A stretch of 51,402 nucleotides of DNA from the NCBI GenBank assembly GCA_900315205.1, contig OMYF01000013.1:1-51402 (forward strand). Direction: 5' to 3'. Positions within the stretch are counted from its first letter, which is position 1, and every line of letters begins with the position of its first letter. This DNA is from an uncultured Acidaminococcus sp. (GTDB lineage Bacteria; Bacillota; Negativicutes; Acidaminococcales; Acidaminococcaceae). A program made the translations under genes and the position numbers. This document shows positions 1 to 51,402 of this stretch, in pieces. The notes beneath the pieces are model-generated. The model had not been told where the DNA came from and made no database searches. It was given only the letters and a program-made list of their open reading frames with translations.

Positions 1-94
1 CAAGCTGTCCAAAAATCCGGATGCAGATTATCTCTCTGTCAAAATTTCAGGGTGAGGGTGACTCTTGAAAAGTGTCCACACTTATGGGTACAGT
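1..94. mobile_element. Possible right end of an IS3-like element (fragment)
   Basis: Positions 68-94, read on the minus strand, give a TGTACCCATAAGTGTGGACA-type sequence. It resembles the terminal inverted repeats of IS3/IS150-group elements, which typically carry a TGTAC...CCC...TTGGACA pattern. Two plus-strand frames enter from outside the window and stop just before or at this motif (stops at 53-55 and 66-68), as a transposase 3' end would. The peptide ends are too short to recognise, and no second inverted repeat was found in the window. Low confidence; it could be chance similarity. Confidence 0.25.
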
Positions 95-104
95 ATAGAT
101 CGCA

Positions 105-232
105 GGTGGCCAGCAGTCGGCATCCAGCAACCAGCAGTCAGCCGCGGTCAGCGATTTGCGAATCGCGATCTGCGATCTGCGGCCTGCGATTCGCGAAATA
201 CATGCTTTGATGCTGGGAGCAGAGTTTTGAGA
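105..232. repeat. GC-rich degenerate repeat, copy 1
   Basis: The stretch is built of iterated words such as CAGCAGTC, GCGATCTGCGAT, TGCGGCCTGCGAT and ends in ATACATGCTTTGATGCTG. The same words in the same order occur at 51238-51315. Translations of this block in any frame give biased Cys/Trp/Ala/Asp-rich peptides, so the open frames across it are not taken as genes. It sits in a gene-free stretch (1-449) beyond the terminator of the aminotransferase gene. Function is unknown. Confidence 0.8.
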
Positions 233-382
233 TATCAGGTATGAGGTGCGGGAAAAAGCGCATTGGAGCTTTGATGCCGGAAGCCGTTGAGCGTCCGATC
301 CATACGGTCCCTGCCTGGAAACAGGGCGTGCCCGAAAGCCGGGCAGCAACCAGTTCCTGAAAGAAACCAGCCAAAATTAAAA

Positions 383-434
383 AACTGCCGCAGGCAGGAC
401 CCTGGCATAACCAGAGTTCCTGCCTGCGGCAGTT
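383..434 (-). terminator. Bidirectional intrinsic terminator
   Basis: A perfect 17-bp inverted repeat (383-399 and 418-434, AACTGCCGCAGGCAGGA) with an 18-nt loop is flanked by a T-run on the minus strand and by TTCTTTTT on the plus strand. It lies just past the stop of the aminotransferase gene and should end that transcript. The flank to its left (233-382) holds nothing recognisable. Confidence 0.9.
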
Positions 435-449
435 CTTTTTGTTCCTGTG

Positions 450-1646
450 TTATTTTTTCCTGCCCGGATACTGCTTCAGGCCTTCGGCCAGCAGTTCCAT
501 GGCACGCTTCAGGGCATCGCAGTTCAGCACATAGGCCAGACGGGCTTCATCCTTGCCGCGGTCGGGATTGGATGCATAGAAGCCCTTGCCGGGCGTAATC
601 ATGACGGTCTCCTTGTCGATGCTGAAATCGGACAGGAGCCATTTGGCAAATATCTCGATATCGTCGACGGGGAATTTGACCATCACATAGAAGGCCCCTT
701 TGGGCTGGGACGAGATGACACCGGGCATGGCATCGAGGGCGGCCTTGATGGTATCGCGGCGGCGGGCATACTCCTGCCGCACGTCCTCCCAGTAGGACTT
801 GGGTGTCGTATAGAGCCCGGCAGCGCCGGCCTGGTCGAGCTGGGACACGGACAGACGGGACTGACAGCACTTCAGGAGCTGGGCGTCGAGATCCTTGTTG
901 CGGGAAATGATGCAGCCCACCCGGGCGCCGCAGGCACTGTACCGTTTGGAGACGGAGTCGATGATGATCAGGTTGTCATCCAGTTCATGCATGGTGCCGA
1001 AGCTCTTGAATTTGCCGTCATAGACAAATTCCCGGTAGACTTCGTCGGCAATGAGGGCCAGATCGTATTTGCGCACAATCCGGGAGATCATGTCCATCTC
1101 TGCTTCCGTATAGATGACACCGGTCGGGTTGCCCGGGTTGGACAGCAGGATGGCCCGGGTACGGCTGTCGATATGCTTTTCGATCTCTTTTTCAGGAGGC
1201 AGGTGGTACCCTTCGTCCGGAGAAGTCGGCACTCCGTTGATGCCCACGTTGTAGGCACCGACGAAGCTCTTGTAATTGGCGTAAAAAGGCTCGAACATGA
1301 GGATGTTGTCGCCAGGATCACAGGTTGTCATGACGGCAAAGGAGATGGCCTCGCTGCCGCCGTTCGTGATATAGATATTGTCCAGGCTGAAGTCCATGCC
1401 CCAATCCAGATAATATTTGCGGATGGCTTCCAGCAGTTCTTCCCGTCCCTGGGATTTCCCGTAGGAAAGGACTTTGGGATGGAAGGCCGCTGTCGCTTCA
1501 AAGAAGCTCTTCGGCGTTTCCACATCGGGCTGACCAATATTCAGATGATAGATCTTCTTCCCTGCTTTTTCAGCCGCATCGGCAATGGGTGCCAGTTTGC
1601 GGATCGGGGAAGTCGGGATGTTGAGGGTCCTCTCAGAAATATGCAT
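450..1646 (-). CDS. PLP-dependent aminotransferase (class I/II)
   Basis: A 398-residue fold-type I aminotransferase, full length for the family. PGNPTG is at 171-176 and DEVYREF at 201-207. The Schiff-base lysine is K234 in SVSKRYSACGARVG, whose trailing arginine binds phosphate. It most resembles aspartate/aromatic-type transaminases, but the amino donor cannot be fixed from sequence. The start is preceded by AAAAAGGAGG at good spacing. It begins 15 bp after the nucleoside kinase gene, so the two are probably one operon closed by the terminator at 383-434. Confidence 0.9.
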   Translation of the reverse strand: MHISERTLNIPTSPIRKLAPIADAAEKAGKKIYHLNIGQPDVETPKSFFEATAAFHPKVLSYGKSQGREELLEAIRKYYLDWGMDFSLDNIYITNGGSEAISFAVMTTCDPGDNILMFEPFYANYKSFVGAYNVGINGVPTSPDEGYHLPPEKEIEKHIDSRTRAILLSNPGNPTGVIYTEAEMDMISRIVRKYDLALIADEVYREFVYDGKFKSFGTMHELDDNLIIIDSVSKRYSACGARVGCIISRNKDLDAQLLKCCQSRLSVSQLDQAGAAGLYTTPKSYWEDVRQEYARRRDTIKAALDAMPGVISSQPKGAFYVMVKFPVDDIEIFAKWLLSDFSIDKETVMITPGKGFYASNPDRGKDEARLAYVLNCDALKRAMELLAEGLKQYPGRKK

Positions 1647-1661
1647 GGTACATCCTCCTTT

Positions 1662-3320
1662 TTACAATAAATCACCAAAAATCGAGTTGCCGATGAATTC
1701 GCGGATGATGGAATTGTTCGGGATCGCCCTGTCATCGATGGGCCGCACGACCGAAAGCATATCGAGCAGTTTCCGGGCGATCGGGAATTCCGGCTCCGAA
1801 TGTGGAATCTTCTCCAGCAGCGGGCAGGCGTATTTCTTGAATACGGCGAGCTCATAGATGAGCGTCGTATTGAACAGGATATCCGCTTCTTCGCTGAACG
1901 GGAAGATATACTTTTCCTCCCCCGCCCTGACTTTGGGCCAGTTGCGGATGGTCTGCACCGCGTCATGGGAACGGAACTGCGAATCCCGCACCATGCGGCG
2001 CAAAAGGCGCATATCCGTCGTGGGAATCCGGTTGTAATCGTCGAAGGAAAGCGGCGTCAGGGCGCTGATGTAGATCTTCAGTTTCCGGTCCCGCGGCACC
2101 GAGGCCGAGACTTTCTCGTTCAGGCCGTGGATGCCTTCGACGATGACGACACCGTCACTGCCCAGCTGCTCTTTCTGCCCCCGGTAGGAACGCTCGCCGG
2201 TCCGGAAGCTGAAATGGGGGATTTCCACCATCTCTCCCCGCAGCAGCCGCTCCAGATGATCGTTGAAGAGGTCCGTGTCAAGGGCGTCGATGGATTCGAA
2301 GTCATAACTGCCATCGGGCAGGCGCGGCGTCTCCTCCCGCCGTTTGAAATAATTGTCCATGCTGATGGGCACCGGCCGCAGGCCGTTGACCCTGAGCTGC
2401 ACGGCCAGCCGCTGGGAAAACGTCGTCTTGCCCGATGACGAAGGCCCGGCGATGAGTACGAGGCGGACGCCGTGCTCCTCACTGGCAACGGCATCGGCAA
2501 TCTGGGCGATTCGTTTTTCATGCTGGGCTTCGCAGACCTGGATGATGCCCCGGCTGTCACCGCGCTCGATGAATTGGTTCAGGGCAGCCACGGTCGGACA
2601 GTGGAGGCGCTGGCCCATTTTTTCGGATTCCGCATAGACAGCTGCCAGCTTCTTCCGTTCCTTATACGGTTCCAGATGATCGTAAGCTCCCTGCCTGCCA
2701 TAGCGCAGGAGCAGTCCCGACCCCATCCGCATCAGCTCGAAATCTTTTAATAAGCCGAGGCTGGGCAGGATCGGCCGGACAAAATAGGCACGCACCCCCT
2801 CCAGTTCATAGATGATGACCGAAGCATCGTCCGGCAGCGCAGCAAGGAGCGGTGCCTGATCCCGATAGAAATTGTGCTGGATATAGGGCCAGGCTTCCTG
2901 CTTTTTCTTGACGATGGCTTTGACGGGTTCATCCTGCTCTATCATCTCTTTCATGCAGGCTTCGATATCCGCCAGGTCATACTTGCTCAGGACGATTTTG
3001 TTCTTGATGTCGCAGTACAGGGCGCTGCCAAACGTGTTCTGCACTTCCAGATGGACTTCCGGACGCATTTTGCGGGTGGCTGCGATCAGAGTGAACAAAA
3101 ATGTACTGATATATGTGTTATAACCTTCCGCACTGTCAATGTCAAGAAAATCTATATGTTCTCCCTCCTGGGGAACGATTGTCAGCGGAACAGCCCTTCC
3201 GTTCAGGAATCCCAGAGCCACGGGGCTGGCAAAACGGTCCCGGTAATCCTCCGCGATCCGTGCCAGATTTGTCCCATCCGCATATTCCCGCTGCACACCA
3301 TCCGGTCCGATGATCTGCAT
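1662..3320 (-). CDS. Nucleoside kinase with TGS and ThrRS-like domains
   Basis: A 552-residue protein. Residues 1-60 look like a TGS domain; about 60-240 resemble the threonyl-tRNA synthetase second additional domain. From 285 onward it is a uridine kinase/phosphoribulokinase-type P-loop kinase with Walker A GPSSSGKT at 292-299. This architecture is common in Firmicutes and is annotated as nucleoside (uridine-type) kinase; the true substrate is not settled. The reading frame is open a further 103 codons upstream, but AAAGGAGG precedes the ATG at 3320 and homologues start at this TGS sequence. The downstream aminotransferase follows after 15 bp. Confidence 0.88.
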   Translation of the reverse strand: MQIIGPDGVQREYADGTNLARIAEDYRDRFASPVALGFLNGRAVPLTIVPQEGEHIDFLDIDSAEGYNTYISTFLFTLIAATRKMRPEVHLEVQNTFGSALYCDIKNKIVLSKYDLADIEACMKEMIEQDEPVKAIVKKKQEAWPYIQHNFYRDQAPLLAALPDDASVIIYELEGVRAYFVRPILPSLGLLKDFELMRMGSGLLLRYGRQGAYDHLEPYKERKKLAAVYAESEKMGQRLHCPTVAALNQFIERGDSRGIIQVCEAQHEKRIAQIADAVASEEHGVRLVLIAGPSSSGKTTFSQRLAVQLRVNGLRPVPISMDNYFKRREETPRLPDGSYDFESIDALDTDLFNDHLERLLRGEMVEIPHFSFRTGERSYRGQKEQLGSDGVVIVEGIHGLNEKVSASVPRDRKLKIYISALTPLSFDDYNRIPTTDMRLLRRMVRDSQFRSHDAVQTIRNWPKVRAGEEKYIFPFSEEADILFNTTLIYELAVFKKYACPLLEKIPHSEPEFPIARKLLDMLSVVRPIDDRAIPNNSIIREFIGNSIFGDLL

Positions 3321-3438
3321 AACTGGTGCCTCCTTTGGTTGCAAAAAAACATTTCGGTCCCTGCTCCGGGAAACGCACGGAAAGCGGTACGTTCCGCTGC
3401 GGGCAGTAACTCCCGGGGAAAAGGACCGGTCTCTTTTG

Positions 3439-3474
3439 AAAAAAGGGCTCCGGCCAGTGCCAAAGCCCTTTTTC
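3439..3474 (-). terminator. Intrinsic terminator of the second aminotransferase gene
   Basis: Arms AAAAAGGGCT and AGCCCTTTTT surround a 14-nt loop. On the minus strand the hairpin runs into TTTTTTC. It lies 28 bp past the stop at 3502 and separates that gene from the kinase-aminotransferase operon. Confidence 0.85.
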
Positions 3475-3501
3475 TTTATAGATGTACGAAATGGTCCAGG
3501 A

Positions 3502-4752
3502 TCATTCCCCACAGGCATCCATGGCCTTTTTGATCTTTGCGGCCATGCCTTTGATCTTCCCCAGCGGCACGGAACATACCGCCACGCGGACCCCTGCAGC
3601 CAGGGGCACGCAGAAGATGTTGTCATCATGCAGCTTCTCGCAGACAGCCATGGAATCCTTCGCCGGGATGGACAGGAAGAAACCGGAGATGTACGGCACC
3701 ATCTTCAGGCCGCATTCCGCCGCCTCTTTGGTAAAGAGGTCGCCCCTTCTCTGGATCATGCGGTAATAGGTGTTCCGTTCTTCCTGGATCTGGTCGATGA
3801 GCGCCGGATCCTGGTAGATGATATTCAGCGTCGACTGGGCGGCACGGCTGCAGTTCGACCAGGTGGCCCGGCACGTGACCTTGTTGACGTTGGTGAATTC
3901 CTCGATCTGTTCCCGGCTGGACGAAACCCCGATCAGGGCGCCGCAGCGCACGCCGTACATGCTGAAGCTCTTGGACATGCTGTAAGCCACGAGGACGAAG
4001 ATGTTTTCGGGCAGATGATCCAGTGCCCGGAAGACCTTGCGGACGGCTTCTCTTTCACCGCCGTAATCGAGATAGGCAACGTCCAGGACGACGACGGCCG
4101 TCTTTGCCGTGCCTGCCAGGGACTGTTCCAGCATTGTGAGGACCCCGGTCACATCTTCCGGCGTCAGGCTGTACCCCGTCGGATTGTGGGCCGGCGTGTT
4201 GATGATGATTTCCACCCGGTCCTGTCTGCCCAGCACTTCCCTGACCTTGGCGGTCAGGCCGGGCAGATTGAAATGCTGATCTTCCGTCAGCATGGTGTAT
4301 GTATCGAGCTCACGGTTCATATCCTGGCACAGGACCTTGTAGGGGCCCCAGTACCAGTCGGACGTGATGACCGTCTCACCCGGCTGGGTATAATTCCAGA
4401 TGGCATGATGGATGGCACCCGTACCGCCCGCCGTCGCCACAGCGTCCGTATAGACACCCTGAGGTCTGGAAGCGCCGAAGCAGGCTTCCTGCACGAGTCT
4501 GGGGAATTCTCCCAGTCCGGCGATGGGTGCGTAAGAGAAGATATCCGTGTCTTTTAAACTGCGGTAGATTTTGCCGACGGTCGGCAGGACTACGAATTTT
4601 TCCTCGTCATCCAGGATGGATCCCACGGTTGCGTTCGTCACTTTTTCAGCGCCGATTTCTTTGATCCGTTTCTGAGCAGCCCCGCTGGCTCCAAAAATCC
4701 TGTCCTTGTTGATCTTTCCTTGTGCATGCGGTGCAACGCAGCTAATTGACAT
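3502..4752 (-). CDS. PLP-dependent aminotransferase (class I/II), second copy
   Basis: A 416-residue aminotransferase not closely similar to the one at 450-1646. Motifs are NTPAHNPTG near 185-193, VVLDVAYLDYGG near 221-232, and the PLP lysine K261 in SMSKSFSMYGVRCGAL. The pattern recalls aromatic or branched-chain transaminases of anaerobes; the substrate is unknown. GGGGAGG sits 8 nt before the ATG at 4752; an in-frame ATG 29 codons upstream lacks such a site. It has its own near-consensus promoter (4851-4879) and terminator, so it looks monocistronic. Confidence 0.88.
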   Translation of the reverse strand: MSISCVAPHAQGKINKDRIFGASGAAQKRIKEIGAEKVTNATVGSILDDEEKFVVLPTVGKIYRSLKDTDIFSYAPIAGLGEFPRLVQEACFGASRPQGVYTDAVATAGGTGAIHHAIWNYTQPGETVITSDWYWGPYKVLCQDMNRELDTYTMLTEDQHFNLPGLTAKVREVLGRQDRVEIIINTPAHNPTGYSLTPEDVTGVLTMLEQSLAGTAKTAVVVLDVAYLDYGGEREAVRKVFRALDHLPENIFVLVAYSMSKSFSMYGVRCGALIGVSSSREQIEEFTNVNKVTCRATWSNCSRAAQSTLNIIYQDPALIDQIQEERNTYYRMIQRRGDLFTKEAAECGLKMVPYISGFFLSIPAKDSMAVCEKLHDDNIFCVPLAAGVRVAVCSVPLGKIKGMAAKIKKAMDACGE

Positions 4753-4850
4753 GTTAAGGTCCTCCCCTGTCAAAAAAACTAGTGAATGAATATCCTTGCT
4801 CTCTTTAAGGTGCTCCGGCTTCCATTGGCGCCGGGACATGCCTATCTTGT

Positions 4851-4879
4851 ATTATCGCATGGATTCGGGAAACGGTCAA
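4851..4879 (-). promoter_or_regulatory. Sigma-70 type promoter for the second aminotransferase
   Basis: On the minus strand TTGACC, 17 nt, GATAAT. The predicted start would give a leader of about 90 nt before the ATG at 4752. The rest of the 4753-5050 gap shows nothing else I can name. Confidence 0.75.
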
Positions 4880-5050
4880 TGCAGGGGCAAAAGAATCGGG
4901 ACCTTGCGGTTCAATTTCCCGTATTTTGACAGGTAAATGCCGGCCCGTGGCAGAACGGTTCCCGCACCGCCGGCGGCAGCCGGAAGAGAGGCACACAAAA
5001 CAGGACAGGAGATATAGGATGCCTTGAGCTGCAGGCCCGGCACATCCGTT

Positions 5051-5617
5051 TCAGGTCTTTTTTTCAGAGCTGCCTTCCCGGGTGACGACAGCCACGCGGC
5101 AGCGGAAGACGAGGCCCTGTCCTTCCTTCTCACGCTGGAGCAGTCCGGTCTGCAGGACGTAAGGACCTCTGCCTTCTTCGAGCGCGTGCAGGAAACAGAG
5201 CAGCCTGAAATAATCCCCCCTCAGTTCCAGTTCATAGACCTGCCGGGAGGAGGGTTTGGCCTGTGCCGTATCGCGGACCGGACGGAACGCTGCAAGGATG
5301 AGCCCGTTCTGCTCCGCCTTCCGCGTCAGTGCGGCGGCCTGTCCGTGGGCCTCCTCCGCTGCGGGGAATGCAGCTTCCAACTCCTGCAGCCGGAGCCTCA
5401 GATGCCTTTCCCGGCCGGCATCGTAATGCCCGGCAAAACGCAGGACCTCGCCCCGGTGCGCTTCCAGGCGGGCCAGTTCCTGCCTTGCCGCAAGGCCTCT
5501 CTGCCAAAACGGGAAAGCGCCCAAAAAGAGGACAAGCACGCCCGCGGCAGCACAGCCGCCGGATTTGATTTCAGCGCGGCTGTGTTTCCATTTCGCCGCC
5601 AGATCCTGCAGTTTCAT
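5051..5617 (-). CDS. PilO-like type IV pilus assembly protein
   Basis: A 188-residue inner-membrane protein with a short cytoplasmic N-terminus, one membrane segment at about 23-39, then a coiled-coil-rich stretch (about 45-110) and a small alpha/beta domain. That layout and the position directly after a PilM-PilN protein match PilO (GspM-like), which joins PilN in the alignment complex of the pilus or DNA-uptake machine. Sequence identity to known PilO is weak, so the call rests on topology and context. The start overlaps the upstream gene by 47 bp and has a GGGAGGG site. Confidence 0.7.
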   Translation of the reverse strand: MKLQDLAAKWKHSRAEIKSGGCAAAGVLVLFLGAFPFWQRGLAARQELARLEAHRGEVLRFAGHYDAGRERHLRLRLQELEAAFPAAEEAHGQAAALTRKAEQNGLILAAFRPVRDTAQAKPSSRQVYELELRGDYFRLLCFLHALEEGRGPYVLQTGLLQREKEGQGLVFRCRVAVVTREGSSEKKT

Positions 5618-7169
5618 AAGTCCCTCCCGGCACCAGTTCCAGTGTGATCGTAAATTCCGAAGCAGCCCCGGAAGCGGGGACCGTCTTTCCGGCCGGGACA
5701 GGGGAATCCTTTTCCCGTGCCAGTCCTCCCAGCTCGGCCCGGCGGATCCAGGGCTCGTGACGCAGGGTCTCGAGGAAACTCAGCAGTTCATTCCGTTTCC
5801 GGCTGCGTCCCTGCAGGAGCAGCACGGGACCTTCCCGGCCCTTTTTCTGTTCCACCCGCACAAGGCAGCAGGAATCGGGCAGGACCACGCCCAGTTCGGT
5901 CAGCAGATAATACCAGTGGAGGCTGCCGTTTTTCGCAGCGTCGGCCAGTTTCTGTCCGGCCTCAGCCTGCTCCTGGAGCGCCAGGAAATCGCGGCGGCGC
6001 ATTTCCCAGGATGCAAAGGCCGGCGAGACCTGCCGGGCACTCCGCACCCGGTTTTCCAGTGTACCTGCAAAGAAAGCTCCGGCGAGGCAAATGGCCAGGG
6101 ACGCGGCCAGGAACCAGCGCGGCAGGACATGCTGCCAGTATGCCCGTCCCTGCCGTGCCGCGGCAGCAAGGTCGAGGAAATAAGGTACTCTTCCCTTATG
6201 GACAGCGCCGCAGGCCGTAAGCAGCATCCCTTCATCCCGGCGCAGCCGCCCATCCGCGTAGGATGGGACGAAACGGACCCCCGCCGCGGCAAAGGCTTCC
6301 GTCCGGATATGGCTGTGGGCTGCCAGCTGTTCCAGCTGGAGAGGATCCATTTTCCCGTCCCCGGCAATGAGGAAACGGGAAATGGACAGGTGATCCTGCC
6401 GGGACAGGAATTCCAGCATCCGCTCCGCGGCCGTCCCCCAGGCACGCGCCGCATCATCGCTTTCGCCTCCATCCCCTTCCTGGAAAAGGATGCGCCGGCC
6501 GTCTTCTTCGAGGGCCGGCCGTTTGGCCCACCAGTCGGAAGCCGCAGGATACTGCCCCGTGTAGGCAGTCAGGGAGCCTCCCCTGCCGCAGCGGTGCAGC
6601 AGAAGGATGTTCTGATCCGGCGGCAGCAGCCTTCCCCTCGCAAGGATGGCCGGTTCCAGCTTGATGAGCGTCCAGTCCAAAAGACTGCAGACTTCCTGCC
6701 AGCCCGCAAGGATCTTTTTCGGGACTGCAGCCGCCAGGAACGCCTGTTCCGGATCGCCGGGAACGGGCGCAAGCGAAGTCACAAAGGTTCCCTGTTCGTA
6801 GGGCACATACGGCAGGAAATCCCAAAAAGCAGCTTCCCGCCTTTCGCCCGCTGCCAGAGGCGGCAGGATGAATTTTCGTACGACACAGTCCGTTTCCGGC
6901 AGCGTGATGACGGCGCGGCGGCACGTGAATCCCTGCCGCGCACAGAGTTCCCGCAAAAAGTCCGCCATGGCAGCGGTCCATTTTTCATTTTCCGGATCCC
7001 GCAGGCTCTCCGGGAGTGCCTTTACAGCATACCGGGTGAGGATGGGCTGGGGCGAATGCGTATCACCGGCCTGGACGAGGACGATCCGCCGCCTCGTCCA
7101 CTCGAGGCCCAGCAGTTCCCGCGGCCAGGGGTGCAGCCGGCTGTTTATCCTTTCTGACCAGGATCCCAT
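5571..7169 (-). CDS. Fused PilM-PilN type IV pilus assembly protein
   Basis: 532 residues. Residues about 15-325 read as a PilM-like actin-fold domain (LLGLEWTRRRIVLVQ near the start, then VITLPETDCVVRKFILPP). Residues about 328-532 read as PilN: a YFLDLA motif (like the usual INLLP), a membrane helix near 352-370, a coiled coil and a periplasmic alpha/beta domain. PilM and PilN are normally separate but interact through the PilN N-terminal motif, so a fusion is plausible. The start at 7169 has GAGGAGGGAG; upstream in-frame codons fall in iterated GTACC repeats. It overlaps the PilO-like gene by 47 bp. Confidence 0.75.
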   Translation of the reverse strand: MGSWSERINSRLHPWPRELLGLEWTRRRIVLVQAGDTHSPQPILTRYAVKALPESLRDPENEKWTAAMADFLRELCARQGFTCRRAVITLPETDCVVRKFILPPLAAGERREAAFWDFLPYVPYEQGTFVTSLAPVPGDPEQAFLAAAVPKKILAGWQEVCSLLDWTLIKLEPAILARGRLLPPDQNILLLHRCGRGGSLTAYTGQYPAASDWWAKRPALEEDGRRILFQEGDGGESDDAARAWGTAAERMLEFLSRQDHLSISRFLIAGDGKMDPLQLEQLAAHSHIRTEAFAAAGVRFVPSYADGRLRRDEGMLLTACGAVHKGRVPYFLDLAAAARQGRAYWQHVLPRWFLAASLAICLAGAFFAGTLENRVRSARQVSPAFASWEMRRRDFLALQEQAEAGQKLADAAKNGSLHWYYLLTELGVVLPDSCCLVRVEQKKGREGPVLLLQGRSRKRNELLSFLETLRHEPWIRRAELGGLAREKDSPVPAGKTVPASGAASEFTITLELVPGGTYETAGSGGEMETQPR

Positions 7170-7270
7170 GGGGCTCCCTCCTCTCTGCAGACGATGCAAA
7201 ATCCAGTATGCCGGCCCTGCGCAAGTACGCCCGGTTCCGCTGCAGGAACGGACTCCGGCCGAACAAAGCC

Positions 7271-7315
7271 GTACCAACGTACCAATCGTACCGATCATTC
7301 CGTACCGATCATTCC
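7271..7315. repeat. Iterated GTACC direct repeats between pilD and pilMN
   Basis: Four GTACC units start at 7271, 7279, 7288 and 7302. The last two belong to a perfect 14-bp tandem duplication (GTACCGATCATTCC at 7288-7301 and 7302-7315). They lie in the 153-bp gap between the prepilin peptidase stop and the PilM-PilN start, where iterated sites could bind a regulator. They may also be simple slippage products. Confidence 0.8.
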
Positions 7316-7322
7316 CGGCCGC

Positions 7323-8078
7323 TCAGAAAGGACTGACCCATTTTATCAGGGCGGGCCCGGGCGAGCTTCCCCAGACATGGACAAAGAGGGCACTGCCGCA
7401 TAGGAAGGGTGCGTAGGGAAGCGGTTCCCGCGGGGATCTGCGGCGCAGCAGGAAGAGGACAGCCGCCCCCAGGCAGCCTGCCAGCGAGGACAGGAACAGA
7501 GCCCAGAGACCCCGCCCCGCCCCGAGCCAGAGTCCCAGGACAGCACACAGTTTGACGTCCCCGAACCCCATGCCGCCGCGGGCAGCCCAATAGATGACAA
7601 GCATGACAACCCCCAGGACCAGGGCACCCCAGAGGGCTTCCCAGAAGAGTCCGGTCAGAAAGGCCCGGACAAGGCCTCCGCCAAGGAGCATGGCAAGGAC
7701 GCAGTCATAAATGAACTGCTCCTCCCAGTCGAGCCAGCTCGTCAGGGCAAGGCCCGATGCAAAATAAAATCTGAAGAAAAGCGCCGGATCCGGCCGCTGT
7801 CCCAGCCCCAGACCTAAAAAGAGGATCCCCACGGCAAGTTCCTGCTGCCACAGGCGGTTCGGCAGCCTGCTGCCGCAGCGGCGGCACTGGCCGCCGAAGT
7901 GCCAGAAACTCCACAGCGGGATCAGGTCCCGGACCCCGAGCCGCACGCCGCAGGCATCGCAGTGGGATGGCGGCCAGAGGATACTCTCACCGCGGGGCAG
8001 CCGGCTCGCACAGAGGGAAAGGAAACTTCCCACGCAGAGACCGCTGCAGAAATAAAAGAGAAGAAAGATATATTCCAT
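7323..8078 (-). CDS. pilD: Prepilin peptidase (type IV leader peptidase/methyltransferase)
   Basis: A 251-residue polytopic membrane aspartic protease that cleaves and N-methylates type IV prepilins. The zinc-binding pairs C40/C43 and C65/C68 of the N-terminal methylase domain are present. The two catalytic aspartates are visible as D117 (TSWLDWEE) and D174 in GFGDVKL. About seven hydrophobic segments follow. The ATG at 8078 has GGGAG six bases upstream. It follows comM by about 60 bp and precedes the PilM-PilN gene, forming a competence/pilus group, although no pilin or pilus ATPase gene lies in the window. Confidence 0.93.
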   Translation of the reverse strand: MEYIFLLFYFCSGLCVGSFLSLCASRLPRGESILWPPSHCDACGVRLGVRDLIPLWSFWHFGGQCRRCGSRLPNRLWQQELAVGILFLGLGLGQRPDPALFFRFYFASGLALTSWLDWEEQFIYDCVLAMLLGGGLVRAFLTGLFWEALWGALVLGVVMLVIYWAARGGMGFGDVKLCAVLGLWLGAGRGLWALFLSSLAGCLGAAVLFLLRRRSPREPLPYAPFLCGSALFVHVWGSSPGPALIKWVSPF

Positions 8079-8140
8079 AATGGCTCCCGGCACCGGACAG
8101 TGCCCTTTCCACATTCCAGGCAGCATATCCGGATCCCCGT

Positions 8141-9670
8141 CTACGAACGGATGCTCGTGCGCAGCTGGATGGCTTCGCTCAGATGTGCTTCGGTGATGAT
8201 TTCGCTCTGTTCCAAATCCGCCACGGTCCGTGCCACTTTGATGATGCGGTCATGGCTGCGGGCACTGAGCCCCAGGGCCGTGAAATACTGTTCCAGCATC
8301 CGTCGGGCGCCCTCTGTCAGGGGACAGAATTTTTTGATTTCTTTCCGGCCCATGCCGGCATTGGCAAACAGATGGGTCCCCTTCAGCCTCTCGCTCTGGA
8401 TGCGGCGGGCCGCGATGACCCTCTCCCGGATGGAGCGGGAACTCTCCGCCGGCGCTCCTCCCTGGATTTCGCTGTACTGCAGGCGGGGCACATGGATCTG
8501 GATATCGATCCGGTCCAGGAGCGGACCGGAGATTTTCTTATGGTACCGGGCAATTTCACCGGGACTGCAGGTACAGTGATGCACACCATCCTCTTCGCCC
8601 CAGAAACCGCAGGGACAGGGATTCTGGGCCGCTACAAGGATAAAATCGGCAGGAAAGGTCATCGTTGCCTGCACGCGGCTCACTACGGCGACCCGGTCTT
8701 CCAGGGGCTGCCGGAGCGATTCCAGGGAGCTGCGGGTGAATTCGGGCAGCTCATCCAAAAACAACACTCCATGATGGCTCAGCGTCACTTCCCCCGGTTT
8801 CGGGATGGTGCCCCCGCCGATCAGAGCATTGTTCGAAATGGTATGGTGCGGGCTCCTGAAAGGCCGTTCCCAGACGATGCCGCGGCGGTGTTCCATGAAT
8901 CCAGACACACTGTAGATTTTCGTCACTTCGAGCGCCTCTTCCTCGGTCATGGGCGGCAGGATCGTGGGGAGGCGGCGGGCCAGCATGGTCTTGCCGGCTC
9001 CGGGCGCTCCCACCATCAGGACATTGTGGCCCCCTGCTGCAGCGATTTCGAGGGCCCGCTTGGCTACAGTCTGCCCCTGCACCTCGGCAAAATCCACGGA
9101 GGACGCAAGAGCCTGCTCCGTCCCGGGCGCTGTCCGGGGGACCGGGGCAAGGAGCCTGCGTTTCTGCAGATGTGCTGCGATCTCATTCAGGCTGGAAGCC
9201 GCATAGACCTCTATGCCGTCGACCAGTGCCCCTTCTTCCGCGTTGCCCCGGGGAATGAAAATGGCTTTCCGGTGTTCCTCCCGGGCCCGCAGGATCATCG
9301 GAAGGATCCCGTTCACCGGACGCAGCGCGCCGTCAAGGGAAAGTTCCCCCACAAAGACCGGTGCGCCCGCTTCCTTTTCGGGCACCGCCCCCGTCGCGGC
9401 CAGGATCCCGATGGCGATGGGAAGATCCAGGCCGGCCCCGTCTTTTTTCAGGTCCGCCGGGGCCAGATTGACCGTGATGTGCGTTTCCGGGAAACGGAAT
9501 GCCGAATTCCGGATCGCCGCCGGGACCCGTTCCCGGGCCTCGCGGACAGCCGCGTCGGGCAGTCCGACGATTTCCACGGTTCCTTTATTTCCCCTTCCTA
9601 TATCGACCTCCACGGCTACCATCGCTCCGTCGATCCCGCAGGTCGTCTCTCCCCAAATCCGTGCGTACAT
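8141..9670 (-). CDS. comM: YifB/ComM family Mg-chelatase-like AAA+ ATPase
   Basis: 509 residues, normal for the family. An N-terminal Lon-protease-like (ChlI) domain is followed by an AAA+ core with Walker A GAPGAGKTM near 221 and a C-terminal Mg-chelatase domain including a CPCGFWG cysteine motif. ComM is a hexameric helicase that promotes branch migration during natural transformation. Its neighbours, prepilin peptidase and PilM-N-O, fit that role. AAGGAG precedes the ATG; the gene starts 57 bp after yraN. Confidence 0.93.
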   Translation of the reverse strand: MYARIWGETTCGIDGAMVAVEVDIGRGNKGTVEIVGLPDAAVREARERVPAAIRNSAFRFPETHITVNLAPADLKKDGAGLDLPIAIGILAATGAVPEKEAGAPVFVGELSLDGALRPVNGILPMILRAREEHRKAIFIPRGNAEEGALVDGIEVYAASSLNEIAAHLQKRRLLAPVPRTAPGTEQALASSVDFAEVQGQTVAKRALEIAAAGGHNVLMVGAPGAGKTMLARRLPTILPPMTEEEALEVTKIYSVSGFMEHRRGIVWERPFRSPHHTISNNALIGGGTIPKPGEVTLSHHGVLFLDELPEFTRSSLESLRQPLEDRVAVVSRVQATMTFPADFILVAAQNPCPCGFWGEEDGVHHCTCSPGEIARYHKKISGPLLDRIDIQIHVPRLQYSEIQGGAPAESSRSIRERVIAARRIQSERLKGTHLFANAGMGRKEIKKFCPLTEGARRMLEQYFTALGLSARSHDRIIKVARTVADLEQSEIITEAHLSEAIQLRTSIRS

Positions 9671-9727
9671 AACTTTGGATGCTCCTTGTGCTGAATATGA
9701 CAGTGTATTGTATCCTGCGGCGGCGCT

Positions 9728-10090
9728 TCACCGGAACCAGCCCTGCAGATGCCGGATGTGGATCTGCCCGTACCGGTCGAGGATCTCCAGTACATCGAAC
9801 CGGATCTTTCGGCCATAGAGCCGGTGCTGCCGCAAAAAGATGCGGGCCGCCGCCCGGAGATGGCGTTCTTTTTCTTCCGTGACCGCGTCCGCCGGGCGTC
9901 CGAAACGCTCGCTGCGCCGGCTCTTGACCTCCACGAAGACAATGGTTCCGTCCCGGGCGGCCACGATGTCCAGTTCACCCCGGACAGTCCGGAAATTGCG
10001 GGCCAGGATCTCGTACCCCTTATCCCGCAGATACACGGCGGCCATGCGTTCGCCCCACTGTCCGAAACGGGCCGTCTCGGGCGCCGTCAT
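9728..10090 (-). CDS. yraN: UPF0102 family endonuclease-like protein YraN
   Basis: 120 residues, the usual size. It shows the PD-(D/E)XK-type pattern of the family: RTVRGELDIVA with E and D, then FVEVKSRRS carrying the E-x-K. The fold is Holliday-junction-resolvase-like; its biological role is not established, though it commonly sits near rnhB and comM. The ATG overlaps the rnhB stop by 4 bp (ATGA), so translation is coupled. Confidence 0.92.
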   Translation of the reverse strand: MTAPETARFGQWGERMAAVYLRDKGYEILARNFRTVRGELDIVAARDGTIVFVEVKSRRSERFGRPADAVTEEKERHLRAAARIFLRQHRLYGRKIRFDVLEILDRYGQIHIRHLQGWFR

Positions 10091-10896
10091 TTGAGTGTCA
10101 GCAGCTGGTCCTCGCTGACCGCAGGCCCCGGATCGTCATGGGCAGCCTGGGATTTCAGCGGCTCATAGCTGCGGCGGTGCCAGGGCGAAGGGCCGTACTG
10201 TGCCAGCGCCTGCATATGGAGCTGGGAGCCATAGCCTTTATGCCCGGCAAAACCGTACTGCGGATACTTTCCGTCCAGCTCCGTCATGATGCGGTCACGG
10301 GTCACTTTGGCAATGATGGAAGCTGCCGCGATGGCAGCGCTCCTGCTGTCCCCGCGGACCATATCGAGGACGGGAAGGCCGGGTAGATCGAGCGGCATGG
10401 CATCAGTCAGCGCCTGCCCCGGCCGCGTGCTGAGGTGGGTCAGACACTGCGTCATGGCATATCGGGCAGCCTGATAGATATTCATCTCATCGATTTCCCG
10501 CGGCCCCAGGATACTCACCGTGATCGCCACGGCCTGCGCGCGGATCTCATCATAGAGCGCTTCCCGGCGTCTTGGCGTCACCTGCTTGGAATCGTTGAGG
10601 CCCGGCAGGTCGATCGTATGCGGCAGGATGACCGCGGCCGTCACGAGAGGCCCCGCCAGGGGACCGCGTCCCGCTTCATCGCAGCCGGCCACATATTCCA
10701 CGCCCTTCTCCCAGAAGGCCCGTTCCGGGGCCATCAGTCTTTCCAGCCGGGCCGTTTCCGCACGGGCGGCAGCCTGCCGCTTTTCGTAGGCGGCGAGGAG
10801 TTTCTGCACACCCTTCCGCGGGTCGGCCCGGAAAAGTGCCAATGCTTCTTCCGAAGGCGACCCGGCAAGTATCGTCCTGATTTCCTCTATTTTCAT
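10087..10896 (-). CDS. rnhB: Ribonuclease HII
   Basis: 269 residues. It cleaves RNA in RNA-DNA hybrids and removes misincorporated ribonucleotides. The DEAGRGPLAGP motif carries the first catalytic acidic residues; the later DSR and SIIAKVTRD motifs are present. About 65 extra N-terminal residues precede the catalytic core, as in several Firmicute RNase HII proteins. The ATG at 10896 is chosen because an extended -10 element at 10925-10933 would place transcription start after the upstream ATG codons. Confidence 0.95.
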   Translation of the reverse strand: MKIEEIRTILAGSPSEEALALFRADPRKGVQKLLAAYEKRQAAARAETARLERLMAPERAFWEKGVEYVAGCDEAGRGPLAGPLVTAAVILPHTIDLPGLNDSKQVTPRRREALYDEIRAQAVAITVSILGPREIDEMNIYQAARYAMTQCLTHLSTRPGQALTDAMPLDLPGLPVLDMVRGDSRSAAIAAASIIAKVTRDRIMTELDGKYPQYGFAGHKGYGSQLHMQALAQYGPSPWHRRSYEPLKSQAAHDDPGPAVSEDQLLTLK

Positions 10897-10924
10897 AAGA
10901 TCATCTCCCTGCATGCATGGCGCC

Positions 10925-10933
10925 ATTATATCA
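10925..10933 (-). promoter_or_regulatory. Extended -10 promoter for rnhB-yraN-comM
   Basis: The minus strand reads TGATATAAT, a perfect -10 with the extended TG. No good -35 is visible. It would give a leader of about 20 nt before the rnhB ATG. The rest of the 10897-11197 gap holds the terminator at 11011-11057 and nothing else recognisable. Confidence 0.65.
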
Positions 10934-11010
10934 TGAAACTCCGCCCGCCGGGTCCGCTTTGGGTGTGAACGGGCCAAAAACGGGAGCGAACGGAAAAATC
11001 TGCCTGCAAA

Positions 11011-11057
11011 ATAAAAAATGCAGGGGCAGTGAAATCATGCGTTCACTGCCCCTGCAT
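11011..11057 (-). terminator. Intrinsic terminator of the trmD-rbgA block
   Basis: A 16-bp perfect stem (11018-11033 and 11042-11057, ATGCAGGGGCAGTGAA) with an 8-nt loop is followed on the minus strand by TTTTTATTTT. It lies about 140 bp downstream of rbgA and upstream of the rnhB promoter. Confidence 0.93.
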
Positions 11058-11197
11058 CAGGTCCATTGTCCCATGCTCCGGAATGCCGGAGCCTCCCTGC
11101 CGGGAATTGCATCTCTGTGCTGTTTTCCTGCAGTGTGCCATCCTTTTTAAAGTAGCTTGCCGCAGGACTGAAAGGGCGGAATCTTCCCTCTCCCGTC

Positions 11198-12070
11198 TCA
11201 GGGTTTTTCAAGGCTCATGGGTCCGAGCCTGCCGAACTTGAAATCCCGCAGGATCAGATCCACGGTCTTTGGCAGGTTGAGTTCGCCGCCGGCTTTGATA
11301 GCGCCCCGCGCCGTCCCGATCTTTGCCTCGGCCGTGCGGGCCGTCTCCCCATCTTCCAGCGTGATCCCATACGCCGCCGCGAGCTGCTGCGGGTACAGCC
11401 GCAGCAAACGGGTCAGCAGGATGGCCGCAGCAGTCTCCCGGTCAAAGATATCTTCTTTGATGGCCCCTGTCACAGCCAGGTTGAAGCCCGTCTCAGCCTG
11501 TTCGAACTTGGGCCAGAGCACGCCCGGTGTATCGAGGAGCTCGATGCCCCTGCCGATCTCGACCCACTGGGTCTGCCGCGTGACGCCCGGCTTGTTCTGC
11601 GTCACCGTCTTGTTTTTGCCCAGGAGGCGGTTGATGAGCGTCGATTTGCCCACATTCGGGATGCCGACGATCATGACCCGGACAGGATGGTTGCGCACGC
11701 CTTTCTTGAGCCATTTGTCCACGACGGGCTGCCCGGCTTCACGGATCGCAGAAAGGAGCGCTCTCGTTCCGCGTCCCTTCTGGCAGTCCACTTCCAGGGC
11801 CTTCAGTCCCTCTTCCCGGAATGCGGCCAGCCACTGCTGGGTCACGTCAGGATCTGCCATATCCGTCTTGCTGAGTGCCACGATCCGGGTCTTCTGCCCG
11901 ATGAGGCGCTGCAGCAGAGGGTTGGCACTGGAACGGGGGATCCGCGCGTCCAGCATTTCCACGACCACATCGACCAGCCTGAGCTGGCTCTCCATCTCCC
12001 GCCGGGCCTTTGTCATATGGCCGGGGAACCACTGGATGGAAAAAGCATAGCCTTCAAGAAGTTCTTTCAT
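11198..12070 (-). CDS. rbgA: Ribosome biogenesis GTPase RbgA (YlqF)
   Basis: 290 residues. A circularly permuted GTPase needed for late assembly of the 50S subunit. Motif order confirms the permutation: G4-like SKTDMAD (near 66) precedes G1 GIPNVGKSTL (near 126) and G3 DTPGVL (near 175). The C-terminal ANTAR-like RNA-binding domain follows. GGAGG precedes the ATG; lepB ends 14 bp upstream, so the two are co-transcribed. Confidence 0.95.
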   Translation of the reverse strand: MKELLEGYAFSIQWFPGHMTKARREMESQLRLVDVVVEMLDARIPRSSANPLLQRLIGQKTRIVALSKTDMADPDVTQQWLAAFREEGLKALEVDCQKGRGTRALLSAIREAGQPVVDKWLKKGVRNHPVRVMIVGIPNVGKSTLINRLLGKNKTVTQNKPGVTRQTQWVEIGRGIELLDTPGVLWPKFEQAETGFNLAVTGAIKEDIFDRETAAAILLTRLLRLYPQQLAAAYGITLEDGETARTAEAKIGTARGAIKAGGELNLPKTVDLILRDFKFGRLGPMSLEKP

Positions 12071-12084
12071 GACCGGATCCCTCC

Positions 12085-12624
12085 TCAGGGCAGCGACTTA
12101 AAGGCGCTGATCGGCCAGAACACGACACTGGCTTTGCCCTTGACGAGTTTCAGGTCCACGAAGCCCACATCGGAGTACCGGCTGTCCTCGGAATTGTTCC
12201 GGTTGTCGCCCATGACGAAGATGAATCCTTTCGGCACGGTCACTTTCGGATAATTGGTATGGAATGGTTCCTTGATATACGATTCATCGATGGCTTCGCC
12301 ATTGACAAACGTTTTGCCGTCCCGGATCTCGATGCTGTCCCCGCCCGTTGCGATGACACGCTTGATGAAATCGCGCCGCGTGTCACTGGGATATTTGAAG
12401 ACGATGATCTCTCCCTTTTTGGGATCGCGGGTGTAATAGACGAGCTTGTTGACGATGAGGCGCTCCTCGTTCTGCAGCGTCGGTCTCATGGAAGGACCCG
12501 AAACCATATACGGTTCCACCAGGAAGGTCCGGATCCCGAATGCCAGCACGACAGCGACGATGATGGAGATCAGCCAGTCGCTCGCCGTATCCTGCCAGCT
12601 TTTTTCTTTCTTTTCTTCAGTCAT
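12085..12624 (-). CDS. lepB: Signal peptidase I
   Basis: 179 residues, typical of the Gram-positive-type enzyme. There is one N-terminal membrane anchor (about 17-37). The catalytic serine lies in SGPSMRPT and the lysine in DFIKRVIATGGD; the MGDNRNNSEDSR box is intact. It cleaves signal peptides of secreted proteins on the outer face of the cytoplasmic membrane. An AAGGTGG site precedes the start. It lies between rplS and rbgA, the usual Firmicute position. Confidence 0.95.
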   Translation of the reverse strand: MTEEKKEKSWQDTASDWLISIIVAVVLAFGIRTFLVEPYMVSGPSMRPTLQNEERLIVNKLVYYTRDPKKGEIIVFKYPSDTRRDFIKRVIATGGDSIEIRDGKTFVNGEAIDESYIKEPFHTNYPKVTVPKGFIFVMGDNRNNSEDSRYSDVGFVDLKLVKGKASVVFWPISAFKSLP

Positions 12625-12684
12625 ATTCTGCCACCTTGCTGAACTCCCCTGTCACGGGCCCACTGGCCGTTTCGTGCAGGGGGA

Positions 12685-12721
12685 TAAAAAAAGAGGAACT
12701 GGTCCACCAGTCCCCCTTCCT
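12685..12721 (-). terminator. Intrinsic terminator after rplS
   Basis: On the minus strand AGGGGGACTGG, TGGA loop, CCAGTTCCTCT, then seven T. Several G-U pairs extend the lower stem. It would reduce readthrough from the highly expressed rplS into lepB. Confidence 0.82.
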
Positions 12722-12730
12722 ATTTTCCAA

Positions 12731-13072
12731 TTAGCGGCGTTCCTTGATGCGGGCAGCCTTACCAGTGAGTTTGCGCAGATAGTACAGCTTCGCTCTGCGA
12801 ACCACACCGCGATGGGAAACGACAATCTTTTCCAGACGCGGAGAATGGACCGGGAACGTTCTTTCAACGCCAACACCGGAAGCAATGCGGCGGACCGTAA
12901 ACATTTCACGGACACCGGAGCCATTGCGGGAAATGCAGACACCTTCAAACAGCTGGACACGTTCGCGGTTGCCTTCAACGACCTTAACGTATACTTTCAG
13001 GGTATCGCCAGGACGGAATTCAGGAATGTCAGAACGCAGCTGTTCTTTTTCAATTGCTTCGATAATATTCAT
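12731..13072 (-). CDS. rplS: Large ribosomal subunit protein bL19
   Basis: 113 residues, full length. Recognised by [13 protein letters not shown] near the N-terminus and [15 protein letters not shown]-like sequence (here [12 protein letters not shown]) in the centre, with a basic C-terminus. It sits at the 30S-50S interface. GAGGAGG precedes the ATG. It has its own promoter just after trmD and a terminator after it. Confidence 0.97.
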
Positions 13073-13152
13073 TTTTTCCTCCTCAGAATCCTAAGACGTT
13101 CATGTCCAGCCCACGCGCTGACAGCGGACCGTCCGTTATGCATACGCTGTGT

Positions 13153-13181
13153 ATTATATCATAAGGGAAAAACCAGCGCAA
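13153..13181 (-). promoter_or_regulatory. Promoter for rplS
   Basis: The minus strand reads TTGCGC, 17 nt, TATAAT, immediately downstream of the trmD stop. The predicted leader is about 70 nt. Confidence 0.7.
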
Positions 13182-13200
13182 GAAATTTCCCTCCAAAACC

Positions 13201-13956
13201 TCATCCCTCACCGGGCTGCTTTGTTTTTTCCTCTTCCAGCATTTCCAGGAAGAGCGCTCCGTCCCCTTTCTGCCAGTGCATACGCCCCAGCAGTTCCGGG
13301 CGGCAGCGGTACGTGGCACGCAATGCTTCTTTACGGCGCCAGCGGGCAATGGCCGCATGGTTCCCCGAAAGGAGGACCTCCGGGACCTGTCTGCCTTCAT
13401 AACAGACCGGCCGTGTGTATTGCGGATATTCGAGCAGCACATCGGCAAAGGAATCTTCCTCGGCACTGACCATCTTGCCGAGGACGCCGGGCAAAAAGCG
13501 GGCCACCGCATCCATGATGCACAGCGCCGGGAGTTCTCCGCCCGTCAGTACGAAATCTCCCACGGAAAGGCGCAGATCCGCCCGTTCCAGGATGCGTTCA
13601 TCGAATCCTTCGTAGTGGCCGCAGAGAAAGATCAAATCCCTGCCGGCAGCGGCGAGGGCTTCCACCCGGGGCTGGCGCAGCGGTTCCCCGACGGGCGTCA
13701 GGGCCACTGTCAGGGCGTCCGGTGCGAGTTCCCGGGCCCGGTCAAGGGCCTTGCAGTATGTCCCGGCCTGCAGCACCATGCCGGCGCCGCCTCCGCACGG
13801 CGACGCATCGACACTGCGGTGCCGGTCCGTCGCATAATCCCGGGGATTGATGCAGGTCACGGAGACAAGGCCCTGCTCCACGGCCCGCCCGATAATGCTC
13901 ACGCGGGACGCCTGCTCAATCATTTCCGGAAAAAGAGTGATGAATATAAATTCCAT
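13201..13956 (-). CDS. trmD: tRNA (guanine-37 N1)-methyltransferase
   Basis: 251 residues. A SPOUT-class trefoil-knot enzyme that makes m1G37 and prevents frameshifting. The knot signature LCGHYEGFDERI and the SVGDFVLTGGELPAL loop are intact. The N-terminus MEFIFITLFPEM matches the family, so the ATG at 13956 is preferred over an in-frame GTG four codons upstream. It starts just after the rimM stop. Confidence 0.95.
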   Translation of the reverse strand: MEFIFITLFPEMIEQASRVSIIGRAVEQGLVSVTCINPRDYATDRHRSVDASPCGGGAGMVLQAGTYCKALDRARELAPDALTVALTPVGEPLRQPRVEALAAAGRDLIFLCGHYEGFDERILERADLRLSVGDFVLTGGELPALCIMDAVARFLPGVLGKMVSAEEDSFADVLLEYPQYTRPVCYEGRQVPEVLLSGNHAAIARWRRKEALRATYRCRPELLGRMHWQKGDGALFLEMLEEEKTKQPGEG

Positions 13957-13958
13957 AT

Positions 13959-14453
13959 TCAGATCCACTCCGGAAGCCTGACGGTCACTGTACGCTTCTC
14001 CCAGTCGATGTCCAGGATATTATCTTCGATGGCGGCAACCATGAGTTCCTTCCCTTCCGGGGTGGCGATGACGAACACGTCCGTCGTCGCCGGCGTGATG
14101 ACATCCTTCATGGTCCCGACCAGGGTCCCGTCCGGGGTGCTGACGGTAAAGCCCAGGATATCCCGCACATAGAACTGACCTTCCGGCAGGGGCGGCAGTT
14201 CATCGGGTTCCACCACGATTTCCCGGCCTCGCAGCAGTTCCGCCTCATCCATGGTCGTCACTTCCCGCGTCTGCATCAGCAGCACGTTCTTGTGCTGCCG
14301 CAGCGACAGGACCGTGAGCTCCCGGCCATTGTCGAGACGGACTTTCTTTCTGTCGGCGTACCGCTCGGGATGCTCCGTCAGCGGCATGATACGAAATTCG
14401 CCCCGCACGCCATGCGGGGCGACAATTCTGCCAATCACGATCTTCTGTTCCAT
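13959..14453 (-). CDS. rimM: Ribosome maturation factor RimM
   Basis: 164 residues with an N-terminal RimM beta-barrel (IGRIVAPHGVRGEFR) and a C-terminal PRC-barrel (YVRDILGFTV, then TDVFVIATPEGKELMVAA). It assists 16S processing and 30S head assembly. The frame opens 15 codons upstream, but family alignment favours the ATG at 14453, four bases after the ylqD stop; its own ribosome site is weak, suggesting coupling. Confidence 0.95.
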   Translation of the reverse strand: MEQKIVIGRIVAPHGVRGEFRIMPLTEHPERYADRKKVRLDNGRELTVLSLRQHKNVLLMQTREVTTMDEAELLRGREIVVEPDELPPLPEGQFYVRDILGFTVSTPDGTLVGTMKDVITPATTDVFVIATPEGKELMVAAIEDNILDIDWEKRTVTVRLPEWI

Positions 14454-14457
14454 AGGA

Positions 14458-14865
14458 TCACGCTCTGAAGGCAATGACCTTGCCGTCTTCGACGACAATT
14501 TCTGCTCCCATCAGGGCTTCCAGATCGGAACCGATGGTGATTTCCACAGAACGCTCCAGGGTGCCGTGACCGATTTCACTGCCGATTTCCAGGTTATTGG
14601 CTCTTTCGAGCTTGTCCTTCAATTCCTGCAGTGCATGGCCGCGCTGGTTCTTTTCATACTCGATGCGTTCCCGCATCCCTTCCAGGGCCATGGGGTTCGC
14701 GTTGGCATGTTCGTTCAGCGATTTCCTGGCATCGAACTGGAACTGTTCGAAATCCAGCTCAGCAGCCTGGACCTGACGTTTCATATCCGCGACGATTTTG
14801 GTTTTAAGATCTTCCGTAACCTTCGATTTGACGGTCACAGGAATGACGATGGTCATTTTATCCAT
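14458..14865 (-). CDS. ylqD: YlqD family protein
   Basis: 135 residues matching the YlqD family of Firmicutes, found between khpA and rimM. The middle (about 25-95) is charged and predicted coiled coil; the C-terminus SDLEALMGAEIVVEDGKVIA looks like a small beta domain. Function is not known. AAAGGTGG precedes the ATG. Confidence 0.82.
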   Translation of the reverse strand: MDKMTIVIPVTVKSKVTEDLKTKIVADMKRQVQAAELDFEQFQFDARKSLNEHANANPMALEGMRERIEYEKNQRGHALQELKDKLERANNLEIGSEIGHGTLERSVEITIGSDLEALMGAEIVVEDGKVIAFRA

Positions 14866-14877
14866 GATAACCCACCT

Positions 14878-15105
14878 TTAACCAATATCTACGATCACTC
14901 TTACGTTTTCACGGGTCGCAGCGGCTTTCATCACCAGACGGATGGCCTTGGCGATGCGCCCCTGCTTGCCGATGACTTTTCCCATATCATCAGGTGCCAC
15001 GTGGAGTTTGAGGACAACGGAGGAACCCCGTCTCTCCTCCTCCACCCGGACCTCGGAAGGATGATTGACGATAGCCTTAGCAATGACTTCAACTATCTCT
15101 TTCAT
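14878..15105 (-). CDS. khpA: KH-domain RNA-binding protein KhpA
   Basis: 75 residues: a single KH domain with the GKVIGKQGR (G-x-x-G) RNA-binding loop. In other Firmicutes KhpA pairs with KhpB (Jag/EloR) and affects cell elongation and RNA levels. It sits between rpsP and ylqD, its usual place. AAGGAGGG precedes the ATG. Confidence 0.93.
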   Translation of the reverse strand: MKEIVEVIAKAIVNHPSEVRVEEERRGSSVVLKLHVAPDDMGKVIGKQGRIAKAIRLVMKAAATRENVRVIVDIG

Positions 15106-15117
15106 ATCGTTCCCTCC

Positions 15118-15390
15118 TTATTTGCCGGCCTTTTCCTGAGCGAACCTGGTCATCAGGCCTCTCTTGCTGAACATGGAGCGGACCGTATCAGTCGGCTGTG
15201 CGCCCTTCTTCAGCCAGGCAACTGCCTTTTCCTCATCGATGTTGATCACGGCAGGATCAACAGTGGAATCGTAGGTACCTACGGTTTCGATGAAACGGCC
15301 GTCACGCGGAGAACGTTCGTCAGCAACGACAATGCGGTAGAAAGGGCTCTTTTTAGCACCCATACGTTTTAAACGAATCTTTACTGCCAC
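15118..15390 (-). CDS. rpsP: Small ribosomal subunit protein bS16
   Basis: 90 residues. Core motif [17 protein letters not shown] and [17 protein letters not shown] are diagnostic. A GTG at 15399 is in frame but lies inside the AAGGAGG ribosome site; the GTG at 15390, eight bases after that site, gives the family N-terminus VAVKIRLKR (initiating Met) and is preferred. Follows ffh by 27 bp. Confidence 0.95.
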
Positions 15391-15417
15391 AATTTTCACC
15401 TCCTTAAAAAAATCAAT

Positions 15418-16764
15418 TTATTGCATGAAAGGCAGTTTGAATCTGCCCTTCCGTGCATACTTGTTCATGCCCTGCATGGTCTTCATCATCTTCCGGCTCT
15501 CCTCGAACTGCTTGAGGAGACGGTTGACGGCCTGGACATTCTGTCCGCAGCCGGCGGCGATGCGCTTGCGGCGGGAACCGTTGATGATGCGGGGATTCGC
15601 CCGTTCCTTCGGAGTCATCGAAGTGATGATGGCTTCCAGCCGGCGGACTTCCTTCCCGTCCAGATCGATATCACCGATCTGCTTGCTGATCTTTCCCATG
15701 CCGGGGATCATGTCGAGGATGGATCCGAGGGACCCCAGTTTCTTGACCTGTTTCATCTGATCCAGGAACATATCCAGGGTGAACTCGTTCTTCTTCATGG
15801 ATTCAGCCAGTTTTTTGGCTTCTTCCACGTCGATGGCCTCCTGGGCTTTCTCGATCAGGGAAAGCACATCCCCCATCCCGAGGATGCGGGAAGCCATTCT
15901 GTCAGGATAAAAGGGATCCAAAGCATCGAGCTTTTCTCCCATACCCACGAATTTCACAGGGCAGTCGGCCACGGCCTTGACGCTGAGGACGGCACCGCCC
16001 CGGGCATCGCCGTCGAGCTTTGTCACCACAAGGCCCGTGATGCCCAGTGCCTTGTTGAAGGCATCCGCCACAGTGACGGCATCCTGACCGGTCATCGCGT
16101 CGACGACAAGAAGGATCTCATTGGGATTTACAGCGGCTTTGATGTCCTTGAGCTCGCCCATCAGTTTTTCATCGATGTGCAGACGGCCCGCCGTATCGAT
16201 CAGGATCGTATCGCAGAGCAGTTCGCTGGCCCGTTTCAGGGAAGCTTTTGCGATCTCCACAGGGGAAACCTTGTCCCCCATCGAAAAAACCGGCATGTCG
16301 AGCTGCCTGCCGATGACTTCGAGCTGGGTGACAGCTGCCGGGCGGTACACGTCAGCGGCCACCATCAGGGGCCGTTTCCCGTTCTTTCTCAGGTAATTGG
16401 CCAGCTTGCCGACGGAAGTCGTCTTGCCGGCGCCCTGAAGGCCGACGAGCATGATGATGGTCGGCGGATTGGCCGAGAAATTCAGCTTGCTCTGCGTGCC
16501 GCCGAGCAGATTGATCAGTTCCTCATGGACGATCTTGACAATGTACTGTCCCGCCGTAAGGTTGGGATCGACCTGCTGTCCCTGGGCTCTTTCCTTGATT
16601 TTTGAAGTAAATTCCTTGACGACCTTGAAGTTGACGTCGGCTTCCAGAAGAGCCAGCCGCACTTCGCGCAGCGTCTCTTTGAGATCCTGTTCGGTCACGG
16701 TCTTGTGGCCGCGGATCTTCTGGATGGCTGCTGTCAGCTTGTCGGTCAGCATTTCAAATGCCAT
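15418..16764 (-). CDS. ffh: Signal recognition particle protein Ffh
   Basis: 448 residues. The N-domain helical bundle is followed by the SRP-type GTPase (G1 GLQGAGKTTS near 107, DTAGR, TKLDGDARGG) and a methionine-rich M domain that binds SRP RNA and signal sequences. It targets membrane proteins co-translationally. The ATG at 16764 matches homologues (MAFEMLTDKL); the site AAGCAGG is modest. A strong promoter lies at 16819-16847. Confidence 0.96.
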   Translation of the reverse strand: MAFEMLTDKLTAAIQKIRGHKTVTEQDLKETLREVRLALLEADVNFKVVKEFTSKIKERAQGQQVDPNLTAGQYIVKIVHEELINLLGGTQSKLNFSANPPTIIMLVGLQGAGKTTSVGKLANYLRKNGKRPLMVAADVYRPAAVTQLEVIGRQLDMPVFSMGDKVSPVEIAKASLKRASELLCDTILIDTAGRLHIDEKLMGELKDIKAAVNPNEILLVVDAMTGQDAVTVADAFNKALGITGLVVTKLDGDARGGAVLSVKAVADCPVKFVGMGEKLDALDPFYPDRMASRILGMGDVLSLIEKAQEAIDVEEAKKLAESMKKNEFTLDMFLDQMKQVKKLGSLGSILDMIPGMGKISKQIGDIDLDGKEVRRLEAIITSMTPKERANPRIINGSRRKRIAAGCGQNVQAVNRLLKQFEESRKMMKTMQGMNKYARKGRFKLPFMQ

Positions 16765-16818
16765 CGTGTACCTGCTTTCCTGACGCAAAAGGCAGTCCGC
16801 CCTTCGTCAACGTTGCTT

Positions 16819-16847
16819 AGTATACATGAGTTTTCGTTTTGTGTCAA
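16819..16847 (-). promoter_or_regulatory. Promoter for the ffh-rpsP-trmD operon
   Basis: The minus strand reads TTGACA, 17 nt, TATACT, close to consensus. Two nested inverted repeats overlap or abut the -35 (see 16841-16881). Confidence 0.88.
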
Positions 16848-16881
16848 GTATTTTTACTTGACACGTTGAAAGTAAAAATAC
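16841..16881. promoter_or_regulatory. Nested inverted repeats at the ffh -35 region
   Basis: GTGTCAAGT (16841-16849) pairs with ACTTGACAC (16856-16864). A second 12-bp pair, GTATTTTTACTT (16848-16859) and AAGTAAAAATAC (16870-16881), overlaps it and is mutually exclusive with it. They could be operator half-sites or an RNA switch at the 3' end of the ylxM transcript. Confidence 0.6.
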
Positions 16882-16900
16882 GTTGCTCCCGGCACGGCGC

Positions 16901-17266
16901 TCACTTCTGATCCATCATCTTCTTCAGCAGCTTTGCCACTTTCTCCAGACGTGGATCCGGACTGTCTTCGCGGCGGCAGGCCTCCAGGAGATTCAGGGCG
17001 CTGCGCAGCTGGAAGCGGAGGTCTTCGTCCTTCTGCAGGATGTGCAGTTTCTCCTCATAATGCTCCAGGGTCTGTTCCGCCCGCTTCAGGAGGTCGTACA
17101 CCGCCTGGCGGCTGATGCCCTCGCTTTCCGCGATTTCCCCCAGGGACAGGTCATCATAGAAGTACTGTTCCATGATTTTCTGCTGTTTTTCCGTGAGCAG
17201 GCTGCCGTAAAAATCATACAGCCGCCCTACGCGGATCTTTTTCTCAAAAGTATCGTCTTCCTGCAT
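16901..17266 (-). CDS. ylxM: UPF0122 helix-turn-helix protein YlxM
   Basis: 121 residues (122 from the alternative ATG at 17269). Sigma-factor region-4-like [16 protein letters not shown] and [19 protein letters not shown]. In Gram-positive bacteria YlxM is linked to ffh and reported to affect SRP. Two tandem ATG codons overlap the upstream stop; the second is better spaced from GGGAG. C-terminal half is coiled coil. Confidence 0.93.
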
Positions 17267-17736
17267 CATTTCTCCCGGCTTTCTGTATCCCCGGAAGGGT
17301 CATCGGAAGTGGCAAACAGATCCGCCTGTTCCGGAGCTCCGGGCTGTTTTTTCGGTGCCTTCGGCCTGGGAGCCGCCGGACGCCGCTTTTTCTTTTTTTC
17401 GGCAAAGAGGTTCCCGTCGTCATACGGGGATTTCCGGATCGCTTTCCCGTCCTTTGCCGTCACTTTCTTCCAGTCCAGCCTGTGCCGCGAATATTTTTTC
17501 AGGAGCGGACTGACAGGCCGTCTCTCCATGCCGTCATTTTCCAGTGCATAGGCCCGGGTGATCATTTTTCCCAGTGCCGCATTGACCCCATGGGCAGAAT
17601 ATTCCTGTACCAGCTCCTGGTATTCCCGGAGCAGTTCCGGATCCCGTCCCAGATACAGGAAGATCTCATCCGTAATCCGGCGGGTAAAGGCATCCAGGAC
17701 TTTCCGTCCCAGTCTTTCCACCTTCTTGTCATCCAT
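17266..17736 (-). CDS. Conserved hypothetical protein, basic C-terminal tail
   Basis: 156 residues, not recognised. Residues 1-75 are mostly helical and acidic ([18 protein letters not shown], then [15 protein letters not shown]). From about 110 the chain is low-complexity and rich in K, R, P and A ([18 protein letters not shown]), then acidic, so the tail is probably disordered and nucleic-acid-binding. An ATG at 17736 is used; a GTG three codons earlier is possible. It overlaps ylxM and follows thiE by 11 bp, so it is co-transcribed with both. Confidence 0.7.
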
Positions 17737-17747
17737 GGTGATCACCT

Positions 17748-18386
17748 TCAGCGGTTCTGCCGCTCCCTGTACAGTGCTTTCATCGTATCCACAGCGGCAC
17801 CGATATCATCCGCCCCAAGGATGGATGTGATCATGGCACAGCCGGCTGCACCGCAGTCCAGGACTTCCCCGTACTGGGGGATCCCGATGCCTCCGATACC
17901 GACGACGGGGATCGAGACAGCTCCGACGATGGCCCTGAATTCAGCAAGGCTCAGGTCCGTAGCATCTTTTTTGGTACTTGTCGGATAGAGTGCCCCGGCT
18001 CCCAGATAATCGGCGCCGCCTTTTTCCGCGGCGAGGGCTTCCGCAAGGTTATGGGCCGAAATGCCGATAATGGCATCCTTTCCCAGTTCCTTCCGGGCCT
18101 CCTGCAGCGTATCGTCGCTCTGGCCCAGATGGACACCGGCCGCCCCGATGGCCTTTGCCACTGCGATACGGTCATCGACGAGGAGCGGCACGCCATAGCG
18201 GTCACAGAGGGCCTTGACGCGGCGGCCTTCTTCTGCCACAGCTGCGTCGGGCAGGTTCTTTTCCCGCAGCTGGACAAGGGTCACGCCGTGCTGCAGGGCT
18301 TCCTCGATGGACGCATAGAAATCGCGCCCCTTTTTTTCCGTGACTTCCCGGTTCGTCACCAGGTAGATACTGTAATCCATATCCAT
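17748..18386 (-). CDS. thiE: Thiamine-phosphate synthase
   Basis: 212 residues, TIM barrel. It joins HMP pyrophosphate and thiazole phosphate to make thiamine phosphate. Family motifs: VQLREK, LLVDDR, GVHLGQSD, YLGAGALYPTSTKKDA and VVGIGGI. GGAG precedes the ATG. It lies 178 bp after thiM; the two with thiD form a salvage set, and no thiC or thiG is present here. Confidence 0.95.
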   Translation of the reverse strand: MDMDYSIYLVTNREVTEKKGRDFYASIEEALQHGVTLVQLREKNLPDAAVAEEGRRVKALCDRYGVPLLVDDRIAVAKAIGAAGVHLGQSDDTLQEARKELGKDAIIGISAHNLAEALAAEKGGADYLGAGALYPTSTKKDATDLSLAEFRAIVGAVSIPVVGIGGIGIPQYGEVLDCGAAGCAMITSILGADDIGAAVDTMKALYRERQNR

Positions 18387-18501
18387 CGCTCCACGCTCCT
18401 TTTGTTATCGCAGGAAAAATTCCATCGGCTCCGGAACATACCGGGCCTGCCGTCAGCCGGGGCGGCTGCAGGAAAGTACAGGCTGCTGCTCATGCGTATC
18501 C

Positions 18502-18522
18502 CCTGCTGCCTGCGGCAGCAGG
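18502..18522. other. Intergenic hairpin between thiM and thiE
   Basis: A 9-bp perfect stem, CCTGCTGCC and GGCAGCAGG, with a TGC loop. No T-run follows on either strand, so it is more likely an mRNA stem than a terminator. The rest of the 18387-18564 gap shows nothing more. Confidence 0.5.
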
Positions 18523-18564
18523 TTTCCGGCGGCGCGGAGGCTCTCCTTTCTGCCGCGCACGCCG

Positions 18565-19368
18565 CTACTCCAGGCTGCCCCGGAAACGGTCCGCCAGCAG
18601 GGACCCGTCATGACGGCCCAGGGCATCCATCAGGCAGGCCCTGAACGTACCCGGTCCCCGGCTGATCCGCTCGGCCTCCTCGGCGCTGACATTCATACAG
18701 GTCAGGGCCCACAGTGCCGCATAAAAAGGATCTTCCGCCACGGCCGCAGCCGCCCCCATCAGGGAACCCGTCATGCAGCCGCTGCCGGTGATCCTCGAAA
18801 GGTAAGGCGTTCCGTTGGCGGCCCGCGCAAGACGGGTGCCGTCGCTCACTGCGTCGACCGCACCGGTCACAGCCGCCACGCAGTGATACCTGGCCGCCAG
18901 GGCCCGGGCCAGCACTTCCGGATGCTCCTCCGAAGCGGAATCGACACCGCGGCCGCCCCCGTCAAGGGAAAGCAGCGCCCGGCTTTCCGCCGCGTTGCCC
19001 TTGAGGATGGTGACGCAGGAAAGGGCCAGGATCGCTTTTGCCGTTTCAAGCCGCAGGGACGAGCTCATGACCCCCACCGGGTCCAGGATGACCGGGATCC
19101 CGCGTCTGCCCGCAAGGGACGCTGCCGCAAGGAGTGCGTCCCGCTGGGCCAGATGGATGGTCCCCAGGTTGCAGACCAGGGCATCCGCCTGCGGAGCGAT
19201 CTCGGCCATTTCCGCCGGTTCGTCCGCCATCATCGGAGAGGCTCCGATGGCCAGTGCCGCATCGGCGCAGAAGCCCGCCGTGACGTAGTTCGTGATATGG
19301 TGGACCAGGGGCCGCCGGCTCCGGATAGCCTTCCCGATGTCCGTGAAAACTGCCCGCAGCGAGTCCAT
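18565..19368 (-). CDS. thiM: Hydroxyethylthiazole kinase
   Basis: 267 residues, ribokinase-like. It phosphorylates the thiazole alcohol for thiamine salvage. Family motifs: PLVHHITNYVT, NLGT near 68, LDPVG and the catalytic-site TGSGCMTGSL with its cysteine. The true ATG at 19368 overlaps the thiD stop by one base (TGATG) and GGGAGG lies 9 nt upstream; a longer in-frame extension inside thiD is rejected. Confidence 0.95.
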   Translation of the reverse strand: MDSLRAVFTDIGKAIRSRRPLVHHITNYVTAGFCADAALAIGASPMMADEPAEMAEIAPQADALVCNLGTIHLAQRDALLAAASLAGRRGIPVILDPVGVMSSSLRLETAKAILALSCVTILKGNAAESRALLSLDGGGRGVDSASEEHPEVLARALAARYHCVAAVTGAVDAVSDGTRLARAANGTPYLSRITGSGCMTGSLMGAAAAVAEDPFYAALWALTCMNVSAEEAERISRGPGTFRACLMDALGRHDGSLLADRFRGSLE

Positions 19369-20168
19369 CAGAAGAGTCCTCCCTTTTTGTACAGCTCCAC
19401 AAAATGATGGATCGGACCGTGCCCGTGTCCTACGGGCAGGCCGTTTTCGATGCCCAGGGCCACATAGGCCTTTGCCCGGCGGACGGATTCTTCGAGGGAA
19501 TTGCCCGCCGCCAGTTCGCTTGCCACGGCCGAAGACAGGCTGCAGCCCGTGCCATGGGTGTTCGGATTGTCGATATGCCGGCCCTTGAACCAGCACATGC
19601 GGCTCCCTTCCGCCAGCAGATCATCCGCTGTACCCGCCAGATGGCCGCCCTTCAGCAGCACGCTGCGGATGCCATGGGAAAGGATGGTCCCTGCCGCCTT
19701 TTCCATATCCTCCCGGGAATGGATCTTCTCTCCGGACAGGACCTCGCCCTCCATCAGGTTCGGTGTAATGACTGTCGCCAGCGGCAGCAGTTCCTCCATC
19801 AGGGTGCCGCGCGCATCCGCTTCGAGCAGATAGGCGCCGCTCGTCGCCACCATGACGGGATCCACGACAAGGAACCGGGGCTGCCACTGCTTCATTTTTT
19901 CGGCAATGACATGGATGGTCGCTGCTGTGGAGACCATCCCCACTTTGACGGCATCGACCCGGATATCGGAAAAGACAGCATCAATCTGGGCTGCCACCAC
20001 ATCGGGATCCATGTTCTGGATCGCCGTGACACCCGTCGTATTCTGCGCGGTCACAGCCGTAATGACGCTCATGCCATAGCATCCGTGGGCAGCAAAGGTC
20101 TTCAGGTCAGCCTGGATCCCGGCTCCTCCGGAAGAATCGGAGCCGGCAATGGTCAGCAGATGTTTCAT
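19368..20168 (-). CDS. thiD: Hydroxymethylpyrimidine/phosphomethylpyrimidine kinase
   Basis: 266 residues, ribokinase fold. It phosphorylates HMP and HMP phosphate. Motifs: [30 protein letters not shown] and [12 protein letters not shown] with the anion-hole glycines. First gene of thiD-thiM-thiE. Its leader after the tkt terminator is only about 47 nt, too short for a TPP riboswitch, which is unusual for a thi operon. Confidence 0.95.
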
Positions 20169-20183
20169 TTTTCACCACTCCTT

Positions 20184-20215
20184 TTGCGGATATACAAATT
20201 GCGGATATATACAAA
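20184..20215. repeat. Tandem direct repeat in the thiD leader
   Basis: TTGCGGATATACAAA (20184-20198) is followed directly by TTGCGGATATATACAAA (20199-20215); they differ by one inserted AT. They fill the gap between the tkt terminator and the thiD ribosome site and may be operator sites or include a -10 (TATATA). Confidence 0.7.
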
Positions 20216-20246
20216 AGCGCTCTGTCCACACTGCCGGACAGAGCGC
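20211..20246 (-). terminator. Intrinsic terminator of tkt
   Basis: An 11-bp perfect stem, GCGCTCTGTCC with GGACAGAGCGC, an 8-nt loop, then TTTTGTAT on the minus strand. Starts 6 bp past the tkt stop. Confidence 0.88.
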
Positions 20247-20252
20247 CTGTCT

Positions 20253-22241
20253 TTACTTCAGTTTCCGTACCATGTCAACTACATGCTCGACAGTGAAGCC
20301 AAATTCTTCATACACTTTTTTACCCGGGGCGGAAGCGCCGAACCGGCTGATGCCGAGGACCCGGTCATCACTTCCGGTATAACGGGCCCAGCCTGTCGGG
20401 ACGCCGGCTTCCAGGGCGATGCAGGGCACGCCTTTGGGAAGGACACGGCGCTTGTACGCCGCACTCTGCGCCTCGAAAAGATCCCAGCTGGGCATGGACA
20501 CGACCTGCACGCCGATGCGGCGGGCAGCCAGTGCCTTCTGCGCAGCCAGTGCCAGATGGACCTCACTGCCCGTGGCGATCAGGACAGCCTTCATCTTTTC
20601 CCTGGGCGACGGGCTCAGGATATAAGCGCCTTTTTCCACGCCTTTGGCGATGACCCTGGCATATTCATGCAGGACGGGCAGTCCCTGGCGGGTCAAAAGG
20701 AGACAGGTCGGTTTGTCTTTGGTCTCGCAGGCGATCTTCCATGCTGCCGCCGTCTCCAGAGCATCGGCCGGACGCAGGACGGAGACATTCGGGATCAGCC
20801 GCAGGCTCATGGTCTGTTCAATGGGCTGATGGGTCGGTCCGTCTTCGCCGACATAGATGCTGTCATGGGTGAAGATGAACTTGCTGCCGATGCCCATCAG
20901 GGCCGCCATACGGATGGCCGGACGCATGAAGTCCGCAAAGACCAGGAAGGTCGCTCCGAACGGGATGAAGCCGCCGTGCAGATACAGGCCGTTCACGATG
21001 CAGCCCATGGCGTGCTCGCGGATGCCGAAGTGGATATTGCGGCCTGTCCGGTCTTCGGCCGAGACAAAATTGTATTTCTTGAGGACGGTCTTGTTCGAAG
21101 GCCCCAGATCGGCGCTGCCGCCCGTCAGTGCGGGCAGGGCATCAGCCAGTTCCTGCAGCAGCGTGCCCGAAGCGGCACGCGTCGCCACGCTTTCGACGCC
21201 GTCGAAGACTTTGAAGAGCGCTTTCAGATCGAGATCCGTTTTACCGTCCAGACGGTCCTGCAGTTCTGCTGCCAGTTCCGGATAGGCTTCCGTATATTTC
21301 GCAGCAAGTTCCTTCCATGCTGCTTCTGCTTTTTCCCCGGCTGCAGCCTTGCTTTCAAAATGTTTCCTGACTTTGGAAGGCACGTAGAAAGAGCGGTCCG
21401 GATTCCAGCCCGCAGCCTTCTTCGTCTCTGCCACGCCCTCTGCTCCGAGCGGCTCGCCGTGAGCGCTGGCCATATCCTGGCGGGGGCTGCCGAAGCCGAT
21501 ATGGGTCGGCACGATGATCAGGGTCGGATGCGTCTTGTCCGCTTTGGCTTTTTCAATGGCTGCGGCCAGTTCGTCCACATCCTCCGACGTGGATACGCGC
21601 AGCACGCTCCAGCCATATGCCTCGAAGCGGGCGCCCACATCTTCCCGGAATGTACCCTTCGTATCGCCCTCGATCGTGATGTGGTTGTCATCATAGAGGA
21701 AGATCAGCTTGCCCAGTCCCAGCGTACCGGCCAGGGAAGCCGCCTCGGAAGCGACGCCTTCCATCTGGTCGCCGTCGGACGTGATGCCGAACGTGTAATG
21801 GTCGACGATGGGATAGCCTTCCTTATTATAGCGGGCCGCCAGCAGCGCTTCGCCGAGGGCCATGCCCACGGCCATGGCAAACCCGTGCCCCAGCGGTCCC
21901 GTGGAGAGATCGACACCCGGCGTCACACCGTACTCGGGATGGCCCGGTGTCAGGGAACCCCACTGCCGGAACTGTTTCAGATCGTCAAGAGAAATCCCGT
22001 ACCCTGCCAGATGCAGCATGGCATAGAGCAAAGCGGAGCCATGGCCGGGGGACAGGACGAAACGGTCGCGGTTGAACCAGGCGGGATCCGCCGGATTGTA
22101 ATGCATGAAGCGGTCCCACAGCGTGTACATCAAAGGGGCTGTCCCAAGGGGCAGGCCCGGATGGCCGGAGTTGGCAGCCTGGACTTCATCGATGGACAGG
22201 AAGCGCAGCGTCTGGATGCTCTCTTCATCAATCTTTTTCAT
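20253..22241 (-). CDS. tkt: Transketolase
   Basis: 662 residues, full length with the N-terminal thiamine-diphosphate domain ([27 protein letters not shown]), the Pyr domain ([33 protein letters not shown]) and the C-terminal domain. It transfers two-carbon units in the pentose phosphate pathway. GAGGAGAGAG precedes the ATG; own promoter at 22301-22329 and own terminator, so monocistronic. Its cofactor is the product of the adjacent thiamine salvage genes. Confidence 0.97.
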
Positions 22242-22300
22242 GGAAGTTCTCTCTCCTCATATACGGTAAAACCTGATTTTATTGACAGATATCTAGTCTG

Positions 22301-22329
22301 ATTATAGGCTATTTGATGCTTTTTCGCAA
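22301..22329 (-). promoter_or_regulatory. Promoter for tkt
   Basis: The minus strand reads TTGCGA, 17 nt, TATAAT, about 60 bp before the tkt ATG. A moderately strong sigma-70 match. Confidence 0.78.
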
Positions 22330-22446
22330 GAAAAGCAGGCATATGCGTCCGGCACGGGAGCAAAGCACGGGAAAGGAGGAATATGCGGCCAAAAGCACGG
22401 TCCCTTCCGCGGCACAGCTGCGTACTGCCGCGGGTATCTTACGGAC

Positions 22447-22481
22447 AAAGCAGGGGCTGCCGCTTCCGCGCCAGCCCCTGC
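22447..22481 (-). terminator. Terminator of the EF-G-like gene
   Basis: A 10-bp perfect stem (GCAGGGGCTG and CAGCCCCTGC) with a 12-nt loop, followed on the minus strand by TTTGT. Short T-run but directly after the stop at 22494. Confidence 0.68.
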
Positions 22482-22493
22482 AGTGTGCCTTAC

Positions 22494-24566
22494 TTATGCT
22501 TTTTTCCGGTTCTTCCGTTCTGCGATGATCTTTTCCGCAGTCCGGGCCGGCACATCTTCGTAATGGTCGAACTTCATTTCAAAGGTACCCGTTCCCTGGG
22601 TCAGGGCGCGCAGATCCACAGCATAATCGAGGATCTCCGCATAGGGCACCTGGGCCTTCACGCAGGCCCGTCCGTCCTCTTCGGACTGCATGCCCAGGAT
22701 CCGGCCGCGTTTGCCGTTCAGGTCGGAAATGATGTCGCCCGTGACGCGCTCGTCGCAGTAGACGTCCAGGTTGTAGTACGGTTCCATCAGGACCGGCTTT
22801 GCCTGCTCGCAGCCTTTCTGGAAAGCCATGTGCGAAGCCACTTTGAAGGCCATTTCCGAAGAGTCCACCGTATGGTAGGAACCGTCAAGGAGCGTGATCT
22901 TGAGATCCACTACAGGATATCCCGCAAGGACACCTTCCTGGATGGCTTCCCGCATGCCCTTTTCCACGGCCGGGATGTACTGCCGGGGCACGGCGCCGCC
23001 AAAGATCTTATCCTCGAAGACGAAGCCGGATCCGGGCGGCAGCGGTTCCATGCGGATGACCACATGGCCGTACTGACCATGGCCGCCGGTCTGTTTCTTG
23101 TATTTGCCTTCGACTTCGACCGTGCCGCGGATGGTTTCCTTATATTCGATCATGGGCGGCCGCAGTTCCGCTTCGACGCCGAACTTACGGGTCATCCGTT
23201 CCATGACGATTTCCAGATGCTGGTCGCCCATGCCGCTGATCAGCAGTTCCTTGGTGACGGGATTGCGGGCCACGATGATGGTGGGATCTTCATCCATCAG
23301 GCGGTTCAGGGCCGCCGTGATCTTTTCCTCATCGCCCTTTTTCTTCGGATAGATCGCCCGGCTGTACATGGGCAGCGGGAAATTGATGGGCTTGAAGACG
23401 ACGGGATTGTTCTTGTCGCTCAGCGTATCGCCCGTCGCCGTGTACTGCAGGCGGGAGATGACGCCGATATCGCCGGCGACGATCTTTTTCATCGGGATCT
23501 GGGTCTTGCCGCGCATCGTGAATACGGATCCGACTTTTTCCATTTCTTCCCGGCTTGCATTATAGACGGAGCTGTCGCTCGAAATGACGCCGGAAAAGAC
23601 ACGGACAAAGCTCAGCCGTCCCACGAACGGATCGGCCATGGTCTTAAAGACGAGTGCCGCCATCGGGGCGTTGGCATCGCGCCGTTCCGTCTTGCCCGTG
23701 GCCAGGTTCTCCACTTCGAACTCGTTCAGCACGGCCGGGAACGTATAGTTGACGATGGCGTTGAGGCACCGGCCGAGGCCGATGTTCTTGAAGGCACTGC
23801 CGCAGAGGACCGGGAAGATGATCCCTTCACGGATGCCCTTGACGAGGCATCTCATGATGGTATCGTCGGAGATCTCCTCACCTTCCAGATATTTTTCCAT
23901 GACCTCATCATCAGCTTCGACGGCGGCCTCGACCATCTTCGTATGGGCGTCCTCCACCCAGTCCTTCATGTCAGCGGGCACTTCGATCTCATCGGCGCCG
24001 TTGCCGTTGCCGCGGTACGCTTTCTGATTGAAGACATCGATGACGCCGCAGAAATTCTCCTCCTTGCCGAGCGGGAGTTCGAGCGGCAGGATCTTCTTGC
24101 CGCCGATCTTGGCGCGCAGGTTATCCAGGATATTGTCATAATCCGCGTTCTCACGGTCCATCTTATTGACGAAGATCAGCCGGGGCAGCCCCACTTCCTC
24201 CGCCAGCTTCCAGCACTGTTCCGTACCGATCTGGACACCGCTCGTGGCGCTTACGACGATGAGCACGCTGTCCACAGCACGGAAAGCACCCTTGACTTCG
24301 GCGACGAAATCGGCAAAGCCCGGCGTATCGATGAAGTTGATCTTGACGCCTTCCCACTCCAGAGGGGCCAGCGTAGCGCTTACGGATACACCGCGTTTGA
24401 TTTCTTCCGGCTCAAAATCCGTAGTGGTCTGTCCGTCTTCCACCTTGCACATCCGGCTGATCGTATGGCTGCGGTAGAGCAGAGCCTCCGTCAGCGAGGT
24501 AGTGCCGGCGCCGCCGTGTCCGACAATCGCTACGTTTCTGATTAAATCACCTGTATACTCTTTCAC
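22494..24566 (-). CDS. EF-G-like translational GTPase (paralogue) with altered P-loop
   Basis: 690 residues aligned along the whole EF-G domain set: G domain (about 8-270, with DTPGF and NKMD), domain II, III, IV and V. It belongs to the EF-G-like paralogue group, not the str-operon fusA. The G1 loop reads GHGGAGTTSL, where canonical EF-G has GHxDAGKTT: the phosphate-binding lysine is threonine (codon ACT). Switch I reads RGVSVSA instead of RGITI. This may weaken GTP binding or hydrolysis. Strong GGGGG ribosome site. Stand-alone between recG and tkt. Confidence 0.85.
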   Translation of the reverse strand: MKEYTGDLIRNVAIVGHGGAGTTSLTEALLYRSHTISRMCKVEDGQTTTDFEPEEIKRGVSVSATLAPLEWEGVKINFIDTPGFADFVAEVKGAFRAVDSVLIVVSATSGVQIGTEQCWKLAEEVGLPRLIFVNKMDRENADYDNILDNLRAKIGGKKILPLELPLGKEENFCGVIDVFNQKAYRGNGNGADEIEVPADMKDWVEDAHTKMVEAAVEADDEVMEKYLEGEEISDDTIMRCLVKGIREGIIFPVLCGSAFKNIGLGRCLNAIVNYTFPAVLNEFEVENLATGKTERRDANAPMAALVFKTMADPFVGRLSFVRVFSGVISSDSSVYNASREEMEKVGSVFTMRGKTQIPMKKIVAGDIGVISRLQYTATGDTLSDKNNPVVFKPINFPLPMYSRAIYPKKKGDEEKITAALNRLMDEDPTIIVARNPVTKELLISGMGDQHLEIVMERMTRKFGVEAELRPPMIEYKETIRGTVEVEGKYKKQTGGHGQYGHVVIRMEPLPPGSGFVFEDKIFGGAVPRQYIPAVEKGMREAIQEGVLAGYPVVDLKITLLDGSYHTVDSSEMAFKVASHMAFQKGCEQAKPVLMEPYYNLDVYCDERVTGDIISDLNGKRGRILGMQSEEDGRACVKAQVPYAEILDYAVDLRALTQGTGTFEMKFDHYEDVPARTAEKIIAERKNRKKA

Positions 24567-24667
24567 GTTAGAGCCCCCTTTATGCTAAAGTTCAAAGTTT
24601 GTTGATATCTTTTTTCGCTGATTTCTTGGAATTTTCCTTCTTTTTTATCCAAACTTCCCGGGAAGAT

Positions 24668-24715
24668 CGAAAAAGGGCCGATTTCTGTAATAGAAGATAC
24701 AGAATCTGGCCCTTT
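24668..24715 (-). terminator. Intrinsic terminator of recG
   Basis: Outer arms AAAGGGCC and GGCCCTTT enclose a further paired region (GATTCTGTA with TACAGAAATC); the minus strand continues TTTTTCG. Lies about 80 bp past the recG stop. Confidence 0.8.
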
Positions 24716-24795
24716 GCGTTCCCGTCCCATCCTGCCCCGGGCAGAAAAGCCGCCGCTGCCGTGCGGAATCTTTTCCCGTCCCGCCGGAACGGATT

Positions 24796-26862
24796 TCAGA
24801 CATTGAAGATCTGTTCGAACCGCGCGTCGAACTGAGTGTGCGTGACGGCTTCCAGCACCTGCCGGCGGGATTCGGGCCGGGCCATGGCCTCTTTGGCAAA
24901 AGCCCGGGCTTCCACCAGGGCATCCGTATCCCGCAGGATATCGGCGATGTACAGATCCGGCAGCCCGTGCTGGCGTTCGCCGAACAGCTGGCCGGCACCG
25001 CGCAGTTCCATATCCTTTTCGGCAAGGAGGAAGCCGTCGCTGCAGCTGTGCATGATCTGCAGCCGTTCCAGGGTCTGCGGATTGGAAGACCCCGTCAGGA
25101 GCACACAGTAGGACTGGCTGCTCCCCCGTCCGACACGGCCGCGGAGCTGATGCATCTGCGCCAGTCCGAAGCGGTCCGCGCCCTCGATCACCATCAGGGT
25201 GGCATTGGGCACGTTCACACCGACTTCGATGACGGTCGTGGCAATGAGGACTTTGGTCCTGCCGCTGACGAAATCGGCCATGACCTTTTCTTTTTCCTCC
25301 GCTTTGAGCCGTCCGTGCAGGAGTCCGCAGGGGATCCCTTTGAGATACGTCGCTGTCAGTTCTTCATACAGATCCGAGGCAGCCTTGGCGTCGACCGCAT
25401 CCGAACCTTCGATGAGCGGAGCCACCACATAGGCCTGATGCCCCTCCCGGACCTGATGGATCAGCCCCTGGTAGACAGCGGCCCGTTTGCTGTCCGGATA
25501 ACAGAGCGTCCGGATGGGCTTGCGTCCCGGCGGCAGCCCCTTCATCAGGGACACGTCAAGATCCCCGTAGACCGTCAGCGCCAGGGTGCGGGGAATGGGC
25601 GTCGCCGTCATGACCAGGACATGCGGCGCATACTGGGACTTGGCGGACAGTGCGGCCCGCTGCTGCACGCCAAAACGGTGCTGTTCGTCCGTGATGGCAA
25701 GGGCCAGGGAATGGAACACGACTTTGTCCTGGATCAGGGCATACGTGCCCACGACAGCCTGGATCGTGCCGTCAGCCAGCCCTTCCAGCACGTCCCGCCG
25801 CCGGGCCTGGCTCAGGCTCCCCGTGAGGAGCGCCGTGCGGATGCCCGCCGGCTCGAGGACTTTCTGCATTTCCTCGTAATGCTGTTCCGCCAGGATTTCC
25901 GTCGGTGCCATCATGCACCCCTGGAAACCGTTTTCCGCGGTCTTGGCAAGGGCCAGGATGGCAATGGCCGTCTTGCCCGAGCCGACATCGCCCTGGAGCA
26001 GGCGGTTCATCGGTTCCGGGCTTTCCATGTCATCCTGGATCTCCTGCCAGGCCTTCTGCTGGCTCGCCGTCAGCGCAAAGCCGAGCTGCCGGAGGACAGC
26101 CTCCACCATGCTCCCGCTGCGGGCCATCTTGATCCCCCGGCTTTCCTGTTTTACCTGGGCCCGGTGATAGAGGAGCCCGCACTGGATGAAGTACAGTTCC
26201 TCAAAGATGAACCGGCGCCGGGCGGCTTCCAGTTTGGCAAAACTCTCGGGAAAATGGATATTGCACAGCGCCTCGTAGCGGCCGGGGAACTGCTTGCGGC
26301 GGAGGATCCACTCAGGCAGACACTCCGGCAGTTCCTGTGAGGCCAGTGCAAGCGCCCGGCGTACGGCACTGCGCATGTCCTTCTGGGTCAGACTGCCCGT
26401 CAGGGCATACGTCGGCAGGATGCCCGGAGCCTTCTGCGGCTTGTTCGGATCGACCTTCGTGACAACCGCCCCGGTCACCGCTTTGGCCGTACGTCCCGGG
26501 GCCACCCGGCCGATGACTAGGACCGTGTCCCCGTTCTTGTAATACCGGGCGGCATAGCGCTGCGCCCCGAAGAGGAAAATCTCTGCGAAGGCTGTGCCGT
26601 CACCCACGACGAGCGTCGCGTAGGCCGCTCCGCGGGCACTGCGGCGCCGGGTCACACGGGCCACCCGGCCTTCAAAGAGCTGCATGCTCCCGTCCGCAGC
26701 AAGGCCGGAGATCGGCCTGATCTGCGAATAATCCAGATAACACCCCTGCCGGGGATAATGATTCAGCAGATCCCCGACGGTCTCGATATTCAATGTCTTG
26801 AAATCCTGTGCCTTTTTAGGCCCGATCCCTTTCAGTGAGGTAACCGGTTCCTTCCACCACAT
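24796..26862 (-). CDS. recG: ATP-dependent DNA helicase RecG
   Basis: 688 residues. Wedge/OB domain in the N-terminal third, then helicase lobes with Walker [10 protein letters not shown] (near 290), DEQH box (ITDEQHRFG), TATPIPRT and [10 protein letters not shown]. It remodels stalled forks and Holliday junctions. The ATG at 26862 has GGAG; an upstream ATG 39 codons earlier lacks a site and gives non-family sequence. Confidence 0.96.
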
Positions 26863-27022
26863 AGCTTCATCTCCTGACAAATAAGGCGGAACCGGGTGCC
26901 CGCCCTGTGGATATGCGTTTCTGTCCGCTGCCGCGGCCGTCCCTGCCCGCAGCAGTATCCTGCGCATTTTGCGGCCCATTTCCGCGCCGCTTTTTCCGGA
27001 GACAGTTCCGTTTATTTTTTAC

Positions 27023-27052
27023 TTGCAACTTTTGGTACGTTTGTGTTAGAAT
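27023..27052 (+). promoter_or_regulatory. Promoter for rpmB
   Basis: Plus strand TTGCAA, 18 nt, TAGAAT, about 45 bp before the rpmB ribosome site AAGGAGGTG. Confidence 0.75.
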
Positions 27053-27102
27053 ACTTACATTGAGTTTAAAAGCATTGCCTATAACTAGAAGGAGGTGGGA
27101 CC

Positions 27103-27294
27103 ATGGCATGCATCTGTGATATCTGCAAAAAAGGTGAGCTGTCCGGAAACAACGTCAGCCATTCCAATAGACATGTGAAACGTTCTTGGAAGCCTAACGT
27201 ACAGAAGGTAAAGGCAGTTGTAGACGGTGAAGTGAAGAGCATCAACGTTTGCACCCGCTGCTTACGTTCCGGCAAGGTGACCCGCGCCATCTAA
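27103..27294 (+). CDS. rpmB: Large ribosomal subunit protein bL28
   Basis: 63 residues, full length. Start MACICDICKKG and the C-terminal TRCLRSG carry two CxxC-type cysteine pairs, i.e. the zinc-binding form of L28. NVSHSNRHVKRSWKPNVQ is the family core. It is the only supported gene on the plus strand, with its own promoter, a strong GGAGG site and its own terminator. Confidence 0.97.
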   Translation: MACICDICKKGELSGNNVSHSNRHVKRSWKPNVQKVKAVVDGEVKSINVCTRCLRSGKVTRAI

Positions 27295-27306
27295 GCTATA
27301 AGCTGG

Positions 27307-27343
27307 AAGGATCAAGTACCGCAAGGTATTTGATCCTTTTTTA
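27307..27343 (+). terminator. Intrinsic terminator of rpmB
   Basis: AAGGATCAAGTACC pairs with GGTATTTGATCCTT around a GCAA loop, followed by TTTTAT. 12 bp past the rpmB stop. Confidence 0.92.
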
Positions 27344-27426
27344 TTGCCCGAAATCCGGAAAACAGCCGCCTTCTCCCACACGGTGCGCCTTCCCTGCTGC
27401 CGGGGCCGCTCCCGCGGGACGTTCCC

Positions 27427-27864
27427 TCATCCCTTGAGCGGAGCGCCGCAGTACGGGCAGAACACAGCATCCGCCTGGATGGTCTTCCCGCAGGAAGGAC
27501 AGAGCTGATGCGCCCGGTAGGCCGCGATCTTTGCCTCCAGGATCCGGATGAACCGTTCGGTCTCGCGGTTCTGGGGACGGAAGCTGTACACTTCCAGCCG
27601 CTTCTTGCGGATATCGATGATGAGCTGGCTGCCGCCCTCCACGGGCTGGACCGCAAAGGTCACTTCCTTGATCTTCGGCCGTCCGAAGAGAAGGGATCTT
27701 TCTTCGGAAACGAGTCTCCCGTTCACGAGATGTTCTTTGTCATCACGGCTGGTCACTTCCACCTTCATCTCTGCCAGCGCCTCCAGTCCGAGACGCCAGA
27801 GGACGGGCAGTGCCAGCTCGTATTCCCTGGCGACAAGGCTGCCGCCGCTGCCATTGATTTCCAT
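27427..27864 (-). CDS. Zinc-ribbon protein of unknown function
   Basis: 145 residues. The first 110 look like a beta-rich domain (for example REYELALPVLWRLGLEAL, then VTFAVQPVEGGSQLIIDI), which I do not recognise. The C-terminus is a zinc ribbon with four cysteines in CPSCGKTIQADAVFCPYCG. No signal peptide or membrane segment. GAGGAGG precedes the ATG. It converges on rpmB and stands alone upstream of the pnp terminator. Confidence 0.75.
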   Translation of the reverse strand: MEINGSGGSLVAREYELALPVLWRLGLEALAEMKVEVTSRDDKEHLVNGRLVSEERSLLFGRPKIKEVTFAVQPVEGGSQLIIDIRKKRLEVYSFRPQNRETERFIRILEAKIAAYRAHQLCPSCGKTIQADAVFCPYCGAPLKG

Positions 27865-27975
27865 GCCTGTCGTGCCTCCTCTTCCTGCTTGCGGATCATA
27901 TGCCTGTACGAGCGTGATTTTCCCTGATCCCTGCCATACTGACCATACACATATAGTATTGTATCAGCTAATTAT

Positions 27976-28020
27976 AAAAAAAACAGGGTATGTCCGTGAC
28001 AAATCTCAGAACATACCCTG
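27976..28020 (-). terminator. Intrinsic terminator of pnp
   Basis: A 10-bp perfect stem, CAGGGTATGT with ACATACCCTG, extended by weaker pairs, then eight T on the minus strand. Lies 10 bp past the pnp stop. Confidence 0.93.
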
Positions 28021-28029
28021 ACAGGGACT

Positions 28030-30108
28030 TTATCTGGACTGCAGTGCTGCCTTGCGGGACAGGTTCATGCGGCCTTTGGAATCGATTTCGACGAGCTTGA
28101 CGGCGATTTCATCACCCACGCTGACGACATCCTCCACTTTTTCCACACGTTCGCGGGCCAGCTGGGAAATATGGACCAGCCCTTCGCGGCCGGGCATGAA
28201 TTCCACGAAAGCACCGAAATTCATGATCCGCGTCACTTTGCCCGTATAGATCTTGCCGATTTCCGGTTCCGCCGTGATCGCATTGATGGCGGCAATGGCC
28301 TTGTCCGCAGATTCGCTGTTGGCAGCGGCCACATAGACCGTTCCGTCTTCTTCGATATCGATCTTGGCACCCGATTCCTCGGTGATCTTCTTGATGATCT
28401 TGCCGCCGGGTCCGATGATGTCTTTGATCTTATCGACGTTGACCTTGAGCGTCGTGATCTTCGGAGCGTATTTCTTCAGCTCTTTGCGCGGCTCAGGGAT
28501 GCATTCCAGCATCTTGCCCAGGATGAAGGCACGGCCTCTCTTGGCCTGTTCCAGCGCCTGTTCGAAGATCTCCCGGCTGATGCCGTCGATCTTGATATCC
28601 ATCTGCATGGCCGTAATGCCCCTGGCCGTGCCGGCCACCTTGAAGTCCATATCGCCATTGGCATCTTCCAGGCCCTGGATATCGGTCAGGATCGTAAAGT
28701 TCTCGCCTTCCTTGACAAGGCCCATCGCCACGCCGGAAACAGGCGCTTTGATAGGCACGCCGGCATCCATCAGGGACAGCGTGCTGGCGCAGACGGACGC
28801 CATGGAAGAGGAACCGTTCGATTCCAGCACTTCCGAAACAAGGCGGATCGCGTACGGGAATTCTTCGACCGGCGGGATCACCGGCAGGAGAGCTCTTTCC
28901 GCCAGGGCACCGTGGCCGATCTCGCGGCGGCCCGGGCTGCGCAGCGGTTTCGTTTCACCGACGCTGTAGGGTGGGAAATTGTAATGGTGGATGTACCGTT
29001 TCTGGATATCGCCGGCCAGCGTTTCCAGGGTCTGGGCTTCCCGCAGCGGCGCCAGGGCCAGGCAGTTGAGGACCTGGGTCTGGCCTCTCGTAAAGAGGGA
29101 GCAGCCGTGCGGCCGGGCCAGGAGACCCACTTCGCAGCTGATCGGACGGATTTCGTCGAGAGCGCGGCCGTCGGGACGGATCTTGTCCACCGTGATGATA
29201 TGACGGAAGACCCGTTTGACGAGCTTCTGCACCACATGGGCGATATCGATCTCGTTGTCCGGATACAGTTCCGTAAAGTGCTCCATGATCTCTGCCTTGG
29301 TCTCTTCCACCATCTTGTCGCGGTGGAGTTTGTCAGGATCCATCAGAGCGTCATGGATCTTCGGTTCGCCGTAGGCATCGATTTCCCGGGCCAGATCTTC
29401 GGGCGGCGTATAGACTTCGAACGTCATCTTGGGCTTGCCGACTTCGGCCTGGATCTTTTCCTGGAAAGCCACGAGTTTCTTGATCTCCTCATGGGCAAAG
29501 AAAATGGCGTCGAGCATGGTGGACTCGGAAACTTCCTTCGCACCGGCTTCGATCATCAGGATGGCTTCCTTTGTGCCGGCCACAGCAAGATTGAGCTCGC
29601 TCACTTCGGCCTGGGCCACCGTCGGGTTGATGACGAATTTGCCGTCGACCAGGCCGACGCGGACGCCGGCGATCGGTCCTTCAAAGGGGATATCCGAAAT
29701 GGACAGGGCGCAGGAGGCACCGATCATCGCCGGGATATCCGGAGCATTGTCCGGATCGACGGAAACGGCCGTCGCCACGATCTGCACATCATTATGGTAT
29801 CCGTCAGGGAACATGGGGCGGATCGGACGGTCGATCAGCCGGGACGTCAGGATGGCCGTTTCGGCCGGGCGTCCCTCCCTGCGCAGGAAACCGCCGGGGA
29901 TCCTCCCGGCAGCGTACATCTTTTCTTCAAAATCAACAGTCAGCGGGAAAAAATCCACGCCTTCACGGGGTGTATCCGTCCCGGTTGCGGCCACGACCAC
30001 AGCGGTCTCGCCGTAACGGACCAGAACAGCGCCATTGGCCTGTTTGGCAATCTTCCCGGTTTCGATGGTAAGGGTCCGGCCCCCCAGCTCCGTACTAAAT
30101 GTATGCAT
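28030..30108 (-). CDS. pnp: Polyribonucleotide nucleotidyltransferase (PNPase)
   Basis: 692 residues. Two RNase PH domains flank a helical domain; the second PH domain has [23 protein letters not shown] domain ([11 protein letters not shown]) and an S1 domain ([20 protein letters not shown]) end the protein. It degrades RNA 3' to 5' by phosphorolysis. Of three ATG codons, the one at 30108 is best spaced (9 nt) from GGAGG. rpsO, often just upstream of pnp, is absent here. A TATAAT -10 lies at 30153-30158. Confidence 0.96.
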
Positions 30109-30152
30109 CCTCTGCATCCTCCTTATTTGTCGTTCGCTGAATGTACCGCTCA

Positions 30153-30158
30153 ATTATA
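30153..30158 (-). promoter_or_regulatory. Probable -10 element for pnp
   Basis: Perfect TATAAT on the minus strand about 45 bp before the chosen pnp start. The matching -35 (ATACAA at 17 nt) is poor, so the promoter is tentative. Confidence 0.5.
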
Positions 30159-30261
30159 CTACAAAACGAATTTTCTTGTATAGGATTTCTGCAGAAAAGG
30201 CGGTTCCATTCCTTCAAAAGAGAAGATTCCCGGAAAAAGAGCCGGCGCGGGCAGCCGGAAA

Positions 30262-30343
30262 TACAAAAAGACCGGGACCGGGCCGGGAGAAATGGACCGC
30301 AGCGCATGGCCGCATCATTTCTCCGGGCTCAGCCCCGGTTCCA
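30262..30343 (-). terminator. Probable terminator of the suf operon
   Basis: A long imperfect GC-rich hairpin: CCGGGAGAAATG (30283-30294) pairs with CATTTCTCCGGG (30316-30327) with one mismatch, with possible extension outwards. The minus strand then reads CTTTTTGTATTT. The gap from hairpin to T-run is longer than ideal. Confidence 0.5.
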
Positions 30344-30360
30344 CCCGGGATCACCGGCCG

Positions 30361-30801
30361 TTACTTGTTTTCCCTTTCCAGCGCGTCTTTCAGGGTGTGC
30401 CAGGCAAGGACCGCACACTTGACACGGGCCGGCATGTTGGAAATATTCTTCAGGGCAATGGCGTCCTCCAGATCTTCCAGCTTGTCGTCATCCGTGATCT
30501 CCCGCTTGATCATGCCCAGGAACAGATCGATGAGGCGCAGGGCTTCTTTCACAGTCTTGCCCTTGATCAGGTCCACCATGATATCGGCCGAAGCCTGGCT
30601 GATCGCGCAGCCATGACCCGTATACGCCGCATCCTTCACAACCCCGTCCTCGATGTCGGCCTGCAGCGTCAGATCATCCCCGCAGCTCGGGTTATGACCG
30701 TGCTCGGAAAGATTGCATTTGGCCAGCTCGTGTTTGTTGCTCAGGTTCTGGTTATGTTCCAGGATAATATCGGAATATAACGAATTCATGTCCATACTCA
30801 T
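30361..30801 (-). CDS. sufU: Iron-sulfur cluster/sulfur-transfer protein SufU
   Basis: 146 residues, IscU-like fold. Three conserved cysteines are seen in NPSCGDD, GHGCAISQAS and RVKCAVLAW, and the insertion between the second and third typical of SufU is present (EALRLIDLFLGMI). SufU takes persulfide from SufS through a zinc site. The ATG at 30801 is 9 nt after AGGGAG. Last gene of sufC-B-D-S-U, 14 bp after sufS. Confidence 0.94.
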   Translation of the reverse strand: MSMDMNSLYSDIILEHNQNLSNKHELAKCNLSEHGHNPSCGDDLTLQADIEDGVVKDAAYTGHGCAISQASADIMVDLIKGKTVKEALRLIDLFLGMIKREITDDDKLEDLEDAIALKNISNMPARVKCAVLAWHTLKDALERENK

Positions 30802-30815
30802 CAAAATCCACTCCC

Positions 30816-32036
30816 TTATGCGTCAAGGCCCATCTGTTTGCGGACCAGGGGCAGTGTCTGCAGGAAATAATCCACTTCTTCCAGCGTATTGTAGATATAG
30901 AAGCTGGCCCGGTTGGACGCTTCCACATGCAGGTGATGTCCCAGCGGCTGGGCACAGTGATGGCCGGAACGGACGGCTATGCCGTAGCTGTCCAGGATGG
31001 TCGCGGCATCATGGGGATGCACGCCGTCGATGGTAAAGGAGATGACGCCGACTTTTTCCTCCGGATCCGTGCTGCCCAGGATATGGACATACGGAAGCTT
31101 CAGCATGCCTTCCAGGCAGTGCTTCGTCAGTTCATATTCATGTTCCTCGATGGCATCGAAGCCGATCCCTTCCAGATAATCGATGGCCGCATGCAGGGCC
31201 ACCGCACCTTCCACATTTTCCGTGCCCGCTTCAAATTTGAAGGGAACTTCCGCAAACGTAGTACTTTGTTCCTCCACATATTCTATCATATCGCCGCCGG
31301 AAAGGAAGGGCTCCATCGCCTTCAAAAGCTCCATCTTGCCGTACAGCACGCCCGTGCCGGCCGAAGCCAGCATCTTGTGGCCGGAAAAAGCATAGAAATC
31401 ACAGTCCCATGCCTGGACATCGGATTTCATATGCGGAGCGGACTGGGCGCCGTCCAGGACGACGACAGCACCGACAGAATGGGCTTTCCGGATGACCTTT
31501 TCGATCGGGCGCTTCATGCCCAGGACATTGCTGACCGCTGCAAAAGCCACGATCTTCGTCTGCCCGTCGATCTTGGCAAGGTCTTCTTCCGTAAAATGGC
31601 CTTCGTCATCGAGATACATATAGACAAGTCTGGCACCGGTCTTCGCTGCCACACGCTGCCAGGGGACCAGATCGGAGTGATGTTCCGAGATCGGGATGAC
31701 GATCTTGTCGCCGGCATGGAGATTGGCTTCCCCATAGCTCCGCGCCACCAGGTTCAGCGCTTCCGTCGTATTGCGGACAAAGATGATCTCATCGGGAGAT
31801 TTGGCGTTGATGAACCGGGCCACGGCTTTCTTCGCCGCATCGTACAGTTCCGTGGCTTCCACGCTCAGGACATGGGCCCCGCGGTGCGGATTACCGTTAT
31901 GGTGTTCCAGGAAGTCCACCAGAGCATGGATCACCTGATAGGGCTTCTGCGTCGTCGCCGCATTATCGAAATAGACAAGAGGGTGCCCGTTATGGACCCT
32001 AGTCAAGATTGGGAAATCTTTTCGCACATTGATCAT
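30816..32036 (-). CDS. sufS: Cysteine desulfurase SufS
   Basis: 406 residues. PLP lysine in FSGHKMLASAGTG, catalytic cysteine in RSGHHCAQPL near the C-terminus (group II desulfurase), NAATTQKP at the N-terminus. It supplies persulfide sulfur for Fe-S clusters. The ATG at 32036 matches homologues (MINVRKDFPIL); it overlaps the sufD 3' end by 38 bp, with AAAGGTGA as ribosome site. Confidence 0.96.
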   Translation of the reverse strand: MINVRKDFPILTRVHNGHPLVYFDNAATTQKPYQVIHALVDFLEHHNGNPHRGAHVLSVEATELYDAAKKAVARFINAKSPDEIIFVRNTTEALNLVARSYGEANLHAGDKIVIPISEHHSDLVPWQRVAAKTGARLVYMYLDDEGHFTEEDLAKIDGQTKIVAFAAVSNVLGMKRPIEKVIRKAHSVGAVVVLDGAQSAPHMKSDVQAWDCDFYAFSGHKMLASAGTGVLYGKMELLKAMEPFLSGGDMIEYVEEQSTTFAEVPFKFEAGTENVEGAVALHAAIDYLEGIGFDAIEEHEYELTKHCLEGMLKLPYVHILGSTDPEEKVGVISFTIDGVHPHDAATILDSYGIAVRSGHHCAQPLGHHLHVEASNRASFYIYNTLEEVDYFLQTLPLVRKQMGLDA

Positions 32037-33120
32037 CGCATTCACCTTTCTGATAGCAGACCTGCATCTTCTCGCGGACGGCCTGCATAGCCCGATTCTC
32101 CAGTTTCTCATCCCCCAGCTGGTCGATGACCGGCCGGATGTTCGATTCCACGATGACAAGGCGCGCACCGGCTTCGCTGAGGCCGCGGCTCATCAGATAG
32201 AACAGCATGTCCTGATCGACCTGGCCGGAACTGGAAGCGTGGTTGCCTTCGACGTCGTCCTCCTTGCACAGGAGCAGCGGAATGGAAATCGAATGGACTC
32301 CTTTATTGAGCAGCAGACACACATCGGATTCACTGCCCACGGCTTTTTTCCCGCCGCGCAGGAAATCGATGGTGCCACGGAAATATTTCTTGGAACGGTC
32401 CATCAGGGCGCCCGTCGTCAGGATGTCCGTAAATGTCCGGCAGCCCTTCGTGGGGACCCAGTAGGAATAGTCCACCACCTGTTCACCCGTCCCGAGATAC
32501 ATGGACTGGCTCCGGAACTCCGAATCATCGTGATCCAGCTGCGCCTTGACGTGGACAATGGCCTCCCGGCCTCCGATTTCCGCGGAGACGAACTTGACCT
32601 GGCTGCCGGCGCCGTCCCGCGTCAGCCGCTGATCGATATGGCGGACGCGGCTGCTCTGGACCTGGACCTTGCTTATGGTCACACGGGCGTGGTCACCCGT
32701 CTGGATATAGTGGAAGATGTTCACGAGCCCATGGGGCGCGTCCCCTTCAAAGAGCGTGTACAGATGGAGCTCGCTGTCCCGGCCGGCATCGATGTACAGC
32801 TGTCCGACCAGTTCCGGCGCCGCTTCGCTGACCTCGTAGACGAGCCAGACGGAAGCCCTGCCGCCATCCGGTACGGTGATCCGGCAGTTCACATTGCCGT
32901 CTTCCAGGGTCTCCCGGAGCGCTTCCTTGTTGGCGCCTTCGAAATCGCCCAGATCCGGCAGCTGATTGCCATTATAGAACTGGACCGCGGCATCCCCTTC
33001 ATGGCGTTCCCGCATGAAGGCGGAACCGGGTCTTTCAGTCTTAGTAACGTCCAGCTCAAGGGCGTTGACCTTCATCCATTTAAAAGTCGGACGCGGGAGT
33101 CTGTTAAATTGTTCTTTCAT
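31999..33120 (-). CDS. sufD: Fe-S cluster assembly protein SufD
   Basis: 373 residues, beta-helix SufBD core preceded by a helical N-terminus. It forms the SufBC2D scaffold with SufB and SufC. The core is recognised by LVIVESNIRPVI-preceding FYLMSRGLSEAGA, shared with SufB. The C-terminus CYQKGECDDQCAKRFP has three cysteines. GGGGAGG precedes the ATG. 15 bp after sufB. Confidence 0.9.
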   Translation of the reverse strand: MKEQFNRLPRPTFKWMKVNALELDVTKTERPGSAFMRERHEGDAAVQFYNGNQLPDLGDFEGANKEALRETLEDGNVNCRITVPDGGRASVWLVYEVSEAAPELVGQLYIDAGRDSELHLYTLFEGDAPHGLVNIFHYIQTGDHARVTISKVQVQSSRVRHIDQRLTRDGAGSQVKFVSAEIGGREAIVHVKAQLDHDDSEFRSQSMYLGTGEQVVDYSYWVPTKGCRTFTDILTTGALMDRSKKYFRGTIDFLRGGKKAVGSESDVCLLLNKGVHSISIPLLLCKEDDVEGNHASSSGQVDQDMLFYLMSRGLSEAGARLVIVESNIRPVIDQLGDEKLENRAMQAVREKMQVCYQKGECDDQCAKRFPNLD

Positions 33121-33135
33121 GTCTCTCGCCTCCCC

Positions 33136-34575
33136 TTACATGGAACCCTTCAGTTCCAGATTGATCAGATTGTTCATTTCCACAGCGTATTCCAGCGGAA
33201 GCGCCTTGGAAACAGGATCGACGAATCCGCGCACGAGCATGGCCCGCGCTTCATCCTCGCTGAGCCCGCGGCTCATCAGATAGAAGATGGCTTCGTCGGA
33301 AATGCGTCCGATCTTGGCTTCATGGCCCAAATCCACATTGTCATTCTTGATGACGATGGCCGGGATCGTATCGGACTGTGAAATCTCATCCAGCATCAGG
33401 GATTCACAGCTGACATTGCACTTGGATCCTTCGGCTTTCTCATTGATGAGCACGCTGCCGCGGTAGATGCAGACGCCGCCGTCCTTGGAAATGGACTTGG
33501 AGTTGATGTTGCTCGTCGTGTTCGGCGCGTTGTGCACGACCTTGGAGCCCGTATCGAGGTACTGCCCCTTGCCGGCAAAGGTCACGCCCGTGAACTCGCA
33601 GTGGGCGCCTTCCCCGTTGAGGATGCTCATCGGGTACAGGCAGGACGTATGGGAACCGAAAGAACCGGTCACCCAGTTGATGGTCCCGTTGCGGCCCACG
33701 ACGGCGCGTTTCGTATTGAGGTTATACATATTCTTGGACCAGTTCTCGATGGTGGAATACGTCAGTGTGGCGTCGTCGCCGACAAACAGCTCGACGCAGC
33801 CCGCATGGAGGTTGGCCACATTGTATTTCGGAGCGCTGCAGCCCTCGATGAAATGGACTTTGGCGCCTTTTTCCACGATGATGAGGGTATGTTCGAACTG
33901 GCCCGCTCCCGGAGCATTCAGCCGGAAATAGCTTTGCAGCGGGATGGATACATCCACGCCTTCCGGCACATAGACAAAGGATCCGCCGGACCAGACCGCC
34001 CCGTGCAGCGCCGCGAACTTGTGGTCCGTGGGCGGCACGAGCTTCATGAAATGGGCCCGCACGACATCTTCATACTGCTTCAGTGCCGTATCGAAGTCCG
34101 TATAGATGACACCCTGCTTGACCAGATCTTCCTGGATGCTGTGATAGACGACCTCGGAGTCGTACTGGGCGCCCACACCGGCAAGGGACTTCTTCTCTGC
34201 CTCCGGGATGCCCAGACGGTCAAAAGTATCCTTGATGTCATCGGGCACGTCATTCCAGTTGGCCCGCATCTGCGCATTCGGCCGGACGTATGTGATGATG
34301 TTGTCCATATCGAGGCCGCTGATATCGGGCCCCCATTCCGGATATGGCATGTGGTTGTAAATATCCAGGGACTTCAGACGGAAGTCCAGCATCCATTTCG
34401 GTTCTTCTTTTTTCCCGGAGATCTCGCGGACGATGTCCGGCGTCAGGCCGGCATCCGTACGGTAGGAGTACTTGAAATCGTTCCGGAAATTATACATATT
34501 ATCGAGCCCGCTCAGAGAATCGATGACAGCCTGCTCATCGGCTCTGGGTGCTCCGTTCTTTACTTCATCAGCCAT
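33136..34575 (-). CDS. sufB: Fe-S cluster assembly scaffold SufB
   Basis: 479 residues. SufB core motifs: WSGGSFVYVPEGVDV, EGCSAP, NTTSNINSKSISKDGG and GRISDEAIFYLMSRG. It is the main Fe-S assembly scaffold. GGGTGAG precedes the ATG; 17 bp after sufC. Confidence 0.97.
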   Translation of the reverse strand: MADEVKNGAPRADEQAVIDSLSGLDNMYNFRNDFKYSYRTDAGLTPDIVREISGKKEEPKWMLDFRLKSLDIYNHMPYPEWGPDISGLDMDNIITYVRPNAQMRANWNDVPDDIKDTFDRLGIPEAEKKSLAGVGAQYDSEVVYHSIQEDLVKQGVIYTDFDTALKQYEDVVRAHFMKLVPPTDHKFAALHGAVWSGGSFVYVPEGVDVSIPLQSYFRLNAPGAGQFEHTLIIVEKGAKVHFIEGCSAPKYNVANLHAGCVELFVGDDATLTYSTIENWSKNMYNLNTKRAVVGRNGTINWVTGSFGSHTSCLYPMSILNGEGAHCEFTGVTFAGKGQYLDTGSKVVHNAPNTTSNINSKSISKDGGVCIYRGSVLINEKAEGSKCNVSCESLMLDEISQSDTIPAIVIKNDNVDLGHEAKIGRISDEAIFYLMSRGLSEDEARAMLVRGFVDPVSKALPLEYAVEMNNLINLELKGSM

Positions 34576-34592
34576 AATCGCTCACCCGTCTC

Positions 34593-35330
34593 TCAGTCCT
34601 GATAGGCGTCGTAGCCGTTCTTTTCGATCTCATCGATGAGGGAAGCATCCCCTGTCTTGACGATGCGGCCCTTGATCAGGACATGGACCACGTCAGGATG
34701 GAGCTTCTGCAGGATTTCGCTGTGATGCGTGATGATGAGGAGGGAGTTCTTCTCATTATGGTACTGATTCACCGCTTCGGACACGATCCGGACCGCATCC
34801 ACATCGAGGCCGGAATCGATTTCATCGAGCATCGTCAGTTTCGGGTCCAGCATGCACATCTGCAGGATCTCGTTCTTCTTGCGTTCGCCGCCGGAGAAGC
34901 CTTCATTGACATACCGGGAAGCATAGGAACGGTCCATCTTCAGCGTATCCATCGTCGCCTGGAGTTTGCGGCGGAACGGCATGATCCGCTGGGTGGATCC
35001 CATGATCGTGCTCTTGGCATTGCGGATGAAGTTCTCCACCGTGATGCCCTGGACGGAGATCGGGTTCTGGAAAGCCATGAAAATCCCCGCTTTTGCGCGT
35101 TCATTGACCGGCTCGTCCGTAATATCCCGTCCTTCGAAATAAATCTTGCCCTCTGTCGTCACGTACTTCGGATTTCCCATGATGGCGTTGAACAGGGTGG
35201 ATTTGCCGGCTCCGTTGGAGCCCATGATGACATGGGTCTCACCCTCGTTGATGACGAGGTCCACGCCTTTCAGGATTTCCTTGCCGTCAACGGCAACCTT
35301 CAGTCCTTCTACTCGTAATAATTCACTCAT
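34593..35330 (-). CDS. sufC: Fe-S cluster assembly ATPase SufC
   Basis: 245 residues, ABC-type ATPase: Walker A GSNGAGKST near 38, signature FSGGERKKNE, Walker B LTMLDEIDSGLD. It drives conformational change of the SufBCD complex. First gene of the operon; ATG at 35330 with GGGAGAGG. Confidence 0.97.
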   Translation of the reverse strand: MSELLRVEGLKVAVDGKEILKGVDLVINEGETHVIMGSNGAGKSTLFNAIMGNPKYVTTEGKIYFEGRDITDEPVNERAKAGIFMAFQNPISVQGITVENFIRNAKSTIMGSTQRIMPFRRKLQATMDTLKMDRSYASRYVNEGFSGGERKKNEILQMCMLDPKLTMLDEIDSGLDVDAVRIVSEAVNQYHNEKNSLLIITHHSEILQKLHPDVVHVLIKGRIVKTGDASLIDEIEKNGYDAYQD

Positions 35331-35400
35331 GCTATCCTCTCCCATAGCCTATTGCGGCTGCAATCTGATTCACTGTAATCCAGTATGATTTGCTATGACT

Positions 35401-35429
35401 ATTGTACCCGCCGCAGTTCCATCTGTCAA
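35401..35429 (-). promoter_or_regulatory. Promoter for sufCBDSU
   Basis: The minus strand reads TTGACA, 17 nt, TACAAT: consensus -35 and optimal spacing. The leader is about 65 nt. No IscR-type operator was recognised. The 35430-35743 stretch holds no other feature I can support. Confidence 0.9.
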
Positions 35430-35743
35430 TATTTTTATTACAGTTGGTATGCGGACGCTGACGGGCCCAAAGCGTTCCAGCCCGTCAGCCCCGTCGGCAG
35501 CACCTTCAGGAAGCTGCCTGCAGAGACCCGGATCCATACGGTTCCGCTGCCAGGGTACTGCGGGGATGATTTAATTCCTACTTGCAGACCATGGATTATT
35601 ATAATCGTTTTTTCTGTGACCTGCAATCTTTCTTACAAAAAATAAGACATTTTTAGGGAAAATGCTCCATCCGGACAGGGAAACTTCAGCTTTTCCGCTG
35701 TGAGCGGTGCAAAGCTGCCGGGAACGGACCGGCTGCAGACACA

Positions 35744-35784
35744 GGAAGAACGCCGGCCGGAATGATTCCGGCCGGCGTTCTTCC
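35744..35784 (-). terminator. 20-bp perfect palindrome, probable gntP terminator
   Basis: Arms 35744-35763 and 35765-35784 are perfectly complementary around a single base, starting GGAAGAACGCCGGCCGG. It lies 42 bp past the gntP stop. The T-run is poor on both sides (TTCTTCC), so it may end transcription weakly or protect the 3' end. Confidence 0.65.
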
Positions 35785-35825
35785 AAAGCCCGTAAAAGAC
35801 GGGCTGATGCGGTCATGCATAGTAT

Positions 35826-37229
35826 TTATTTGAAGATCAGATACAGGATGAAGACATTGACGATGGCCGCAAGACCGGTCACGAGCGTTCCCATGGTCTG
35901 TGCCTTATACCCGTCTTCCACTTCCATGTCGCCAAAATTCGTCACGACCCAGAAATACGAGTCATTGGCATGGGAAACGGTCATGGCACCGGCACCGATG
36001 GCGATGACCGTGATGGCAGCCATGGTCGACGTACCCAGGCCAAGCGTCGTCATCAGCGGAGCCATGATGCCCGCCGTCGTCGTAATGGCCACGGTGGAGG
36101 AACCCTGTGCCGTCTTGAGGATGGCCGAAAGGAGGAACGGGAAGAAGATCCCGAGCCCTGCCAGCGTCTGGGAATTGGCTTTGATGAAGGCGACCATGTT
36201 GGTCGAGGCGATGATCTTTCCGAGTACGCCGCCGGCCGCGGTGATGAAGAGGATGGGACCGCAGATCTTCAGGGTCTCATTGGTCAGTTCGTAGAAGGTC
36301 TGGGCTTTCTTTTCTCCCGGACGGCTCACGAACAGCAGGACACCCAGGATGACACCGACTGTGATTGCGACGATCGGCGTCCCGAGGAAAGTGATGATGG
36401 CGATCTTGTTCCCGGCCATGCTGAGTGCACTGGACAGCGCCATCAGGATGATGGGGACGACGATGGGAGCAAAGCTCATAAAGGCGCCCGGCAGTTCGCC
36501 GTAGCTAGCCATCAGCTCTTCATAACTCATGGCAGTGGCAGCTTCCCCTGCAGCGGCCATGGCCTTTTCTTCCTTCGTCTTGATCCGGCTGCCGATATAA
36601 TTGGCATAGCAGTATGCCGCGATCATCGGCAGGATCGAAGCAGCTGCACCCATCCCGATGACCAGGATCAGGTTGGTCTCCATATGCAGCCCTTCATACA
36701 GGGTGTTGGCGGCTGCGATCGGGCCCGGTGTGGGCGGGATGAAGCAGTGTGTGATATAAAGCCCCATGGACATGGCCACGGCCGTCGCCACACCCGAAGC
36801 ATGGGTCCGCCGCACCAGAGCTTTGCGGATCGGGTTCAGGATGACGAATCCGCTGTCACAGAACACCGGGATGGACACGATCCAGCCCATGATGAGGACC
36901 GCCAGGGACGTATTGTTCTTCCCCACCAGCTTTACGACACAGTCGGCCATCTTGAGCGCCGCGCCGGTCTTCTCCAGCAGGGTCCCCACGAGAGCCCCCA
37001 TGATGATGACGATGCCGATGCTGTTGAAAGTCCCGGCAAAACCGGCACTGATGACATCCGCAATACCGGGCGTCTTCCCCACCTTCACGAGGGGAATCCC
37101 TCCAATCAGTCCAAAGATCACCGACACGCCGAGAATTGAGAGGAATGGATGTACATGGTACTTTGAGATTGCGACAATCATGACAATAATGGCAATAACA
37201 AACGCAATCATAAGTGGTATTCCAGTCAA
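35826..37229 (-). CDS. GntP family permease (gluconate/organic acid:H+ type)
   Basis: 467 residues, about 12 hydrophobic segments. Family motifs: IPVFCDSGFVILNP and FIPPTPGPIAAA near 130-180, and GSSTVAITTTAGI later. GntP carriers import gluconate, glycerate, hydroxybutyrate or citrate-like acids; the substrate here is open. The likely start is TTG at 37229, 8 nt after AAAGGAG; the upstream GTG abuts the ribosome site. The start codon sits inside a 12-bp palindrome (37224-37235). Confidence 0.87.
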   Translation of the reverse strand: MTGIPLMIAFVIAIIVMIVAISKYHVHPFLSILGVSVIFGLIGGIPLVKVGKTPGIADVISAGFAGTFNSIGIVIIMGALVGTLLEKTGAALKMADCVVKLVGKNNTSLAVLIMGWIVSIPVFCDSGFVILNPIRKALVRRTHASGVATAVAMSMGLYITHCFIPPTPGPIAAANTLYEGLHMETNLILVIGMGAAASILPMIAAYCYANYIGSRIKTKEEKAMAAAGEAATAMSYEELMASYGELPGAFMSFAPIVVPIILMALSSALSMAGNKIAIITFLGTPIVAITVGVILGVLLFVSRPGEKKAQTFYELTNETLKICGPILFITAAGGVLGKIIASTNMVAFIKANSQTLAGLGIFFPFLLSAILKTAQGSSTVAITTTAGIMAPLMTTLGLGTSTMAAITVIAIGAGAMTVSHANDSYFWVVTNFGDMEVEDGYKAQTMGTLVTGLAAIVNVFILYLIFK

Positions 37230-37235
37230 TTGACT
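37224..37235. promoter_or_regulatory. Palindrome AGTCAATTGACT at the gntP start
   Basis: A perfect 12-bp palindrome covering the TTG start of gntP. Its 10-bp core GTCAATTGAC recurs at 49217-49226 in the dctP promoter, so both may be sites for one regulator. The remaining 37236-37512 gap shows a TATACT-like -10 without a clear -35. Confidence 0.45.
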
Positions 37236-37512
37236 CACTCCTTTCAGTCTTGAAGATCAGGATATGGCATTTTATTTATATCCTGTCACAAATCAGTATA
37301 CTACATTTTTTGTAAAAAGGGAGTAAAAACTTGCTGACTTACCAGTCTATTCAAAATTTTATAAAACCATGCGGACCGCCCGGCCTTTCCCGCCTCAGCA
37401 GGATAAAGACCGCGGACCGGCATGGATACCAGCTTATTCCCCTGTATCCCTGCAGAAATGCATTTTCCGGCATCCCGATCCACAGCCTGCTTTTTTACCC
37501 TTTTCCAGAACT

Positions 37513-37551
37513 AAAAAGCCGCTCCATCAGCGTACACTAATGGAGTGGCTT
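37513..37551 (-). terminator. Intrinsic terminator of lplA
   Basis: AAGCCGCTCCAT pairs with ATGGAGTGGCTT (one G-U) around a 12-nt loop; the minus strand continues TTTTTAG. 15 bp past the lplA stop. Confidence 0.88.
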
Positions 37552-37565
37552 TGCCAAAAAACATG

Positions 37566-38558
37566 TTATTTGACCAGCATGTCGATGAAGGTCTCTTTGG
37601 GAAGATTGTGGAAGAACTGGTCGATATCGACGGGGGCCAGGACCCGGTTCAGGTCCTCCCTGTTGATCTTGGCTCCGATCAGGATGGGTTTCAGCTCGTC
37701 CTTTTCCTTATTGCCGAAGTAATCGCCGAAGATATCGAAATCCACGATGCGGCCGTCCTTGACGTTCAGATGGATCTGGAATTTGCCGCAGCCCGGGATG
37801 TACCGTTCTTTCTCGATATCGTACTTGGGGGAATAGCCATAGTTCCATTCCCATGTATCATACCGCTCTTTTTCGAGTTTCGTGACGGCAGCGATTTCCG
37901 CCTCCGTCAGTTCATGCCGGGTGATGGTTTCCTGCCCGGCCATTTCCTCGAGCAGCACCTTTTTGAAGGTCTCCAGAGGCACTTTCGTGGGCATGCAGTC
38001 GAGGACATTCGTCACTCTGGCCCGGACGGATTTGATCCCCTTGGATTCGATCTTGTCCTTTGAAACCTTCAGCGCCTGGGACAGGATGGAAAGATTGGCG
38101 TCATAGAGGATGGCGCCATGGTCCATGATGCGTCCCTGTTTCATGTACTGGGCGTTTCCGGAAAATTTCCTGCCGTTGATCGTAATATCGTTGCGGCCGG
38201 AGATTTCCGCATGGACCCCCAGCTTGGCCAGAGCCCGCACGACCGGCTTATTGAAGCGGGAAAAGTCGAAATCGCTCATGTTGTTGGTCTTTGACACGAT
38301 GATTGTGAAGTTCAGGTTCCCCAGATCGTGATACACCGCGCCGCCGCCGGAAAGACGGCGGACGACCGTGATATGGTTCTTCTCGACGAAGTCCTGGTTG
38401 ATCTCTGCGATCGTGTTCTGGTTCTTGCCCACGACAATGGTATTTTCATTTTGCCAGAGCATGAAGTAATCCTCATTCCGGTCCATGCAGTCGAACACGT
38501 ACTGCTCCAGGGCCAGATTGAAGCAAGGATTATGGCTCTTGCTTTCGATATAGATCAT
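37566..38558 (-). CDS. lplA: Lipoate-protein ligase
   Basis: 330 residues. The LplA catalytic domain has RRLSGGGAVYHDLGNLNF near 72-89 and the lysine in NGRKFSGNAQ; a C-terminal accessory domain follows (GYSPKYDIEKERYIPGC onward). It attaches scavenged lipoate to E2-type domains. Its likely targets are the lipoyl domains of the E2 and E3 proteins encoded at 40985-44079. ATG at 38558, GGGAG 10 nt upstream; the frame extends upstream without family similarity. Confidence 0.94.
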   Translation of the reverse strand: MIYIESKSHNPCFNLALEQYVFDCMDRNEDYFMLWQNENTIVVGKNQNTIAEINQDFVEKNHITVVRRLSGGGAVYHDLGNLNFTIIVSKTNNMSDFDFSRFNKPVVRALAKLGVHAEISGRNDITINGRKFSGNAQYMKQGRIMDHGAILYDANLSILSQALKVSKDKIESKGIKSVRARVTNVLDCMPTKVPLETFKKVLLEEMAGQETITRHELTEAEIAAVTKLEKERYDTWEWNYGYSPKYDIEKERYIPGCGKFQIHLNVKDGRIVDFDIFGDYFGNKEKDELKPILIGAKINREDLNRVLAPVDIDQFFHNLPKETFIDMLVK

Positions 38559-38707
38559 ATGTGCATCGCTCCCTTGACCGGGGCAGGGATGATCCGTCCG
38601 GCCGTTCCGGTACGGTGCCCGCTGCCCGCATCGCTGCGGGATACGGACAGATCCGCACACCTTCCGGCGGCCTTCTGCAGTCACCGCACTCCCGGATTCG
38701 TTCTGCT

Positions 38708-39457
38708 TTACAGGATAATGGATTCTCCGTATTCATGCCAGATGACCGCCGGCTTTTCTTTTCCGTATTTCCGTACATCATGTTCCGCCAGGCGGCTGTA
38801 CTGGAACCGGTCATTTTCCGGATCGGGCAGATGGTACAGGATGAGCTCCCGGATGGAAAGCTGTTCAAAGAGAATCCTGCGCCCTGCCGCATTGTTGTAG
38901 AATACGGGCGTCACAAAAGCATACTGGATGGCTTCATTTTCGAGTCCCCGGAAGTCCTCTTCCTGGTAATCCGAGTCCGCCATGAAAAAGAGGATCTGTC
39001 CGTCCAGATCAAGGAGGAAGGAATAGACGGCCAGAGAAAAATGACGGGGATCGAGATGATGCATCCGGCTGACTTTAAGACGCACCCCGGGAACAAGAGT
39101 CAGCCATTGCCCGGGCACAAAGGGCAGCAGCCGCTCCCGATACTGTCCATACGCTTTTTTCAGGCCCGTCGTCTGATCCAGTTCCGGCAGGACAAGGCCT
39201 TTGACGGAATTATGTTCCATATACGTGAACAGATAGGGACTGTAATAATGGTCAAAATGGGAATGGGAAAAAAACAGATATCCTGCATCGGCATACGGCC
39301 CCCTGCCCGCCGCCATGGAATCCCAGACCGGGTCCGGCAGTTCCACGAAACTGTGGCTGAGATCCTTGTAGAGGCCGTCAAAAATGAAGCGGCTGCCGCC
39401 ATATTCCACAAAAACGCCGCAGTTTCCCAATAATACGGCCTTATTTTCTTCAGCCAT
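38708..39457 (-). CDS. Metallo-beta-lactamase fold hydrolase
   Basis: 249 residues. Zinc-binding HxHxDH is present as SHSHFDHYYS near 64, with later MHHLDPRHFS and ADSDYQEEDF supplying His and Asp ligands. Substrate unknown. AGGAG lies 7 nt before the ATG at 39457. It lies between lplA and the PPC-domain gene, behind a terminator, and may be an aldehyde- or lactone-handling enzyme; that is only an inference from context. Confidence 0.8.
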   Translation of the reverse strand: MAEENKAVLLGNCGVFVEYGGSRFIFDGLYKDLSHSFVELPDPVWDSMAAGRGPYADAGYLFFSHSHFDHYYSPYLFTYMEHNSVKGLVLPELDQTTGLKKAYGQYRERLLPFVPGQWLTLVPGVRLKVSRMHHLDPRHFSLAVYSFLLDLDGQILFFMADSDYQEEDFRGLENEAIQYAFVTPVFYNNAAGRRILFEQLSIRELILYHLPDPENDRFQYSRLAEHDVRKYGKEKPAVIWHEYGESIIL

Positions 39458-39515
39458 GATACACTCCTGTTTAGATAAGACAACTGCGGAAACACAGCCT
39501 GCGTGTCTCCGGAAA

Positions 39516-39560
39516 GAAAAAATTACCACCCAAAAGGCACCGGGTACCTCCGGGTGGTAA
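39516..39560 (-). terminator. Intrinsic terminator after the PPC-domain gene
   Basis: TTACCACCC pairs with GGGTGGTAA around a 20-nt GC-rich loop; the minus strand continues TTTTTTC. 15 bp past the stop at 39575. Confidence 0.88.
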
Positions 39561-39574
39561 AGCGGGGTCAGGAA

Positions 39575-40054
39575 TTATTTCTTCTCGATGTTCTTCGGTC
39601 CAAAGATGTAGACTTCCAGATCCGGGTCATATTCGCGGCCCATCTCCAGGCCTTCGATTTCACCGATCAGGATATCCGTCGTCAGCAGGACCTTGCAGCC
39701 TTCGATGACGTGGCCGCCATAGGCATTGCCCTTCTGGTCGGAGAACGTGAAATGAACATGGAGCAGGCATTCGCCTTCCGTATTGTGGCAGATCATACCG
39801 GTCATGCTGAGCAGTTCCAGCGGTCCTTCCATCAGGATCGGTTCGCTGTAGCCATAGCCGGCTTTTTTGTCGGGCAGTGCCACCGGATCATAGAAGGCCA
39901 CTTTTGCCATGGAACCCATACCGCTCAGGATGAACCCGTTGTTGATATGGTTCTCGGCACAGATCCTTTCCAGTCCTTTCAGGATATCTTCACCGGGAGA
40001 CATCCTGGCTGCCACGACTCTGCTGATTTTACCGCCTGAAGCCATACTAATCAT
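39575..40054 (-). CDS. PPC/DUF296 domain protein
   Basis: 159 residues, one PPC domain (found alone in bacteria, fused to AT-hooks in plants). Recognisable parts are GEDILKGLERICAEN, GFILSGMGSMAKV and LHVHFTFSDQKGNAYGGHV. The histidine-containing HVH...GGH motif may bind metal. Biochemical role unknown. AAAGGAGAG precedes the ATG. It follows the hydroxyacid dehydrogenase gene by 14 bp, so it likely works with it. Confidence 0.85.
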   Translation of the reverse strand: MISMASGGKISRVVAARMSPGEDILKGLERICAENHINNGFILSGMGSMAKVAFYDPVALPDKKAGYGYSEPILMEGPLELLSMTGMICHNTEGECLLHVHFTFSDQKGNAYGGHVIEGCKVLLTTDILIGEIEGLEMGREYDPDLEVYIFGPKNIEKK

Positions 40055-40068
40055 GTCGATCTCTCCTT

Positions 40069-40947
40069 TTATTCCACAACTACACCCATATCTTTTTCCG
40101 GGACTTTGACCAGGGCACACTGATCTTCATTGATGAGCCCGGCCTCGTCCATCCGCCGCATATACTCCAGTACAAGATCCGTCGCGGGGACAGGGACCTC
40201 CATCTCATTGGCCAGATTCTTCGCGTTCTTGATGTCCTTGTAATGGACAGCGATGCGCGCCGACGCCGAAAAATCACGATGGATCATCTTCATGGCCTTG
40301 GCATCGAGCACTGCGCTCTGCGCAAAGCCGCCTTTGATCGCCTCGTAGAGGGTCGTCGGATCCAGGCCTGCTTTCTTGGCAAAGGCAAACGCTTCTGCCA
40401 TGGCAACGAGATGGATGCCTACAATCATATTGTTGGCCAGCTTGGCGACATCGCCGCAGCCGGACCCGCCCATATAGGTCACAGTGGATCCCATATAGGC
40501 CAGATAAGGCCGGACCGCATCAAACACGTTCCTGTCACCGCCGGCCATAACAGCCAGCGTTCCCTGTTCCGCCCCTGAAACGCCGCCGCTCACGGGAGCA
40601 TCCAACAGGCCGATGCCCTTTTCCTTAGCCAGTGCGTACAGGCTGCGGATCACGGAAGGAGCGGTGGAACTCGTATCGACAATGATGGTCCCGCTCTCTT
40701 TAGCAGCGATGATTGCGCGGCATACGCTGTCGACAATCTCGTTCCTGGGCAGGGAAAGGAAAATCAGATTGCATTTTGCGATGATTTCATCATTGTCCTT
40801 CGCCGGTGTCCCACCTGCAGCTTCAAACTTCTTTAACGAAGCAGGGATGACATCCGCGCCAAGTACAGGTGCTTTGCTTTTTTTCAAGATATTGATTGCC
40901 ATAGGGAGTCCCATGTTGCCTAATCCGATGAATCCAACAGTGTACAT
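40069..40947 (-). CDS. 3-hydroxyisobutyrate dehydrogenase family oxidoreductase
   Basis: 292 residues. Rossmann motif GFIGLGNMGLP at 5-15, substrate-binding DAPVSGGVSGAEQGTLAVMAGG region at about 117-138 and catalytic K169 in GDVAKLANN. The family includes 3-hydroxyisobutyrate dehydrogenase and tartronate semialdehyde reductase; the exact substrate is undetermined. It lies 37 bp after the E3 gene, suggesting that its product feeds, or is drawn from, the dehydrogenase complex. ATG at 40947 with GGAGG 11 nt upstream. Confidence 0.88.
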   Translation of the reverse strand: MYTVGFIGLGNMGLPMAINILKKSKAPVLGADVIPASLKKFEAAGGTPAKDNDEIIAKCNLIFLSLPRNEIVDSVCRAIIAAKESGTIIVDTSSTAPSVIRSLYALAKEKGIGLLDAPVSGGVSGAEQGTLAVMAGGDRNVFDAVRPYLAYMGSTVTYMGGSGCGDVAKLANNMIVGIHLVAMAEAFAFAKKAGLDPTTLYEAIKGGFAQSAVLDAKAMKMIHRDFSASARIAVHYKDIKNAKNLANEMEVPVPATDLVLEYMRRMDEAGLINEDQCALVKVPEKDMGVVVE

Positions 40948-40984
40948 GACGCGTAATGCCTCCTTCATTCACATATTCCAGATC

Positions 40985-42724
40985 TTACTTTTTCTTTTTG
41001 TTCGGCATATGGATGCATCTGCCGAGGCTGTCCAGTGCGGCTTCACGCATTGCTTCCGTCACAGTCGGATGAGAGTGGATCGTGGCAATGAGATCTTCCA
41101 CAGTCAGTTCAGCTTCAATGGCCAGAGCACCTTCGCAGATCAGATCGGAAGCACGCGGCCCGATGATATGCATGCCGAGGACTTCGTTGTATTCCTTGCC
41201 GGCAATGATCTTGACGATGCCTTCGCCGCCGTTCATGATCAGGGCCTTGCCGTTGCCGCTCATCGGGAACTTGCCGACGATGTAATCGATGCCCAGTTCC
41301 TTGGCTTTTTCTTCGGTCAGGCCGACAGAAGCAGCTTCCGGTTCGATGTACACGCAGGTCGGGTTGGTCCGTTCATCATAGACAGCAGGGATGCCCATGA
41401 TGTTTTCCACAGCCACTTCGCCCATGGCCGAAGCCGTATGGGCCAGCTGAGCCTTGCCGAGGACGCAGTCACCGATTGCATAGATGTTCGGGACATTGGT
41501 CTGCATCTGATCGTTGACGACGATGCGGCCTTTCTGATTCTCGATGCCGGCAGCTTCCAGGTTGATGGACTTGGTATTCGGACGGCGGCCCACTGCCACC
41601 AGGACTTTTTCAGCTTCAAAGGAAACTTCTTTGTTGGTCTTCTTGTCCAGGCAGACGACTTTGGCGCCGACAGCGGAGTTTTCAACGGACTGGACAGGGC
41701 ATTCCAGATGGAATTCGATGCCCATCTTCTTCATATGGGCAACGCCGATCTTCGTCAGATCGCCGTCGAGCATCGGCAGGACATGGTCCAGAGCTTCCAC
41801 TACGGTGATCTTCGTGCCGAATGCGGCATAGGCGCAGGCAATTTCAAGACCGATGACACCGCCGCCGATGACGACCATGGACTTCGGCAGTTTTTCGAGG
41901 GAGAGCGCACCCGTGGAGTCGATGCAGTTCGGGTTGTCCTTCAGGCCCGGAATGGGCGGAATGGCGTTGATGGAACCGGTAGCGATGACATAGGCGTCAG
42001 CCGTCATGTTCTCGGTCTTGCCGTCCGGGGACTTCACAGCCAGGGTCTTGCTGTCCACGAAGCTTGCCGTACCTTCGACATGTTTGATCTTATTGGCTTT
42101 GAACAGGCCGCCGATACCGGAAGTCAGCTTGTGGGAAATCTCATTCTTGTGTTTGATGACCTGCGGGAAGTTGACCTTCACGCCTTCCACGTCGACACCG
42201 ATATCCTTGCCCTGGTCCTTGATCTCGGAAATCAGTTCAGCCGAATGGAGCAGGCATTTGGTCGGGATGCAGCCGATGTTCAGGCAGGTACCGCCAAGGT
42301 ATTTCTCGTCGATGACCGTGACTTTGGCACCCAGCTGGGAAGCGCGGATGGCAGCCACATAGCCGCCAGGGCCGGCGCCGATGACGATGATGGAAGTATC
42401 TTTCTTGGGCTGGGCCGGAGCAGCCGGAGCCGCAGCAGCAGGAGCAGCAGCCGGAGCAGCAGCAGGAGCGGCACCCACGGTTTCACCCGCTTTGCCGATA
42501 TAGCCCAGCAGACCTTTTACGGGGATATCCTCCCCTTCCTGGGCAACGATCTTGATCAGCGTGCCGTCCACTTCAGCATTGACTTCGTTGGTCAGTTTAT
42601 CCGTCGTGATTTCCACAATGGGTTCGCCGGCCTTGACTGCGTCCCCTTCTTTTTTCAGCCATTTCGTGACTTCGCCTTCCTCCATGGTAAGGCCAAGCTG
42701 CGGCATCAGAATTTCAGTAGCCAT
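40985..42724 (-). CDS. lpdA: Dihydrolipoyl dehydrogenase (E3) with N-terminal lipoyl domain
   Basis: 579 residues. Residues 1-85 are a lipoyl domain with K43 in EITTDKLTNEV, then an Ala/Pro linker (about 85-108). The flavoprotein disulfide reductase follows: FAD GAGPGG near 116, redox pair C147/C152 in GGTCLNIGCIPTK, and HSHPTVTEA at the C-terminus. It reoxidises lipoyl groups of the complex. Lipoyl-E3 fusions are typical of several anaerobes. GGAGG precedes the ATG; a terminator lies between it and the E2 gene. Confidence 0.96.
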   Translation of the reverse strand: MATEILMPQLGLTMEEGEVTKWLKKEGDAVKAGEPIVEITTDKLTNEVNAEVDGTLIKIVAQEGEDIPVKGLLGYIGKAGETVGAAPAAAPAAAPAAAAPAAPAQPKKDTSIIVIGAGPGGYVAAIRASQLGAKVTVIDEKYLGGTCLNIGCIPTKCLLHSAELISEIKDQGKDIGVDVEGVKVNFPQVIKHKNEISHKLTSGIGGLFKANKIKHVEGTASFVDSKTLAVKSPDGKTENMTADAYVIATGSINAIPPIPGLKDNPNCIDSTGALSLEKLPKSMVVIGGGVIGLEIACAYAAFGTKITVVEALDHVLPMLDGDLTKIGVAHMKKMGIEFHLECPVQSVENSAVGAKVVCLDKKTNKEVSFEAEKVLVAVGRRPNTKSINLEAAGIENQKGRIVVNDQMQTNVPNIYAIGDCVLGKAQLAHTASAMGEVAVENIMGIPAVYDERTNPTCVYIEPEAASVGLTEEKAKELGIDYIVGKFPMSGNGKALIMNGGEGIVKIIAGKEYNEVLGMHIIGPRASDLICEGALAIEAELTVEDLIATIHSHPTVTEAMREAALDSLGRCIHMPNKKKK

Positions 42725-42764
42725 CTATAATTCCTCCAATACAATATGAACTTGCAGACGTTTC

Positions 42765-42809
42765 TTTAAAAAAGACCTTCTTAGAAGAGTACCAACTAAG
42801 AAGGTCTTT
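42765..42809 (-). terminator. Intra-operon terminator between E2 and E3 genes
   Basis: A 14-bp perfect stem, AAAGACCTTCTTAG with CTAAGAAGGTCTTT, 11-nt loop, then TTTTTT on the minus strand. A strong match just after the E2 stop; it should cut readthrough into lpdA unless lpdA has its own promoter. Confidence 0.92.
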
Positions 42810-42819
42810 GGATCTCACC

Positions 42820-44079
42820 TTAGAGCAGGATATCCATCGGGTTCTGCAGCAGGTCTCTCACAGCACATTCAAACTTGGCGGCCACGGACCCATCAATCAG
42901 TCTGTGATCGAAAGTATGGGAAATTCTCAGCACCTTATGCTTGGAGATCTTGCCTTCGTCATCCATGTACAGCTCGTCCTCGGCGGCGCAGACACCCAGG
43001 ATGCTGGAATCAGGCTGGTTGATGATCGGGTTGAAGGTTTCAACGCCGAACATGCCCAGGTTGGAGATCGTAAAGGTGGAACCTTTATATTCTTCCACAG
43101 CCAGCTTGCCTTCACGTGCACGAGTAGCCAGGTCTTTGGCGCAGTCATGGATTTCGCTGAGGCTCATCTTGTCGGCGTCTCTGATAACCGGCGTCAGCAG
43201 GCCATCGTCCAGGGCTACAGCCATGCCCAGGTTGATATGAGCTCTCTTGATGAGCTTGTCGCCGTCAATGGCAACCAGCATATAGCGGTTGTTCTTCAGA
43301 GCCTTGGCAACTGCCTTCAGCACGAAATCATTGACAGAGTACTTCACGCCCATCTTTTCATTGATTTCTTTACGCAGCTTGAAGAGTTCCGTCACGTCGA
43401 CCTTGACATTCTGGGTAACAGTCGGGCATTCCGTTACGGACTGGAGCATTCTCTTGCCGACCACTTTCCGCATGCCGGTCAGCTTTTCGACGACATCGCC
43501 GTCCATGAGTTCCACCGCGCCGGTATGTTCCACCACCGGAGCAGCCGCCTTGGGAGCAGGTGCCGGGGCCGGAGCTGCCTTGGCAGCCGGAGCCGGATTC
43601 TTAGCAGCCGCTTCGATATCCTTCTTGACGATACGGCCCATAGGACCGGATCCCTTCAGGTTCGTGTAGTCGACGCCGAGTTTGGCAGCGATCTTTCTGG
43701 CCAGCGGAGAAATACGGATCCTCTTGCCGCCTGCCGCTACCGGAGCCGGAGCTGCTGCAGGTTCAGCTGCGGCAGCAGGAGCGGCTTCCGCAGCCGGAGC
43801 TGCTTCTGCCGGAGCAGCCGCGCCGTCGCCGACCTTTTCGCCCGGTTCGCCGATGTATGCCAGGAGGCCTTTGACAGGGATGTCTTCGCCTTCCTGGGCT
43901 ACGATCTTCAGGAGCGTACCAGCCGCTTCTGCGTTCACTTCGTTCGTCAATTTATCCGTCGTGATTTCCACAATGGGATCGCCGACTTCAACCTTGTCCC
44001 CTTCGTGTTTCAACCAGGTGGTAACAGTGCCTTCCTCCATGGTCAAACCCAGCTGGGGCATTCTTACCTCGTATGCCAT
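42820..44079 (-). CDS. acoC: Dihydrolipoamide acyltransferase (E2)
   Basis: 419 residues: lipoyl domain (1-85, K43 in EITTDKLTNEV), Ala/Pro/Glu linker, E1/E3-binding domain (about 120-160, RISPLARKIAAKLGV and GPMGRIVKKDI), second linker and CATase domain with H392 and D396 in HRLIDG. It transfers the acyl group to CoA. The aco name follows the E1 partners; pyruvate or branched-chain 2-oxoacid specificity cannot be excluded. GGAGGAGGAG precedes the ATG. Confidence 0.88.
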   Translation of the reverse strand: MAYEVRMPQLGLTMEEGTVTTWLKHEGDKVEVGDPIVEITTDKLTNEVNAEAAGTLLKIVAQEGEDIPVKGLLAYIGEPGEKVGDGAAAPAEAAPAAEAAPAAAAEPAAAPAPVAAGGKRIRISPLARKIAAKLGVDYTNLKGSGPMGRIVKKDIEAAAKNPAPAAKAAPAPAPAPKAAAPVVEHTGAVELMDGDVVEKLTGMRKVVGKRMLQSVTECPTVTQNVKVDVTELFKLRKEINEKMGVKYSVNDFVLKAVAKALKNNRYMLVAIDGDKLIKRAHINLGMAVALDDGLLTPVIRDADKMSLSEIHDCAKDLATRAREGKLAVEEYKGSTFTISNLGMFGVETFNPIINQPDSSILGVCAAEDELYMDDEGKISKHKVLRISHTFDHRLIDGSVAAKFECAVRDLLQNPMDILL

Positions 44080-44099
44080 GTTATTCTCCTCCTCCTAGA

Positions 44100-45080
44100 T
44101 CACTTGTTCAGAACAGCCTTGACTGCTTTCACGATATCTTCAGGATGAGGGAAGTTCACGTCTTCCAGAGGTGGGCTGAACGGAGAAGTGATGTTCAGGC
44201 CGCAGACACGTTTGACAGGAGCATCCAGTTCATCAAACAGATCTTCAGCGATCTGTGCGGAGATTTCGCCGGCATAGCTGCCTCTCTTGCATTCTTCGGA
44301 TACAACGATGGCATTGTGGGTCTTGCTTACGGACTTCACGATGGCATCCCAATCCAGAGGAACCAGAGTACGCAGATCCAGGACTTCCACGTTGATGCCT
44401 TCCTTGGCCAGGGTATCAGCAGCTTCCAGAGCAAAATCGACTTCTCTGGACCAGGAGATGATGGTCAGGTCAGTACCTTCACGTTTCACTTCGGCTTCGC
44501 CGATAGGAATGGTATATTCGCCTTCAGGGATTTCTTCCTTGTGTGCATAGAGCAGTTTGTGTTCCAGGAAGATGACCGGATCATTGTCGCGGATGGCGGA
44601 CTTCAACAGTCCCTTGGCATCCTTGGCGGAAGAAGGAGCAATGACCTTCAGGCCGGGCATATGGCAGAAGATTGCTTCCAGGGACTGGGAATGCTGACCG
44701 GCATTTCTTCTGCCGGAGCCCATGGGCATCCTGATGACCATCGGGATGGTCAGCTGACCGCCGGTCATGTAACGCATCTTGGCAGCCTGGTTCAGGATCG
44801 GGTCTGCGCAGACGGTCATGAAGTCATTGTACATTAATTCAGCAACGGGGCGCATCCCTCTCATGGCAGCGCCGACGGACATGCCGATGAAACCAGCTTC
44901 GGAAATAGGAGTATCGATTACACGGTCCGGTCCGAAATCATCGCGGAAACCGCGGGTAATACCGAAAACGTTCCCCATTACACCCATATCTTCGCCGAGG
45001 ATGATGACGTTCTTGTCTCTTTCCATTTCCTCGTGCAGGGCTTCACCAATTGCTTTACTGATGCTTAATTTCTTGCTCAC
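44100..45080 (-). CDS. acoB: Dehydrogenase complex E1 beta subunit (acetoin/2-oxoacid type)
   Basis: 326 residues of the transketolase-Pyr-like E1 beta family: GEDMGVMGNVFG, DTPISEAGFIGMSVGAAMRG, GQHSQSLEA and a C-terminal domain. Together with the alpha subunit it decarboxylates the substrate using thiamine diphosphate. The start is GTG, overlapping the acoA stop by 4 bp (GTGA), with AAGGAG upstream. 20 bp before the E2 gene. Confidence 0.9.
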   Translation of the reverse strand: MSKKLSISKAIGEALHEEMERDKNVIILGEDMGVMGNVFGITRGFRDDFGPDRVIDTPISEAGFIGMSVGAAMRGMRPVAELMYNDFMTVCADPILNQAAKMRYMTGGQLTIPMVIRMPMGSGRRNAGQHSQSLEAIFCHMPGLKVIAPSSAKDAKGLLKSAIRDNDPVIFLEHKLLYAHKEEIPEGEYTIPIGEAEVKREGTDLTIISWSREVDFALEAADTLAKEGINVEVLDLRTLVPLDWDAIVKSVSKTHNAIVVSEECKRGSYAGEISAQIAEDLFDELDAPVKRVCGLNITSPFSPPLEDVNFPHPEDIVKAVKAVLNK

Positions 45081-46075
45081 CGTGCGACACTCCTTTCGTT
45101 ATCAGAGCTGTACATTTCCGTAGTAGCCTCGCTGGGATCCGGCCAATCGGAGTCCTCAGCAAACTTCAGGGCCGCTTCAACTTCTGCCTTGGCAGCATCT
45201 TCGATCGCCTTGATTTCCTCTTCGGTGGCAGTGCCATCTTTCAGGAGTCTGGCTCTCATGTTCACGATGCAATCCTTCTTGTGAGCTTCTTCCATATAGG
45301 AAGCCGGACGGTAAGTGGCAGGGTCGCCGCAATAGTGTCCTTGATGACGGTAGGTTTCGAATTCCAGGAGGTATGGGCCCTTGCCGCTTCTTGCGTAATC
45401 CAGAGCCTTCTTCACAGCTTCATATACGATGGTAGGATCGTTGCCGTCGAAGGTTTCGCCCGGGATATCGTAAGCCTTGGCACGGACGGACAGGTACTTC
45501 GTGTTCGTCACACGATGGATTTCAGTGGATACAGCATAACGGTTGCTTTCGATTACATATACAACCGGAAGTTTCCAGGCAGCAGCCATATTCAGGGATT
45601 CATGGAACACGCCCTGGTTGGAAGCGCCATCACCGAAGAAGCAGACCGTAACATGATTGTCTTTCCAGATCTTGGAAGCCAGAGCAGAACCGGTGGCGAT
45701 AGGAATACCGCCGCCAACGATGCCGTTGGCACCCAGGTGACCCAGTCCGGCCACATCAGCGATGTGCATGGAACCGCCCTTGCCTTTGCAGTAACCGGTC
45801 TTCTTGCCCATCAGTTCGGCAAACATCTTGTTCATGTCGCCGCCCTTGGCGATGCAATGGCCATGGCCTCTGTGAGTCGTCGTCATATAGTCGCCTTTTT
45901 CCATGGCGGTGCAGGCGCCACTGGCAACTGCTTCCTGACCGATGCTCAGATGGATGTTGCCGGCGAGCATGCCCTTCATGAAGCAGTCGGCAGCAGTCTC
46001 TTCAAAGTCTCTGATGCGCACCATTGTGCGGTACAGACCAAGAAGCATCTCTTTCGTGAATTTCGTTTCAGCCAC
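45077..46075 (-). CDS. acoA: Dehydrogenase complex E1 alpha subunit (acetoin/2-oxoacid type)
   Basis: 332 residues. Thiamine diphosphate motif GDGASNQGVFHESLN (GDG...N type) and HRGHGHCIAKGGD, YCKGKGGSMHIAD loops. These read closer to AcoA than to pyruvate E1 alpha, but the substrate is not proven. Start is GTG with GGGAGGG 9 nt upstream. It heads acoA-acoB-acoC and lies behind the TRAP genes. Confidence 0.9.
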   Translation of the reverse strand: MAETKFTKEMLLGLYRTMVRIRDFEETAADCFMKGMLAGNIHLSIGQEAVASGACTAMEKGDYMTTTHRGHGHCIAKGGDMNKMFAELMGKKTGYCKGKGGSMHIADVAGLGHLGANGIVGGGIPIATGSALASKIWKDNHVTVCFFGDGASNQGVFHESLNMAAAWKLPVVYVIESNRYAVSTEIHRVTNTKYLSVRAKAYDIPGETFDGNDPTIVYEAVKKALDYARSGKGPYLLEFETYRHQGHYCGDPATYRPASYMEEAHKKDCIVNMRARLLKDGTATEEEIKAIEDAAKAEVEAALKFAEDSDWPDPSEATTEMYSSDNERSVAR

Positions 46076-46156
46076 TTAAATCACCCTCCCAGGAACTTAA
46101 ATAAACTATTGAAAACATATACTCTTCCTTAACTGCGCCTGCCCGGCTCATCAGGA

Positions 46157-46180
46157 GCCTCCCTTCAGCTGAAGGGAGGC
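46157..46180. other. 24-bp perfect palindrome between dctM and acoA
   Basis: GCCTCCCTTCAG and its complement form a perfect 24-bp palindrome just past the dctM stop. No T-run on either side, so it may be an RNA stabiliser or weak terminator. The rest of the gap (46076-46156) holds an unclear promoter. Confidence 0.6.
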
Positions 46181-46189
46181 TGCAGCATG

Positions 46190-47467
46190 TTATTTCATGA
46201 AGCTCGGCAGGAACAGGGAAAGCTGAGGAACATATGTTACAATCAGCAGTGCAACGATACCGGCGATGATGAACGGAGTGATCTTCTTGCAGATTTCCGT
46301 CACGGAGACGCCGCCGACGTTGCAGCCTACGTACAGGTTGACACCGACAGGCGGTGTAATCTGGCCGATAGCCATGTTAACCGTCAGGAACACACCGGCG
46401 TGGATAAGGTCGACACCGATATGCTTCAGGACCGGAATGATGATCGGCAGCAGGATGAAGTATGCGGAGTTTGCATCCAGGAAGCACCCTGCGATCAGGA
46501 AGATAATGTTGATGAGGAGCAGCAGGACAACCTTGCTGTCACTGATGGAGAGCATGGCTTCGGACAGATCCTTTGCCACACTGGAAGTCGTCAGGATCCA
46601 GGCGTATACAGCAGCAGCTGCCACGATGAACATGACCGTTGCGGAGGAAATGGCGGATTCGACGAAAATATCTTTCAGATCCTTGAATTTGATTTCCTTA
46701 TAGACGAACATCCCTACAAAGAGACCATAGACAACGGCTACACCGGCTGCTTCGGTCGGGATGAAGATGCCGCCGTAGATACCGCCGAGGATGATGACCG
46801 GCGTCATGAGGCCCCAGGCAGCGTCCTTGAAAGCCTTGATCCGCTGATTCATCGGCATGGGAGGCTGCAGTTTGATGTTCGGGTTCTTCCTGCTGTCCCA
46901 CTTGGCTGCATAGTAGTATGCGACGCCCACGAGGATACCAGGAATGATACCGGCAGTGAACAGTTTGCCTACGGAAGCATCAGCGATGGATGCATAGACC
47001 ACAAAGGCAATGCTCGGAGGAATGATGATACCGATAGCACCAGCCGCAGCCACGAGGGCGGACGGCATGCTCTTGCCATACCCGACCTGGGTCATGGCCG
47101 GAATCAGGATGGGCCCGATAGCTGCCACGGTGGCAGGACCGGAACCGGAAATGGCTGCGAAGAAGCAGGCCACGATAACCACAACTGCGATCAGGCCGCC
47201 TTTTTTGTGGCCGACGCAGGCATTTGCAAAATCAACAAGCCGTCTGGAAATACCGGCATGTTCCATGATGACGCCGGCCAGGATGAAGAACGGGATGGCC
47301 AGCAATGCAAACTTTGCAGTACCTGAATACATGATGCCAGGAATAATGGAAAGAGGAAAGTCAGCATAGATCAGGCCTGCAGAAGCGGCAAGTCCCAGAG
47401 CCGCGCCGATAGGCACGTTCAGGATTACCAGGATAAAGAATAGACCGAACAAAATACCTGTCATCAT
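46190..47467 (-). CDS. dctM: TRAP transporter large permease (DctM type)
   Basis: 425 residues, about 12 membrane segments. It is the ion-coupled permease of a TRAP carrier, powered by a sodium gradient. Motifs seen include PSIAFVVYASIADAS, GSGPATVAAIGPILIPAMT and ITPPVGVNLYVGC. ATG overlaps the dctQ stop by 4 bp (ATGA). Substrate unknown; the downstream dehydrogenase genes suggest an organic acid. Confidence 0.95.
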   Translation of the reverse strand: MMTGILFGLFFILVILNVPIGAALGLAASAGLIYADFPLSIIPGIMYSGTAKFALLAIPFFILAGVIMEHAGISRRLVDFANACVGHKKGGLIAVVVIVACFFAAISGSGPATVAAIGPILIPAMTQVGYGKSMPSALVAAAGAIGIIIPPSIAFVVYASIADASVGKLFTAGIIPGILVGVAYYYAAKWDSRKNPNIKLQPPMPMNQRIKAFKDAAWGLMTPVIILGGIYGGIFIPTEAAGVAVVYGLFVGMFVYKEIKFKDLKDIFVESAISSATVMFIVAAAAVYAWILTTSSVAKDLSEAMLSISDSKVVLLLLINIIFLIAGCFLDANSAYFILLPIIIPVLKHIGVDLIHAGVFLTVNMAIGQITPPVGVNLYVGCNVGGVSVTEICKKITPFIIAGIVALLIVTYVPQLSLFLPSFMK

Positions 47468-47961
47468 GATTGGCTGCCTCCATTCCCGCCGATGAGTTTT
47501 TTGGCTTCAATGATGGTAGCTTCCAGGATATGAATGCAGACGAAGAAGGCACCAACAGGAATCGAAAGCCCCTGTACATACTGCGGCATCCCCAGCACCG
47601 GCGTGGTGGATCCCATCGTAATCTGGCCTTCGACCATTTCAATTCCATAGACAACCAGGCCGCCCATCAGCGCCAGGCTGCAGAGACCGGAGAAAATGAC
47701 CAGCGCTGCTTTGGCTTTGCCATGGAAATGATCGACGAAATAGCTCATGCCCAGGTGGGCATTCTTTTTGAATCCAAGGGCAATACCGAACATGGTAACC
47801 CAGACAAATACCGTAACCGTCAGTTCTTCCGTAAAAGAGAAGGACATGGAGGCTACCGACCTGAACACGACGTTCAGGAAGTTCATGATGGTCATGTAAG
47901 CCATCATGATCACGACTAAGATCTCCTCGATATGGGAGATGATCTTTAACAGGAACTTCAC
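47464..47961 (-). CDS. dctQ: TRAP transporter small permease (DctQ type)
   Basis: 165 residues with four membrane segments (about 13-33, 45-65, 84-105, 125-150). A FTEELTVTVFVWVTMFG-like central helix is typical. Start is GTG with GGGGTGA upstream. It overlaps dctM by 4 bp. Confidence 0.9.
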   Translation of the reverse strand: MKFLLKIISHIEEILVVIMMAYMTIMNFLNVVFRSVASMSFSFTEELTVTVFVWVTMFGIALGFKKNAHLGMSYFVDHFHGKAKAALVIFSGLCSLALMGGLVVYGIEMVEGQITMGSTTPVLGMPQYVQGLSIPVGAFFVCIHILEATIIEAKKLIGGNGGSQS

Positions 47962-48010
47962 CTTGTCTCACCCCGCTTACACTTTCGTGCAGTTACCAAA
48001 AAATTCGATT

Positions 48011-48064
48011 CCCCGGAGGGACGGCAGCGGCACCTGCGGTGCGCGCCGCCATCCTTTCCCGGGA
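48011..48064. other. GC-rich hairpin between dctP and dctQ
   Basis: CCCCGG and CCGGGA arms with an inner GGCAGCGGCACC / GGTGCGCGCCGCC stem. No T-run. Such stems between the periplasmic-protein and permease genes often favour dctP transcript abundance; that role is inferred. Confidence 0.5.
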
Positions 48065-48075
48065 CTGTTCACGGT

Positions 48076-49110
48076 TTAAAACTTGTAGCCGAATGCTGCG
48101 AACGTGTCAGCACCGAATTTTTCCTTGTATTTCTCGTAAACCGGCTTCATGACTTCCTTCATCGAGTTGATGGATTCAGGAGAAAGTTCGTTGACCTGCA
48201 TGCCGCCATCCTTGAACTGTTTGATGATGGAAGCATCCAGCTTACGGGATTCTTCAACCTGCTTCTTGCAGGCGTTCTTGGCAGCTTCCGTGAAGATCTT
48301 CTTTTCGTCATCGGTGAGCTTCTTCCAGGTCTTGTCGCTGACGCTCAGGATGATCGGGTCATAGCAGTAGTTCCAGATGGTCATGTACTTCTGGACTTCG
48401 TTGATCTTTGCGGAACGGATCGTATCGTACGGGTTTTCCTGACCATCGATAGCGCCCTGCTGCAGAGCGGTGAAGCATTCGCTGAAAGGCATCTGGGTCG
48501 GGTCGCACTGCAGAGCACGGAACACGTCCATCAGGATGGAAATAGCCGGAATTCTGATCTTCATGCCCTTCATGTCTTCCGGTTTGGTGATCGGACGGAC
48601 ATTGTTGGTGATCTGACGGAATCCGTTTTCACCGGCGGCCAGTGCATGGGCACCCTTGGCGGCCATTTCCTTCTGGATGAAGGCAAAGCCCGTGCTGCCA
48701 TCTTTGAAGATGTATTCATCTACGCTCTTGTAGCCGTTCGGGAACAGCCAGGGCATGGAAACGACAGCCAGTTTAGGAACAACGTTGGAGATGATCATCG
48801 TGGAGTGAAGGTCGGCGTCGGTAGCACCATTGAAGAGCATTTCAACGCCCTTTGCCTGGTCACCGGAAGACAGCTGTTCGTTGCCGTAAATGTTGATCTT
48901 ATATTTGCCGTTGGTCTTCTCTTCTACTTCTTTCTTGAATTCCTTGGCGGCAACATGCCAGACGGAGTTTTCACTCGTCGTAACGTTCATCTTCAGGGTA
49001 ACGGGCTTGCTGCTCCCACCGCCGGAAGCATCTTTCTTGCCGCCGCAGCCTGCGACTGCTGCTGCTGCCAGAGCCATGCACACAGCGCTAACCAACATTT
49101 TGTTCTTCAT
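48076..49110 (-). CDS. dctP: TRAP transporter substrate-binding lipoprotein (DctP type)
   Basis: 344 residues. Signal peptide with lipobox AAVAGC (C22) directs acylation. DctP body: WHVAAKEFKKEVEEKTNGKY, EMLFNGATDADLHS, the conserved arginine region GMKIRIPAI that contacts a carboxylate, and FTALQQGAIDGQENPYDTI. It delivers a small carboxylic acid. GGAGGAG precedes the ATG at 49110; an in-frame ATG 18 codons earlier would destroy the signal peptide. Confidence 0.95.
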   Translation of the reverse strand: MKNKMLVSAVCMALAAAAVAGCGGKKDASGGGSSKPVTLKMNVTTSENSVWHVAAKEFKKEVEEKTNGKYKINIYGNEQLSSGDQAKGVEMLFNGATDADLHSTMIISNVVPKLAVVSMPWLFPNGYKSVDEYIFKDGSTGFAFIQKEMAAKGAHALAAGENGFRQITNNVRPITKPEDMKGMKIRIPAISILMDVFRALQCDPTQMPFSECFTALQQGAIDGQENPYDTIRSAKINEVQKYMTIWNYCYDPIILSVSDKTWKKLTDDEKKIFTEAAKNACKKQVEESRKLDASIIKQFKDGGMQVNELSPESINSMKEVMKPVYEKYKEKFGADTFAAFGYKF

Positions 49111-49155
49111 CTCAGAACTCCTCCTTTGATTCTTGCATACCGTACGTATGAATTT

Positions 49156-49188
49156 ATTAGCCATGAATTAAGAATAATCCATGAATAA
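49156..49188. promoter_or_regulatory. Direct repeats downstream of the dctP promoter, operator candidate
   Basis: ATTAGCCATGAATTA (49156-49170) and ATAATCCATGAATAA (49174-49188) share TNATCCATGAATNA-like sequence with an 18-bp period. They lie between the predicted dctP promoter and its ribosome site, next to the gene for a FadR/GntR-type regulator, where an operator is expected. Confidence 0.5.
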
Positions 49189-49192
49189 CCAA

Positions 49193-49221
49193 TTGTTAGT
49201 GAATTCCTGTTACTCTGTCAA
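49193..49221 (-). promoter_or_regulatory. Promoter for dctPQM-acoABC
   Basis: The minus strand reads TTGACA, 17 nt, TAACAA. The -35 lies in the end of the regulator gene. Within it, GTCAATTGAC (49217-49226) is a 10-bp palindrome also present at the gntP start. Confidence 0.65.
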
Positions 49222-49949
49222 TTGACTTCATCCAGCCATTTGTTGAAGTAAGCCATCCAGTAATGCATGTTGTCTGAAAACAGGAATTCCTTAGCTTCTT
49301 TCGCTTTTTTCTCTATGATGAGCTGATACAGTTTTTCATGTTCCTGGACCAGCACCGACAGATCCTTGTCCGATAAATTCGTGATTTCCATCAGATAATG
49401 CCGGAACATCGTGCTGCGTTCCTTCATGATCTGGTAGAAGAGATCATTGCGTGCTCCCTTGATGATGGCCATATGGAATTCATAATCCATACGGTTGAAC
49501 AGTTTCTTGTCGCCTTTCTTCCCGGCCAGGCGGATCCCGTCGATGGCATCCTGGAGTCTGCGCCTGTCCTCGTCATTCGCCCGTCTGACAAAAAAGTCGA
49601 TGCAGCGGAATTCGATGGCCTGCCTGAATTCAAAGAATTCTTTGAATTCATCACTGGAAATCGTGGACCCCTTCACAGCATCACGGGCAGCAGCAGGACT
49701 GGAATCAAGGCTCCCGGCCCGTCTCACAAAAGAGCCGACGCCCTGGACGGTGGTGATGACACCCTTGCCCTGCAGATTCTGCAAAGCCGCCCTGACACTT
49801 GTGCGGCTGGCATTGAATACTGCACAAAGCTCATTCTCGGAAGGCAGTTTCTCGCCCACGAGAAGCTCTTTGTGATTGATCATAGCGAGGAGCCTCTGGA
49901 TGATGTGTTCAGTTAATGAGAGCTTATCGCTCGTCCTGGCAATGTTCAT
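49218..49949 (-). CDS. FadR/GntR-type transcriptional regulator
   Basis: 243 residues. N-terminal winged HTH (KLPSENELCAVFNASRTSVRAALQNLQGKGVI at about 35-66, FadR-like) and a C-terminal all-helical FCD ligand domain (FRQAIEFRCIDFF, RMDYEFHMAIIKGA, QEHEKLYQLI) with His/Asp residues for a metal-bound carboxylate. It probably controls the adjacent dctPQM-aco genes in response to an organic acid. Start is uncertain: ATG 49949 is used, ATG 49958 also possible; ribosome sites are weak. Confidence 0.87.
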   Translation of the reverse strand: MNIARTSDKLSLTEHIIQRLLAMINHKELLVGEKLPSENELCAVFNASRTSVRAALQNLQGKGVITTVQGVGSFVRRAGSLDSSPAAARDAVKGSTISSDEFKEFFEFRQAIEFRCIDFFVRRANDEDRRRLQDAIDGIRLAGKKGDKKLFNRMDYEFHMAIIKGARNDLFYQIMKERSTMFRHYLMEITNLSDKDLSVLVQEHEKLYQLIIEKKAKEAKEFLFSDNMHYWMAYFNKWLDEVN

Positions 49950-50079
49950 AGTTATCATCCCAAAAGCATTTTGCTGCACTCGAGCATCCAGAAACAAGAA
50001 ATTCGGATGTTGTCAAATAATGTTGAAATTTTAGATTCTTTTGAAAAGCAAGCCCCTCATTCAGTTATCAGAACTTGTA

Positions 50080-50440
50080 TTACCTTACAGCCCTAATTAT
50101 CATACAACTCAAAAATATTGCAAGGGCTTTTGGAATTTGTTCTGATTTTGCAGTCAATTTATCTGAAAACATTCTAAATATTGTAACATTCAGTACGTTT
50201 TTTAATAAATTGGCAGTCCAGAAATAACACATGCGCAGACAGATCCCATCACAATTGTCTATGGAATCATCCTGACAGAACGTATTATAACACTTATCAC
50301 ACAAGTTGGCGATAGAAATATAACAACGTGGAAGGTCCATTTTAGTGGGCATAGAGTACAATAAAAATAAAAAATTCAATATTATTTACATATTTCGTAA
50401 CAATTTGGTGTGGAATGAAAACGACCAAGTGGCACTTATT
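50080..50440. other. AT-rich gene-free stretch upstream of the regulator gene
   Basis: No open frame here has a ribosome site or recognisable protein. The stretch is visibly richer in A and T than the rest of the window and includes a TATAAT on the minus strand near 50282-50287 without a good -35. It could be the regulator's upstream region or foreign DNA. Confidence 0.55.
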
Positions 50441-50465
50441 TGACCCAGTAATCCAGCCGTTATGA

Positions 50466-50510
50466 CCGCATGGCAAAAAAATCCTGTATACACCATAAGG
50501 ATCCATGCGG
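50466..50510. other. Bulged hairpin in the intergenic region
   Basis: CCGCATGG pairs with CCATGCGG (outer 8 bp) and ATCCT with AGGAT (inner 5 bp), separated by a 7-base bulge CAAAAAA on one side and a 12-nt loop. On the minus strand the inner hairpin is followed by TTTTTTG, so it can also be read as a short terminator. Confidence 0.55.
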
Positions 50511-50668
50511 AACAGCGCAGTTAAGAAGAATGATAATGAATGGATAAAGAGAAATTTTAAAAAGTGCAGTGTGTATACCAAATGGACGAAAAAAATTTTC
50601 GGCTGCACAGAGGAAAAATTGAAATCTGCTGATAATACCTCCTTGAAGAGTATTGATCAGTCAGGCTC

Positions 50669-50790
50669 GCGCCAGCAGACAGCCGCGGGTGGCGGGCCGC
50701 GGATGGCAGCCATCAGCTCTCAGCAGCCAGCAGGCAGCCGCGGATCGCGGGTGGCGGTTCGCGGGGCGCGAGGTTGCGGGCTGCAGCTTT
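50669..50790. repeat. GC-rich degenerate repeat, copy 2
   Basis: Words CAGCAG, GCGGATCGCGGGTGGCGG and TTCGCGGGGCGCG recur, with the same style as 105-232 and 51238-51391 but a different order. The block lies in otherwise AT-rich sequence. Frames open across it are low-complexity. Confidence 0.7.
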
Positions 50791-50947
50791 AGAGTTGGAA
50801 AGGGTTCTTGAATACTGATTGGCAGAAGAAGTCTTATTTCTTCTTCATCATGGTTCAGCCACTTAATAGTAGAGAAAACCTGATATCCGTTTTCAGTACC
50901 TGTTTCTATTTGATTCCACAAATTCCAGGAAAGGACCTTTTATTTAC

Positions 50948-50978
50948 AAAAAAAATCTCCCGACAAATATGTCGAGAG
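50948..50978 (-). terminator. Intrinsic terminator of the putative structured RNA
   Basis: On the minus strand CTCTCGACA, loop TATT, TGTCGGGAG (one G-U), A, then eight T. No protein gene ends nearby; it closes the unit described at 50990-51093. Confidence 0.85.
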
Positions 50979-50989
50979 TCTTCAAAAAT

Positions 50990-51078
50990 AAAAAAGATAA
51001 CCCCAGGCACATAGGAATGCTCGGCCTTACGGCTTACCCCATTCTGGGACCCAGCGATTATCCTTCACGAGTTATCTT
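50990..51078 (-). ncRNA. Putative orphan structured RNA (sRNA or riboswitch aptamer)
   Basis: A promoter-type -10 with extended TG (51085-51093) is followed at once by a closed RNA: AAAAGATAAC (5') pairs with GTTATCTTTT (3'). Inside are TCCCA/TGGGG, GAATG/CATTC and an apical GCC-GTAA-GGC tetraloop hairpin, plus unpaired purine-rich strands. A second, strong terminator follows. This is the layout of an aptamer plus expression platform or a free-standing sRNA. It does not match the signatures of SRP RNA, 6S RNA, tmRNA, or TPP, FMN or SAM riboswitches that I can recall. Confidence 0.6.
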
Positions 51079-51084
51079 TTTTGT

Positions 51085-51093
51085 ATTGTATCA
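51085..51093 (-). promoter_or_regulatory. Extended -10 element of the structured RNA
   Basis: Minus strand TGATACAAT, with no clear -35. It lies three bases from the base of the hairpin, so transcription would start within the first base-paired nucleotides. Confidence 0.6.
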
Positions 51094-51237
51094 TATCCGT
51101 TTTAAATTATTAATATCAAAATCCACTGTTACAAGCCAGGCAAAAATATCCCATCGCGATCCGCTGTGCCGACAGGGACAATGGAACAACCATCACGAGT
51201 GGGGCTGTTATAAATTGTGAGACGCAAGTCGCGGATT

Positions 51238-51391
51238 GTGGCCAGCCGTTCTCAGCCGTCAGCAGCGGTCTGCGATTTGCGGCCTGCGGCCTGCGATATA
51301 CAGGCTTTGGTGCTGCGGATGGCGGTCAGCCGTCAGCAGCCAGCAGCAATCTGCGATCTGCGATTTGCGGCCATGGTGCAGCGGAAGCAGG
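51238..51391. repeat. GC-rich degenerate repeat, copies 3 and 4
   Basis: GTGGCCAGC, GCGATTTGCGGCCTGCGG, TGCGATATACAGGCTTTGGTGCTG (51238-51315) match copy 1 in order. A second unit (about 51327-51391) repeats CAGCCGTCAGCAGCCAGCAG and TGCGATCTGCGATTTGCGGCC. They run towards the window edge, so the array may continue. Confidence 0.75.
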
Positions 51392-51402
51392 GATCCTCTT
51401 TC

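Follow-up and report, generated by a model that had tools for sequence, protein, structure and literature searches.

How does a compact RNA with its own promoter and terminator come to stand in a bacterial genome with no protein gene attached to it? We asked this of a stretch of 51,402 nucleotides from an uncultured Acidaminococcus sp. (contig OMYF01000013.1; hereafter the window), where an extended -10 element, a structured RNA and an intrinsic terminator follow one another on the minus strand near the end. A preliminary description of the locus had offered two readings, a small RNA or a riboswitch whose regulated gene has been lost, and had matched the RNA to no known class.

The window RNA, its fold and its relatives

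The elements of the locus, in window coordinates, are the following.

51085-51113, minus strand: sigma-70-like promoter with an extended -10 (TG-A-TACAAT) and a weak -35 (TTAATA); TTGATA/TATGAT is an overlapping alternative
51085-51090, minus strand: extended -10 TGATACAAT, hexamer TACAAT
50991-51079, minus strand: structured RNA of 89 nt, full length to model R1
51069-51078, minus strand: closing helix P1, 5' strand, pairing with 50994-51003
50994-51003, minus strand: P1, 3' strand, followed by a U run
51059-51066, minus strand: conserved internal-loop motif GAAGGAUA (GAUGGAUA in some relatives)
51050-51056, minus strand: core helix P2, 5' strand CGC-U-GGG, pairing with 51008-51015
51008-51015, minus strand: P2, 3' strand CCU-AU-GUG
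51038-51048, minus strand: hairpin P3, CCCA-GAA-UGGG (main type UCCC-GAAU-GGGA)
51024-51033, minus strand: hairpin P4, GCC-GUAA-GGC, variable in length and sequence
50949-50978, minus strand: intrinsic terminator of the RNA (hairpin 50957-50978, T tract 50949-50956), inside the DUF3644 relic; a homologous hairpin lies in the 3' coding end of DUF3644 genes
50950-50991, plus strand: relic of a DUF3644 C-terminus, KKSPDKYVESLQK and stop, convergent with the RNA; position, strand and frame match relatives

In a covariance model search, R1 matches the window RNA at 79.9 bits (E 6e-20) over model positions 1-89 of 89, a score to which the window sequence contributes as part of the R1 seed; the RNA of satellite phage Javan9, its closest relative, lies outside the seed and reaches a similar score (78.9 bits). 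By this measure the window RNA is intact. Its single-sequence fold is within chance (z -1.35; 21 of 200 shuffles fold equally well), and the case for a structured RNA therefore rests on comparison. No Rfam 15 family matches it at gathering score, the AbiF RNA (RF03085) included, and relaxed thresholds gave only chance matches such as MIR530, in keeping with the preliminary description, which had matched the RNA to no known class.

The preliminary description had looked to conservation and covariation in relatives to decide whether the stems are real, and there compensatory change goes far beyond chance. In an alignment of 60 distinct RNA copies (A2), which supports P1 (10 bp), P2 (6 bp and a small internal loop), P3 and P4, 94.9% of cells are paired and two-sided changes occur at 14 of 27 pairs. 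The covariation score is 0.361 against 0.179 for shuffled alignments, none of 500 shuffles equals it, and it is at most 0.123 when slid. The closing stem proposed earlier is P1, in which 7 of 10 pairs show two-sided compensatory changes; the proposed TCCCA/TGGGG stem is present as the CCCA/TGGG of P3, and GCC-GTAA-GGC is P4, all five pairs of which covary (in Javan9 it reads GCC-UUCG-GGC). The extended -10 and the terminator hairpin with its T tract are likewise where the description placed them. The proposed GAATG/CATTC stem did not survive: it is 76% paired with essentially no covariation, and it competes with P2, which is the real helix. In a 12-sequence test, P2 paired in 12 of 12 at all six positions, with compensatory changes at three of the six pairs; in the divergent satellite RNAs of L172 and L174 two P2 pairs have changed (C-G to U-A and G-C to U-A) and still pair. 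An H-type pseudoknot, GAAGGA/UCCUUU, was also rejected, since its pairing is disrupted in four loci (L079, L112, L172, L174) and that of the nested P2 holds throughout. Together these comparisons support an architecture of a closing helix, an internal loop carrying GAAGGAUA, which is probably single-stranded, and a three-way-junction core. The window RNA belongs to a subtype with one U-A pair fewer in P3 on both sides, a C-G first pair in P2 and CCUAUGUGCC in place of CCUUUGCCCC; the same subtype occurs in L057, L062, L068, L107, L116, L128, L129, L146, Javan9 and others, and subtype tracks the clade of the DUF3644 protein.

The RNA is conserved elsewhere, in about 210 homologues (212 pattern matches in all, of which at least one, L131 from Geobacter, is false). 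Their hosts include Bacillota, Actinomycetota, spirochaetes, phages, phage satellites and plasmids. By DNA search, 61 related genomes yielded one copy from the same genus (G004, L002; 78% identity) and one from a different family within the class (G043, L003). The window RNA, used as query, matches 51 phage records, the best being Streptococcus satellite phages at 91% identity, among them Javan9 of S. agalactiae A909. Phage and plasmid collections hold copies in phages or satellites of Staphylococcus, Listeria, Corynebacterium, Flavonifractor and Streptococcus, and pattern scans of viral and genome contigs extend the range to Lachnospiraceae and other Clostridia, Bacilli, Negativicutes, Corynebacterium, Treponema, Desulfovibrio and others. 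One possibility, that the window unit is a single-locus artefact, a chance run of promoter, hairpins and terminator in an AT-rich spacer, would agree with the unremarkable single-sequence fold; about 210 homologues with covariation refute it.

A convergent DUF3644 gene and its loss

The usual neighbour of the RNA is a convergent gene of about 320-350 codons whose stop codon lies at the RNA's 3' end. It encodes Pfam DUF3644 (PF12358) with a C-terminal EC042_2821 REase-like domain, and it corresponds to PADLOC PDC-S19 (E about 1e-144), listed there as a single-gene phage-defence candidate. DUF3644/EC042_2821 was counted as a HEPN family in a 2013 survey (PMC3710099). An Rx4H motif occurs in 40 of 40 diverse DUF3644 proteins, nearly all of which have it as RNxxTH, and R96 and H101 are invariant in protein alignment A3. 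For an AlphaFold2 model (pLDDT 80), fold searches of the PDB rank HEPN toxins first (best 7bxo and 8xdj, E about 0.06-0.1, probability 0.97-0.99), with modest E values of 0.06-0.3 over the top matches. With both a HEPN fold and an Rx4-6H motif, the partner is predicted to be a HEPN RNase acting in phage defence.

The association shows from both sides, and from the protein side it is strict. Of the 212 pattern matches, 142 have DUF3644 as the convergent neighbour at the RNA's 3' end. When viral contigs were searched with the protein alignment alone, yielding 79 newly numbered loci, 78 had the RNA (R1) convergent at the gene's 3' end regardless of replicon, and at the sole exception, L220, the contig ends at 3499, just beyond the end of the protein match at 3493. 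Of 300 Negativicutes genomes, 16 carry the RNA and 16 carry DUF3644; eight carry both, and in all eight the two are adjacent and convergent. Seven of the eight genomes with DUF3644 and no RNA carry a distant subfamily, about 24-33% identical, at whose loci no RNA was found even at E 10. The eighth has only a 66-residue fragment of the linked type (L293:1468-1665, 75% identical to L076), a relic of the reverse kind in a genome without the RNA. No intact gene of the linked subfamily was seen without the RNA in the 79 viral loci or the 300 Negativicutes genomes. The RNA is therefore tied to one DUF3644 subfamily, and it can exist without the gene; RNA without gene is common, an asymmetry like that of toxin-antitoxin pairs.

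The intact module consists of a promoter, an RNA of about 90 nt, an RNA terminator and a convergent DUF3644 gene with an N-terminal HEPN RNase domain. In 55 of 63 DUF3644-linked RNAs a -10 box matching at least five of six positions precedes GAAGGATA by about 24 nt, and a terminator-like hairpin falls within the 3' end of DUF3644 at 28 of 63 intact loci against 7.5 expected from shuffles. Modules are common on Streptococcus satellites and likewise on Staphylococcus, Listeria and gut phages. They mostly adjoin the integrase of prophages and phage satellites, and the RNA often stands between integrase and repressor.

At the window locus the convergent gene is reduced to its C-terminal relic, and no DUF3644 (PF12358) gene was found in the window genome, which is about 90% complete. 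The relic's tblastn match alone is weak (E 0.01); the homology is convincing because of its position and because the DNA alignment extends beyond the RNA. For comparison, the protein ends in EKDPQHFVESLKKSK and stop in Javan9 and in KKNPDGFVESLRKRKR in L057. The window's terminator hairpin sits inside this relic, so that what had been described simply as an intrinsic terminator is the surviving 3' tail of a DUF3644 gene. Three Streptococcus loci (L129, L163, L170) have likewise lost the gene and kept its last codons and the terminator. Loss of DUF3644 with retention of the RNA thus looks recurrent, and we infer that the retained piece is what the RNA needs for termination.

These observations settle the choice first posed. 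The window RNA is an orphan small RNA whose partner gene lay on the opposite strand. The small-RNA reading stands, and the riboswitch reading was rejected: the downstream partner is antisense to the RNA, and no conserved sense-strand gene follows it in the linked loci compared. A gene has indeed been lost; it was a partner rather than a regulated sense gene, DUF3644 being convergent in over 140 loci. The suggestion that the GC-rich repeat at 50669-50790 took the place of the missing gene found no support, as the genome contains 49 matches to the related repeat at 51222-51402. Both belong to a GC-rich dispersed repeat (CGCAGATCGCAG.., GGCTGCTGACGGCTG..) that probably breaks the assembly, since many of the matches lie near contig ends.

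Solo copies and the function of the RNA

About a third of the RNA matches have no DUF3644 gene at the RNA's 3' end. DUF3644 matches at solo loci that came from protein L139 were discarded because its reading frame enters the RNA itself. Solo copies stand beside tRNAs in phage or phage-like contigs (L056, L084, L165), and in the 112-kb Eggerthella phage LE2-3 one lies about 0.5 kb after a tRNA cluster. Before near-identical copies were collapsed, tRNA adjacency seemed to distinguish solo from linked copies (7/64 vs 1/142, p 0.001); once they were collapsed, the difference was no longer significant (3/35 vs 1/39, p 0.34). The phage copies of L330, L352 and LE2-3 have only the core, with P2 lengthened.

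Other structured RNAs are found nearby. One strand of a phage-like contig (L165:3600-4560) carries in a row the RNA, a tRNA-Arg, several unassigned structured-looking stretches, an abiF RNA (RF03085, 4234-4270) and a tRNA-Tyr; no second abiF RNA was found in that 3.1-Mb genome. On the minus strand of a phage contig (L063:1077-1808) a DUF3800-VII RNA (RF02967) lies about 550 nt upstream, and just downstream is a tRNA-Leu-like sequence with no ARAGORN call. At L160:998-1204 (minus) a DUF3800-XI RNA (RF02975) stands in tandem 70 nt upstream, and a broken remnant of DUF3644 C-terminal codons follows the RNA. A DUF3800-I RNA was also near one of 13 linked loci examined as a control (L088), so such co-clustering is not confined to solo copies.

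Other protein genes appear as neighbours as well. In Weissella confusa (L142:5896-7035, L145:7376-7921) an Abi_2/AbiD gene replaces DUF3644 in the slot convergent with the RNA, and an Abi_2-like gene lies near the RNA in L390. In Staphylococcus phages (L089:2417-3670, L178:2500-3771) a PGA_cap (CapA-like) gene is convergent with it, the copy concerned in L089 being a second one beside a DUF3644-linked copy. A solo RNA of Anaerovibrio (L043:3805-5364; also L124) has as neighbours a serine recombinase and PDC-S25, a defence candidate with a SIR2 domain, and a DUF3800 gene occupies the slot in L114 and L140. A Lachnospiraceae contig (L123:801-1941) has three RNA copies spaced about 526 nt apart inside larger direct repeats, and L114, L157 and L164 share an identical ATTGGGGTTCGTAATTG directly after P1.

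Taken together, the conserved fold, the linkage and the comparison with AbiF suggest that the window holds the orphan RNA half of an RNA-protein module and that the RNA is probably an antidote to the DUF3644 HEPN nuclease. In such a model, the RNA would bind and silence the nuclease, as the AbiF RNA does AbiF. An infecting phage would disturb the supply of the RNA or its binding, and the nuclease, once free, would abort growth of the cell or the phage cycle. Since the transcripts of DUF3644 and of the RNA meet in a tail-to-tail overlap, each might damp the other. After gene loss, as in the window, the RNA keeps its promoter, fold and terminator and would protect the cell when a satellite or phage bearing the nuclease enters. 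Solo copies would fit a role as decoy or immunity RNAs, those in phage genomes perhaps serving as decoys against the nuclease. Going further, phages and bacteria may carry RNA-only anti-defence arrays, clusters of orphan RNAs that sometimes lie among tRNA genes and of which each would be the cognate antidote or decoy of a different abortive-infection protein (DUF3644, AbiF, DUF3800), with the window RNA as a chromosomal member; this is a tentative idea about which we have more doubt than confidence.

Several points weigh against an antidote. The convergent order is unlike that of type III pairs and rules out the same kind of dosage control through co-transcription, and some solo copies adjoin Abi_2, SIR2, DUF3800 or PGA_cap genes, which makes a looser link to defence hot spots possible. 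The main rival is that the RNA could act as a cofactor or sensor and not as an inhibitor: an obligate guide-, tracr- or trigger-like partner without which the nuclease would be inactive and whose alteration by a phage would make it fire. The presence of the RNA at 78 of 79 loci, the constant core fold and the conserved, probably single-stranded GAAGGAUA loop agree with this reading, and Cas13, another HEPN effector, requires RNA. We nevertheless consider it unlikely, since orphan RNAs persist without the protein, which a pure cofactor fails to explain unless they titrate it, and since no segment varies like a spacer apart from P4, which varies as a hairpin.

Improbable in our judgement is a type I-like role, in which the RNA would mainly regulate the convergent DUF3644 mRNA, by antisense action or by transcription interference. 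The tail-to-tail overlap and the excess of terminators inside the DUF3644 3' coding end (28 of 63 loci vs 7.5) speak for it; however, the bulk of the RNA lies outside the gene, its fold is conserved with compensatory changes, and it persists without the gene and in unrelated contexts. We give very little credence to the idea that the RNA serves a cargo site near the integrase, as a regulatory or structural element, and that DUF3644 is merely the commonest cargo there. Its frequent place between integrase and repressor would suit such an element, as would the occupation of the same slot by Abi_2 (L142/L145), PGA_cap (L089/L178), SIR2 (L043) and DUF3800 (L114/L140), but the protein-first search recovered the RNA at nearly every DUF3644 locus whatever the replicon, distant DUF3644 subfamilies lack it, and it also occurs in a phage region without a nearby integrase (L175).

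Comparison with known RNA-protein systems

The antidote reading draws on systems in which a structured RNA restrains a toxic protein. In a C. difficile prophage, the RNA of the RCd22-AbiFCd pair neutralises the AbiF toxin in cis and in trans (PMC12373285). Like AbiF and its RNA, the window family joins a prophage-borne HEPN-type Abi protein to an adjacent structured non-coding RNA of about 100 nt with its own promoter and terminator. It differs in that the RNA has no RF03085 match and forms one three-way-junction unit instead of two short motifs, that the protein has DUF3644 and REase-like domains and not Abi_2, and that the RNA is convergent, whereas the AbiF RNA is upstream and co-transcribed. 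With type III toxin-antitoxin systems (ToxIN and relatives) it shares a predicted endoribonuclease and a small structured RNA, and a phage RNA decoy of ToxIN-type RNA is known (PMC3475682). Unlike type III, however, the RNA is not upstream of or co-transcribed with the toxin, its partner being convergent in all linked loci listed; there are no tandem repeats but one RNA unit per locus, with rare exceptions such as the three copies in L123; and the toxin fold is HEPN, not that of ToxN. The DUF3800-associated RNAs (Rfam DUF3800-I to -XI) are likewise structured RNAs beside a DUF protein, and they adjoin the window-family RNA in L063, L160 and L088, but they differ in sequence and fold, and no DUF3800 model matches it.

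PDC-S19 is the same protein family, catalogued as a single gene, and in the sources searched its RNA component is undescribed: in the open-access literature DUF3644 came up only in the 2013 HEPN survey and PDC-S19 not at all, subscription papers and most preprints lying outside the search. PDC-S19 thus appears to be a two-part RNA-protein system whose RNA was missed because it is non-coding and convergent. The module also makes it possible to test concretely whether RNA antidotes carried by phages serve as counter-defence. AbiF has been proposed as the ancestor of Cas13. As an RNA-HEPN pair with a new RNA, a new protein partner and a convergent order, the window family gives the known HEPN-RNA pairs an independent relative that differs in RNA, topology and protein.
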